Below, piece by piece: positions 1 to 64,000 of a stretch of DNA of 64,000 nucleotides. The position numbers and the translations under genes were made by a program. Below the pieces are notes generated by a model. The model saw only the letters and a program-made list of their open reading frames with translations. It was not told where the DNA came from and did no database searches. The stretch's first letter is position 1, and every line of letters starts with the position of its first letter. The stretch covers positions 1 to 64,000 of the forward strand of contig LLEY01000080.1 in NCBI GenBank assembly GCA_001414485.1, written 5' to 3'. The stretch is from Calycina herbarum. Taxonomy: Eukaryota; Ascomycota; Leotiomycetes; Helotiales; Pezizellaceae.

Positions 1-246
1 TGTTAGGGGTTGCACCCGTGAAGTGGTCTTGGTTGCCCAGCGACAGGTGGTGGCAATAGCAGTGGCATGATGGTGGCAATCTACGTAATACTCATGACGT
101 AACACGTAATACTCATGGAGGACACGTAGCCACTTCTGTAGTATATAGAGAGGGTCGGGACTCTGGTTTAGAACAGCAGTTGTTCGTCCTTGTACAAAGT
201 CTACCTCTGTAGTTCAATTCACGAGTATTTGCTACACGTCCTGACA
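1..246 (+). mobile_element. LTR of gypsy family A (copy A0), least mutated copy
   Basis: Starts TGTTAGGGG and ends CCTGACA, the TG...CA ends of an LTR. It aligns along its length with the 242-bp LTRs of element A1 (32711-32952, 37983-38224) and the reverse-complement copies near 7970, 9736, 10090 and 17188. Unlike those it keeps many CpA/TpG dinucleotides, so it has suffered little RIP. It lies inside gag-like sequence of the minus-strand B1 element. The window begins exactly at its first base, so I cannot tell a solo LTR from the 3' LTR of a complete element to the left. The five bases after it (ATAAC) would be the target-site duplicate to look for. Confidence 0.75.
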
Positions 247-1975
247 ATAACTTCCTACTTTGTGATTCTTGAAATATTACTCTGACTTTTTCGACTAAAG
301 CGACTATAGTATACTAGCCTCTTATTTCTAGTATAGCTTCCTTGTTATTAGGTAGCGTACTTAAAAAACTGGGTTTAGAGCGTCTTATAAAGTCGTTAGA
401 ACCCTGCTATTGTTATAAGCTGGTTTCTTCCTATATATCTACGACTATCTAAATGTCTTTTATCTTAGGTGTACTGGATAGCTTACTAGATACTGCTTAT
501 TCTGGTCTAGGTTCTTTAAATTCGATAGTTTCTCTTCTAGTAATAAGGCTTACTAAAATTATCCTGTCTTGTTTATTTTAAACTATTTTATAGGTAGTTA
601 AAATAGTAGAGTTGATTCCTTAAGTAGAATATAGGCTCTAGAAATTAGGTTTCTGGTTTTCTATATATACCTATCTATTTCCTCTTTTAAAAGTTCTAAT
701 AAATGCCTATATTTCGCCTTATTTAGGCCTATATATTCCTAGATCTACTTCTAACGAGTTAGATATCGATTCTAACGACTCTAACGAACTCGTTAATAGT
801 AGTAATTTATATTCTATATAAAGAGGCAATTCGTAATCTATTTCTAACCGTGTGTTATAATATTCTTTAAGTAATAGATCTCTATTATTATTAGTATTCT
901 ATACCTTAATAACTTATAACTCAATTCCTTCGTTTAGCTGTAAGTATATAGCGCCTGCCGTTATATCTACAGCGTCTGTTTTAATTTATATACTATAACC
1001 TCTAGCCTCGAGTTCTTTGTCCGTAAGTTTAATTTTTTCTAGCAAAGCTACTTCTTTTTAGACAATAGCGTTAGCTTGCTTCCCTTTAGAGTCTTTCTTC
1101 TTACTATACTCATTTACTCTATAGCTAGGAAGACTATAGTTATAATATAAGTTCTGCTCGCGTTAACGATTTCGCTCTTTCTAGGACAGCCCTCCCCTCT
1201 AAGAGTTTTCTTTCTTAGATTCCTTCCCTAGAACCTATGATTTCTAAGTAGCGTCGATTTCTATAAGATCTCTACGATCTTTTCGTCTACTCTTTCTATA
1301 TTAGTAACTATAACTTCCTTTCTTCTCTAGACTTCTTTTATAAATATAGTTGTCGATCTTAATTACGTTATTTATTAATTTATTTAATATGTCTAGAAAA
1401 TCCTCTTACGCGATTTTATTCTTTATATTATTCTTAAGTCTACAATAGAATTATTCACGTAATACTTCGTCGTTCTATCTAATTCGTATAAAATACTATT
1501 AAAATTATAAGGCGTACTTAACAGCTGACCTCTTCTACCTAAGTGTATATAAAGCTCTAACTACCTTTTTCTTTATATCAACATCCTTAAAAGCCTAGTT
1601 AATTCCTTTCCTAAATCCTCGAACATTCCTAAACAAATCCCTCGTTTTTTTAGACATTTAAAGAAAGACTTTTCCTTCAGCTGTTTTGTTTATCTAGTAA
1701 TCCTCTAGGTATAGTTCTAACCAGTTATAAGCTACCCCTTTAAGACAGGTGGACAACCATATAACCTGGTTAGTTTCGCTTCTAAACTAGGTATAATAAA
1801 AACTTAAGTAGAGGGAAGCCTTTATTAAGAATTCAGCTAGCTTCTTAGGTAACCCATCGAATAGCTTTAGAAGAGGAAGTTTCACTTCCTCTCGAAGAGT
1901 AGTAACTAGTGTAACTGGGGGGTCCGCAGCTGGCTTTGGAGGGGTAGTTTTCAGAGTAGAAGAGGTTATCGACAT
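247..1975 (-). pseudogene. Decayed gag of family B chromovirus (element B1)
   Basis: Reading leftward from an ATG at 1975, an open stretch of 62 codons begins MSITSSTLKTTP and continues with LREEVKLPLLKLFDGLP. The same frame is recognisable in copy B3 just after its 5' LTR (39380-39717), which identifies it as the gag N-terminus. Beyond 1787 the frame is broken by RIP-type stops. The block near 780-900 matches the gag of B2 near 45350-45470. The ATG lies about 35 bp inside the 5' LTR, as expected for gag. The left end is cut by LTR A0, so pol would lie outside the window. Confidence 0.7.
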
Positions 1976-2009
1976 AGTAGCAATCTTACTTCTAAGCAGG
2001 TGCTCAAAG

Positions 2010-2442
2010 TGTAACGAAACTTAAACGAACTAAACAAAGATGACTAAGTCTCGAAGGTTAGTATATAGTAAGAAGTAAGACTGTGCTAGGTTGTTCACTT
2101 AGAAGTAAACTCGTTACTTATATCAAAGGTGTCAAACAAGATGATAAGATTAATAACTAAAGTTAAGCACGAAGCTCCTATCTAGATAGCAGACGTGCTA
2201 GTATATATAGAACCTACGTTTCCCCTGAGTAGCCAACTCGCTCGTCGAGCTGGCGATCCAACGAGCTAGTTCGCCTAGCGATCCAGCGGTCCCTTTCGTC
2301 ACGTGATTATCGTAATGAGATCCTTGGATCGTTTTAGCTAACCTAACCGATCCCTAACTACTATAAGAGTATTCCGATAGTGCTTAACCTGTCAGGACGC
2401 CGCCTGGTCTTCACTCATCACGTGTGCACGTGATTCGTGACA
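2010..2442 (-). mobile_element. 5' LTR of element B1 (family B), inserted in the intron-like array
   Basis: A 433-bp LTR on the minus strand: its plus-strand start TGTAACGAAACT is the complement of the family B LTR end, and its plus-strand end GATTCGTGACA is the complement of the LTR start. Copies in better context are at 22323-22743, 38905-39357, 39723-40162 and 58764-59197. A GC-rich hairpin-like core (about 2228-2290) differs strongly between copies. The LTR abuts the first array unit at 2443, so this insertion cut off whatever lay upstream of the array. TGTAG (2443-2447) is the candidate target-site copy; its partner would be left of the window. Confidence 0.8.
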
Positions 2443-3428
2443 TGTAGGAGGTAAGTAGACCCGTGTTTATTATAACAGCTGTGAATATTACTAATGTTTG
2501 TTAACTTGCTGGTGTAGCTTGTAAGCAAACCTAGGTTTAGTATAGTAGCTGTGAAGATTACTGATATTAGTTGATTTGCTGGTGTAGAACGTAAGTAGAC
2601 CCGGGTTTAGTATGTTAGCAGTGAAGATTACTGATATTAGTTGGTTTACTGGTGTAGGAGGTAAGTAGACCGGGGTTTATAACAGTAGCTGTGAATATTG
2701 CTAATGTTGGTTAACTTGCTGGTGTAGTTCGTAAGTAGACCCGTTAGTACAGCAGCTGTAAAGATTACTAATATTAGTTGATTTGCTGGTGTAGGAGGTA
2801 AGTAGACCCGTGTTTATTACAACAGCTGTGAATATTACTAATGTTTGTTGACTTGCTGGTGTAGCGTGTAAGCAAACCCAGGTTTACTATAGTAGCTGTG
2901 AAGATTACTGATATTAGTTGATTTGCTGGTGTAGGAGGTAAGTAGACCGGGGTTCATAACAGCAGCTGTGAATATTGCTAATGTTGGTTAACTTGCTGGT
3001 GTAGTTCGTAAGTAGACCCGTCAGCACAGCAGCTGTAAAGATTACTAATATTGGTTGATTTGTTGGTACAGTTGGTAAGAAGACCCGGGTTTAGGACAAA
3101 AGCTGTGACGATTGCTGATATTAGTGGATTTGCTGGTGTAGGAGGTAAGTAGACCCGTGTTCAGGACAGTAGCTGTGAAGATTGCTGATATTAGTTGATT
3201 TGCTGGTGTAGTACGTAAGTCGACCCGGGTTCAGCGCAGCAGCTGTGAAAGATTACTAATATTGGTTGATTTGCTGGGGTAGCGCGTAAGTAGATCCGGT
3301 TTCTCAGGACAGAAGCTATGAATATTGCTAATGTTGGTTGGTTTGCTGGTGTAGCGCGTAAGTAGACCCAGTTCCAGGACAGTAGCTGTGAAGATTGCTA
3401 ATGCTCCTTTCTTGCTTTGCTCATTTAG
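2443..3428 (+). repeat. Tandem array of about 14 intron-like 64-71-bp units with 3-nt spacers
   Basis: Fourteen head-to-tail units. Each runs from GTAAG(T/C/A) through an RCTRAT hexamer (ACTAAT, ACTGAT, GCTAAT or GCTGAT) about 22 nt before the end, to TAG (CAG once). Unit spans are 2451-2517, 2521-2587, 2591-2657, 2661-2727, 2731-2794, 2798-2864, 2868-2934, 2938-3004, 3008-3071, 3075-3141, 3145-3211, 3215-3282, 3286-3354 and 3358-3428. Consecutive units are separated by exactly three bases: GAG, CTT, AAC, GAG, TTC, GAG, CGT, GAG, TTC, TTG, GAG, TAC, CGC, CGC, then TAC before the next intron. None is a stop codon. A higher-order duplication is visible: units 1, 2, 4, 5 resemble 6, 7, 8, 9. What is seen is the repeat and its splice-like signals. 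That these are real introns and one-codon exons is inference; a non-coding minisatellite is the alternative. Confidence 0.9.
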
Positions 3429-3431
3429 TAC

Positions 3432-3495
3432 GTAAGTACATTTGTGTACCAGTTAAGATTAATCTTCCATTACTGTTACGCTAACCATATTATAG
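3432..3495 (+). other. Predicted intron between array and HET gene (phase 0)
   Basis: GTAAGTACA at the 5' end, GCTAAC branch consensus at 3480-3485 and TAG at 3493-3495, 64 bp: a textbook fungal intron. Its sequence is not a repeat copy, but it follows the same AG-triplet-GTAAG pattern (triplet TAC, 3429-3431) as the tandem units. The sequence after it (3496 onward, LDGQWIYIQ...) stays open in the HET reading frame up to the ATG at 3535. It may therefore be a 5'-UTR intron or the last intron of a longer coding region. Confidence 0.6.
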
Positions 3496-3534
3496 CTTGA
3501 TGGCCAATGGATTTACATCCAAGCGAATTCCTTT
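3496..3534 (+). promoter_or_regulatory. Open leader before the HET ATG, with overlapping short uORF
   Basis: Thirteen codons in the HET frame are open (L D G Q W I Y I Q A N S F) between the predicted 3' splice site at 3495 and the ATG at 3535, so the true start may lie further upstream. In another frame ATG at 3500 opens a 12-codon uORF whose TGA (3536-3538) overlaps the HET ATG, a layout that can dampen translation. No clear TATA box was seen. Any promoter upstream of the array has been displaced by the B1 insertion. Confidence 0.35.
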
Positions 3535-5554
3535 ATGAAGGAACTTCTGCGGGATCGCCCGTCTAATACAGTCTCCCAACCTTTGGTTTCTTCGAACTTA
3601 TGTACCGTTTGTACTGATGTGTTGTCTCATCATTTCCGCCCAAACCTCAAGCCTTTTTACTTAGGAAAAACAAAGGATTCTTGTTCTCTTTGTAGAATCC
3701 TCTGGAAACTCTTAGACCAAAAGAACTATAACCTAAGCAATCGAGTCAACTTTGGACTTTATCGAAAAGGCTCGGTGATATTCAGAAGCGAAAATGATCT
3801 TCCTATCCTCAGAATCTGTACAAGTCGAGGTATGTAAAAGAGTAAAGGAACAAGCAATCATTCCGCTACCAAATAACTTACCTCTTCTTTATGCTCAGAA
3901 CACGTAAATAATTCTAAGGATGTTCAAGTTGGATTTCCATTATTATCCGAAATAGGTAGCGAATCCTATTTCCAGTTGCTTTGCGACTGGCTTCGAGTTT
4001 GCGACGAAGACCATACCTGTTATCGAGGATCCGACGATTTACTACCGACCAGACTCCTTGATGTTGGAGACCAGGAGAGCTCGGGTTCCTTCCACCTCTA
4101 TGATAGTAAAGAAAATGAACGCGGAAGGTATATTGCCTTGTCTCATTGCTGGGGCCAGCTCAAAGCCGACGAAAAACTCTGCACGTTTGGCTGTAACATC
4201 AAGTCTCGATATAGGAGTATTGACTTCGTAAAACTACCAAAGACATTTCAAGACGCTGTTACTGTTACTCGAAAACTTGGTATACGATTCCTTTGGATTG
4301 ACTCTATTTGTATTGTCCAGCGTTATGAAAATTGCCCTCAAGAGTGTAGTGACGATAACGACTGGGAAAAAGAATCTCAAAATATGGAAAAGGTCTTTGG
4401 CTCAGCCTATTGTACCATTGCTGCTAGCTCCGCTAAAGATTCTACCCAAGGCTTCCTTAAATCACGGCTACCAATAGAGTATGTGTGGGTTCCTAGTTCT
4501 CCAAATGGACCAGTCTATATTTGCGAAAATTTCGATAATTTTCATCGCGATGTAGAAGAAGGGGCACTAAACAAACGGAGCTGGGTGTTACAAGAAAGAG
4601 CTCTGTCACGCCGAACCATTCATTTCTCTACTACGCAAACATATTGGGAATGTGGTAAGGGAGTTCACTGCGAGAGCATTATAAGAATGCGCAAGTAAGT
4701 GTATTATATTCAAGCAAAAAGCTCTGATTGAAGCAATCACCTTATAGAATTTACTTTTCTATAATACTTCTATTTATAAAACCGCTTCGATTCTTTTTTT
4801 GTTCTGGTCACTAACCTGTTTCTTTAGTCAAAAATCTGAAGTACTAGGCGATGCTAGTTTCCCTAACTTCATTTCAAAAAAGGGCAGCAGATCGAAAATC
4901 ACTCTCTTCCGGGACCTTTTTGAAAAATACTCGAAGCTTAAACTTTCTTTTCTGACTGACAAGTCCGTTGCGATCTTTGGGCTAGAGAAAAGACTTGTAG
5001 AGTCTTTCTGCACCGAAGGAAAGCACGGAATCCTACAATGCTACTTACATCGGAGTATTCTGTGGCACCGTTCTGGAAAGAGAATGAAGCGTATAGACTA
5101 TCCATCTGACAAGAAGGTTCCAACATGGTCCTGGATGGCATACGAGGGTGGAATCAGTTACATGGAAATTGAATTCAGTCAAGTAGGATGGAGTAACGCC
5201 GTTCAATGGTCCTCCAGCGAACCTGATAGACTCAAAGCTCCTGTGTGGGAGTTCCAGCTTTGTATAATATAACCGGAGGATTCGGAGGATGATATATGTC
5301 GTATTGCTGAGAATAGTAAACAAGGGTGGCTGATGTTTGATGGAGAGAATATAATGGATATAGAAAGATTGAAGTGTGTTATCATTGGAAGGGCATTGCG
5401 TGAAGAAGAGAAAGGAGAAGAGAAAAATCTTTCTATATTAGTTGTTACTAAAGTCGAGGGAGAAAATTCTAGATATCAAAGAGCTGGGGTGGGCTTTGTC
5501 CAAGGAAGATATATTTCATTTAGAGAGGGGGACTTTGAGGCGCGAATTATTTGA
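3535..5554 (+). CDS. HET-domain (heterokaryon incompatibility) protein, 3 exons, premature stop at 5270
   Basis: Exons 3535-3829, 3899-4694 and 4828-5269 give 511 codons before TAA at 5270-5272; reading on in the same frame gives about 605 residues to TGA at 5552. The N-terminus has paired cysteines (CTVCTDVL, near residue 23, and CSLCRILW, near 52) typical of this family. The HET domain follows: YIALSHCWG near 176, LPKTFQDAV near 211, WIDSICIVQ near 231, an acidic DDNDWEKES segment and AASSAKDSTQGF; WVLQERALS lies near 327. The C-terminal part has KVPTWSWMAY and, after the stop, LKCVIIGRALREE and VGFVQGRYISF, motifs usual near the end of such proteins. HET proteins act in non-self recognition and cell death during hyphal fusion, which is known for the family; the partner here is unknown. 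The stop could be CAA to TAA, a RIP-type C-to-T change. Start choice is open (see leader and array). Confidence 0.85.
3830..3898 (+). other. HET gene intron 1 (69 bp)
   Basis: GTATGT at 3830 and CTCAG ending at 3898. Splicing joins codon GAA across the junction (phase 1) and keeps the frame from RICTSR into EHVNNSKDVQ and on to the HET domain. Without it the frame stops at 3837. No perfect branch consensus is present; ATAAC near 3873-3877 is a candidate. Confidence 0.8.
4695..4827 (+). other. HET gene intron 2 (133 bp)
   Basis: GTAAGT at 4695, CACTAAC branch-like motif at 4809-4815 and TTTAG ending at 4827. Splicing (phase 2) joins the exon ending near IIRMRK to NQKSEVLGD in frame. Long for this gene but with good signals, including a T-rich stretch near 4793-4800. 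Confidence 0.8.
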
Positions 5555-6181
5555 TGTTTGTCTATTGCTGGTGTTCATTCCATGGTTAAGATTGTAGACA
5601 GCTAAGGTTAATAGATTTTATACCTCTATAGTATTTATTGCCCGCAGTTACAGTCCATCCTTTTATCCCCTCGTGTCTTTCATCCTAATTCAAGATCATA
5701 TGAGCATATCGTGTATTTACCGAGGTAGAGATATTTGTGCATTTGTTGTAGATGTGTATGTTAAGGACAGTACAGTTAGATGAAATACAATAACTGTTAC
5801 GGAATTGGAGGAATTATGACACTGATATCATCATAGAGATGATATCTCTATGACGTTGATATCTGTCACGTTTTTGATGTCACGGGTTACATGTAAAGTG
5901 TACAGTGCAAGTAAAAGGTATTGTATTTCCAAAAAGAATAAGCTGAAGAGGGAAAGGAGGAAGACGAGAAGCTCTTCGTGCAAGGTGAAGTTTCTGATGC
6001 CTGGTCAGAGCTTCTTGCTCCAAGCGTTGGTGATGAGGCGATAAGAGAGGAAAAGGGGTGAAGGGCACGTGCGTGGCTAGCCGAGCTTCATTCTGGGTAC
6101 CAACCCATTACATTTGATTTGTGAATAGTTGCATATGTGGGGAATGGGACCCGCAATCATTAATCATACGTGTACTTAAAC
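5555..6181. other. Spacer downstream of HET gene, no gene seen
   Basis: Base composition is balanced and TpG/CpA are present, so this stretch has escaped RIP. It should hold the HET 3' UTR. Short open frames on both strands near 5850-6068 overlap each other and resemble no family I know. Confidence 0.4.
5831..5853. repeat. Perfect short hairpin (10-bp stem, 3-nt loop)
   Basis: TCATAGAGAT, loop GAT, ATCTCTATGA form a perfect inverted repeat about 280 bp after the HET stop. TGATATC-type motifs lie on both sides (5823-5829, 5857-5863). It could be a transcript 3'-end structure or the tip of a small decayed inverted-repeat element; the sequence does not decide. Confidence 0.5.
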
Positions 6182-6329
6182 TATCAGGGTGTATGAATAG
6201 ATTGTCTGCAAAGAGAGAAAAGTCTCAAAGTAGAAGCTCTACTTGACTATCTACAATGCGGGGCTAAGCCCTGTTGTCCGAAGATCTCCCTTTGCCAAGT
6301 CTCGAATTCACCAAATCAAAACTGTCACA
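6182..6329 (-). mobile_element. 3' LTR remnant of family F chromovirus (F0)
   Basis: Read on the minus strand it begins TGTGACAGTTTTGATTTGG, which lines up with the mutated LTR start of F1 (24830, 30185) where nearly every TG has become TA. It directly follows a purine-rich tract and the end of pol, as a 3' LTR should. The outer end near 6182 is approximate. It is much less mutated than the F1 LTRs. Confidence 0.65.
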
Positions 6330-6349
6330 CAAGGTCCCCCTTTCCTACC
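6330..6349 (-). other. Polypurine tract of F0
   Basis: On the minus strand AGGAAAGGGGGACCTTG immediately precedes the LTR start, where plus-strand priming occurs in LTR retrotransposons. The equivalent in F1 (GAAAGAGAGACC, about 30172-30184) sits in the same position. Confidence 0.6.
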
Positions 6350-6975
6350 TGTCCTTTCGTTTCTCAAAAGCTTTTAACCGTTCGTTTTTCGTAGGTTTAA
6401 GCTTATCAGGGAACCGATTCTCGAACGTACGTATCGAGGCAGTACTATTAATAACATTAACCAATGATTCCCATGAATTCTCTTCCTCGCTATATCCTCG
6501 CTATATCCTCGCCATCTTATCAGGTACTCGAATCCTCTACCTCTTCTCCTCGAATCCACTATCTCTTCTACTGCCCATATAGCATGTCCTTCATCGTCGA
6601 TCGCTACATGCGGAGGTGCTGGGTTGACTTGCCCTGTTATAGGGACACCAGCGGCTGGGCTTAGCAAATTAGTATGGAAAACCGGGTGGATAGACCGTAA
6701 TTCGTAGGGAAGCTCTAGCTTGTACGAGTGGGAGTTCATGATCTGGAGTATTCGATAAGGGCAAATGTACTTAGCATTAAATTTGGGAATGGGTCTCCCT
6801 GACTTGATGTTCTTTGTACTTAGCATAACCATATCTCCAATTCTGTACGCTGGTGCAGGGGACCGGTTCGCATTAGCCGATTCCTCTATGCGATCTCTTG
6901 TTACAAGCAAATTAGTGTGTAAAAGACCTAGGACCTCTTACATTTCCTGAGAAAAAGTCCGCCCTGCAACAGCGT
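6350..6975 (-). pseudogene. Integrase C-terminus and chromodomain fragment of family F (F0)
   Basis: On the minus strand from about 6975: HTNLLVTRDRIEESANANR, then the integrase C-terminal tail (YRIGDMVMLSTKNI, KFNAKYICPYRIL, HPVFHTNLL) and a chromodomain (FEYLIRWRGYSE), as at the end of chromovirus pol. 178 codons are open from 6910. The frame upstream is interrupted by TAA after QEM (about 6941). Downstream, an 11-bp tandem duplication (6489-6510) shifts the frame inside the chromodomain; in the other frame the normal continuation ENSWESLVNV is visible. It matches the F1 chromodomain region (29980-30120) closely but with few RIP changes, so this fragment reached its site by a history different from that of its AT-rich relatives. 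Confidence 0.8.
6489..6510. repeat. 11-bp tandem duplication inside the F0 chromodomain
   Basis: GCTATATCCTC occurs twice in a row (6489-6499, 6500-6510). One copy restores the chromodomain frame, so the second is a frameshifting duplication. Confidence 0.85.
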
Positions 6976-7150
6976 TCTGTTGTCACGGTTCAAGTGCGAG
7001 TACGTAGACAATTGCGACTTGTTTGGATTGATTGATTATAAGGAGCGAAGAGATTATTAAGGAGACCTGTCTTTTAAGCTGGTTTTAACTGGCCTGTGCT
7101 GGTTTATCCATGGTTGTGAATTGCTGAATTAATGAATGCGAGTCGCATGA
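6976..7150. mobile_element. Possible LTR remnant, unassigned
   Basis: TGTCACGGTTC near 6991 resembles an LTR start and CCCCTTGACA (about 7157-7166) an LTR-type end. There is no partner in the window and no flanking duplicate, so this is a weak call. Confidence 0.25.
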
Positions 7151-7969
7151 TATCACCCCTTGACATCATCGTCGCTGGCTAGGGGATTTTGTGTTGCCGT
7201 CAAATTTCCTCCAGTAAATTTTGATACACACCTTGTATTTGACTAGTATTAATTTAGTAACAATCTGAGTGAATTTTCTAGAATTGATATCTCACGTCTT
7301 AAGGTTTGGTCATATTATCTTTCGGAAGATCATTCTGTTGATTGAAACGTGGTGTAGTTTAGCAAACAGGGAAAGATGAACTAGATGCGCTAGAACAATT
7401 TAAAGACGCGCGTGTACCTGGTAAACGAGGATGCTAGCTATTTGCCGAGGGCGGTTGGTAAAAGACAATGTTGTCTATAGTAGGTAGAGGGTTTAACTTT
7501 CGAATTCGCTCTAGAGTGGGATTCTGAGGATTCTAAGGCGGAAATACAAGGTTTATATAGGCATTACACCTGTGCTATAGCGGATTTCTAATAAACCGAG
7601 ATGTATGGATATCTCTAAGTGAAAGTAGCTCTACATTTATATCTACATACCTATTACAGAGATTTGTCCTATTATAATCCTTCTTTTAAAAAAATTCCAC
7701 CAATTAACTGCTCTCGCCTAAAGTCTGCTTCTAACTTTGTGACGCGGCATTTGAACAAGGCAAGTCATGGCCCGCGGTTAAGATTCAACGTTAAAACGGG
7801 TGGGGGAAAATGGCTAGGAAGGTGAGGGGCAAAGCTAGATCTAGCCATTCTTATGCGCTATTCTGCTCAAGATCACGCTAAGATGACGAGCGGTAATCCC
7901 GTTTCTACTACTCTGCGTATAAGATCCTTTATATCTGAGGCGGATTTAGCCTACTGGAGACGCAAGCAC
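7151..7969. other. Un-RIPed spacer, no gene recognised
   Basis: Balanced composition. One open frame of 68 codons (7619-7825) resembles nothing I know and has no paired splice signals. Probably intergenic or the remains of an unidentified sequence. Confidence 0.35.
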
Positions 7970-8076
7970 TGTTAGGACTTGTAGCAAATGCTGATGAATT
8001 GAACTACAGAGTTGTCTATGTATAAGAAGAGTCGATTGTCCTTTCCAGAGTAGAGTCCTTGCTAGCCTACTTAGTA

Positions 8077-9336
8077 CAGGCCCGAAATAATGTTAGTTTC
8101 ACGTCTGTGCGCTACTCTAGAAGGTTCCCCCCTTTACGTCACTCCAGCCAATGACTATATAATGCTCTCGACGCTGCTTTTGTACCTGTTTTCGAGCAAT
8201 TCGCCATCATGGAGACATCTTACTCTATACCTATACCAAAAACACCACGAAAACAATGTACTTGCGATGATCGACTACGAATTCAAACCCTCTACTTCGA
8301 TGCCGGATTTACAGAGGACGAGATTGCTCTTCAACTTAATATTACCCTCTAACAAGTATAATACGCTCTCTTCTACTGACTTACTCCTCAAAAACACCTC
8401 TAGGGGAGGAAGATCCTCTTAAATACCCCTTAATAAAAGCGCCTTATTAAATAGGTTATAGTATCAAATATAAACCAACGTATATAATAGACTAATATAC
8501 TAGCTATTCTAAAATAGGATTACGGAGAAAAGGCTATTCGTGCTATATTTTATAAAGAAGGCTTTATATAACGAATTACTTGATAAAAACCTCTACTTAT
8601 AGAATAATATAAAAACGATTAGCTAGCCTAGGCTTAGGAATATATATTTTAGATAGACGAATAGTAGGAGTTAGTACTTTACAGCGATAAGACATAGGTA
8701 AATCTAGGAAGACATATAAAGACCTAGGTAACTTATTAGATAGGAGAAGAGGAAGTTTATAATAAAGATTATATTAAAGACTGATTTCAAAGGAAGATTA
8801 GATAGATGTTTTAGAGCTTGATAAGTAGTAAATATAGAAGGTATCAGAGACTCTTTTAGGAGAAAGATTAGGAGATAATAAATAAGAGGTCTTATAGTAG
8901 AATTATTATACTAATTATATAAGAGATCTTACTATAGTATTCTAAGCTCTTATTCTAATAAGATAATATACGTAGATATTATTCTAAGTATATAAAGTCT
9001 GTTTTATAAGAAATCGGGATTGTTTCTATATTTTAGCTTATAAGCTCTTCTAATTTAAATCTAATTAAAACTATTTAGGATAAAATAAAGGATTATATTT
9101 AGACATATTACTCTAACGTCTATAGATTCTATCTACGTCTCTAAAAAGCTATATAGGAAGCTTAGGATTCTATTATATATACTATAATCCGGGAGCTTAT
9201 TAAGAGTATAGGTAATCGATATATTAAAGTGATTTTAGTAGATAGAGGCTATATAAAATACTAGGGTATTAAATAAAAGCAGTATTACTAAGTATTTAAG
9301 ATATACTAACGTGAAACTAATATTAATTCGGCTATA
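8077..9336 (+). mobile_element. Tc1/mariner-type transposon with about 28-bp TIRs
   Basis: 1260 bp bounded by TA on each side (8075-8076, 9337-9338). The left end CAGGCCCGAAATAATGTTAG and the complement of the right end TATAGCCGAATTAATATTAG are inverted copies, followed on both sides by TTTCACGT. Size and TA target fit Tc1/mariner. The first ~300 bp is little mutated and the rest is heavily RIPed. Confidence 0.8.
8209..9264 (+). pseudogene. Decayed Tc1/mariner transposase (DDE_3 type)
   Basis: From ATG at 8209 a frame of exactly 352 codons, including the stop at 9262, can be followed: about 46 clean codons (RLRIQTLYFDAGFTEDEIA, helix-turn-helix region of the family), then RIP stops (TAG/TAA) throughout. 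Recognisable pieces include EEEVYNKDYI, QRKIR-MF, KYRRYQRLF, EKD-EIINKRSYS and a terminal RGYIKY just before the stop; hyphens mark stops. These follow the order of fungal mariner transposases. Length matches an intact gene, with no frameshift needed. Confidence 0.75.
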
Positions 9337-9484
9337 TACGAAGTATATACTTAGTCTACTCCTTCTAGAGAGTTCTACTAAGTATATTCTCGAAGGTTCT
9401 GTCACGTGTATACGTTGACAAGCGATGTTATATAATAGTCGCTAGAGTACTCTAAGACTTACTCTACGGATATAACTCTTAATA

Positions 9485-9735
9485 ATAGTACTTCTTAAGA
9501 CGTATAAACTTATAGAGAAAGAACTTAAGACACGAGGATATAGAACCTAGGTATAAGAAGAACTTTTCTCTAGAGATAATACTATCTTAGAATAGTACTA
9601 TAATACTAGATTAGATCTAGAACAACTCTCAACTATATAAGAGGCTTATAAGTCTTCTAAATTAGAATCCTCCGAGTTATTAGACTCCTCGGAGTCCTCT
9701 AGAGAGAATAATACCTAGAGCGATAAATACTAGGT
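9485..9735 (+). pseudogene. gag fragment of family B element E1 (part 1)
   Basis: Aligns with gag of B3 near 53310-53580: shared ACTTATA...GAAGAACT...GAGGATATAG and, later, GAGTTATTAGACT. It lies between LTR A4 and solo LTR A3 and is the first surviving piece of E1, whose LTR and gag start are missing. Confidence 0.55.
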
Positions 9736-9961
9736 TATTAGAACTTATAGTAAATACTAATAAATTAAACTATAGAGGTGTCTATATATAAGAAGGTTCG
9801 ATTATTCTTTCTAGAGTAGAGTCTTTACTAGTCTATATACTTAGTCTACTTCTTCTAGAGAGTTCTACTAAGTATATTCTCGAAGGTTCTATTACGTATA
9901 TACGTAGGCGAATAGTCGCTAGAGTACTCTAAGACTTACTCTATAGATATAACTCTTAACA
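9736..9961 (-). mobile_element. Solo LTR of family A (A3)
   Basis: 226 bp, minus strand, from TATTAGAACTT to CTCTTAACA, heavily RIPed. Flanks TAGGT (9731-9735) and TAGAC (9962-9966) differ only by transitions and could be a RIP-altered target duplicate. It splits E1 gag. Confidence 0.75.
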
Positions 9962-10084
9962 TAGACAGAAGAAATATAGGTTTTTATAAAAGTATATAAT
10001 AGAGGAAATAAATAAGTTAATATATTAAATACATGTCTAGACTTCTAAGCTATATATACTATAGTTAAATAACTACTAATTACT
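9962..10084 (+). pseudogene. gag fragment of E1 (part 2)
   Basis: Short piece between A3 and A2, matching in order the B3 segment near 53640-53760. With 9485-9735 and 17448 onward it reads as one plus-strand element interrupted by insertions. Confidence 0.5.
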
Positions 10085-10339
10085 CTAAATATTAGAACTT
10101 ATAGTAAATACTAATAAATTAAACTATAAAGGTGTCTATATATAAGAAGAGTCGATTATCTTTCTAAAGTAGAGTTCTTACTAGCTTATATACTTAGCCT
10201 ACTCTTTCTAGAGAGTTCTACTAAGTATATTCTCGAAGGTTCTATCACGTGCCTGCGTTGACAGGCGAGGTTACGTAATAGTTGCTAGAGTACTCTAAGA
10301 CTTACTCTACAGGTGTAACTCTTAATATTACCTCTCTCT

Positions 10340-13300
10340 CTACTCTTAAAAGTAGGTGTCTAGAGCTACTATATTCTCTAATTTAGTAGCTAGTTTCTAT
10401 ATTAGATTTATATACCTAGTCTACTTAACCTTATACTTAAGTCGAGTATAAGAGCCTTTTCCTAGAAGCCTCTTTTACTGTTAACCTAGTATTCTCTCTA
10501 CCTACTACTCTATAGTATTATCTACTAAGATTATAAGCGGTTATATATCGTTTATAATTTAACTAGGTAGCAGGTCCGCTACTACTAGCTATAATAGATC
10601 TATATTAAAGATACTATGAATTCTAGAAGAGATGTCTAGCTTATATATAGACGAGCTAATAACCTTGATAACTATAAACTTTATAGACCGAGTATCTAGT
10701 TTTTTACTAGCCTTTTCTATCTAAATATTCTATAAGCTTAAATAGACCTTATCTCTAACCTTATAAGTAGGAGTAATATTCTATAGCTGATTAGCTTAAG
10801 TTTCTTAATCTTACTATACTCTTACTATTAATAACTAAGCCTACTCTATAATAGCCTTGATTCTTACTACTATTACTTTACTCTTTTATATTAGAGTCCT
10901 TATATAAGCAGGTGCTACAACGTCTGTTAAAGAGTCTATCGTCTATAATAGATAGCTGTAGCTAAGTTAGAAAGAGCTTACGTCTGTTAATAATAAAACC
11001 CGTCTATTAGAAGCTAATTATACTACTAGTAGCTAGTTAGCCTAACCGTCTTATACTAAATTAACCTATTACTAAAGAAGTGTCTTAACCTTAGTATTTA
11101 CTTGTTTTGTTAATCTGTTAGTTTATAGGTAAAAAGCTATAGAGATCTATTATTTAATCTATAAAAAGTTATAGATAGTTTTCTATACTTATCTAATAAA
11201 TTATAGTCCTCTGTCTAATACTATTACTCTTAGAAGTCTATATAAGCTATAATACACAGCTATAAATAGGTAAGTAAAGTCTACTAAAGATATAGTAGAG
11301 TTATAAGTAGTAAGTAGTACTTCTTTACTTAAACAGTCTATAAACACTACTATTATATCAAAGCTCTTGCTTATTAGAAGTAGCCTAATAAAATCAACTG
11401 AAATCTCTTACTATTACTATTCTAGAATAGGTAATAGATAAAGTAAGCCTTGTTTATAATCTCTCTAGACCTTAGTACGTCTATAAGTTCTATAATTATA
11501 GATAAACTACTTAACTATAGTCTATAGGTTTAGCTAGAAAAAGTCTCTTAAGACTACTATAATTGTTCTATTCTTACCTAGATAGCCTATAAGTGTCGAG
11601 TTATAGAGTTCCTATATAATTACTATCTATAGTAGTTTATAGTCTAGAACCTATAGTCTACCTCTAAACCGTAAGTTACTATTCTTATCTACTAAGTAGT
11701 CAGAGATAGAGACTTTAACTAAAGAAGTAAGGTCTGTTAGAAACACTCTATCTCCCTAGTATATAGTATCTATAAGACGTCTAAAGTCCTTATTCTATAT
11801 CTTTTCTTCTTCCTAGAGGTTCTATAGTTAGTCTATAAATATCTAGTTTACTAATATATCGCTAGCTTAGTTCCTTCTATTTGCTAATAATAGTACTAGT
11901 TATATAGTATTCTCTTGAATTATTCTATCTAGAATTAGCTATACTATTATATAATTAAGACGTTTATCTCCTTTTTCTAGAAGGTCCTAGTCTCTTCTTA
12001 TTAACATATCTAGAAAGCCTCTGTCTTTACCTAGGCGGTATTAGATTATTAGGTTAAACTTACTAAGAACTAGCTACTAATGTATTTGTCTTTTAGATAG
12101 CTTATAGACTATTATAAAGTACTTAAGATTCTTATAGTTTATAAGTACTATAAACTACTCTACGCTCTTTAGCTCTACTTCCTATTTCTTAAGATAGTAA
12201 ATAATAGCTAATAACTTCTTATTATATATTAGGTAGTTGTATTCTATAGATGTGTACTTCTTTAAGAAGAAGGCTATAGGCTATAATACGCTATTCTTTA
12301 CTTAGGAGAGCACGTCTTCTAAGTAATATCTAGAGAAGTCTGTTTCTAGAACTGTCTTATAATCTAGATTAAACTAAGCTAGTACTAGAGCCTTTATAAA
12401 AGCCTGCTTTAACTATTTAAAAGCTCTATTTACTTTGTTTATCTATTAGAAGGATATATCCTTTTTAACAAGTCTGTAAAAAGAAGCTATAATCTATAAG
12501 AAGTTCTTAATAAACTATCGATAGAAATTCGTAAATCCTAGGAAGCCTAGGACACCTTTTACACTTATTAGTACTTTCTAATCTATAATAGCTTATATTT
12601 TAGCTAGATCTATCTATAAACCTTTCTCTGTCTTAATAATAAATCTAAGGTACTTTATTAACTATATCTTAAATTCGTACTTATTAATATTAAGCTATAG
12701 TCTAGTATTCTAAAGCCTTTATAACACTTTATAGATATATTCGTAGTACTATTTACAGGTACTATCTATAAAGACTAAGACGTTGTTAATATATACTAAT
12801 ACAAAGTTATCTAAGAACTCTTAAAGTATATAATTAATATACTACTAGAAAGTACTTAGAGTGTTTACAAGTCTAAAGAGAGTAATAAGCTACTTGAAAA
12901 GCCTAAAGCGTGTCTAGAAAGCCGTTTTCTACTTATCTTCTTTCTTAATCTATATCTTATAGAAGGTAGTAATAACATCTATTTTTATAAACTACTTAGC
13001 TTTCCTAATCTAGTTAAGTGTCTCTTAGATTAAGAGTAGTAGATAGTAGTTCTTATAGGTTAACTTATTTAGTACCTAGTAGTTGTAGTAGAACTGTAGG
13101 CCTCCTCCTAGCTTCTATATAAAGAGTACTAGCGTAGCTGCTAGAGAGTTACTTACTTAAATAAACTCCTTATTAAGTAGCTCTATTAGGGTTTTATAGA
13201 GTACTAATAGCTTGTCCTAGGACATGTTATAGAGTAGTCTCTATAGAACAGTCTTCTCTAACCCGCTATCTGTTTATAAAAGCTTAATACTATAATTAAT

Positions 13301-14805
13301 CTCTTCTCTATATACTAGTAACTTATCTACTTCTTTTCTATTAAATACTAGGTAGAATTCCAGACTAATCTAGCTAGGCAGCTTTGTTTACAGGTCTATA
13401 TACTTCTTTTCTACTAACGCTTTTATAATATCTATAAGGCTAGCTATAAAGACCTGTAGCTTCTGTTTCTAATCTATAAGAAAGTAAAAGATAGCTACGC
13501 TTACTTGTTTATAAGAGTAAGAGTTCTTTTCTAGCTTATTATAAACTTCTAATCTAGAGTTCTAAAAGAGCAGATATTCTTTTTTAGCGTTTAGTAAGGC
13601 TTACTCTTTCCTTAACTAAGACTTTCCTAGAATTATTTCATAGCTTTTAATCCTAGAGACTATGTAGACGTATACTTATCTCTACTAGTAACCTCTAATA
13701 TCTATACTAAAAGATATTACCTATAATACTATATTCTCTAAGACTCCTTCTACTAACTATAGATGTTATAGTTTAATTTATATATAAGAGAGTTAATAGT
13801 AATAGATAAAACAGTCTAAAACAATTCTATAAACTAAATACTCTAAATCTACTAAGGCTTGTAAAGTAGCTACTCTATTTACTAAAGCCGATATAAGAAG
13901 AGGTTTTTCATCTATATACTCCTACTTAAACTGCCTCTAAGTGTCTATTACTAATAACTCTCTTCGTCGCTCCTATCTATGCTTTCTAATAGAAGCCTCT
14001 AGTTTTCTAAATCTAAAGAGAGCTCTTCTTCTTCTAATTCTAGCGCTACCTCTCTAATCTCTACTCTTTGTTTATAGACTAAATCCGTTGTTATAGTTTA
14101 CCTTACTAGTCTATAAAGATATTCTTAAACAAAGTAACTAGTAGCTCTATAGCAAAGACAGTAACTAGTATAGGTATAATTACTTTGTTCTTTCTAGAAC
14201 ACCTATTTAGTATACTTAGTACTAGTTATTAAAACCTTAGTAGATATAGATTTCTAATCTATATCCTCTATAGACGCTTTATAGATAACCTTTAGTCTAT
14301 TAGCGATTTTACTATCTATTATTAGTTATAAAGTATTTATAGAGCGTTTCTAAGGAGTCTATAGTATTTCTAAGGAAGTCTAGCTCTTAGATCTTATTAT
14401 TCGAGTTTTATAAGCTCTTAAGCAGTCGTCTATTTCTTTGATAATAGAGTAGTAAGACTCAAAGTCTAGTTAAGAAGAGACTATAATTATTATCTTAACT
14501 AGCTTATTACTTAGTATTCGGTTAAGAAATAATTTCTTTATATCGTTAGGCTAAGATCCCTCTTCTAATTCTATAAGCAAGGCTTGCTATTCTATAAAAA
14601 CCTCTAAGAATAGCTTTAAGCTCTAGTAGAAGGATTCTAGTTTCTATTATACTCTTTCCTTAGCTTATAGATCTCTAAATATAAACTCTACTCTATCTAA
14701 GAAGTCGTTTCTATTAGCTAGCTCTAGCTTACTATGTTCTTATATCTATACTTCTATTCTATATAGCGTCTTATCTTATAGAGATTTGTTAAGTATCTAG
14801 AATTT
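10340..14805 (-). pseudogene. Decayed pol and gag C-terminal region of A2
   Basis: Collinear with A1 33490-37980. The reverse transcriptase catalytic box is at about 12763-12795 (minus strand, Y-I-N-N-V-L-V-F where the family has YIDDVLVF). RNase H and integrase follow toward 10400. Every Trp/Gln-rich block holds TAG or TAA. No functional frame remains. Confidence 0.75.
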
Positions 14806-14811
14806 AATATA

Positions 14812-16670
14812 ACGTAGTTTATTAGAACCTCGGTTATATTAGAACCTCGATTAATTTTCTCGAAATCCTACTCTCTAACTTTAACACGCGTTTTTTTAAC
14901 CTTCTACTATATCTATTATTACTAAAGAATCAAAAGTTATTCTAGCTATTAAGGTAATTCGAATATCTAAAAAGCTAAGTCGACGGAAAGCTATAAAGAT
15001 CTATAAAATACCTTATTCTATACTTAATAATAGAATAAACAGCTACCTTTCTCTAACCGACCGTCGACTAGTAAACCTTAAATTATCTAAGGTAGAAGAA
15101 GAAGTGATTATTTAGAATATACTTAATATAGATTCTAGAGAGTTTATACCTCGGCTAGCTAGTATAGAAGATATAGCTAATTTTATCCTCGAATTATAAG
15201 AAGGAAAACGCGTTAGTAAGCTCTAGGCTTATCGATTTATATAATAACAACCAGGGTTAAAGACGTGTTTTAATCGCGTTTATAACTTCTAAAGAGCCTT
15301 ATACGAAGATTCTAATCTAATTAGCGCGTAGTTCTAACTTATATAAAATATAAGAGTGAAATACAGCGTTTTAGATTACGATTTCTATAACTTCGATAAA
15401 ACAGGCTTTATAATAGATGTGATTTGCTCTATAATAGTTGTTATACGTATAGATCGACGTAGTAGAGATAAGGTAGTTTAGCTAGGTAATCGGGAATAGG
15501 CTATAGTAATTGCTTATATTAATAGCGAGGGTTAGAATATCTCTCTATTTTTAGTCGTCTAAGAGAAGAATTATCTTATAAATTAGTATATAGACGGCGG
15601 CCTTCTATACGACTAGGTTATTAAACTAATAAGTAATAGATAGACAAATAACGAGACAGGTCTAGAATAGCTAAAACACTTCGATAAGTATACTACTACT
15701 CGAGCAAAGAGTCTATATCGAATACTAGTGTTAGATAGGTATAAGAGCTACGAATCGGCCGAATTCCAAGAGTACTATAAGGTATATAATATTATAACTC
15801 TTAGACTGCCTCCTTATTCGTTCTATCTAACCTAGCTACTTAATATTAGATGTTTTAGTATATTAAAACAAGCGTATAGTCGACAGATAAAGACGTTTAT
15901 TAAAGCTTATATTAACTATATTACTAAGGTAGAGTTCTTTCTAGTCTTTATAGTAGTATATAGAGAATCTATAACAGTCTAGAACGCTTAGGCTAGATTC
16001 CGTAGAGCTAGCCTAGTGCCTTTTAATCTATAAGCAGTGATTTCAAAGCTTAATATAAAGTTATAGACTCTAACACCCTCTAGACCCTCTACTACTAACA
16101 CCCTTCTATAGGAATCTTAGACCTCTTCTAACCTAATAGAAGCTCTTTTATAGTTAACTCTTATATAAAATCAAATTGCTCGCTATTAGAGAAGCTCGCT
16201 AACCTCTCTATTTGAGACAGTTACAGCGCTGGCTAAAAGTATAGAGCGAATAGCTTATAAGATAACTCTTCTGTCTACCGAGGTACGTATACTTCAAGCA
16301 GTAAATAAAGCTCTTAGTAAACGCTGGAGAGCTAAAAAGGCTCGTGTCTATAAAGGGGGTACACTTATTATAGAGGATACACAGGATATTATAGCCTAGA
16401 AAGACGTAGATAAGCAGGTACGACGCGATATACGTGTAGTAAGAGGTAGTTATAAGGAGAGGTAACTGTTTAGACGACACTATAGAACCTGTGGAAAAGC
16501 TAGTTATAACGTACGAACTTATTAAGAAGCTGTAGATATATCTAGTATATTAGACTCCGATTATAAAGAGTTAATTTAATATGTTATAGTTAAGTTATTT
16601 AAGTTTAAAGTTATATATCAAGGAAAATTAATCGGGGTCCTAATATAACCGGGGTTCTAATAAACCACGT
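14812..16670 (+). mobile_element. Fot1/Pot2-like (pogo) DNA transposon nested in A2 gag
   Basis: 1859 bp flanked by TA (14810-14811, 16671-16672). Terminal inverted repeats of about 49 bp begin ACGT(A/G)GTTTATTAGAACC; the four mismatches between them are all transitions of RIP type. Length is that of the Pot2/Fot1 group. It interrupts gag of A2 about 775 bp from that element's 5' end. Confidence 0.9.
14920..16480 (+). pseudogene. Decayed pogo-family transposase
   Basis: Order of recognisable segments: N-terminal psq-type helix-turn-helix (AIKVIRISKKLSRRKA), CENP-B-type DNA-binding region (VEEEVII-NILNIDSREFIPR), then the DDE core: YNFDKTGF (first Asp), AYINSEG-NISLFLVV, NETGLE-LKHFDKY, LVLDRYKSYESAEF (second Asp), NIITLRLPPYS and KQAYSRQIKTFIKAYINYITK. 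Hyphens mark stops where Trp is usual. Fot1/Pot2 transposases have this order. RIP has closed the frame many times. Confidence 0.85.
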
Positions 16671-16672
16671 TA

Positions 16673-16970
16673 TTCTATATATCTATAGTAATCGACTTTA
16701 ACCTTAGCTTATATCTATTATAACTAAGTCTCTAATTTGTCTAAGTCTCTATAGAATTCTAGTAGTAGAGAAAGAGATTTTCCTAGTTTATTATCGTTAT
16801 AGACTATTTATAAGTAAGCTTCTCTAGTTTATATCTCTTTGTCTATAATCCGTAGTTGTTTATTCTCTTAAGTAGTTAATAACTGACTTTACTACTCTTG
16901 AATATACTATAAGAACTAGGCAGGTAGCTTATTTAGTATACCGTCTCTCTATAGTTCTTCTATTATCTAT
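16673..16970 (-). pseudogene. gag N-terminal piece of A2
   Basis: Continues the gag frame interrupted by the Fot1-like element and is collinear with A1 33190-33490. AT-rich, no open frame. Confidence 0.5.
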
Positions 16971-16974
16971 AGAT

Positions 16975-17165
16975 TCTATAAATACTATTAAACGGCTTAT
17001 AAATTCTAGTATTACTATAAAGGCCTAGTGTTCTAGTATTACTATAAAGGCCTAGTGTTCTAGTATTACTATAAAGGTCTATTAAGTTCTAGTATAGCTG
17101 TAAATAGCTTATAAGTTCTAGTGTTATCTTAAAAGCCTAGTATTCTAGTATTACTAAAATAGTCT
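16975..17165 (-). repeat. Leader tandem repeats of A2 (about 27-29 bp)
   Basis: Several copies of a unit containing TTCTAGTATTACTATAAAGG between the 5' LTR and gag, two in perfect succession near 17008-17065. A1 has the same structure on the plus strand (32960-33190), so it is an inherited part of family A. Confidence 0.8.
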
Positions 17166-17447
17166 ATTGTTTTTAAATCGACTCTAATATTAGAACTTAT
17201 AGTAAATACTAATGAATTAAACTATAGAGGTGTTTATATATAAGAAGAGTCGATTATCTTTCTAAAGTAGAGTTCTTACTAGCTTATATACTTAGCCTAC
17301 TCTTTCTAGAGAGTTCTACTAAGTATATTCTCGAAGGTTCTATTACGTACAAGGTTCTGTCACGTGCCTGCGTTGACAGGCGAGGTCACGTAATAGTCGC
17401 TGGAGTACTATAAGACTTACTCTATAGGTATAACTCTTAATACTAAA

Positions 17448-20429
17448 TATCTATCGAGTAGTACGAAACAACGTAGAAATAATCTTCTTTAGAAACTAGA
17501 ATAATAGAGCGTATATAATAGAACAGAAGACATTTCTATAAGAGTATAAAGAAGAGCTAAATAATAAATATATAATATCTATAAACTACTAACTAATAGT
17601 AGAAGAACTCTAGACTATAGAGTATCTAAAAGAAGATACTATTATATAGCTCTGCTATCGACTACTATCTATATTAGACTAGGCTTTAGAGAAATAGTTC
17701 TATAGAACTAGGCTAGAACTAAAGGACTTAGTAGAATATTAATAGATATTTAAAGTAGCTAAGATAGATAAAGAGAAAGTAATACTCTTTCTCTAGTTAA
17801 GAGAACTAAGAGAGAATAGAGATATAATTAAAGTCTTCTATATTAAAGTAGAAATCTACGCTATCTTAGGTAATTAATAGTTAGTTATAATAGTAAAAAT
17901 CTATAAGAAGGAAGTTAGAGTTATAGTAGACTCTAGAGTAATAGGAAACTTTATCTCTCTATTAGCTTATAAAAGGCTAAATATCTCGATTAAGAAGATA
18001 GCCTTATATAGGTTAGACACTTTCGACAGAATAGAAGTAGCTTACTAGAATAGAGTTATAAATTAATAAACTATTCTAAAGAAACTTACTTTCGACAGAT
18101 ACTATTTAGATATATAACTTAATATAGTTCTAATAGAGAGTTATAATATAATACTTAGAATACTATAGATTATAGAATATAACTCTAATATTAACTAGAA
18201 GGCTTATACGATCACTTTCAGTTAATACAACTATAAGGGATTATAGTTATAACTATAAAGCTAGAAGGAGGTTAGCGCTACCTCTTCTAAAGCGCCTAGA
18301 CACCTTGTCTAGGGTCCTCTACAGGTTAGTAAAACAGCTAATAAACAAATACCTATATAGTATAGAGAATTTATAGCTTTGTTTAATAACTTAGAAGACT
18401 TAAGAGCCTTACTAGAACATCGTCTATAAGATTATAAGATTAAATTAAAGAAGGGTTATAATCTTAAGAAATAGAAAATATAGCTATATAACTAGAAAAA
18501 GCTATAACGCTTTAAGAGTTATATAGCTAAGAGAATATAGAAGAGATATATTCGGAAATCAGAGTCTTCTATTTTCTTAAATATACTTGTCGTTAGTAAA
18601 AAGAACAATCTATAAGAAAGAGTATATATCGATTATTACAAAGTTAATAACGTAATAGTTAAGAACACTTATCTACTACTAGAAGCTTAATACCTATAGA
18701 AGAGGATTAGAAAGACTAAGAGATTTACGAAACTCGACTAATAAAACACTTATACTCTAATTAGAATTAAGATAGGTAATAAGTAGAAGACAGCGTTTGT
18801 CTTACTATTAGGTCTCTATAAGTATATAGTAATACTATTTAGACTATCTACTATACTTACTACTTATTAGAGATAGAATAATAATATCCTAGAAGAGCTT
18901 CTAGAGGTAATAGTTATCTATTATCTAGATAACATTCTAGTCTTTTCTAAGAAAATTAAGGAATATAAGAGATATATAAGAGAAGTCTTAAGAAGACTAG
19001 CTACTATAGATTCTTAACTTAAGCTCTTAAAATATAAGTTCGAAGTAACTTATATAAAATTCCTAGACTATCTAATAGCCCTAGAACAAATAGAGATAGA
19101 TCTAGATAAAATATAGAATATTATTAATTAGGAATTACTAAAGAACGTTAAAGATATATAATAGTTCTAAGGATTTACTAATTTCTATTAATAGTATATT
19201 ATAAATTATACTAGAGTCTCTAAACTAATAATAAACCTTACCTAGAAAGATTACTATTTATATAGAATAATATTATAGAAAAAGCTTTTTAAACTATTAA
19301 GAAATAGTTTATTAAGAAATCTATCTTATAACGCTATAATCCTAAGAAGCTAAGTACTATAGAGACTAACTCTTTAAAGACTATAATTAGCGCGGTATAT
19401 CTCTAACTAGACAAAACAGAGAAATTAATACTAGTCGTCTACTATTTAAGAATACTAGACCTAGCTTAGTAGAATTATACTATATTTAAGAAGGAACTAC
19501 TTACTATAGTTTTTACTCTAGAATACTAGAAGATCTACTTATAAGGAACGGAAGAACCTGTAATAGTCTTAACTAATTATATAAACCTCTGAACCTTTAC
19601 TACTACTAAGGAACTTATAAGTAAGAGACTTACTAGATAGTTAGAAACCTTGTTATATTATAATATTATAATAAGACATATAGCTGGAACTACGAATCTA
19701 TAAGCTAATACTCTTAGTTGAAAACTAGGCTATAAAGATATAAGAGAATATATAAAAAAAGCAATTCTAAAGAAATTACTAAATAGAGACATAGTTCTAA
19801 GCTAATACGCGATCTCTACTATATAGAAGACTATTATATAGATTAAGAAACTATAGATTAAATATATTTAAAGAGAATACTAGAAACGCTAGCTCTAGAA
19901 CAGTCGAAACAGAGTAGTATATAACACGTACTCTAAGGATTTAATAATATATACCTTAGACATAGAGTATATAAGCTAAGAGCTTATAACCTTTTAAAAT
20001 AAAATCTTTATCCTAGAAACTATAGAGAAAGAGTTTATTAAGAAATAATATAAGTTACCTACTTATAGCTATTAAGGAATTAGAAGAATAAAGTTCTATT
20101 TATAATAGTAATACTATTTTAAGCAGAGCTTAGAAAAGATTATTAAAGAAGTAATATCAGAGTATAATACCTATACTAGGAACAAGGCTTTCTACTATAT
20201 ACCTTATAGATAGATAGATACTACTCTAATACTATAAATACCTTAGAGATTAATATCTTAGGACTTTATAGTTAAGCTACCGAAGTCTAAAGATCTAATA
20301 ACAGAGGTAGAGTATAACTCTATCCTAGTTATTATAGAACAGCTTACTAAGTATATAATTCTTATACTATATATAGAGTCAAGTATAGCTAAGGAATTAG
20401 CGTTTACATTCCTAAAAGAAGTAGTCTTA
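17448..20429 (+). pseudogene. Decayed gag-pol of family B element E1
   Basis: Protease: VIVDSRVIGNFISLLAYKRL (about 17930-17990; DSGA in intact relatives). Reverse transcriptase: catalytic box at about 18921-18960 (YYLDNILVFSKK). RNase H and the integrase start follow; integrase core at 20260-20430 (DFIVKLPKSKDLITEVEYNS). The frame is cut by A2 upstream and by a solo LTR downstream. Multiple RIP stops. Confidence 0.8.
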
Positions 20430-20434
20430 AGATA

Positions 20435-20794
20435 TATTAGTATTAGGTAATAATTACCTTACTTACTAATAGGCTTTAGGTTTAAACCTTAGTCTATACT
20501 AGTTCTTTCTAGTGTTGTCTAGAAGATTCGGTTACGTTCTCAGTTACGTAAACACGTGATCCTTAGAATCTTCTAGTAACTATTATATTTATAAGCTATA
20601 GAAGCTTCTAGTACTTATCCTAGAAGTATATATAGCTCTCTACTATCCTTATAGTTAGAAAAAGTTAATTAAGTCTTTTACTCTTTATCTATACTACCGA
20701 TTCTATAAAAACGTGATTTAATAATCACCTGACCTACCCTGTGCTTATCTATACACGGTAATCTAATCTATTACGTTACCCTGTTCCTCCTATA
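20435..20794. mobile_element. Solo LTR of an unassigned family inside E1 integrase
   Basis: 360 bp with mutated TG...CA-type ends (TATTAGTATTAGG to CTCCTATA). Flanks AGATA (20430-20434) and AGACA (20795-20799) are a 5-bp target duplicate differing by one C/T. Removing it and one duplicate restores the integrase reading seen intact in B3 (56860-56900). It matches neither A, B, C nor F LTRs. Confidence 0.8.
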
Positions 20795-20799
20795 AGACA

Positions 20800-21627
20800 T
20801 AGACTATCTAAAGAGATACTCTTAGATAGAGACAGGCTCTTTATCTCAAAGTTTTAGACAGCTCTTACTAAGAGACTAGAGGCGAAAAGAAAGCTGTCGA
20901 CAGTCTTTTACCTCTAGATAAATAGAGAAAACAAATATATAAATCAAGTAGTTAAGATATACCTTTTTTATTATATAAACTACTAATAAAATAATTAGAT
21001 TAAACTACTATCTTTAGTATAGCTTATCTATAATAGTTTAATAATAGAAATAATACTTATTATACTATTCTACGCTAACTTTAGATATAAATTAGTAGTA
21101 TATAAGAATCTCTTAACTTCAACTATCGATAGCGACTTTACTTGAATTTATATCTTAGAACTAAAAAGACTATATAAGGAACTCGCGAAAGATCTATAGT
21201 TTATAGTAGAACGTAATATATACTACTATAATAAAAAAGATAGTTAGAAGCTAATATTAAAAGAGAGAGATAAAGTCTATCTAGTATAAAAAAACATTAA
21301 TATAAAGAGACTAAGTAATAAAATAGACTATAAGAAACTTAGACTATTTAAAATCAAATAAGTTAAAGAACCTTTGAATTATAAACTAGCGCTACTAAAA
21401 ATAATAAATATCTTTCTAGTATTCTATATATTCTTACTTAAACTAGTACTACTAGGAGTACTACTAGCTCTACTTATAGAGATTTAACTAGTTAACCTAA
21501 ATATAATATATAAGATTAAGAGGATTCTTAACTATAGACTTATTAGAGAATAGCTTAAATACTTAATTAAATAGTTAGACTATCTATACTTAGAGAATAC
21601 TTAGAAACCTAAGAAAAACATTAACTA
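20800..21627 (+). pseudogene. E1 integrase C-terminus and chromodomain
   Basis: Continues from the integrase: HRLSKEILLDRDRLF, then the C-terminal tail, ending in a chromodomain (NYRLI...YFKYLIK, L-DYLYLENT-KPKKNIN) and TAG. The stop overlaps tail-to-tail with the stop of an antisense ORF on the other strand (21621-21623). Confidence 0.7.
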
Positions 21628-22250
21628 GTACTCGGCGGAACTTTAGAAGTTCTACCGTTATAATCTAGGGTTGCTTATATCTCTAACCTAGGAGAGAAGG
21701 TCTTAAAGAAAGCTAGGTCGAGACCTAGGTTAAGAGCAGGGTCGGAACTAGAGAGCGTAGAAAGAGCCGCCAGCCTAGTAGCCTTCTTCTCTATTCTCTT
21801 CTTCTTCTCCTCTTTCTCCTTCCTTTCTAACTCTTTAGTAGTATTAAGCTTGTTAATAAACTTAAGACCCTGTCGAGCTACCTCTTTACAACGTTTCTAA
21901 ATAAACTCTTACTACTTATATAGCCGGAGGATTTTTACTATAGTCTCCTTCTTCTTATTATAAAGACGTTCCTTCTAAACATCTAAGGATTCCTACTCTT
22001 TTTCTATAGAAACGTGCCGATTCTAGGAATTATTACTACTATTATATTTCGACTTTGTATATATATACTTAGTATAACGACTAGACTAAGTCGAGTCTAT
22101 AAGACACCGCCGTTCTTAGAAAGTATATTATATATAAGATATAATTTCAAACTAGATAGCTTTAATACTATTCGTAAGACGAAAACGTTCTTTCTTCTTT
22201 TTAGTTATATTTGTTTATAGTATTATAGAAAACATATTAACAAAGAGAGG
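21621..22250 (-). pseudogene. Antisense accessory ORF of family B (E1 copy)
   Basis: On the minus strand a frame rich in Lys and Glu (coiled-coil-like, about 21770-21830) is followed by a segment with PAL-P-L-P-FL-FS character and ends at TAA (21621-21623), overlapping the pol stop. The same ORF is present in B2 (about 40230-40891, plus strand) and B4 (about 59420-59900). It sits between pol and the 3' LTR and is transcribed against the element. I do not recognise its function. Confidence 0.55.
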
Positions 22251-22322
22251 CTGCTAGCCTTCTAATAACAATTCTTAGGTTATACTTAAGCGTAGAGATA
22301 TACTAAGCTAAGAAGGGAATAG

Positions 22323-22743
22323 TATTATAAATCACGAGTTTATATAATAAGTAAAGACTAGACAGCGTTCTAACAGGTAAAGCACATCCGTAGACTTATA
22401 GCAAATAAGAGATCGCTTAGGTTAACTAAGCGATCCAGGGATTTCCTTTGGTATAGGTTACGTAATAGACCCGGATAGATCCTCTAGGGATCTAGAGAGG
22501 TCCTAGGATCCGGAAGAGATCTAGAGAACGAAGGTTCTATATATAACTAGCACTTCTGCCTCTAGATAGGAGCTTCGTACTTAACTTTATTAATACTTAG
22601 TAATTATTACTTTATCTCTTAACTACTCTGTATTTAAGTAACGAGTTTACCTCTAAGTAAACAACCCGGCGCGCCTGTACTTCTTATCTGTATACCAACC
22701 TTCGAAGCGATTACTTTTGTTAGATAGTTTGAGTTTCGTTATA
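22323..22743 (+). mobile_element. 3' LTR of E1 (family B)
   Basis: 421 bp, starts TATTATAAATCACGAG right after the purine tract AAGAAGGGAATAG and ends TTTCGTTATA. Its GC-rich core (AGATCGCTTAGGTTAACT... about 22408-22437) forms an inverted repeat around AAGCGATC/GATCGCTT. No 5' partner survives. Confidence 0.8.
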
Positions 22744-23420
22744 TCTTACTACTATAATAGCACTATAGCCGGGATCTCTAGTATCCGAGCCTACATAGCT
22801 ATAAGTATTTCTATATAGAAAGAAGCAACGAGAAAAGTAATAGATTAAGAATCGGAGAATCAAAAGAAGACGACGAAATGTATAGTAGAGCGAGAGATCT
22901 CGCGAGAAGACTAATCCTAGAAGCGGAGTGTTTAAAAGCTATTAAATAAAGGCTTGAATTTAGACTCTCTTAAGTGACAAAGCTGCTGATTTGGCGCCCG
23001 AATTTACTTCCTTATAGCTAGATAAAATAAGTTAACGATCGTTCTTAAAGAATATCTATCTACTATAGCATAAGTTAGCTTATATAGAAAGGTAGGGAGG
23101 GAGATAAGACTAGCATTGAAATAAGGCAGACGGGACGCGGCGTATAGAAGGCGGGAAAGACAGGACTATAAGTGAGGGTGAAGATAGTAAGGTGAGAGAG
23201 TTGCGACCAAAGTGGAAGAGGAGAGAGGGTTCTTATACACGATGTCAAAAAGCAGCGCTGGAGTAAAGCGAGTGCGTCTTATCGGAAGCGGCGACGTACC
23301 GGCCCGCGCGTTACTAGAACAAGCACTGCTAAACTCACCCGGGCAGATACCCCGGAACCCGCGCCCCGCTAACCATCTCACAAAATACTATTTTATAAGC
23401 GAAGATTCTACTAGAGAGAG
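22744..23420. other. Low-RIP island, GC-richer, with overlapping short ORFs
   Basis: From about 22950 TpG and CpA reappear and GC rises, unlike both flanks. A 77-codon frame on plus (23212-23445, MEEERGFLYTMSKSS...) and a 71-codon frame on minus (23166-23381) overlap; neither resembles a family I know. It may be single-copy sequence or a recent fragment. I see no splice signals that would extend either frame. Confidence 0.4.
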
Positions 23421-24829
23421 CGTTATAGAAAGTAAGTATAGATAGACGTAGAAGGCTAAAACTTATATAAGAGTAATAGTCGTAATTAGTAAAGAACGAG
23501 AATATATTAGTCGTAGTACTAACTACGTTTCTTATAGCGAATTCAACTAGTAGTAAGAATTATACTTAATCGTTCTAAGCAAAGTTAATATACTAGCGAA
23601 TATACTTTATAATAGATTTATTTACGATTTCTATCTAACTATCCGATTCTAGATAGTAAGCTATAGAAAGATCTACGTAAATATAAAGTATATTATAAAC
23701 TGATTTCTAGAAGTCTAAAATAAATAAGAAACCCTAGTTAGAGATAAGTATATCTAGTAAACCGTAGAGTTTCTATACTTCTTATATAAATAGCTAGGCT
23801 AGGTCGGTAGTAGCTATACTAGAATAGTATAAGATAATATAACAGTTCTTAGTAAGATAGTCTATAACTACTATAATAGTATTATATCTGTCTATTATAA
23901 GAATCGGTCTTATAAAGTCGATAGATAGGTCTTTCTATCTTTGAAGTAGAATCGAGAGTAGCTTTAAAGTACTCTAGTAGCGTAGTTAGAAGTATTTATT
24001 CTATAGACAGCTTTTATACGCTTTATAGAATTAGATAATATTTTAGTATATCTTAGGCTACTAGTAGTATCGAGAAATAAGCTTGAATAGCTTATTCTTA
24101 CTAGAGTAACCGCTCTCGACCGAGTTATAAGCTTTTTAAAAAAGCTATATTCGAAGTTCTATATCTAGAATATAAAGTCTATTCTAGAAATATAGCCTAT
24201 TACTAATAATCTTATACTTAGATAGAGCGACTTCTTTTAAATATAGTATATAGTTCTCTTTATTTATTTCTTCTAAAGTTCTCTTCTAGAAAAGGTCCTC
24301 TTTATAGCTCTCTTCTAATATCCTAGTTAAGACGTAATCGTTAGATTAAGCGTCTAATTCCTCTACTAGAGATACTAAGCGAATAGCAGAGTCTAAATTC
24401 TAAGGCTTTAGAAGTAACTATTATTAGTATAATATACGTAGGTTGTCTAGAAGGAATAGAAGGTCTTAAGAACGACGAGTAAGCGAGTCTAACTTCGTAT
24501 TCTTTCTACTAAGTACTAGTTTTATAATAAAGTCGAATTTAGAAAGGAATTTACTCTAACGTACTTAGTAGCGAGTAAGTTGTTTTATAGTTATAAAGTA
24601 CTTTAGATTCGAGTAATCGGTAATAACTAAGACAGAGTAGGTAGTATCTATTAATTCAGAGTACTAAGACTCGAAGGAACGTATTATAGTAAGTAGTTCT
24701 TTATTATAGATCTTATAATTATATTCTACGAAGTCGAAGACTCTAGATATAAACGTTATAAAGTAAAGAACGCTGTCGTAGTATTATAAAAGAATACTAG
24801 CTAAGACGTAGTCTAAAGAGTTATATTCT
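23421..24829 (-). pseudogene. pol fragment of family F (F2): RNase H to integrase
   Basis: Reverse complement of F1 28194 to about 29600, readable in both directions by shared blocks (for example the region of 23880-23950 against 29030-29100). Its right end is cut by the 5' LTR of F1. RIPed, no open frame. Confidence 0.75.
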
Positions 24830-25029
24830 TATAAGAGTTTTTAATTTAGTAAATAAGCTCGTATCCGAGTAGCTTACTAAGCGAGATTACGAATATCGCG
24901 GATATATCCTTTTATAGATATATAAATAGCTAAGAAAGAGCTTCTCTCTTCCTTTCTTCTTTATAAATAATCTATTTCTTAATCTCTACTATAATATATT
25001 ATTCGCCTTCTTTTACCTATATAGCGTAT

Positions 25030-26440
25030 ATATCGTCGCTATACCTACTACTCTTAAAATATCTTTTCTCTCGCTCTCGTCTACTACTCCCGCTCTTACT
25101 CTTACCTCGAATTTATTATACTCGAATTCACTACCTAAGAACTCTAAGCTACTATTAATAGTAGTACGCTTAGAACCTTTACTAATAAGAACGAAGAGAC
25201 CTTCTAATAAAGCTTATAAGACCTACTTACGCTTTATAACTAGACTACTATCGACAAAGACACTATAATATAAGTATAGTATACTACTAAGTAAGCTTAA
25301 TAACCTACTAAAGCAGAAGCTATATAAGACGCTACCGAGTTTAACAACTATATTATAACTCTTAATAACGAAATCTAACGCCTTCGACAAGCTATCTCTA
25401 CTCTTATAAGTAACTCTTAATTCGAGGAATTATAAAACAAAATCGATTAACTCTAGATTTACTACTCTACTTAATCCGCACTCTATTCTAACCTAGCTAT
25501 GTTTAGTAATAGCCGCTGATCCGCTACTAAGCTACGATTATATATTATTAATCTTAAAGTTAAGCTTCGTATTAACTCTAACTAGTTTCCTAATAAAACT
25601 AAGTAAATAACTTACGTCTTATTAACTCTAGAAGAAGAGGTATATAAGTATATTAACCTCTATCTTAATAACACCGGCGAATTTACTATAATAGACTTAG
25701 TAGAAGGTATATTAGATATTCTCTATAATACGTTTAGTAATAAGTTCAACTATAAGAAAGCTTCTACTAAGCTTTAAAAAGAAAAAGAAGGCTAGCGACT
25801 AGCCGCCGAATTTCTCTTCTCCTATCTATTATTAGCTACTACTGCTTACTCTACTAGATTCGATTATACCTAGAGACTCGTCCTCGCTACCTACCTCTCT
25901 ATTTATACTCTTATTCTCGTAGACTCTTACTATACCACAGCTATTAAACTTAATACCTTAGCTAACCTAATATAAGAGAAAGATAATATTAACTAAACTA
26001 TTTATAATACTTAGTATCTTAAGAATAACCTCTCTACTACTACTCTAACCTCGGCTTCGACTACTTTACTCTTTAACCCTAATATAATAGACTTTAATAT
26101 CTTAAAAGTTAGAAGAAAATATATCTAGACTTAGAAAGATATTAAGAATAAGACCTAGGCTAATATCTCTAAGTTAAAAGCTACTTATAAGAAGTTTTAG
26201 ATAGAGTATAACCTCTATTACTACTACGATAATAAGATATATAGTCTTCTAAGTTATATAAAGCTAAAAGAAGCTCGCTGCTAGAATAAGAAGAAAAAGA
26301 ATATAGATAAGATTAAGGAAAAAGTCTAGTCTCTATCGATAGTTACTACTAGAGACGTAGAAATTAGAAGAGAGCTGTCGTCGCTAGAGGAAAGGTAGAA
26401 AGAAAGTATAATAGAGGTTTCTTATAAATTAGTTAGTACT
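25030..26440 (+). pseudogene. F1 gag, with zinc knuckle
   Basis: A region of mostly continuous frame with RIP stops. Near 26210-26285 the nucleic-acid-binding CCHC knuckle is recognisable (YYYYDNKIYS...YIKLKEARC, with Cys-to-Tyr changes expected from RIP). A Lys/Glu-rich tail follows, as in gypsy nucleocapsids. Confidence 0.6.
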
Positions 26441-29400
26441 AATAAAACAAAGCCCTCTACTATCTACTTTATACTTAACTCTAGCGCTTTAGCTGAAGCT
26501 TTTATTAATTCTAATTATATATAGTAAAATAACTTTACTCTTAAACTCTTAATAAAACCTCGCCGCCTTTGTATAGCTAATAGATCGTCTTCGTTAGTAG
26601 AGAACCTTACTTACTTCGTTACTCTAGACTTATATATAAGCTAGTATATCGACTACTAATAACGATTTTACTTTACTAAGCTTAGCTCTTATAAGATTAT
26701 ACTTAGAAAGCCTTAGCTTACAAAGTATAACTCTTTAATCGACTAGAGAAAGAATACTTTATAGTTTAATTAAGACTATAAATATTATATAAAAAAAGAC
26801 AAAGTACTAGTCTACGGTTATACTAAGGCTATAAAAGGCATTTTAAAGATAATTAATATAGTAGTATTTTACACTTATACTAAGTAATAAGATATAGAAG
26901 TATTCTTCTTATTACTATACGAAATCGACTAGAGGCTAAAAGAGTTTACTAGTTAGTAACACTTCGACTTACTAGTACTAGCACTAGCTAAGTCTCGAAT
27001 AGATAACAGCCTTACTAGCTATAAACGTATAGAAAAGAAACTCTATCTTAAGAAAGAAATATACTAGTAGTTCTAACGTTACTAGAAGACAGTTAAGCTA
27101 CACCTTTAAGAGGTCTCGCTTAGTAATATTTAGAAAAGCCTCGACAAATATAATAATCTAAAGACTATTAATCTAGCCTCTTTACTACCTTAGTAGTACT
27201 ATTAACATCTTCTGCTTTTCTAGCTATAAGTAGTAGATAAGTTACTCTCTTACTAGGACTACGATCTCTATATTAAACTAAAACCGAGAATAAAAACATC
27301 TTATAGTATACTATATAATATGTCTATTAGAGAATTAGAAGTCTTATATAAATACCTAAAAGAGTAACTTAATAAGAGCTTTATAAGAGCTAGTACGTTA
27401 CTAGCAGCGTTGTCTATACTATTTATTAAGAAGCTAGAAAAAGGCCTATACTTTTACGTAGACTATAAATAGCTTAATAATATTATAATTAAGAATCGAT
27501 ACTCGATTTCTTATATCTAAGAGACTCTCTAGAGATTAAGTATAGCTAAGTATTATACTAAGTTAGACGTTGTTATAGCGTTTAACTATATTAGAGTTTA
27601 AGAGAGAGACGAGTAGCTTACGGTATTTAACACTTAGTATAGCTTTTTTAAGTTATTAGTTATACTATTTAGCTTAACTAACGTATCTATAATATTCTAA
27701 GCTAGGATTAACAAAGTCTTATACCTCTTCTTAGATATCTTCTATATAGTATATCTTAATAATATTCTTATCTTTTTAGACGACCTACTCTTCTACTACT
27801 AGTACGTATACTAAGTCCTCGATACTCTTTAAAAGGCTTGCCTCTACTTAGATATTAAGAAGTGTGAATTTGAAACCTAAGAAGTCTAGTATCTTAGTAT
27901 AATTATCTCTATAGATAGAGTATAAATAAACTCTAAGAAAGTCTCTATAATCGTTTAGTAGAAAGCGCTTTTAAACCTTAAAGACCTCTAAGCCTTCTTA
28001 GACTTTACGAACTTTTACCGTCGCTTTATTAAAAACTTCTCTAAGATAGTTAAGCTACTAAATCGTCTGTCTAAGTTAAATATTTCCTAGGAATAGACTA
28101 AAGAGTATAACGACGTCTTTAGAACTTTGAAATTAGTATTTACTTTAGTATCTATACTACGTGATTTTAATTCTATAAAAGAAGTCTTCTTAGAATACGA
28201 CTCTTTAGACTACGTCTTAGCTAGTATTCTTTTATAATACTACGACGGCGTTCTTTACTCTATAGCGTTTATGTCTAGAGTCTTCGACCTCGTAGAATAT
28301 AATTATAAAATCTATAATAAAGAGCTACTTATTATAGTATATTCCTTCGAGTCTTAGCGCTCTAAATTAGTAAGCACTATCTACCCCGTCTTAGTTATTA
28401 CCGATTACTCGAACTTAAAGTACTTTATAATAATAAAACAACTTACTCGCTACTAAGTATATTAGAGCTAATTTCTTTCTAAATTCGAATTTATTATAAA
28501 ACTAGTACCTAGTAGAAAGAATACGAAGTTAGACTCGCTTACTCGTTGTTCTTAAGATCTTCTATTCTTTTTAGACAACCTACGTATATTATACTAATAA
28601 TAGTTACTTCTGAAGCCTTAGAATTTAGACTCTGCTATTCGCTTAGCACCTCTAGTAGAGGAACCGGACGCTGAATCTAATAATTATATCTTAACTAGGA
28701 TATTAGAAGAGAGCTATAAAGAGAACCTCTTCTAGAAGAGAACTTTAGAAGAGATAAATAAAGAGAACTATATATTATATTTAAAAGAAGTCGCTCTATC
28801 TAAGTATAGAATTATTAGTAATAGACTATATTTCTAGAATAGACTTTATATTTCAGATATAGAACTTCGAATATAGCTTCTTTACTAGTAGCCTAAGTTA
28901 TACTAAAACATCGTCTAATTCTATAAATCGTATAAAAGCTATCTACGGAATAAATACTCTTAACTACGCTACTAGAGTACTTTAAAGCTACTCTTAATTC
29001 TACTTCAAAGATAGAAAGACCTATCTGTCGACTTTATAAGACCGATTCTTATAGTAGACAGATATAACACTATTATAGTAGTTATAGACTAGCTTACTAA
29101 GGACTATTATATTATCCTATACTATTCTAGTATAGCTGCTATCGACCTAGCTCGGCTATTTATACGAGAAGTATAGAAACTCTATAGTCTACTAGATATA
29201 CTTATCTCTAACTAGGGTTTCTTATTTATTTTAGACTTCTAGAAATCGGTCTATAATATACTTTATATTTACGTAGACCTTTCTATAGCTTACTACCTAG
29301 AATCGGATAGTTAGATAGAAATTATAAATAAATTTATTATAAAGTATATTCGCTAGTATATTACCTTTACTTAGAACGACTAGATATAATTCTTACTATT

Positions 29401-30130
29401 AGCTGAATTCGCTATAAGAAACGTAGTTAGTACTACGACTAATATATTCTCGTTCTTTACTAATTACAGCTATTACTCTTATATAAGTTTTAGCCTTCTA
29501 CGTCTATCTATACTTACTTCTTATAACACTCTCTTTAGTAGAACCTTCGCTTATAAAATAGAAGAAGTCCTCGAAGTATTATATACGAATCTACTTACTA
29601 TAAGAGATAGTATAGAATAGTTAGTAAATACTAGCCGATTACCTACTTTAGCTTATAAAGTAGATAACTTAGTAGTATTAAGTATAAAGAATATTAAGTT
29701 AGTAAGACCTATACTGAAATTCGACGCTAAATATATTAGCTCTTTTTAAATACTTTAAGTTATAAACTCTTATTCTTATAAACTTAAATTACTATATAAA
29801 CTATAATCTATCTACCTAGTCTTTTATATAAACCTACTACGCTCTACTGCTAGTACCTCTCTTCTAGAGTAATATAACCTCTCTCTACTACTAGTAGCTA
29901 TAGGTAACGACGGTTAAGCTCTTTAAGTAATAGAAGAGATAGTAGATTTAAGAAGAAAGAGTAGAGGTGGATTTGAATATCTTATCCGCTAGCGAGGATA
30001 TAACGAGGACGAGAATTTATAAGAACCTTTAGTTAACGTTATAGATCCTAGCGCCTCTATTTATACGTTCGAGAGCCGATTTCCTACGAAGCTTAAGTCT
30101 ACGAAAGACGAACAGTTAAAAGCGTTTAAG
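26441..30130 (+). pseudogene. F1 pol: protease, RT, RNase H, integrase, chromodomain
   Basis: Protease region near 26460-26620. RT with YLNNILIFLDD at about 27748 (YLDD in intact relatives). RNase H 28130-28560. Integrase near 28970-29600 (LSTL-DRFL-QTDITL-like order). Chromodomain at 29980-30060 (GGFEYLIR-RGYNEDENL-EPLVNVI), the same type as F0. The chromodomain tethers integration to heterochromatin in chromoviruses (known for the family). Stops at Trp and Gln positions throughout. Confidence 0.75.
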
Positions 30131-30399
30131 AAATTATAAGAAAGTATATATATTTAAGAGAAAGACAAAGAAAGAGAGACCTTATATAAGAGTTTTTAAT
30201 TTAGTAAATAAGCTTGCTTTTAAGCTCGCTTCTAAGTAGTTTACTAAGCGAGATTACGAATATCGCGTGAATATATCCTTCTATAGATATATAAATAGCT
30301 AAGAAAGAGCTTCTCTCTTCTTTTCTTCTTTACGAATAATCTATTCCTTAATCTCTACTATAATAATATAGTACTCGAGAGTTATTAGATAATAAGAGA

Positions 30400-31500
30400 A
30401 GATTCTAGGAAAGCCGTGTTCTACTATCCGCCTTCGCTATTACTCTTCTAGGTACTGATTTAATAATAAAGTCGAACTAGGAGAGGAACTTACTCTAATA
30501 TACTTAGCAGCGAGTAAGTTACTTTATAGTTATAAAGTACTTTAAGTTAGAGTAATCGATAATAACTAAGATTAAGTAGGCTATTCCTATTCTTAAGAGT
30601 TCTAAGCGCTACGCTTCAAAGACTCGAATAATAGTAAGTAGCTCTTTATCGTAGATCTCGTAGTTATATTTAGCTAGGTTAAAGACTCTTAATATAAAGA
30701 AAACTAGGTATAACACACCGTCGTAGTACTAGAAGAGAATAGCGGCGGATACGTAGTCTAAAGAGTTATATTCTAAGATAACCTCTTTTAAAAAGTTAAA
30801 ATACCGTAGTATAAATACTAAAGTAAATACTAACTTCAAAGTTTTAAAGGCCTTAGTATACTCGATAGTCTATTCCTAGAGTATATTTGATTTAGATAAA
30901 CGATTTAGTAGCTTAACTATCTTAGAGAAGTTTCTAATAAAGCGACGGTAAAAGTTAATAAAGCTTAGAAAGGCTTAGAAGTCTTTAAGATTTAAAGGCG
31001 TTTTCTACTAAACGATTATAGAGACTTTCTTAGAGTCTATTCTTACTCTATCGGTAGAGATAATTATACTAAGGTATTAAATCTCTTAGGTTTTAAATTT
31101 ATACTTCTTAATATCTAAGTAGAGACTAGTCTCTTAAAGAGTATTAAGGACTTAGTATATATACTAACGATAATAGCGTAGGTTATCTAAAAGGATAAGA
31201 ATATTATTAAGATAAGCTATATAGAAGATATCTAGAAAGAGATATAAAACTTTATTAATTCTAGCTTAGAATATCGCTAGTATATTAGTTAAACTAAATA
31301 GTATAACCAGCGACTTAAAAAGACTATACTAGGTATTAAATACTATAAGCTACTTATCTTCTTATATTCTAATATAGTTAAACGCTATAACAACGTCTAA
31401 CTTAATATAATACTTAGTTATAACGTTATCTATAAGCGAGTATAATATATAAGTAAATATAACACGGAATCGTACTACTCTAATAAAAATTATAATTAAC
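30400..31500 (-). pseudogene. pol fragment of family F (F3): RT to RNase H
   Basis: Reverse complement of F1 about 27470-28560. The RT box lies near 31195-31225. It overlaps in content with F2 (about 370 bp), so it is a separate copy or a duplicated piece. Ends are approximate. Confidence 0.65.
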
Positions 31501-31935
31501 TACTTATAATAAACAAAATTGATTAAAACTACTCTAATTCCTTCTCTTTAGATATATTAATATTAATTTTATAGGTACGTATATTATAACTAGTATTACT
31601 ATATCGTTTACAGCGTCGTTCTCTCGGTTAGAGTCTAGTAGCTACCTCTCTCTCTTTATCCTCTTCCTATTATATAGTACTCTAGATATTCTTCTAGAAT
31701 AAAAGGTTCTACCTCTCTTATAAAGTTAATATTCCTTCTTAATAGACACGTGTCTTTCTAGCCCTTCGACGCTTACTTAGGGTTTTATTTGCTTCTCGAA
31801 GGTCCTAGACCTCTGCTTTTAATAATATAACCTAGTGTATTATTCTATATGTCTCTTTTATAAATTAGTTAATTACCTAGAAAATTAAAGTCGGCGAGCT
31901 GTTTTAATATATAGAAATATAGGATTTTAGGAATT
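31501..31935. other. AT-rich sequence, nothing recognised
   Basis: RIP-type composition, no alignable family, no open frame over 60 codons. Possibly the degraded upstream part of the ORF that follows. Confidence 0.35.
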
Positions 31936-32705
31936 TAGATTATAAAGTCGCTTTAATTAGGTTATTCGAGGTCTTTGAAACCTATAGAGATAGGTTAATA
32001 GCTGATTTAGAGAGTATTAGTATACGTAGCTTAATATCTAGTAGAGATATTATACTTTCTAGATTAAATAGAATAAGCCTAGCTCCTCGGAAGCTCTCTC
32101 GAATATTTATTAGCGTTATAGCTTACTAGAAGGCGGTATAGAAGGCAGGTAAAAAGTCGGCTTTTATAATATATATAATATATCTCTATATTATATCTTT
32201 AATATACTACCTATATACCTGCTTTAGTAAGCTAAAACAACCGACGTCGAGAGGCTAAAGGAGATAAGACGAATAAGAAGGTATATAGAGAGTAATAATA
32301 TTATTCTCTTTATAATAAAGCTTAAAATCTGTTAAGTAGTAGCTCTCGTAGTTGTCGAGGATAAGTAGATAGTATATACTAATTATCTAATCTCTAGTAT
32401 ACTTATTAAAGTGCTAAAGCTATTTAAGACCTCTTTTATTTATTATCCAACTGTTATCGCTTATAGTAATACGCTAGTCGTTTAGTAATTTACTATTTTT
32501 ATACTATAGCACGAGGTAGTATTTACTAGCGACGATAATAAACAGGGGAACCGCGTAGCTATAGAAACTAATACTCTAAATAACTATAACCTATTCTCTA
32601 TTACCTTACTAAGCTATTTTCAGCCTTCTACGTCTTTTAGTACTTATAACTACTATTGCTATTAAGATAATACCTATTATAAAGCCTATCTTATTAAAGT
32701 TATAG
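31936..32705 (+). pseudogene. Decayed ORF of unknown family, 5' part
   Basis: From about 31942 a frame runs some 70 codons without stop (NLDYKVALIRLFEVFETYRD and on to RKLSRIFISVIAY), then continues with scattered TAG/TAA to 32705. It contains a basic stretch and LSYFQPSTSFSTYN near its end. The long open run is unusual in RIPed DNA. It is not gag or pol of any family in the window. A1 is inserted at its end and the frame seems to resume at 38230. Confidence 0.45.
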
Positions 32706-32959
32706 ATATCTATTAAGAGTTACACCTGTGGAATAAGTCTCGGAGTACTCCAGCGACGCATTCACGTGACCTCGCTTAGCAACGCATAGACGTAATAGAA
32801 CCTTCGAGAGTACCCTTAGTAGAACTCTCTAGAATAAGCTAACTAAGTATATAAGTTAGTAAGGACTCTAGCTTAGAAAGGATAATCGAATCTTCTTATA
32901 TATAGACAGGCTCTATAGTTTAATTTATTAGCACTTGCTATAAGCTTTAATATTAGATT

Positions 32960-33190
32960 CGATTTAAAAACAACGAGCCTTTATAGTAACACTAGAATAT
33001 ATTAGGCTATTTTAGTAATACTAGAATATAACAGGCCTTTATAGTAATACTAGAATATATTAGACTATTTTAATAATACTAGAACTTAAGAGCTTTTATA
33101 GTAATACTAGAATATATCGGGGTATTTTAGTAATATTAGAATATATTAGGCCTTTATAGTAATACTAGAACTTACGAGCTATTTTATAGT
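32960..33190 (+). repeat. Leader tandem repeats of A1 (about 28 bp, about 8 copies)
   Basis: Units containing CTTTATAGTAATACTAGAA recur between the 5' LTR and gag. Same feature as in A2 on the other strand. In a retroelement leader such repeats could serve RNA packaging or promote strand transfer; function is unknown. Confidence 0.8.
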
Positions 33191-33249
33191 ATTTATAGAA
33201 CTTATAGAAGATAGGAGATATATAGGAAGATAGTATACTAAAAGAGCTA

Positions 33250-34420
33250 CCTACTTAGTTTATTTAGTATATTTAGAGTTAATAAAATCAATTAATAACT
33301 GCTTAAGAGAACGAACGACAACGGATTATAGAGGAGGAAACAAAGACTAAGGAAGCTCGCTTACGAATAGTCTATAACGATAATAAACCTAGAAAGTCTC
33401 TTCCTTCGCTACTGGAATTCTATAGAGACTTAGATAAGCTAGAAGCTTAGCTATAATAAGTATAAGCTAAAATCGAAGTCGACTACTATAGATATACTAA
33501 ATACGTTAAGTTTTAGATACTTAACAGATCCTTATAAGATAAGGCGCTTTGTAGAATAGAAGCATAGGTACGGGAATAGAGTAAGCTAGAGCTAGCTAAT
33601 AGTAGTAACTTCTTAGATTGAGTAGAGTTTGTATTTAGAGACTTATAAGCTAAGGAAAGAGTGTAACGAAAGCTGGAATCCTTCTGCTAGAGCTTAAGAC
33701 TATTCTTAGAGGTCTTTATAGAATAGCAAGCTCTACTTATAGAGTCTAGAGAAGGATCTTAGCTAGACAACGTAAAAAAGGTGTCTCTTAACCGAATCCT
33801 TAGTAACGAGTTAGTTAAGGCGATGATTATAGTTCCTTCTTAACCTAACTTCGAGTCTTACTACTCTATTATTAAAGAAACGAACGACTGCTTAAGAGCT
33901 TATAAAGCTCGAATATTAAGATCTAGGGGCTAGACTCTTCTAGAAATACTATAGACCTCTTAGAAACGCTTAACAGATACTATATATTAGGTAACGAACG
34001 GTAAAATTACTAATAGACTGAAAGTTATCTATAAGACATCTATAGAGGGTATAGATTAGAAACCGGCACCTGCTAAAGTCTTAACAACTAGTACTAAGCG
34101 TGTTAAATAGGTGTCCTAGGAAGAACGAAGCAACCGTGCCTATACTAGTCGCTGTCTTCGCTATAGAGCTACTAGTTATTTTGTTTAAGAATGTCTATAT
34201 AGACTACTAAGGCGACCTATAACAGCGGATTCAGTCTGTAAATAGAAGGCAGAGGTTAAGGAAGTAGCGCTAGAATTAGAAGAAGAAGACGGTAACATCT
34301 CCTTAGATTCGGAAAACTAGTAGCTTCTATTAGAAAGCGTAGACAGAGGCGACGAAGGGAGTTGTTAGTAATAGATACTTAGAGATAGTTTAAGTAGGAA
34401 TATATAGACGAAAAACCTCT
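33250..34420 (+). pseudogene. A1 gag with CCHC zinc knuckle
   Basis: Charged gag-like frame with RIP stops. The CCHC knuckle lies near 34140-34190 (SRCLRYRATSYFV-ECLY). A2 lost this continuity to the Fot1-like insertion, A1 did not. Confidence 0.65.
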
Positions 34421-37400
34421 TCTTATATTAGCTTTAGTAAATAGAGTAGCTACTTTATAAGCCTTAGTAGATTTAGAGTATTTAGTTTATAGGATTGTTT
34501 TAGACCGTTTTATCCGTCGCTATTAGCTCTCTTACGTATAAATCATACTAAGGTATTTATAGTTAGTAGAAGGAGTGTTAGAGGATACTATATCCTAAGT
34601 AGTATCTTTTAGCATAGATATTAGAGGCTACTAGTAGAAACGGGCTTATACTTACGTAGTTCCTAAGATCGAGGGCTATGAAATAATTCTAGGAAAATCT
34701 TAGTTAAGAAGAGAGTAAGCTTTACTTAACGCTGCTAAAGAATACTTACTTTTCTAAGACTCTAGCTTAGAAGTCTATAGCGAACCAGAAGAAGGCTCTT
34801 ATAGTTATAGACTAGTAAGTACGTCTGTCTTTCGCTTTCTTATAGATCGAAAACGGAAGCTATAGGTCTTTATAGTAAGCCTTATAGATATTATAAAAGC
34901 ATTAGTAGAAAAGAAGTATATAGACCTACGGACGAAGCTACCTAGCCTAGAATTTTATCTAGTATTTGATAGAAAGGAAGTAAATAAGTTACTAGTATAT
35001 TATAAAGGAATTAATCATAGTATTAAGCTCTTATAAACCGAAAACGGATTAGAAGAAATAGTATCTTAGAGGCTACTTTATAATATATTATAAGACGAGC
35101 TATTAGTGCTTTATAAAACTCTAATAGAGTTACTAGATAAGGAATTCATTCGAGTAAGCAACTCTCCAGCTACTATGCTAGTACTCTTTATATAGAAGCT
35201 AGAAGAGAGTCTACGGTTCTATTATAACTACCGAGTACTAAATAAGTTAACCTATAAGAACTGCTACTTATTACTCTTAATCTAGGAGACACTTAACCGG
35301 ATTAGGAAAGCTAAGTAGTTTATAAAAATAGATGTTATTACTACCTTTTATAAGATATAGATTAAGAAAGGAGACGAGTAGAAAACGGCTTTCTAGACAC
35401 GCTTTAGGCTTTTTAAATAGCTTATTACTCTCTTTAGACTTATAAATACTCTAAGTACTTTCTAGTAGTATATTAATCATATACTTTAAGAGTTCTTAGA
35501 CGACTTTGTCTTAGTATATATCGACGATGTCTTAGTCTTTATAGACGGTATCTATAACTAGTACCGCGAGTATATCTATAAAGTAATATAAAGGCTTTAA
35601 GATACTAGGCTATAGCTTAATATTAATAAGTACGAGTTTAAAGTATAGTCTACAAAGTACCTTAGGTTTATTATAGAAGTAGAGAAAGGTTTATAGATAG
35701 ACCTAGCTAAAATATAGGCTATTATAGATTAGAAAGCACTAATAACAGCAAAAGGCGTTCTTAGCTTTCTAGGATTTGTAAATTTCTATCGACGGTTTAT
35801 TAAGGACTTTTTATAGATTATAGCCCCTCTTTATAGACTTGTTAAAAAGGATATATCCTTCTAATAGACAGACGAAGCGAATAGAGCCTTCGAATAGTTA
35901 AAGCAGGCCTTTACAGAGGCCCTAGTACTAGCTTAGTTTAACCTAGATCACGAGACAGTCTTAGAGATAGACTCCTCTAGATATTACTTAGAAGGCGTGC
36001 TTTCTTAAGTAAAGAATAGCGTCTTATAGCCTGTAGCCTTCTTCTTAAAAAAACATACATCTACTAAATACAATTACCTAATATATAATAAAGAGTTGTT
36101 AGCTATTATTCGTTGTCTTAAGGAATAGAAAGCGGAGTTAAAAAGCGTTAGGTAGTTTATAGTACTTACAGATTATAAGAATTTTAAGTACTTTATAACG
36201 GTTTATAAACTATCTAAAAGACAAATATAGTAGTAGTTAATACTTAGTAAATTTAACCTAATAATTTAATACCGCCTAGGTAAAGAGAGAGGACTGCTAG
36301 ATATATTAATAAGAAGGGACTAGGACCTCCTAGAGGAGAGAGATAAACGCCTTAATTATAGAATAGTATAACTGATTCTAGACAGAATAATTCAAGGAAA
36401 TACTATATAGCTAGTACTAGTATTAGCAAATAGGAGAAGTTAAGTAAGCGACGTAGCGACATAGTAAGCGTTTATAGACTAACTACAGAACCTCTAGAAA
36501 GAGGGAAAGGTATAGGATAAGGACTTTAGGCGTCTTATAAACACTGTCTACTAAGGAGATAGAGTGTTTCTAGTAGACCTCGCTTCTCTAGTTAAAGTCT
36601 CTATCTCTAACTGCTTAGTTAATAAGAACAGTGATTTACAGTTTAGAGGTAGACTATAGGTCCTCGATTATAAGCCGCTATAGACTATAATTATATAGGA
36701 ACTCTATAATTCTACACTTATAGGCTATTCTAGTAAGAATAGAACAATTATAATAGTCTTAAGAGAGTTCTTCTAGCTAAACTTATAGACTATAGTTAAG
36801 CAGTTTGTCTATAACTATAGAGTTTATAGACGTACTAAGGTCTAGAGAGATTGTGAATAAGGCCTACTTCGTCTATTACCAATTCCTAAGTAGTAATAGC
36901 AGAAGATCTCTATCGACTTTATTAAGCTACTACTTATAAGTAAAGGCTCTAATATAATAGCAGTGTTTACGGACCGTTTAGGTAAAGAGGTGCTTCTTAT
37001 AGCTTATAACTCGACTATATTATCAGAGGAATTTGCTCGCTTATTTATTACTATATACTATAGCTTACATAGACTACTAAGAGCAATAGTGTCTAATAGA
37101 GGCCTGTAATTCATTAGACAAGCATAGAAGACGCTTTGTAACTTCTTATAGATTAAACGACGGATCTCTATAGCCTTCTATTTATAAACTAACGAGTTAA
37201 CAGAACGGGTAAATACTAAAGTTGAGACGCTTCTATAGCAGTGGATTAATATAGCTTAGAACGACTAGGCTAACTAGCTACTAGTAGTATAGCTAGCTTT
37301 TAATAGACGGGATTTAATATTAATAGATATAAGCCTCTTCTAACTTAGCTATAGCTATCCGTTATAGACTATCGACCTCTTAATAGACGTCGTAGTACCT

Positions 37401-37975
37401 ATAAATACAAAAACACTAATTCAAAAGAGCGAAGCAATAGTAGCAAAGATTAAGGCTATTATAGAATAGGTATAATTATTAATAGTAAGAGTATAATAAG
37501 ACTAGGAGACTTAAGTAAATCGTTTATAGAATACCGCTTCTACGTATAAGGTTAGAGAGAAGGTTTACTTAAGCTTATAGAATATATAGATAGACAGAGC
37601 TAGTAAGAAACTAGACGCTCGATCTACTAAGTTTATAGTTATCGAGGTTATTAGCCTATCTATATATAAGCTAGACACCTCGCCTAGTATCTACAATGTC
37701 TTTAATATAGACTTATTAAGACTAGCAGCTACAGACCCGCTGCTTAGTTAAATTATAGACGATAATCAACTATCTATAATATTAGTAGACTATACTATAG
37801 AATAGCAAGTTAAAAGAATACTAGGTTAATAGCAAAAGAAGCTCCTAGGGAAAGGCTCTTATACTCCACTCGAGTATAAGATTAAATAGATAGGATACGT
37901 AAACCTAATATAGGAACCTGCTACTAAGTTAGAGGACATAGTAGCCTTAGACACCTACCTTCAAGAGTAGGAAGA
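34421..37975 (+). pseudogene. A1 pol: protease, RT, RNase H, integrase, chromodomain
   Basis: Protease 34430-34720 (ALVDLEYLVYRIVL; KIEGYEIILGKS). RT 35050-35600 with intact catalytic YIDDVLVF at about 35516. RNase H near 35920-36330. Integrase zinc-binding and core near 36700-37450. Chromodomain near 37860-37930 (YTPLEYKIK-IGYVNLI-EPATKLED). Domain order is that of Ty3/gypsy chromoviruses. Stops are mostly TAG at Trp/Gln positions. Confidence 0.8.
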
Positions 37976-38229
37976 GAGGTAATATCAAGGGTTATACCCG
38001 TGGAATAAGTCTCGGAGTACTCTAGCGATATATTTACGTAACCTCGCTTAGTAACGCATAGACGTAATAGAACCTTCGAGAGTACTCTTAGTAGAACTCT
38101 CTAGAATAAGCTAACTAAGTATATAAGTTAGTAAGAACTCTGGCTTAGAAAGGACAATCGAATCTTCTTATATATAGACAGCCTCTATAGTTTAATTCAT
38201 TAGCACTTGCTATAAGCTCTGATAATATC

Positions 38230-38640
38230 TTTATCTTAGATACTATATTTAGTAGTTATATTTTAAACTAGTCGGAACTATATAGAAATCGTATTAAGGT
38301 CTTTATATTAGGCTCTCTAGTAATTATACTTCTAATAAAAACACGTTTATAAGACTTATTATCGCTTTATAAAGTTAGAAGCCTAGTTTCTACTAATAGG
38401 TGCCGTGTTATAGTTATAGAGTAGTCTGTTTACTATATCTATTATACTAGTAAGTCTAGGAGGAAATACGCGTATATTAAGGTCGAGGATATATTAAACT
38501 ATTACTAACTCTTCTAGATCTATAAGCTTTCGAGATTTAGGCGTAGAATCGCGTTATGAAGGTTAACTATGTCGTCGGCGACCTAGTATACTATGATCGA
38601 CTTTATAGATTATAGCAGCAACTCTAGCGCTTAAATCACG
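38230..38640 (+). pseudogene. Decayed ORF of unknown family, 3' part
   Basis: After A1 the frame continues (ILDTIFSSYILN-SELYRNRIKVFILGSLVIILL, then KSRRKYAYIKVEDILNYY) with a few stops to about 38640. It reads as the second half of 31936-32705 once A1 and one ATATC are removed. It ends in a Ser/Asn-rich run. No family recognised. Confidence 0.45.
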
Positions 38641-38904
38641 GTTACGATCTATAGCCTAACTAGCTAGGAGAATTTTTCTTTTGTCGCTTTTGTTTTACAT
38701 CGTTAGTTATAGTAGTATTCGAGTTTTAGTTAGAGTAACACGTCTCGTGTAATTCTATATTATATTTACTTATATATTACACTCGCTTGTAGATAACGTT
38801 ACTTAATCTTTAAAGAGTTTCTTAGATACGAGAGATCGAGTATCGATTCTTAATTATAATATTATTAAGCTGTCTATAGTTTATATAAAAGCGTAGGCCT
38901 TCTC
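38641..38904. other. AT-rich spacer, nothing recognised
   Basis: Between the decayed ORF and the B3 LTR. Partly RIPed, no frame of note. Confidence 0.35.
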
Positions 38905-39357
38905 TATTACAAATCACGTTTTACGTAATAAGTAGTCTAGACAGCGTTCTAATAGAATAAGGTATAACGTCTAGGAAATAGAAGATAACATAGGAGGGAA
39001 TCTATAATATAGAAGGTATTTAGGAATTCTAGGATCTCACTATTAGAAGTTGGTTATAATCACGTGACTAGGAAGGTAAGCGACATAGCCGACGAGTCGA
39101 CTATGTCGACTATAGTTAGATAGATCGACTATAGCGGCTAGGAGATACGAAGGTTCTATATAGAACTAGCACGTCTGCTATTAGATAGAAGCTTTATACT
39201 TAACTTTAGTTATTACTCTTATTATCTTATTTAACATCTTTGATATAAGTAACGAGTTTACTTCTAAGTGAATAATCTATCGCGTCTATACTTCTTATCT
39301 ATATACTAATCTTCGAGACTTAGTTATCTTTGTTTAGTTCGTTTAAGTTTCGTTATA
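38905..39357 (+). mobile_element. 5' LTR of family B element B3
   Basis: 453 bp, TATTACAAATCACG to TTTCGTTATA, followed by the family B leader and gag start. Its core (39086-39150) carries the private palindromic run CGACATAGCC...GTCGACTATGTCGAC, unlike other B LTRs. B3 runs 38905-39717 and 52706-57345, split by B2. No 3' LTR remains. Confidence 0.8.
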
Positions 39358-39379
39358 CTTCAAGTATCTACTTAGAAGT

Positions 39380-39717
39380 ACTACTAATATAATATCGAAA
39401 ACTATACTATCCTCGAGTTTAACCTCTACACTACTCCTAGTACTAATAATACCGGTAGTACTAGTTACTACTCTTAGAGAGAAAGTGAAATTACTAGTAC
39501 TAAGAACGTTTAATAGCTCTCTAGAGAAACTTACCAAGTTTATTATAAAAGCTTTAATATACTTAAACTTTTACTTAGTATAGTTTACTTATAAAACTAA
39601 TTAAGTTATATAGCTTACTACCTGTCTTAAGAGAGTAGTATATAACTAGATAGAGCTATATTTAAAAGATTTTTAGAAGAATAAAATATTAAATAGAAAA
39701 GTATTAAACCTTATAAG
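39380..39717 (+). pseudogene. B3 gag N-terminus, interrupted by B2
   Basis: Frame reads VTTLREKVKLLVLRTFN then KLTKFIIKALIYLNFY, the same as the clean start in B1. It continues (LTTCLKRVVYN-IELYLKDF) to the B2 insertion at 39718. Confidence 0.7.
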
Positions 39718-40229
39718 TAAAATATAATAAAACTTAAACGAACTAAACAAAGATAACTAAGTCTTAAAGGTTAGTATATAGGTAAGAAGTATAGATACGC
39801 CGGGTTGTTTACTTAGAAGTGAACTCGTTACTTATATCAAAGATGTTAAATAATATAATAAGATTAATAACTAAAGTTAAGTACGAAGCTCCTATCTAAT
39901 AGCAGACGTGCTAGTCTTTATATAGAACTGTAGTCTCCCGTTCTAGTCGCTCTAGTCGCTCGCTCTAATCGCTTTAGTCGATAGACGACTTAGGCGACTT
40001 AGGCGACTAGGTTATATAATACTTCTTACTAAAAGAAATCTATAGATCGCTTAGCTAGTCTAAGAATCCCTCTTTTTACTTATAAGAGTTTCCGATAGTG
40101 CTTAATCTATTAGAGCGCTGTCTAGTCTTTACTTATTACATGTTTATATATGATTTATAACACTATCCCCTTCTTAGCCTAGCGTGTCTCTACGCTTAAG
40201 TATAACCTAAGAAATACTATTAGAAGGCT

Positions 40230-40891
40230 ATTAGCTCTCTTATACTATAATGTTTTTAATAACACTATCTATAAAAGATAAACTAAAATAAAATCGTATT
40301 AATAACGCTCCCTATATTAATCGAGTAGGATCTGAAATATCCTCTTATACTCGCTATCTTACTTCTACGTCTAGCTGCTAATATATATCTATTACTAGGG
40401 GTAAGAAATGTTCTAAGTATACTAGGAATAGTAAAACATATAATATTAAGGAGTAAAATCGAATACTCTTAACTTTTAAATAAGAATCTCTTAATATATA
40501 GAAACGCTGTCTATAGGTTAAGAAGGAGACAGCTTATTAGGCCTAAGAAAAGGCCTTTCGAGCCTAGTAGAAAGCAATGTTAAAAGTTCTCTATCTTCGA
40601 GTATAGTAACGTCTTCTTAATAAGCAAGAATAATAGATACTTTGTTAAGGACTTAGCACTCTTTAAGAGCTAGATAAGGCTAAGGAGAAGGAGGAAAAGA
40701 AAAAAGAAGAGAAGGAAAGAAGAGAGGAGGCTACTAGGCTAGCCGCCTACTCTACCTCTACTGCTTCCGACCCTGCTTTCAACCTAGGTCTCGATCCTAG
40801 TTTCCTTAAGGTCTTCTCTATCGATTACCTAATATAGACGACCTTAGGTTTTAATAGTAGAAGTTCTAAAGTTCCTCTAAGTACTAGTTAA
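40230..40891 (+). pseudogene. Antisense accessory ORF of family B (B2 copy)
   Basis: Plus strand, opposite to B2. About 40650-40860 is a clean run: KEKEEKKKEEKERREEATR, AAYSTSTASDPAFN, LGLDPSFLKVFS, then TTLGFNSRSSKVPLSTS and TAA at 40889-40891. Upstream the frame continues with RIP stops. A charged helix followed by a short conserved acidic/hydrophobic tail is visible; no known domain. Stop codon overlaps the end of pol on the other strand. Confidence 0.6.
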
Positions 40892-40899
40892 TATTTTTT

Positions 40900-43800
40900 C
40901 TAGGTTCCTAAGTATTCTCTAAGTATAAGTAATCTAACTATTTAATTAAATACTTAATCTTATCTCTAATAATCTTATAGTTAAGAATTCTTTTAACTTT
41001 ATATTCAGCGTTTAGATTAACTAGTTGAATTTCTATAAATAGGGCTAGTAGTGCTCCTAGTAGTACTAGTTTAAGTAGAGATATATAGAATATTAGATAG
41101 ATGTTTATTATCCTTAGTAGTGCTAATTTATAATTTAAAAGTCTCTTAACTCGTTTAATTTTAAATAGTTTAAGTTTTTTATAATCTAGTTTATTACTTA
41201 GTCTTTTTATATTAATATTTTTCTATATTAAATAGACTTTATTCCTCTCTTTTAGTATTAGCTCCTAACTACGTCGTTTATTATAGTAGTATATATTTCT
41301 TTTAGCTATGAATTATAAATCCTCTATAAGTTCCTTATATAGCCTTTTGATTTTTAAGACGTAAACACGAGTAAGTTAGTTGTCGATAGTTATAGATAGC
41401 GGTTCTTAATACGCTAATAATTTATATCTAAAGTTAGTATAGAATAGTATAATAAGTGTTATTTCTATTACTAAACTATTATAGATAAACTATACTAAAG
41501 ACAGTAGCTCTACCTAGTTATCTTACTAGTAGTTTATATAATAATAAAGGTATATTTTAACTACTTAATTTATCTGTTCGTTTCCTCTATTTGTTTAAGA
41601 GTAGAAAGCTATAGAGAGCTTTTTTTTATACCTAATTATTTTATAAGAGTAATCTAAAATTTTAAGATAAAGAGTTTATCTCTATCTAAGAGTATTTTTT
41701 TAAGTAGTCTATATCTTAAAACTACTTCTCTAAAGAATACTAATACTAATTCCTTAGCTATACTTAACTCTATATATACTATTAGAATTATATACTTTAT
41801 AAGTCGTTCTATAATAACTAGGATCGTATTATACTTAACTCTTATTATTAGATCTTTAGATTTTAGTACTTAATAATAAAATCTATAGATATTAATCTCT
41901 AAGGTATTTCTAGTATTAGAGTAGTATTTATCTGTCTATAAGAAGCATAGTAGGAAGCCTTATTTCTAGTATAGGTATTATATTCTACTATTACCTTCTT
42001 AACTATTATAGATAATCGGTTAATATAATAGTATTATCTTATTCTCTAGAGGGTTCTACGAATTCCTTAGTAGCTATAAGTAGGCGTAGTATAGTATTCT
42101 TATATAAATTCCTTTATATACGAGCTAGAGACCTATAATTTCCCTTTTATATACTAGTTATAACCTTTATATATATTCTAAATTTTATTTATCTAGATAT
42201 TATTTATTACTACTATTTTATATATAGTAGGTACTAAGTCTCTATTCTTAAGAGTTTTTAAGATTATAATCTTCTTATACTCTTTATTTCTCTTTTATCT
42301 AGGTTTCTAGCTAAGAGTATTAGCTTAAGTATTTAACGTTCCTTTTATATATTAAATAATAATATTAAATCCTCTTAATATTTCTACTTATCTAGCTAAC
42401 TATCTAGTTATAAGTTCCTTAGTTATTATAAATATTCTAAGATTCTTATAGTTAGATAGAATCGTAACCTAGTATTTTACTAGCTATAAATAGATTCTCT
42501 AGTATTCTAAAGCTAATACTATAATAAGTAATTCTTTATTAAATATACTATAGTTTTATTATACTAAGTTAAATATTTTAGAATAATATATAATAAGTAT
42601 AAGTTTTCTCTTATGATTTAGTTATAGGTAAATCGTATCTACTACTATATCTAAGACGTCTATTTTAATTATACTAGGCTTATCTATATTAAAATCGTAT
42701 AGAATAGGTTTTTCTATAAACTTTACTTTAATTTTCTAAAAAGTATTCTTTACTTATTTATTCTATATAAACTTAATAGCTTTCTTAACTAGTACTATTA
42801 TTAGTTTAGTAATCTTTATATAGTCTTATATAAACGAATAGTAGAAGTTTATAAATCTAAGAAAGGACTATATATCTTTTATATTCTCTAGTAACTTCTA
42901 GTTTAAGATATCTTAGATCTTTACTAGATCTATTTCTATTTTCTCTAAGCTAAATACCTATCTTAAGAAAAGTATCTAAGTTACTCTAAACTTGTATTTC
43001 AAGAGTTTTAACTAAGAGTTTACTTTTATAAGTTATTATAAAACTTCTTTAATATATCTCTTATATTCTTCTTCTTTTTCTAAGATAATTAATATATTAT
43101 CTAAGTAATAGATTACTATTACTCTTAGAAGATCTCTTAAAATGTTATTATTTTATCTCTAATATATAGCTAGTATGTTATAAAGTCTAAATAGTATAAC
43201 TATATATTTGTAAAAGCCTAATAATAAGGTAAATACTATCTTCTATTCGTCTCTGACTTTTATTTATATAAGTCTATAAGTGTTTTATTAATCTAGTTTC
43301 GTAAATTATACTACCTTACCTAACTTATCTTATAAGTATTAGCTAGGTAGTAGCAGATAAGTATTCTTAACTATAGTATAATTTACTTCTTAGTAATTAA
43401 TATATACTCTTCTCTCTAGGTTATCTTTTTTCTTAATAATAAGTATATTTAAGGTAATTAGCGACTTAGATCTTCTAATATATCTCTTCTTAATACCTTC
43501 CTTTATATAACTTTCTATTCTCTATAGGCTTTTCTAGTTATATAACTAAAGCTTCTATTTTAAGAGATAATAACTCTCTTTTAATTTAATCTTATAATCT
43601 TATAAGTAATGTTTTAGCAAAGCTTATAAGTCTTCTAGGTTTTTAAACAAAGCTTTAAATTCTCTATACTATATAGGTATTTCATTATTAGCTTTCTTAC
43701 TAACTTATAGAAGACCTTAGGTAAGGTGTTCTAACGCTTTAGAAGAGGTAGTACTAATCTCGTTCTAGCTTTAAAGTTATAAATATAAACCTACGTATTT

Positions 43801-44350
43801 ATATTAACTAAAAGTTATTATTCTAGCTTTCTAGTCGATTTCTAGATTATATTCCTAAATCTATAGTATACTAAGTATTACTTCCTTACTTCCTATTTTA
43901 ATAATATCGAATTATATATCTAAGTAGTATTCTTTAATATTAACTTTTATTAGAATAGTTTACTAATTAATAATCCTATTTTAATATATAATATCTATTC
44001 TATTAACTACTCCTAGTTAATATAGTCTTATCTCTTTAATTAGAATGTTTAGCTTCTCTTAAGCTATTAGAGAGATAAAGTTACCTATTACTCCTAAGTC
44101 TATTATAACTTATAACTTTTTCTGTCTTATTTCTATAGTTATTACTAACTATTTTTCTCTTAAAGTAGTATTTAATTTTACTTTAATATATTAGACTTCG
44201 AAAGATTGATTTTCTTAATTATAATTCTTTCTCTTCTCGTTCTTATACTATAGAAAGAATCTTACTCTTTCTATATTAGTATATACTACCTTATATACTA
44301 ATCTATTTTCTATAATTCTTATAGTTTTAGGAATTCCCTTTATAAATCGC
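40900..44350 (-). pseudogene. B2 pol: protease, RT, RNase H, integrase, chromodomain
   Basis: Collinear in reverse with E1 and B3 pol. RT box YYLDNILI at about 43090-43115. Integrase about 41200-42250. Chromodomain near 40910-41010. RIP has closed all frames; this stretch is among the most AT-rich in the window. Confidence 0.75.
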
Positions 44351-46560
44351 TTTAGTATTTATTTATAATTATATTAGATCTATTTATAACTAGTTTCTAA
44401 AATAGCTTCTATAAACTATAGTTCTCCTATATATAGATAATCTAAAGTAGTCTTTAGTATACTTATCTCTAGTTTTATATAATAAACCTTAAATATATAG
44501 TCTTTTAAATTTTTTTTCTTAACTACCTGAATCTAGGACTAAGGAAAGAATACTACTCCTTTATTATTAGATAAAGCTACCTTATATATCTAATAATATT
44601 CTACTATTCTAATAGATTCTAGTAAAATTCTTTTAAATCGTTTTTATAATAACTAATCTAAGGTTAGACTTAGTTTATATTATATCTATTATACTATTAT
44701 TTCTTAAATTATTTCTATAAACTATAATTCTCTTATTAGAGGATAGTAAAATTCTTCTAGTTCCGTTTTAGCCTATTTAGTAATATTAAGCTCCCTTTGT
44801 TCCTAGAATAGTATACTAAATAACTTTAGTAAACTGTGTTTTCTAAATACTATCTTATTCTCTTTAATTAATATAACTACAATATATTACTTAAATTCTT
44901 TTAATATAACGTCTTTAGACACTATTCTACGAAATAGAGTTTTGATTCGTCTCTTAAATCCCGTCGGGACTTGCTATGTCTACGTACTAGTCTCTTCTAA
45001 AATATCGTATACTTTCTATACGTCTCTAACCTTAGAATAAGTAGGTCCTTTAACTCGTAGTTAGTTGTATATAGGTTCTTTATCCTTAATAGTTTCTTAC
45101 CTAGTAATTAGACTAACTAGAGTTATTATCTTAGAGTTATTTCTTATAACTATATATATTATTAAGATAGTTAAGTTAACTTCTTATATTATATAAGAAC
45201 TCTAGAAGTCTAGTTTCTAGTTATTAATATATACCTATTAATTCCCTTATTTAAATATTCTAAAGAAGGCCTAAGTTTCTCTAACTTTAGAGTCTTTATT
45301 TCTAACTTCTTCTTTTAAACTAGAAGATAAGTCTAATATCTCTAAAGAACTAGTTAATAGTAGCAATTTATATTCTACTTAAAGAGGTTACTTAGATTCT
45401 ATTACTAATTATATATTATAATATTCTTTAAGAAGTAGATCTCTATTATTATTAGTATCTTATATACTACTAATTCCTTTGTTATTTTTAATCTAGGTTC
45501 TATATTCTTATACTTTAAGTTCTTTATTTATAAGTTTAATACGATTAGTTAAAGCTATCTATTATTAAATAGTAGTATTAATTTGTTTCTTTCTCTTAGA
45601 GTCTTTCTTCTTACTATACTTATTTGCTCTATAACCTAGTAGGCTATAATTATAATATAAGTTCTACTTATATTATCGTTTTCGCTCTTCCTAGGAAAGT
45701 CCTTCTTTCCTTAGAAAGGTTTTCTTCTATATAGTATTTGCCTCCTTACTATGTTTATTAGCGTAAGAGTGCTTCTACTTCTCTAACTCTTTACTCTTTT
45801 CCCTATATCTAGGGTTACTCTTTCTAAATTTATATAAGCGGTTATCTAGCTAGACGACTTCCTTAATTATACCTATAATAGTTAAGAATTATATATTCTA
45901 CTTAGCTATTTCCTTATATATATATATCTTTAATCCTCTATAAAAGAGTTCTATAAGAGCGATAGTATCCTATCCTAACTTCGTTCTATAACGTTGAAAT
46001 TCGTTAGTATAATCTATTACTAATCTAGTTTAGCGTAACTCTAAAAGCTTATATATAGCTGTTTAGATTATATCAAAGTCTTTAAAAACTTTCCTAATAG
46101 TTGTCTTAAATCCTCTCTAAGATTTAAATATAATCTTAGTTAATTCTATCTTTCTATCTTTATCCTTATTCTTAAAGAAGTCCTTTAAGTATAGCTAGGC
46201 TTATTCTAATACTGATTCTCTAAGGTAGGAGATAGTAAAGATAGTTTATAAGTTATAATTACCTTTGAACTTGTTAGAGTTAAAGTTAAAGTAGATGTCT
46301 ATTTAGAGAAGGAATAAGTTAAGTTCCTTATACTTTCTATAATATATATCTAGTATCTTAACTTTAATAGACTTAAGTGCTTCGACCTTATAGGGCTCGG
46401 GGGCGTCTAGTATACTAACATTGTCGTCGTTCCTAGTTAACTATATACTAGTAGGTGTTCTTCTAGTTACACTTCTAGATGTTCTTATAACGTTAACTCG
46501 ACTAGTATTCAGGCTAGCTACTACGGCGAGGGTTACTAGAGCTATAGCGACTGAACTTCT
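44351..46560 (-). pseudogene. B2 gag
   Basis: Minus-strand region between pol and the 5' LTR. Shares blocks with B1 gag (for example 45350-45470 against 780-900). The start, near 46550, is less mutated and keeps CpG-rich codons. Confidence 0.6.
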
Positions 46561-46808
46561 AAGTAGGTACTTAAAGTGTAATAAAACTTAAACGAACTAA
46601 ATAAAGATAACTAAGTCTCGAAGATTGTAACGGCCCTCTATAAATACACTATAAGAGATGCTTGTAGAATAGTACCTGTATTCGAAGAAAACTAAACTAA
46701 AGAGAGAAGAGGAGAGTTAGTACGCTCTGTCTCTATTTATATATACTAAGCGAGACTTCGGTAGAACCTCGGCACGTGATCTAGTCGTATGTGACTAGGA
46801 CTGTCACA

Positions 46809-46826
46809 CCACCCCCTCCTTTAACC
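46809..46826 (-). other. Polypurine tract of element C
   Basis: Minus strand GGTTAAAGGAGGGGGTGG touching the 3' LTR, unmutated. It overlaps the last codons of pol (RLKEGVV then stop). Confidence 0.85.
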
Positions 46827-49800
46827 GGGCCCTCTCTAACTAAGCCGCTTTGTCTTCCGTAGCTATAGGGTCGTTACTCTCTAATTCGCTGTAATTGTCT
46901 CTTCCTGCCTCGTATGCCTCTAGCTACAAAGGAAGAGCCTTTGGAGGCCCGTCAGCTGTTAGATTCGCTAAATGGAATTCCTTTAACATATGTGGCGAGT
47001 AGGCTACGTAGCGAGCTAGGTGCTAGTTAAGGTCCTCGTTATAGCCCTTCTACTTTAATCGGTAGTAAAGAGACTTCTATCGCATCTTACTTATAAGTAC
47101 TTCCTTAACCTCCTATTCTTCTTCTTTGTCGACGATAATCGATAGAGGTAGCGTACTTACTTATCTAAGTAGAGGATCGTCTGAAGCTTTACGTAACTTC
47201 TCTAGTACGAAGACAGGATAGACTCTAATAGAGGATAGTAACTAGAGTCTAAAAGTAGAGCTAACTTCCTTAAGGATCTTAAAAGGTCTAGCTATCTAGT
47301 GGTCTAACTTCTGGCTAGGTCTTTGTATATTCTAGTCCTTTGTAATAATAAAAACTATATCGCTGACTCTAAAGTCTACTTCTTGTCTATGTCTATTCAC
47401 GTCCTGTTCTTTCTTTTCTTAAGCTTTTACTATATTTGCTTAGCCGACGTCTAGTACTTCTTAAAGAGTCTTTGTAACTGTTGTAGCTTCTTCTTATAAT
47501 AGCCTCTCTTGTATAGTCGAGGGTCTAGGCGTATACTAGTCAAAAGACGTTCTTAGTAAGTAGCCCTTTTATAATTCGAACAGGGACATTCTAATAGTAC
47601 TATAAGGCAGTATAAGCTAAGCGTGGTCTATTATTAGAAGTAGCTCTAACTAATTATTCTAGTAGTAATTTACGTATAGCCGTAAGCGCTAATCTAGGTA
47701 CTGGTTTATAATTTCAGTTTATCCGTCTGTCTAGGCGTGATTTACAGTCGAAAGTCGAAGCCGGACGCTGAGGATTCGCGTAAATTCTCGCCAGAAGGTA
47801 GAGATAAACTAAGGGCCTCTGTTAGAGACAATACTCTCTAGGATTCTGTAATATCGTAATATATACTATAAGTATAGCCTAGCTATCTACTTAGCTATTA
47901 CTTCCTTTTAGTACGGGATAGAGATAGATTGTTTAAATAATTGGTCGATAACTATAAATACGTTATTAAAGCTATGCTTATTAGCTAGGAAGGATTTAAA
48001 GTCTATTACTACGTATTACTATATACGTAATAGGACTGGAAGTGGGTATAGATAACCAAGGGTCTTATCTCTTAGCATATCCGCTCTTCGACATTCGTAA
48101 CAGTTATATACGTATTACGTAATATTAGACTTTATATTTCGCTAGATATATCTTAAGCGAAGGATCTAGTAGGTCTTATCTCGTCTAAGGTGGGCTAGTA
48201 GTACTTAGTTGTATACTTTATAGATCAAGTCTGTCTATAAAGTATCGATATCTAGTACTATTAAGCAGCCTCGATAAAGCAGTAGGTCTTCCTCTAAGAC
48301 GTACGGAGAGTCTTCGTCGTTCTTAGCTTATAATCGTAAAGCTTAAAGTATCTTAGTATCCTTATTTACTTTACAGATTCGTTTAGAGAGCGTAAGAGAC
48401 TCCTAGAAGTGGTTGTCGTCGACTGGAGCTAGCGTAATAGAGCTTATTTCAACCCCGAGGTCTTTAAGTGTTTCTATATCGACTTATTCTTTTGTTAAGA
48501 GCGTATAGGTCTAGTATTGTTTTTTCAGCTCCTTCTAAGTCTGTAACTCGTCCGTTTTTCGTATTAAAGTGTCTGCCTTTCTATTCTCTTTTCTAGAATA
48601 GTATATTACTATAAAGTAGTATTCGGCTAAAGCTTCAGCCTATCTAGCTTAACGTATAGTAAGCTGCTTTGTCGTTATAAAGTACTCGAGTGCTTTATAG
48701 TTAGTATAAATACGAACTTTCTTATATATGCTTTGTAATTCCGGTCTCTATTCTATAAGCGAGCGTACGATTACGAGTATCTCTTTATCGTAAATCTCGT
48801 AATTATACTTAGCTAAGGACATGACCTTACTAAAGTAAGCTACTAGGTACTATTCGCCGTCTGCTTACTATTGTTATAGTATCCTAACGATTATCTCGTC
48901 TAAGACGTCTATCTCGATCATCGTAGAAAGCTCTAGAGAGTAGTAGCGAAGGACTAGTACTATTGTAAGGTATTCTTTCAGCTCCTTAAAAGCGTCCTAG
49001 CAGCTTTTATCGAAGTTAAAAGGTACGTTATCCTTTGTAAGACGTGTAAGTGGTTTTATAATAATTCTATAATTCCGTATAAACCTCCGGTAGAAGTTAT
49101 AAAAGCCTAGGAAGCTCTAGACGCCTTTTACTATATCTAGTACTTACTAATTCTAGACTACTATAACTTTTTCTAGATCTACTTTAATACTATTAGTCCT
49201 AATAATAAAGCTAAGGTATTTTGTCTTCTCAACGTTAAATTTACATTTCTTAATATCTACTTATAAGCTAGTATCTCGTAGTCGCTAGAGGACTTTTCGT
49301 ACATGTTCCTCGTACTCTAATATATTCGAAGAATAGATAAGGATGTCGTCTAAGTAAGTAGAGTAGAAATCGTCTAAATAGTTAAAAAGTACGTCGTTTA
49401 TATACCGCTAGTACGTAGATAGTCTATTTATAAGTCTAAAGGGCAGAACCTTACACTTATACGTTCTATAACGTGTATAGAAAGTGGTTAGTTCTTTAGA
49501 ATTAGGATCTATTTATATATAATAGAAAGCTTAACAGATATCGAGTTTTATAAAGATATAAGCTTAGCTAATATAGGCTAGCGTTTCATCGATAAGAGGA
49601 AGTAGATAGCGGTCTTTTTAAGTAAGGTTATTAAGCTTCTAGAAGTTAATACAAAAGCGTAATCTTCTGTCTACCTTCTTAATAAATAGTACTAGAGCAG
49701 TAAAAGGGGACTGGCTATGCTCTATAAATCCCTTATAAAGGTTGTCTAAGATGTATTCCTTTATAGTAAGTAGCTCTTTAGTCGACATCTTATATAGTAG

Positions 49801-50720
49801 GGAATATCTAAGAGTATCTGTTCCTTCTAGCTGTATTTTATAGTTATAATATTAGTAAGATAGTAGGGTATTTAAAGCTTCCTTTAAGAATACGTCTATA
49901 AAATCTATATACTTCTCTAGAACCTCTAGTATTACTATACGATCCTCTTCTTATCTAGCTATAATACTATTAATCTTATATAAGCTAGTAGTAAACATCT
50001 TACTATCTTCCTAAAGTAAATAGTAGTATATTCCTACCGTAGATATAGTAGAGATATTGATTATTATAGAAGGTTCTTACTTTAGAAAGGGCTTTCGTTA
50101 ATAGACTAGGGTAAGTACTTTCTTAGGTAATCCCTCGAGTTCCTGTTTCATAATCTAGTATTATGCTTATATAGAAGACTAGTAGTTGCTTTCGTAGATT
50201 ATAGGTACGTATTCTAGATATTCTATTATATAGAGTTCTAGAATAGATCGGCTATTCTGTCTCTATAATTCGTCTATTTCTATTATAAGGTTATAAGCGT
50301 CTACTTAATTCTGGTAAAAGAGTATAGGGTCCTTAGGACGAATAGCTTCGTATAAGAGGGGGGTAGGCTGCCGAGCAGAGAAGTGAGGCTTAAGTTCCTC
50401 TAGCTAGAGTAACTTTTAATAAGTTACGTTGATATTAATATAAAAGTATTTAAAGAATTTTTAGCTAAGGATAACGTTATATAATCCTAGGTCTAGTAGA
50501 ATAAAGGGTATGTTAAAGAATTTATAGCTATCTAATACGTAATTAGAGAGGAGGTAGTAAGTAGCTTCTCCGCTAATCTCTCTGTTATATCTGCGAATCT
50601 TTATAAGTATAGAAAGTCTTTTTATTTTAAGGTTATAGAACTTCGCTAAGTCGTAGCTGAATTAGACGTCTATAAAAGAGAATGTATTTGCTCCTAAGTT
50701 ACTAAGAGCAGTAGTTTATA
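46815..50720 (-). pseudogene. Element C pol: protease, RT, RNase H, integrase, chromodomain
   Basis: Protease about 50480-50720 (SNLGANTFSFIDV; DSGA in relatives). RT box [14 protein letters not shown] at about 49331-49360, catalytic DD intact. RNase H 48600-49000, integrase 47700-48350. A C-terminal chromodomain (K-KGYNEDLN-H, AYSPHMLKEFHLANLTADG) at about 46910-47075 is followed by a long acidic tail ending GVV. About 30 RIP stops estimated. Chromodomain type differs from A, B and F. Confidence 0.8.
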
Positions 50721-50879
50721 TACTATATCTATTGATTATTATTATACTAGGTAAAGTAAACGCTTTTCTACTAACTAATAACTATAGATTAATCTTAGAA
50801 AGATTAATCCTATATTTACCTAAGGTGAAGTCTTCTCTTAGGTATATTCGTTTCCCGACTTAGATCTAGCTTCTTCTTC

Positions 50880-52090
50880 TTTCTCTAGCTCGCTTAAGTC
50901 TACCTTCTTATAGACTCTTAGCTATAGGCAGGACTTGATATAATAGCTGACTTCTCTATAGTTATAACATATGTTAGTAGAGGGGTGAATGCCAGCTGTA
51001 TAAGCAGGAATTTCTAGAGAACGTGTAGCTATAGCTGTATTTGTAGCTATAGTAGGTAGATACTTGCTTACACGCTTTCTAGCCTTTTCTTCTATAATAT
51101 CTCGTAGGTCGTTGTTAACGCTACTAGTAAGAGTGTAAAAGAGGTCTATGTCTCTCTTAGCTTAAAGTCTAACAACCGTAAGAGCTTGTTAGAGGTTAAT
51201 AGTTAACTTATTAAAAAGGTTATTAATTCTGTCTTACTTTAGAGCCTTAGACTTATCTACCAGCTTCTAGAACTTTACTCGAAACTCGTAGAACGTCTCT
51301 CGAGCTATTCGTAGCTCTTAGTACTTCTTATAAGCCTTGTTACGAACGTATAGACTAACTACAATGTTATAGAGGTAAGCTAGTATCTCGTTATAAGTAG
51401 TAAATTAGTTATTAGCATCGAACTTATATTTTAGGTGAATATAATTACATACTTAGCTAGTAGTAGCACGATATACTAGATTTATCTTTACCTCCTTAGA
51501 TTCGAAGTAGTTAGTATTAATATATAGCTTTGCTATAATTTCAGTCTTCTAGGTATTGTATATAATCTGGTCGTCTTCTATTATAAACGTACATGGATTC
51601 TCTACTTTACTAGTCTTCTTAGAAGACTAAGTAGCAGGAGTAGATTAGACAACCTTTTTAGCTTTAAGCTCTATAGAGGTATATTTACAGTGTACGTGTA
51701 TTTCTACTACTTAAGAGGTAGATCTAGTATTAACTTTAAAGTAGTAGACCTTATCTATAAGAGTAGTTATTATCTAAAGGATTTGTTATAAGGCATCGTC
51801 GACTATAAGAGGAGGAGGTGACTTAGACTTTGCTACTGTAGAAGAGCTAGTAGTAGCCTTACTAGTAGGTGAAGGTGGTAGTACTATAGCTTGAGAAGAG
51901 GTCTTAGTCTTTCAAGAGCTAGTGTTAATAGTAGGTAGTAAAGGTAAAGGTAAAGGTAGAGGCTCTTTATCCGATTGCTTATCGAGCTAGCTAAGGGAGG
52001 AGTGTTATAACTTATTACCGTATATAAAGGGATTTGCTATAAGATAAATGTGTATGTTTTCGTTTATCAGTTTTAGGATATTCGTATACC
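50880..52090 (-). pseudogene. Element C gag with zinc knuckle
   Basis: The CCHC knuckle near 50925-50970 reads CYNYREVSYYIKSC. Upstream (toward 52000) are Pro/Ser/Thr-rich and acidic segments of a gag N-terminus. Leader and 5' LTR follow at 52122. Confidence 0.65.
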
Positions 52091-52705
52091 TTCCTAGGTA
52101 AGAGTATGAGTTTAGTTTTAGTATAACGGCCCTCTATAAATATACTATAAGAGATGCTTATAGAATAGTACCTATATTCGAAGAAAACTAAACTAAAGAG
52201 AGAAGAGGAGAGTTAGTACGCTCTGTCTCTATTTATATATACTAAGCGAGACTTCGGTAGAACCTCGGCACGTGATCCAGTCGTATGTGACTGGGACTGT
52301 TACAAAGATTAGTATATAAGTAAGAAGTATAGATACGCTAGGTTGTTGACTTAGAAGTAAACTCGTTACTTATATTAAAGATATTAAATAATATAATAAG
52401 ATTAATAACTAAAGTTAAGTACGAAGCTTCTATCTAATAGCAGACGTGCTAGTCTTTATATAGAACTATAGTCTCCTGTTCTAGTCGCTCTAGTCGCTCG
52501 CTCTGATCGCTTTAGTTAACAGGCGACTTAGGCGACTTAGGTGACTAGGTCACGTAATACTTCTTACTAAAAGAAATCCATAGATCGCTTAGCTAGTCTA
52601 AGGATCCCTCTTTTTACTTATAAGAGTTTCCGATAGTACTTAACCTATTAGAGCGCTGCCTAGTCTTTACTTATTATATGTTCACATATAATTCGTAATA
52701 TAAAA

Positions 52706-54400
52706 GTACTTAAGAATTGTTTTTAACTATTACTAGATTTAAGAAAGGAATTAACTAAGTGTTTATAGATATATATTTAAAGAAAAAAGCAGTCTAAGCT
52801 TTATATAGTCTCTAATAAAAGGGTTTCGCTACTAAATATATATTAATATTCTAGTAATACTCTATACGTCTTAGCTAGAACGACGAAGCCTTACGTAAGC
52901 AGTACTACAGAGGATTAAAGGACAGTGTTAAGAATAAATTAGCTAGAGATAACTTCCTAGATATACTCGACGAGTTAACTAACGATACGATTAAGATTAA
53001 TAATCGGAATTATAAGCGGAGTCTAGAGAAGAAGAGTAGTTATAGACATCGATATCAAGGAAAGAGTAGAAAAAAGAACTATAGAGATTCTATAGAAGTT
53101 AATATTACCTAGAAGCGTTAGATCTAAGGAAAAAGAACTTAAGACAGAGATCTACTAAAGAAAGAGCTTTCCTAGAAAGAGCGAGATTGTCGTTATAAGT
53201 AGAACTTATGTTATAACTATAGTCTCTCTAGCTATAGAGTAAATAAGTATAGTAAGAAGAAAGACTCTAAAGAGAAACAAGCTAACGCTACTATCTAAAA
53301 AGAAGTAGCTTTACTAGAAAAAATTAAACTTATAAACGAAGAACTCAAGGCTAGAGGATATAGTACGTAGATTAAAACAAATGCCTCGGATATAACAGTA
53401 GACGCTATATATCTATAGCTTAACAAAGGAATCGAGCTATAAGTTAGTAAGGTATAAGATACTAATAATAGTAGGAATCTACTTCTTAAAGAATATTATA
53501 ATATATAGTCGGAAATAGATTACGAATTACCTCTTTAAGTAGAATATAAATCACTACTTTTAACTAGTTCTTCGGAGTTATTAGACTTATTATCTAGTAT
53601 AGAAGAAGAGGTTAGAGATATAGGTCCTAGTAAGAGAGAAACTTAGGTATTTACTAGAATATTTAAGTAAAGAAATCGCTAGATATATATAGATAACTAG
53701 AAACTAGACTTCTAGAACTCTTATTTAATATAAGAAGTTAATCTAACTCTTTTAATAATATATACTATTAAAAAAGAAGACTATAAGATAATAACTTTAG
53801 TTAGCTTAATCACTAGTTAAGAGACTATTAAAGGAAAAGAACTTAGGTATAGCTAATAACAAATTAAAGGATCTAGTTATCCTAAAGTAGGAGACGTATA
53901 GAGGGTCTACGACGTCTAGAAAGAAACTAGCTTATAGTTATAGCAAGTTCTAACCAGATTCTAAGAACGAGTTAAGACAGCCTTCCTTAGGACAGTATCT
54001 AAAAGGTATGTACTAGAGGAATTTAGACGTTATATTATAGTTATACTAATTAAGAACAATAATAGAATAATATTTAGAAAGTATAGTTCGCCTAAACTAT
54101 TTAGTATACTCTTCTAAGAACAACGGGAATTTAATATATCTAAATAGATAGAATTAGAACTAGAAGAAGATTAATACCTATTTATAGAAGAGTTATAGTT
54201 TCTAGAAGTAATATAAGAAACAACTATATATTAGATTAGATATATACTAAGCGCTACTATAGATTAGATATTAGAAAAAAGGTTCGAGAGAACCTTACCT
54301 AAACCTAATAGTATAGTAAAACATTACTAAATATATAAAGTAGCTTTGTCTAATATAGATAGAGTAGTATTTTTTCCTTAGTCTTATATTAGAGCGGTTA
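52706..54400 (+). pseudogene. B3 gag, continued after B2
   Basis: Frame resumes after the second TAAAA: RKELTKCL, EDIYL-like and YYRGLKDSVKNKLARDNFLDIL (about 52900-52985; retrotrans_gag core). An Arg/Lys/Ser-rich segment follows, then a zinc knuckle (about 53200-53260, C-Y-N-Y-S-L-S-S-Y-R-V-N-K). Long clean stretches remain between stops. Confidence 0.75.
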
Positions 54401-57345
54401 GAAAAAAGAATTTAAGAGACTATATATTTAGAGTTTATTATCTAAAATTAGAAATATATACTACTTTAAGAGAAAAGCAGTTAGTAGTAACTATAGAAGT
54501 ATAAGAGAAAAAGTTATAAGTTATAATTAACTTAGGAGTAATAACTAACTTTATTTCTCTAATAGCTTTAAAAAAGCTAAACGTTCTAGTTAAAGGAATA
54601 AAACTATACTAATTAGAGGTAGTTAATAGAACAAATATTATATACTAAGATAAGATTATTAATTAGTAAACTATTCTAATAAAAACTAATATTAAAGAAT
54701 ACTACTTAGATATATAATTCGATATTATTAAGATAGAAAGCAAGGAAGTAATACTTAGTATACTATAGATTTAGAAGTATAATCTAGATATTAACTAGAA
54801 GGCTAGAACAGTAACGTTTAGCTAATATAAATACGTAGGTTTATATTTATAACTATTAGACTAGAACACCTTGTCTAGGGTCCTCTACAGGTTAGCTAGA
54901 CAGCTAATAACAAAATACCTATATAGTATAGAGAATTTAGAGCTTTGTTTAAAAACCTAGAAGACTTACAAGCCTTGCTAAAACATCGTCTATAGGATTA
55001 TAAGATTAAACTAAAGAAGAGTTATTCTCTCTTAAAGCAGAAGCTTTAGTTATATAACTAGAAAAGTCTATAAAGAATAGAAAGTTATATAAAGGAAAGT
55101 ATAAAGAAGAGATATATTAGGAGATCTAAGTTACTAATTACCTTAAATATACTTATTATTAAGAAAAAAGACAACCTAGAAGAGAGAGTATATATTAATT
55201 ACTAGGAAGTAAATTATACTATAGTTAAGAACGCTTATCTACTACTACCTAGCTAATACTTATAAGATAAGTTAAGTAAAGTAGTATAATTTATAAAACT
55301 AGATTAATAAAACGTCTATAAACTTATATAAATAAAAACTAGAGATAAATAGAAGATAGTATTTACCTTACTATTAGGCTTTTATAAATATATAGTTATA
55401 CTATTTAGACTTTATAATATACTAGCTATATATTAAAGATAAAATAATAATATTTTAAGAAATCTACTAGAAGTAATAGTAATTTATTACTTAGATAATA
55501 TATTAATTATCTTAGAAAAAGAAGAAGAATATAAGAGATATATTAAAGAAGTTTTATAATAACTTATAAAAGTAAACTCTTAGTTAAAACTCTTGAAATA
55601 TAAGTTTAGAGTAACTTAGACACTTTTCCTAAGATAGGTATTTAGCTTAGGAAAAATAGAAATAGATATAGTAAAGATCTAAGATATCTTAAACTAGAAA
55701 TTACTAGAAAACGTAAAAGATATATAGTCCTTTCTTAGATTTATAAACTTTTACTATCTATTTATTTAAGATTATATAAAGATTACTAAACTAATATTAG
55801 TACTAGTTAAGAAAGCTATTAAGTTTATATAGAATAAATAAGTAGAGAATACTTTTTAGAAGATTAAAGTAAGATTTATAGAAAAACCTATTTTATATAA
55901 TTTTAATATAGATAAGCCTAGTATAATCGAAACAGACGCTTTAGACATAGTAGTAGATATAATTCACCTATAACTAAATAATAAAGGAAAACTTATATCT
56001 ATTATATATTATTCTAAAACATTTAACCTAGTATAATAAAACTATAACATCTTTGATAAGGAATTACTTACTATAGTATTAGCTTTAGAATACTAGAGAA
56101 TTTATTTATAGCTAGTAAAATACTAAGGTATAGTTTTATCTAACTATAAGAACCTTAGGACATTTATAATAACTAAGGAACTTATAATAAAATAGTTAGC
56201 TAGATAGTTAGAGATATTAGAAGAGTTTAATATTATTATATAATATATAAAGAGAATATTAAACGCTTGAGCTAATACTCTTAGCTAGAAACCTAGATAT
56301 AAGAGAAACAAAGAGTATAAAAAGATTATAATCTTAAAAACTCTTAATAATAGAGACTTAGTATCTACTATATATAAAATAGTAGTAATAAACAACATCT
56401 AGATAGATAAAATTCAAAATATATATAAAGGTTATAATTAGTATATAAAAGGGAAATTATAGGTTCCTAGTTTATATATAAAAGAGTTCGTATAAGAATA
56501 CTATACTACGTCTACTTATAGCTACTAAGGAATTCGTAGAACTCTCTAAAGAATAAGATAATACTACTATATTAATCGATTATCTACGTTAGTTAAGGAA
56601 GTAATAGTAGAATATAATACCTATACTAGGAATAAGGCTTTCTACTATACTTCTTATAAATAGATAAATACTACTCTAATACTATAAATACCTTAGAAAT
56701 TAATATCTATGGATTTTATTATTAAGCTACTAAAATCTAAAGATCTAATAATAAGAGTTAAATATAATATAATCCTAGTTATTATACAACAACTTACGAA
56801 GTATATAATTCTAGTAGTATATATAGAGTTAAGTATAGCTAAGGAATTAGTATTTATATTTCTAAGAGAAGTAGTCTTAAGACATAGACTATCTAAAGAA
56901 ATACTCTTAGATAAAGATAAGCTCTTTATCTTAAAATTTTAGATTACTCTTATAGAACGATTAGGTATAAAAAGGAAGCTCTCTATAGTCTTTTACTCTT
57001 AAATAAATAGAGGAAACGAAAGGATAAATTAAGTAGTTAAAATATATCTTCGTTATTATATAAACTACTAGTAAGATAATTAAGTAGAACTGCTGCCTTT
57101 AGTATAGTTTACCTATAATAGTTTAGTAATAGAAATAACACTTATTACGCTATTCTATACTAACTATAGATATAAATTATTAGTATATCAAGAGCCGCTA
57201 TCTACGACTATTAATAACTAACTTACTTATGTTTACGTCTTAAAGATCAAAAGTCTATATAAAGAACTTATAAAGAATCTATAATTCGTAGTAGAAAGAA
57301 ATATATACTACTATAATAAACGACGTAGTTAGAATTAATTATAAG
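54401..57345 (+). pseudogene. B3 pol: protease, RT, RNase H, integrase
   Basis: Protease near 54510-54600 (INLGVITNFISLIALKKL). RT box YYLDNILIIL at about 55480-55512. RNase H 55880-56270. Integrase core includes an open run of 77 codons (56709-56942: MDFIIKLLKSKDLI..., REVVLRHRLSKEILLDKDKLF). The sequence stops matching family B near 57345, before the chromodomain. Confidence 0.8.
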
Positions 57346-58763
57346 CGAACTTAGGAATTAAATCAGAGACTCTTAACCTTAACGATTCTAATCTAAGAAC
57401 AACTCTCCTTCTATTCTAAGTTCTATACTAGACCTCTTTTACTTAAGAGATCCTGCTTCTAATACCTTCTCTTAATAGTAGACTACTCTACCTACTTCTA
57501 AAGACACTCTAAATCCTCTCTAATCTATTAAAAGTAAGATTATAGAAAGGATTAAACTCTTAAATAACGGTATATTATCTATATACTAATAATAGAAGAC
57601 ATTAGTACGCGATAAACTACTAGTAAATACTAATTATTATAATATAAGCCTAACTTAAAAGACTCTTATATAGAGAATAACTACTGAACTCGCTAGGAAC
57701 TATCTTAAGCCTAGATACGAGTCTAAGTCGATTTATATTACTTTCTACGATTATTAAGATATAATTAAACTTTTGGATTTATATTTCTTAACTGGATACG
57801 AGATAGAGGATCTATAGAACGCCTTCTAGGTCTTGTAGATAGGTAGAAAGGATTATACTAGAGAAACGTTTACTAACTTTAGAGGTTGCTTTTCAAGTAT
57901 AGCTATACTTAGAGAGATACTAGAGTTAGAACGATTCTTCTATATATAGGAGAAGATTATACTACAGCTACGAAACTTAGCCGCTGTACTTAAGAGACGT
58001 TAGAACTATAACTTTATTGAAATAGTAGTAGATCTTCTAGTCTTAGATAAGGAAAAACGCTAAAACGCTAAGTTATATATAGCTGATATAACTAAGCTAG
58101 TCGGTATAACCACTTTAGTTAAAAGGACTACCTTTTAACTCTTATCTAGTATAACACTGAAACCCTTCTAATCTATATAAGGATCCTTCTCTACTATTTA
58201 GACTACTTTCTAAACTTTCAAACCTATCTTAACTGTTGAATACTAAAAGACTATAGACTAAGTCCTAGCTAGTATAACGTATTACTACTACGGTAAGCCT
58301 AGATATTATAAACCCGATTACTCTTAGCTACTTAGTATTAAAGAGATAGTCTAGGAAGTAAATAAAGATAATATATAAGTCTCTATAGAGTATCTTAATT
58401 CAGACTCGGATTAGAGAGAAAACGAGATAGTCTAGATAAAGATTCCTTTCTAGGCTTATATAAATATAACCTATTAAACCTTAATCTTTCTAGCTTTATA
58501 GAAGGAAACTAATTCCTTATAGATATAACTCTTAGTATATATAGATACGGTGTTAAGTTACAAGCTTTAATAGATATAAGAGCGAATAGTTTTCTATTCT
58601 TAAATCGACCTTTAGTCTTATAACTAGCCTAATCGCTAGGATTATAGATTCAAAAACTACTCTACTTAGTACCTGTTTATAAATACGATAGTAATATCAA
58701 GAGTAAGATAACATAGTTTATATAGCTATATCTGAACCTAGATAGACGTCGTATCTATAACTA
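57346..58763 (+). pseudogene. gag and protease start of another gypsy element (D)
   Basis: gag-like frame (LARNYLKPRYESKSIYITFYDY, LDLYFLTGYEIEDL, KDYTRETFTNFRGCFSSIAILREI). A CCHC knuckle follows near 58285-58320 (YYGKPRYYKPDYS), then an aspartic protease start near 58557-58640 (ALIDIRANSFLFLNRPLVL; DTGA in relatives). Not alignable with A, B, C or F gag. No LTR is seen at the junction with B3. Interrupted by B4; flank AACTA (58759-58763) is the candidate duplicate. Confidence 0.6.
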
Positions 58764-59197
58764 TATAACGAAACTTAAATAAACTAAACAAAGGTAACTA
58801 AGTCTCGAAGATTAGTATATAAGTAAGAAGTATAAATACGCCGGGTTGTTTACTTAGAAGTAAACTCGTTACTTATATCAAAGATATTAAATAAGATAAT
58901 AAGATTAATAACTAAGTTAAGTATAAAGCTTCTATCTAATAATAGAAGTACTAGTCTAATATAGAACCTTCGTTCCTAGAATTCTACTAAATCCTTAGAT
59001 CTCTCTAGATTCTAAAGAGATTCTTAGAGATCTATTATATAACCTCTAATATACTTCTAATAAGCATGATCCTAGAATCCTTTAACTGTTTCTATTATTA
59101 CTAATTCTCTTCTATATTACCTCTCTTTCCTAGATACTATACCTTGTCTTATTAGAGCGCTGTCTAGACTACTTACTATATAACGTAATTCGTAATA
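58764..59197 (-). mobile_element. 3' LTR of family B element B4
   Basis: 434 bp, minus strand, TATAACGAAACTTAAA to AATTCGTAATA. Followed on the right by CTATCTCTTTCTTAG, the complement of the family B purine tract, so this is the 3' LTR and the element extends rightward past the window. Its core (about 59003-59040) has its own inverted repeat (AGATCTCTCTAGA / TCTAAAGAGATTCTTAGAGATCT). Confidence 0.8.
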
Positions 59198-59419
59198 CTA
59201 TCTCTTTCTTAGTCTAGTATATCTCTACGCTTAAGTATAGACTAAGAAACATTATTCGCAGGCTAGCGGCTTTTTCTTTAATATATTATTATAAGCGGCC
59301 TTCGATTTCTAAAAGAAGAAGAAAGAACGCTTCTGTCTTATAAATAGTATCGACGTAACCTAAAAAGAAATAATACTCTATTCTCGGTATTTCTTATAAA
59401 GTCGGCGGTGTATTATAGA

Positions 59420-59900
59420 TTCCTTTTAATCTAGCTATTATACTAAGTACGTTTATATAAAAATAAAATACAATAGTAGCGACGATTTCTAGGATTGAAA
59501 TATTTCTTATAATAAAGAGTAGAAGTTCTTAGACGCTTAGAAGAAGCGTCTTCGAGACGAGGAAGAGAAGGCGATAGTAAAGATACTTCGTCTTTGTAAA
59601 TAATAGAAGTTTATTTAAAAGCGTTATAAAGAAATAGTATAGCGTAGCTTTAAGTTTATTAATAAACTTAATACTATTAAGAAGAAGGAAAGAGAGAAGG
59701 CGAAGAAACAGAAGGAGATAAGAAAACAGAAAGAGGAGGTAGCCTAGCTAGTAGCTCTTACTTTTCCTATTAATTCCGATCCTGCTCTTAACCCCGGACT
59801 TAATCTAGTCTTCCTCGAGGCTTTCTCTCCTAGCTCTAAGATATAAGCAACCCTGGGTTTTAGTAGTAGAACTACTAAAGCTTTTATAAGTAATAGATAA
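59420..59900 (+). pseudogene. Antisense accessory ORF of family B (B4 copy)
   Basis: Plus strand, opposite to B4. Continuous apart from a handful of stops: KKRLRDEEEKAIVKILRLCK, KKKEREKAKKQKEIRKQKEE, then INSDPALNPGLNLVFLEAFS and TLGFSSRTTKAFISNR before TAA (about 59898). Same order as in B2 and E1. The conserved core is DPALNPGL-FLEAFS. No known domain recognised. Confidence 0.6.
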
Positions 59901-59909
59901 GGCTGTTCT

Positions 59910-62900
59910 TCGGTTTCTATATATTTTCTAAGTATAAGTAATCCTTCTATTTAATTTAGTACTTGATTTTTCCTCTAATAATATAATAGTTTAAAATTCT
60001 TTTAACTTTATATTTAGTATTTAGATTTACTAGTTAGATTTCCGTATATAAAGCTAGTAGTACCTCTAGTAGTACTAGTTTAAGTAGAGATATATAGAAT
60101 ACTAGGTAAATGTTTATTATCTTTAGTAGCGCTACTTTATAATTTAAAGGTTCTTTAATCTATTTGATTTTAAATAGTTTTAGTTTCTTATAATCTAGTT
60201 TATTACTTACTCTTTTAGTATTTATATTTTTCTATACTAAGTAAACTTTATCTCTCTCTTTTAGCGTTAGCTTCTAACTACGTCGTTTATTATAGTAGTA
60301 CGTATTCTATTCTACTATAAACTATAAATTCTTTATAAGTTCTTTATATAGCTTCTTAATTTTCAAGACCTAGATTTAAGTAAGTTAGTTATTAATTATC
60401 GAAGTTAATAGTTCTTAATATACTATTAATTTATATCTAAAGTTAGTATAAAATAGCGTAATAAGCGTAGTTTCTATAACTAAGCTATTATATATAAACT
60501 ATACTAAAGGTAATAGTTCTACTTAGTTATTCTACTAGTAGTTTATATAATATCTTAAGTATACTTCTACTACTTAGTTTATTTGTTTATTTCCTCTATT
60601 CGTCTATAGATAGAAAGCTGTTAAAAGCTTTCTTTTTATACTTAACTATTCTATAAAAGCGGTCTAGAATTTTAAGATAAAGAGTTTATCTCTATCTAAG
60701 AGTATCTTCTCTAGTAATTCGTATCTTAAGACTACTTTCTTTAGAAATATAAATACTAATTCCTTAGCTATACTTGATTCTATATATAGTACTAGAATTA
60801 TATACTTTATAAGCTATTCTATAATAACTAGGATTAAGTTATACTTAACTTCTATTATTAGATTCTTAGATTTTAGTAGTTTAATAATAAAATCCTACGA
60901 GATTGATTTCTAAGGTATTTATAGTATTAGAGTAGTACCTATCTGTCTATAAGATATATAGTAGAAAGCTTTATTTCTAGTATAGGTATTATACTCTACT
61001 ATTACTTCCTTAACTACTATAGATACTCTATTAAGGTAGTAGTATTATTTTATTCTCTAGAGAGTTCTACGAGCTCTATAGTATATATAGGCAGATATAG
61101 CATAGTATTCTCTAACGAATTCCCTTGTATATAAATCGAGTATCTGAAGTTTCCTATTCTTATATCTTTTCTTATCGTTTCTTTCGTTTATTACTTAATA
61201 GACGTCGACAAAGTCCTACGTTTTTCCTTTTAGAGTTCTCTCCTACTTAGCTAGAGCTAGTTACTCTAGTTCTTAAGCGTACTAGATCTTTTCTCTCTAA
61301 GGATTAGAAGTCTCTATAGTAGCGATTTCGTATATCGTAGGTACTAGGCTACTATCGTTATTATATTTTAGTATTACTATATAAATACACTCTTTATTAT
61401 CTTTGTAACCAGGTTTCTAACTAAGAGCATCGGTATAAGCGTTACTTATACCGCTAACGTGTTATATAATTAGCTTAAATCCGGCTAAGGTTTTAGACTA
61501 CCTAGCTAGGCGTTTAGTAATAAGTTCCTTAGTTATTATAAATGTTTTTAGGTTTAGATAATTAGTAAGTACTATTACTAGATATTTCGTACTCTAAAGA
61601 TAGATTCTCTAGTTCTCTAAAGCTAAAACAATAGCTATTAGTTTCTTATTATAGATACTATAGTTTTATTATACTAAGTTAAATATTTTAGAGAAATATA
61701 CTATAGATATAAGTTTTCTCTTTTCGTTTAGTTATAAATATATAGCGCTTACTACTATATCTAAGGTATCTGTTTCAACTGTACTAGGTTTCTTAGAGTT
61801 GAAATTATATAAGATAGGTTTTTCTACGAATTTTATCTTAATTTTCTAAAAAGCACTTTCTACTTTCTAATTCTATTTGAAATACACTGTCTTTCTAAGT
61901 AGTACTAATACTAGTTTAGCGATCTTAGCGTAGTTCTTAATAAAAGGTTAGTAAAAATTTATAAATTCTAAGAAAGACTATACGTTCTTAACGTTCTTTA
62001 GTAACTTCTAATCTAGAACGTCTTAGATCTTTACTAGATCTATTTCTATTTTTTCTAGCTAAACTATCTAACTTAGGAAAAGTATTCGAGTTACTCTAAA
62101 CTTGTATTTTAAAAGCTTAAGACGAGAGTCTACTTAAAGTAGTTGTTATAAGACTTCTTTTATATATCTCTTATATTCCTCTTCTTTTTCTAAAAAGATT
62201 AGAATATTATCTAGGTAATAGATAACTATTACTTTTAATAAATCTTCTAGAATTTTATTATTTTATCTCTAATAAGTTACTAGTACGTTATATAATCTAA
62301 ATAGTTTAACTGTATATTCGTAGAGACTTAATAGTAGAATAAAGGCTATCTTCTATTTATTACTAATCTTGATTTATATTAAGTTATAGACATTTTATTA
62401 ATCTAGTTTTATAAATTTTACCACTTGTTCTAACTTGTCTTATAAGTACTAGCTAGTAGGTAATAGATAAGCGTTCTTAACTATTACGTCGTTTACTTCT
62501 TTATAATTAATATATACTCTTCTATCTAGGTTGTTCTTTTTCTTAATAATAAGTATATTTAAAGTAGTAGGTAACTTAGATTTCCTAATATAACTCTTCT
62601 TAATATCTTCCTAGATATAACTTTCTATTTATTAGAGGCTTTTCTAGTTATATTTCTAAAGCTATTACTTTCTAAGATTATAACTCTCTTTTAGTTTAAT
62701 CTTATAATCTTATAAGCGATGTTCTAGTAAAGCTCTTAAGTCTTCTAAGTTATTAAACAAAGCTCTAAATTCTCTATATTATATAGGTATTTCGTTATTA
62801 GCTATTCTACTAATCTATAGAGAACCCTAGGCTAGGTATTCTAGTGTATTAGAAGAGGTAGCGCTAACCTCGTTCTAGTCTTATAGTTATAAATATAAAC

Positions 62901-64000
62901 CTATGTATTTATATTAGCTAAAGGTTACTATTCTAGCCTTCTAGTTAATATCTAGATTATATTCTCGAATCTATAGTATACTAAGTATTACTTTCTTACT
63001 TTCTATATCGATAATATCGAATTATATATCTAATTAGTATCTTTTAATATTAGTTTTTATTAGAATAGTTTACTAATTAATAACTCTATTCTAGTATATA
63101 ACGTCTGTTCTATTAACTATCTCTAGGCGATATAGTCTTATATTATTAATCGAGACGTTTAGCTTTTTCTAAGCTATTAGAGAAAGGAAATTATCTATTA
63201 CTCTAGAGTTAATTATAACTTAGAGTTTCTTTTCTTATATTTTTACAGTTATAATCAACTGATTCTCTTCTAAAGTAGTATATATCTCTAGCTTTATATA
63301 GTAAACCCTAAATATATAATCTCTTGAATTCTTTTTCTTAACTATTCGAATTTAGAACTAAGAGAAGAATACTACTCCTTCTATATCGAATAATACTACG
63401 TCGTATATTTAATAATATTCTACTATTCTTATATATTCTAGTATAGTTTCTTTAAACTATTTCTCTAATAACTAATCTATAGTAGCGCTTAGTACGTATT
63501 AGAACTATTATACGGTTATTTCTTATATTACTTCTAGAAACTATAATTCTTCTATAGTTAGATAATAAACTTCTTCCGGTTCCGATTCTACTTATCTAGC
63601 TATATCGAATTCTTATTATTCTTAGAAGAGTATACTAAACAGTTTCTATAAACTATTCTATTATTTCCGATTAATACAACTATAATATAACGTCTAAATT
63701 CCTCTAGTATATATTTCTTAGATACTGTTCTAAGAAAAGTTGTCTTAATTTATTCTTAGAATTCTATTAGAATTTACTACGTCTATAAACTAGTTTCTTC
63801 TTAAATATTATAGACTCTCTATATATCTCCTACTTTAGAATAGCTAGGTCTTTTAATTTATTATTAACTATACTTAGGTTCTTTTCTTTTAATAGTTTTC
63901 TATCTAGTAATTAAACTAACTAGAGTTATTATTTTAGAATTATCTTTTATAACTATATATATTATTAAGAGAGTTAGCTTAATTCTCTATATATTATAAG
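59910..64000 (-). pseudogene. B4 pol, continuing beyond the window
   Basis: Collinear with B2 40900-44900. Chromodomain near 59920-60010, integrase about 60200-61150, RT box at about 62190-62225, RT-to-protease 62700-63300. Extremely depleted in CpA/TpG. Gag and 5' LTR would lie to the right of the window. Confidence 0.75.

Follow-up and report, generated by a model that had tools for sequence, protein, structure and literature searches.

The window analysed here is a 64,000-nucleotide stretch of the genome of Calycina herbarum (contig LLEY01000080.1, positions 1 to 64,000, forward strand). Near its 5' end an array of intron-like units lies directly upstream of a gene with a HET domain, which functions in self/non-self recognition and cell death (Table 1). 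Fifteen complete introns, 14 of them tandem copies and one non-repeat, occupy positions 2451-3495, and their donors start at the first position given for each intron in the table. All 15 have a GTAAG start, an internal RCTRAY motif and a YAG end, as the preliminary description of this DNA had reported. On re-reading, the branch hexamer stayed within its consensus in 15/15, only the two R positions varying across the 14 units. The spacing from each acceptor to the next donor is exactly 3 nt throughout. The repeat introns measure 64-71 nt and, with their triplet, make units of 67-74 nt. Unit 14 is partly repeat with a unique 3' part, and intron 15 is wholly unique; the last intron of a related chain on contig C101 is likewise 64 nt long. 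The triplets, read from the GAG at 2448-2450 onwards, are of eight kinds among 15 and include no stop, and the predicted peptide is E-L-N-E-F-E-R-E-F-L-E-Y-R-R-Y, exactly as first read. No gap-0 chain of recursive splice sites (AG directly followed by GT, giving a zero-length exon) was found in the scan of the window, where all units are spaced by 3 nt.

Table 1. Predicted features of the array and of the HET gene that follows it in the window.
Feature	Position	Strand	Remarks
LTR-like repeat, TG...CA, interrupting the 5' end of the array	2010..2442	.	blastn match; ends read
TGTAG, acceptor end of the interrupted preceding intron	2443..2447	+	probable 5-bp target-site duplication
One-codon exon GAG (E)	2448..2450	+	
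14 tandem intron-plus-codon units	2451..3431	+	one-codon exons are the 3-nt gaps
Introns 1-7	2451-2517, 2521-2587, 2591-2657, 2661-2727, 2731-2794, 2798-2864, 2868-2934	+	
Introns 8-14	2938-3004, 3008-3071, 3075-3141, 3145-3211, 3215-3282, 3286-3354, 3358-3428	+	
One-codon exons after introns 1-14		+	CTT AAC GAG TTC GAG CGT GAG TTC TTG GAG TAC CGC CGC TAC
Last, non-repeat intron (intron 15)	3432..3495	+	64 nt; GTAAGT, GCTAAC, TAG
First long exon	3496..3829	+	in frame from its first base; starts LDGQWIYIQANSF
Ordinary intron, predicted	3830..3898	+	GTATGT...CAG
Exon with HET domain	3899..4694	+	PF06985, E 4.1e-28, about 4129-4596
Intron, predicted	4695..4827	+	GTAAGT...TTTAG
C-terminal exon of HET gene, predicted	4828..5554	+	in-frame TAA 5270-5272 unless there is a further intron

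The reading frame that opens at 3496, straight after the last acceptor, leads into the HET-domain gene. The exon that follows the chain is alike at the protein level, and in phase 0, in the window (LDGQWIYIQANSF) and in related loci on C1 (C1b, LNEEWDHIFDNSF; C1a, EDKWTYPPFNAF), C101 (SDEWVYAFDNSF), C224 (PQEWKIIFDNTF) and C312 (KDKWTYPPFNAF). The ATG at window position 3535 is unlikely to be the ancestral start, because C101 has no methionine there. Pfam scans of three stretches of the window returned HET only, and neither these nor three stretches of C1b contained a NACHT or ANK domain. The upstream exons of the HET gene are absent from the window, where the 5' end of the array abuts the LTR-like repeat. 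By eye, similarity to the relatives runs on past the in-frame TAA. With its LTR split and in-frame stop, the window's own copy of the HET gene may be dead, and the case made here therefore rests on its relatives. Downstream of the HET gene, a repeat of about 245 bp is shared at 84% identity between window positions 5881-6112 and C101 (L007) positions 8134-8378. Beyond it, an open reading frame at 6374-6937 on the minus strand resembles, by eye, the chromodomain-bearing end of a retrotransposon integrase.

The LTR-like repeat offers a clue to the missing upstream part. Positions 2008-2418 of the window match the LTR at the 3' end of an array on C52 (90% over 411 bp, blastn). TATAG precedes the LTR on C52 and TGTAG follows it in the window, consistent with duplication of a 5-bp target and a single RIP-like change. 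Apart from C-to-T and G-to-A changes, the last two C52 units show 0-2 differences from window units 2938/2661 and 2731/3008. Window units 2451 and 2798 are identical at all but 2 of 67 sites, and the GAG followed by unit 2451 continues, beyond the C52 end, the unit order seen at 2731-2798. The window array is probably the 3' half of a longer array that was cut by an LTR element. C52 and the window would then carry, on two contigs, the halves of a single array with about 31 repeat units into which a retrotransposon had inserted. The LTR-like repeat also recurs within the window as matching pieces at 39138-39359 and 58766-58974. Long stretches of the window (40652-44091 and 54538-57332, for example) match the C52 locus at about 87%, which suggests a transposon-rich region.

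Relatives were sought by DNA searches with the arrays of the window, C101 and C312, which are heuristic, and by a protein search with the HET exon. Arrays were located on C52, C68, C101, C127, C224, C312 and C1 (C1a, at about 1009 kb), and the protein search led to a HET gene at 762 kb on C1 (C1b). In a scripted scan the longest chains consisted of 25 introns on C312, 16 on C101, 11 at C1a, 8 on C224 and 6 at C1b. They reached 7 and 4 introns in the decayed copies on C52 and C68, and 1 each on C320, C363, C90, C335 and C45. The chains are of three sequence types, the first comprising the window, C52, C101, C224 and C68, the second C312, C1a and C127, and the third C1b. The three types matched one another in none of the three DNA searches; the intron signals and the 3-nt spacing are common to them. 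Since the units recur in tandem every 67-74 nt ahead of a gene, they could form a non-coding minisatellite, such as a promoter array, that resembles introns by chance. However, three mutually unmatched sequence types with the same signals and spacing are not what such a repeat predicts, and in C312 and C1a an ATG lies upstream of the array with the frame running through it, making this explanation extremely unlikely.

Gene models were built by hand for four of the relatives. They contain 26 (C312), 10 (C1a), 7 (C224) and 6 (C1b) one-codon exons, and all are open into the HET part. The C312 and C1a models run from an ATG via a 20-codon first exon, M[AE]TKSS[HY]FSDSGEDNGEYN[MI], and the C224 model from an ATG via 17 codons. 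The C1b model begins with an exon that has a protein kinase match (PF00069, 4.3e-20). A Pfam scan of three stretches of C1b returned Pkinase, PK_Tyr_Ser-Thr and HET (PF06985, 4.4e-29), and the protein kinase domain, the one-codon exons and the HET domain lie in one open frame of the model (L054 4004-5308), such that C1b is possibly a kinase-HET fusion. In the C1a and C312 models, the first donor GTAAGTGC and the last acceptor, which the two loci have in common, are unlike the scripted picks, and the reading frame was taken into account in choosing them. The seventh C1b intron, which is without the branch motif of the scan, was added by hand, and one later intron of the C224 model was given an AAG end. 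The C312 model stops at the edge of the extracted stretch, and one C312 unit contains an assembly N. Late stops in the models (codon 408 in C1a, codon 397 in C224) coincide with the expected place of the following intron. On C101 the HET part is interrupted by in-frame stops, and the sequence corresponding by eye to the C224 first exon is without the open frame of that exon; C101 was counted for triplets and left out of the gene models.

The loci differ in state of preservation. C52, C68 and C127 show signs of decay: ATAAG stands in place of the GTAAG donor in some units (3/18 in C52), donors are broken in 5/11 rows of C127, and the C52 and C68 loci have 31-32% GC. Such RIP-like decay, the HET genes and the intron signals together suggest a filamentous ascomycete. 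The intron after the first HET exon appears by eye to end in AAG instead of YAG in C101 (L007 about 5762-5825) and C224 (L048), and in C101 its first two bases seem to be GC. A stretch conserved at 79% lies about 190 bp ahead of the C52 (L006) and C101 (L007) arrays; it was also matched at C224, C68 and C312 and is possibly a common promoter. The genome has 57 NACHT matches, and the 13.5-kb contig that bears the longest chain has one of its own, at C312:3044-3532 on the minus strand (E 4.4e-14).

A caveat raised in the preliminary description was that spacer length is inherited with the repeat. C1b answers it. This locus has seven introns of 48-72 nt, six with the branch motif, and the six one-codon exons between them are CCA, TAT, AGT, CAT, AAG and CCG. 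The introns are mutually dissimilar: the mean pair score is -2.7, compared to -5.1 (sd 3.4) for shuffled sequences, and the highest is 3.5, compared to 5.0. Seven tandem C312 units, taken for comparison, have a pair score of 49.7. No chain above 2 arose in 5000 shuffles of the C1b stretch or in 300 of the 9-kb locus. Exons of 3 nt between introns that are not copies of one another indicate that this size is not merely copied with the repeat. Non-repeat introns 3 nt apart also border the repeats in C312 and C1a (AGA, TTA/ATT) and in C224 and C101 (AAT).

The pattern is confined to few places. The 68.8-Mb genome was searched for three GTAAG introns in a row, 3 nt apart, with the backwards pattern as control; chains with other donors may be overlooked by a GTAAG-based pattern. 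There were 60 matches genome-wide and none for the control. Fifty-six of the matches are within nine arrays or chains: 19 in C312, 13 in the array of the window (contig C359), 6 in C1a, 5 in C52, 4 in C101, 3 in C224, and 2 each in C1b, C68 and C127. The other four (C268, two; C97 and C347, one each) have starts that look unlike introns. Gap-3 chains of at least three introns numbered 0 in 288,518 strand-bases of control sequence, which included both strands of window positions 3601-64000, where no gap-3 chain exceeded 2 on either strand. There are counter-observations, however. The decayed C52 locus has one gap-3 chain of three on its minus strand, and in the controls chains of three began at two positions for gap 2 and at one for gap 12.

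Six of the nine arrays and chains precede closely related HET genes. For comparison, the best 30 of at least 136 HET matches were each excised with 1500 bp per side. Chains of at least six introns occur at 6/7 of the most similar HET loci and at 0/23 of the others, where the longest is 2 (Fisher p 1.2e-5). The sole exception among the seven is C320, which matches part of the exon only; its HET copy is 73% identical over that part and is without a chain. No significant match to the first exon was found within the 9 kb examined around it, and C320 was treated as incomplete. Among the loci examined, the predicted chains mark one group of HET genes. When the window, C101 and C312 arrays served as queries in heuristic DNA searches, matches to the repeat unit were confined to arrays, a distribution that differs from that of introners; the other matches were pieces of the upstream flank or the 3' flank.

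The codons and the introns of a unit differ sharply in variability. The comparison proposed with the first reading, of substitutions in splice signals and in triplets, was run, and substitutions do not fall equally on the two; the triplets vary far more. Mean per-column variability across the 14 window units is 0.06 for the donor, 0.17 for the branch, 0.05 for the acceptor, 0.21 for the remaining intron and 0.69 for the triplet. Mean pairwise difference for intron and triplet, respectively, is 0.182 and 0.692 in the window, 0.114 and 0.566 in C101, 0.025 and 0.778 in C224, 0.088 and 0.596 in C312, and 0.052 and 0.714 in C1a, although this contrast is drawn from unit pairs that depend on one another and may be exaggerated by gene conversion. 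In 5/5 arrays tested, the most variable three-column window of the unit is the triplet. Over four arrays, variability is 0.052 in the donor, 0.080 in the branch and 0.012 in the acceptor versus 0.125 in the intron body, with the exceptions of the C101 donor (0.129 versus 0.130 in the body) and the C312 branch (0.100 versus 0.101). Against a conservation specific to splicing, the blocks CTGTG and TTGCTGGTG of the window unit are conserved outside the splice signals, and conservation therefore extends beyond them. Rows 4317 and 5508 of C52 and row 4765 of C101 were omitted from the column and pair statistics, and the N-bearing C312 unit was dropped from diversity with its triplet still counted. 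An absence of A at codon position 3, suggested by 0/47 in three arrays, was abandoned as a rule on finding 5/79 in the wider set. Twelve tests for an amphipathic helix in the chain peptides yielded no clear sign of one, a single test being below 0.05 (C224, one scale, p 0.026).

Stops are absent from 79 triplets in six chains, one of which, C101, lies in a broken gene. Decayed copies have stops in 1/11 triplets (C127) and 1/6 (C68), but 0/18 in C52. All 55 repeat units examined in the window, C101, C312 and C1a have a GTRNR donor, a branch-like NYTRAY motif and an acceptor AG. These results bear on the possibility that the array is one long intron with a satellite inside and that exon 1 is joined directly to the HET exon. 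All the chain exons modelled are 3 nt, so that total skipping would keep the frame and the gene would work either way. Nevertheless, one long intron leaves unexplained the signals in all 55 units, the non-repeat chain of C1b, the stop-free triplets and the codons as the most variable part; moreover, introns of 1-2 kb are unusual in fungi. This reading is quite improbable.

Sequence relationships among units indicate how the codons came to lie where they do. Units with equal codons have more similar introns in the window (p 0.0175), C101 (0.005) and C312 (0.0005) by permutation, and there was no signal in C1a (p 0.74), the last of four testable arrays. It seems that codons are duplicated with their introns and then change. 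Three pairs of units have identical introns, one with the same codon (C101, CTC/CTC) and two with different codons (C224, TTT/CGT; C1a, CGG/GAC). C1a and C312 are close sisters, with 92-97% identity in the sequence flanking the array; they agree at 57/60 positions of exon 1, 51/53 of intron 1, 176/186 of the last three introns, 274/283 of the first HET exon and 1091 of the next 1185 aligned bases. The unit introns of C1a are 3-7% from the nearest C312 ones, yet the unit codon equals that of the nearest unit in 0/7, and only the flanking non-repeat codons GAG and AGA agree. Near-identical introns with different codons, as in C224, could also be accounted for if copies of one intron had been inserted between the codons of an older exon, the codons being a former normal peptide. 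The more similar introns of equal-codon units are instead what whole-unit duplication predicts. Invasion also fits poorly with nearly the same flanks around 10 codons in C1a and 26 in C312, with different unit codons, and with unit repeats that the three heuristic DNA searches matched only in arrays. An origin by intron invasion is accordingly improbable.

The chain may be spliced and yet serve mainly to keep HET protein low, with codon identity mattering little. Retention of a repeat intron would cause a frameshift or an in-frame stop in 60/60 cases, so none is retainable without one, and the HET domain is described as able to trigger cell death by itself (PMC10197012); both are in keeping with such a throttle on expression. 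It predicts neither codons that differ several-fold more than the neighbouring intron nor sister genes that share no codon between nearest units, and as the chief role of the chain it is somewhat unlikely.

The best overall explanation, to which we assign a probability of roughly three in four, is a chain of one-codon exons in a HET gene that encodes a variable peptide and evolves by turnover of whole units. That the stretch belongs to a chain of one-codon exons is itself very likely; the spliced reading of the preliminary description gains support from the non-repeat chain of C1b, the four open relatives and the phase-0 exon that follows. The anatomy of the array, the four open frames, the confinement to a single HET group within the loci examined, the codon hypervariability and the signal decay are properties of the sequence, and from this one genome we infer splicing and codon-by-codon translation.

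Under the preferred reading, each unit of 67-74 nt would be a complete spliceosomal intron in phase 0 plus one codon. Fungal introns are short and are recognised as units (intron definition). The introns would be removable singly, but two neighbours 3 nt apart could hardly be engaged together, and removal is therefore probably sequential. Full splicing would join the codons into a short variable peptide, followed by the conserved W..(F/N)..F exon and then the HET domain. In the four models this peptide would be 6 to 26 residues long and would separate a short leader, or the kinase region, from the HET part. Duplication or loss of a whole unit would lengthen or shorten the peptide by one residue with the frame kept, and exon skipping would likewise be frame-neutral. 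Introns would remain alike within an array while the codons diversify. Most likely the codons have been diversified by selection for a variable peptide, although targeted mutation of the 3-nt exon may be an alternative source of their diversity. Given that the HET domain is described as sufficient for inducing cell death (PMC10197012), it can be proposed, tentatively, that the chain peptide adjusts what a HET cell-death protein recognises or which partner it chooses. A more speculative and rather doubtful extension is a device for diversity codon by codon, in which the recognition peptide of a cell-death protein is stored as intron-plus-codon cassettes. Unequal exchange would add or drop single residues with the frame kept, and each residue would evolve separately between introns that stay alike, through strong diversifying selection or targeted mutation of the 3-nt exon. 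Subsets of the codons might also be chosen by alternative splicing, so that one gene yields many peptides.

Such an arrangement would give a gene a way to lengthen, shorten and alter a peptide by single residues with introns as the repeating unit. For splicing research, it would provide natural chains of up to 26 predicted three-nucleotide exons in which neighbouring introns are hard to define simultaneously. Annotation pipelines probably miss such exons, and similar genes may therefore hide in other fungal genomes.

Several known systems resemble parts of this arrangement. The WD40, ANK and TPR repeats of fungal NLR proteins such as HET-E and HET-D are comparable, being repeats of recognition proteins that are described as homogenised by concerted evolution and under positive selection (PMC4986451). 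In HET-E and HET-D the repeat is protein, whereas here the repeat is intron and codes for one codon only. Schistosome micro-exon genes and aphid bicycle genes are described as fast-evolving genes with rows of tiny exons, but their exons are longer than one codon and their introns are not known to form a tandem array. Fungal introners and stwintrons are likewise described as sequence-similar introns multiplied in a genome (PMC9860276, PMC12403724, PMC8469720). Introners are reported from many genes, whereas the introns here stand complete and side by side in one gene group. In stwintrons one intron is nested in the signal of another; every window intron has its own donor, branch and acceptor and lies 3 nt from the next.

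The closest parallel is in the truffle Tuber melanosporum, and the expectation that arrays of single-codon exons were unprecedented has to be given up. Three papers, citing Iotti et al. 2012, describe alternatively spliced codon-sized (3-bp) microexons in its NLR or NACHT-ANK (nank) genes (PMC10197012, PMC4986451, PMC3689799). Another paper states that, among fungi, only Schizosaccharomyces pombe has had its microexons tested by experiment, and places Iotti et al. 2012 among limited reports that lack such a test (PMC11121469); the truffle claim may thus rest on limited transcript data. Codon-sized exon arrays are, by these descriptions, already known in kind from truffle NACHT-ANK genes. The truffle family, which is connected with non-self recognition, resembles the present genes in having several 3-bp exons, to which a diversifying effect on the protein is ascribed; here the splice signals together with the open frame likewise predict consecutive 3-nt exons. 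The truffle genes, known here from the descriptions in citing papers, encode NACHT and ANK domains and are reported to be alternatively spliced. The present chains, known from genomic sequence, are in HET and kinase-HET genes whose scanned exons are without NACHT or ANK, and their introns are mostly tandem copies with hypervariable codons. The literature searched, outside which most subscription papers lie, contained no description of tandem intron-codon arrays, nor of HET-domain genes with one-codon exons. As far as that literature goes, what is new is the occurrence in HET and kinase-HET genes, the growth by intron-codon duplication, and the combination of similar introns with hypervariable codons. 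An oddity of intron splicing would thereby be tied to a fungal class of recognition and cell-death genes, and the little-known truffle case extended to another family.
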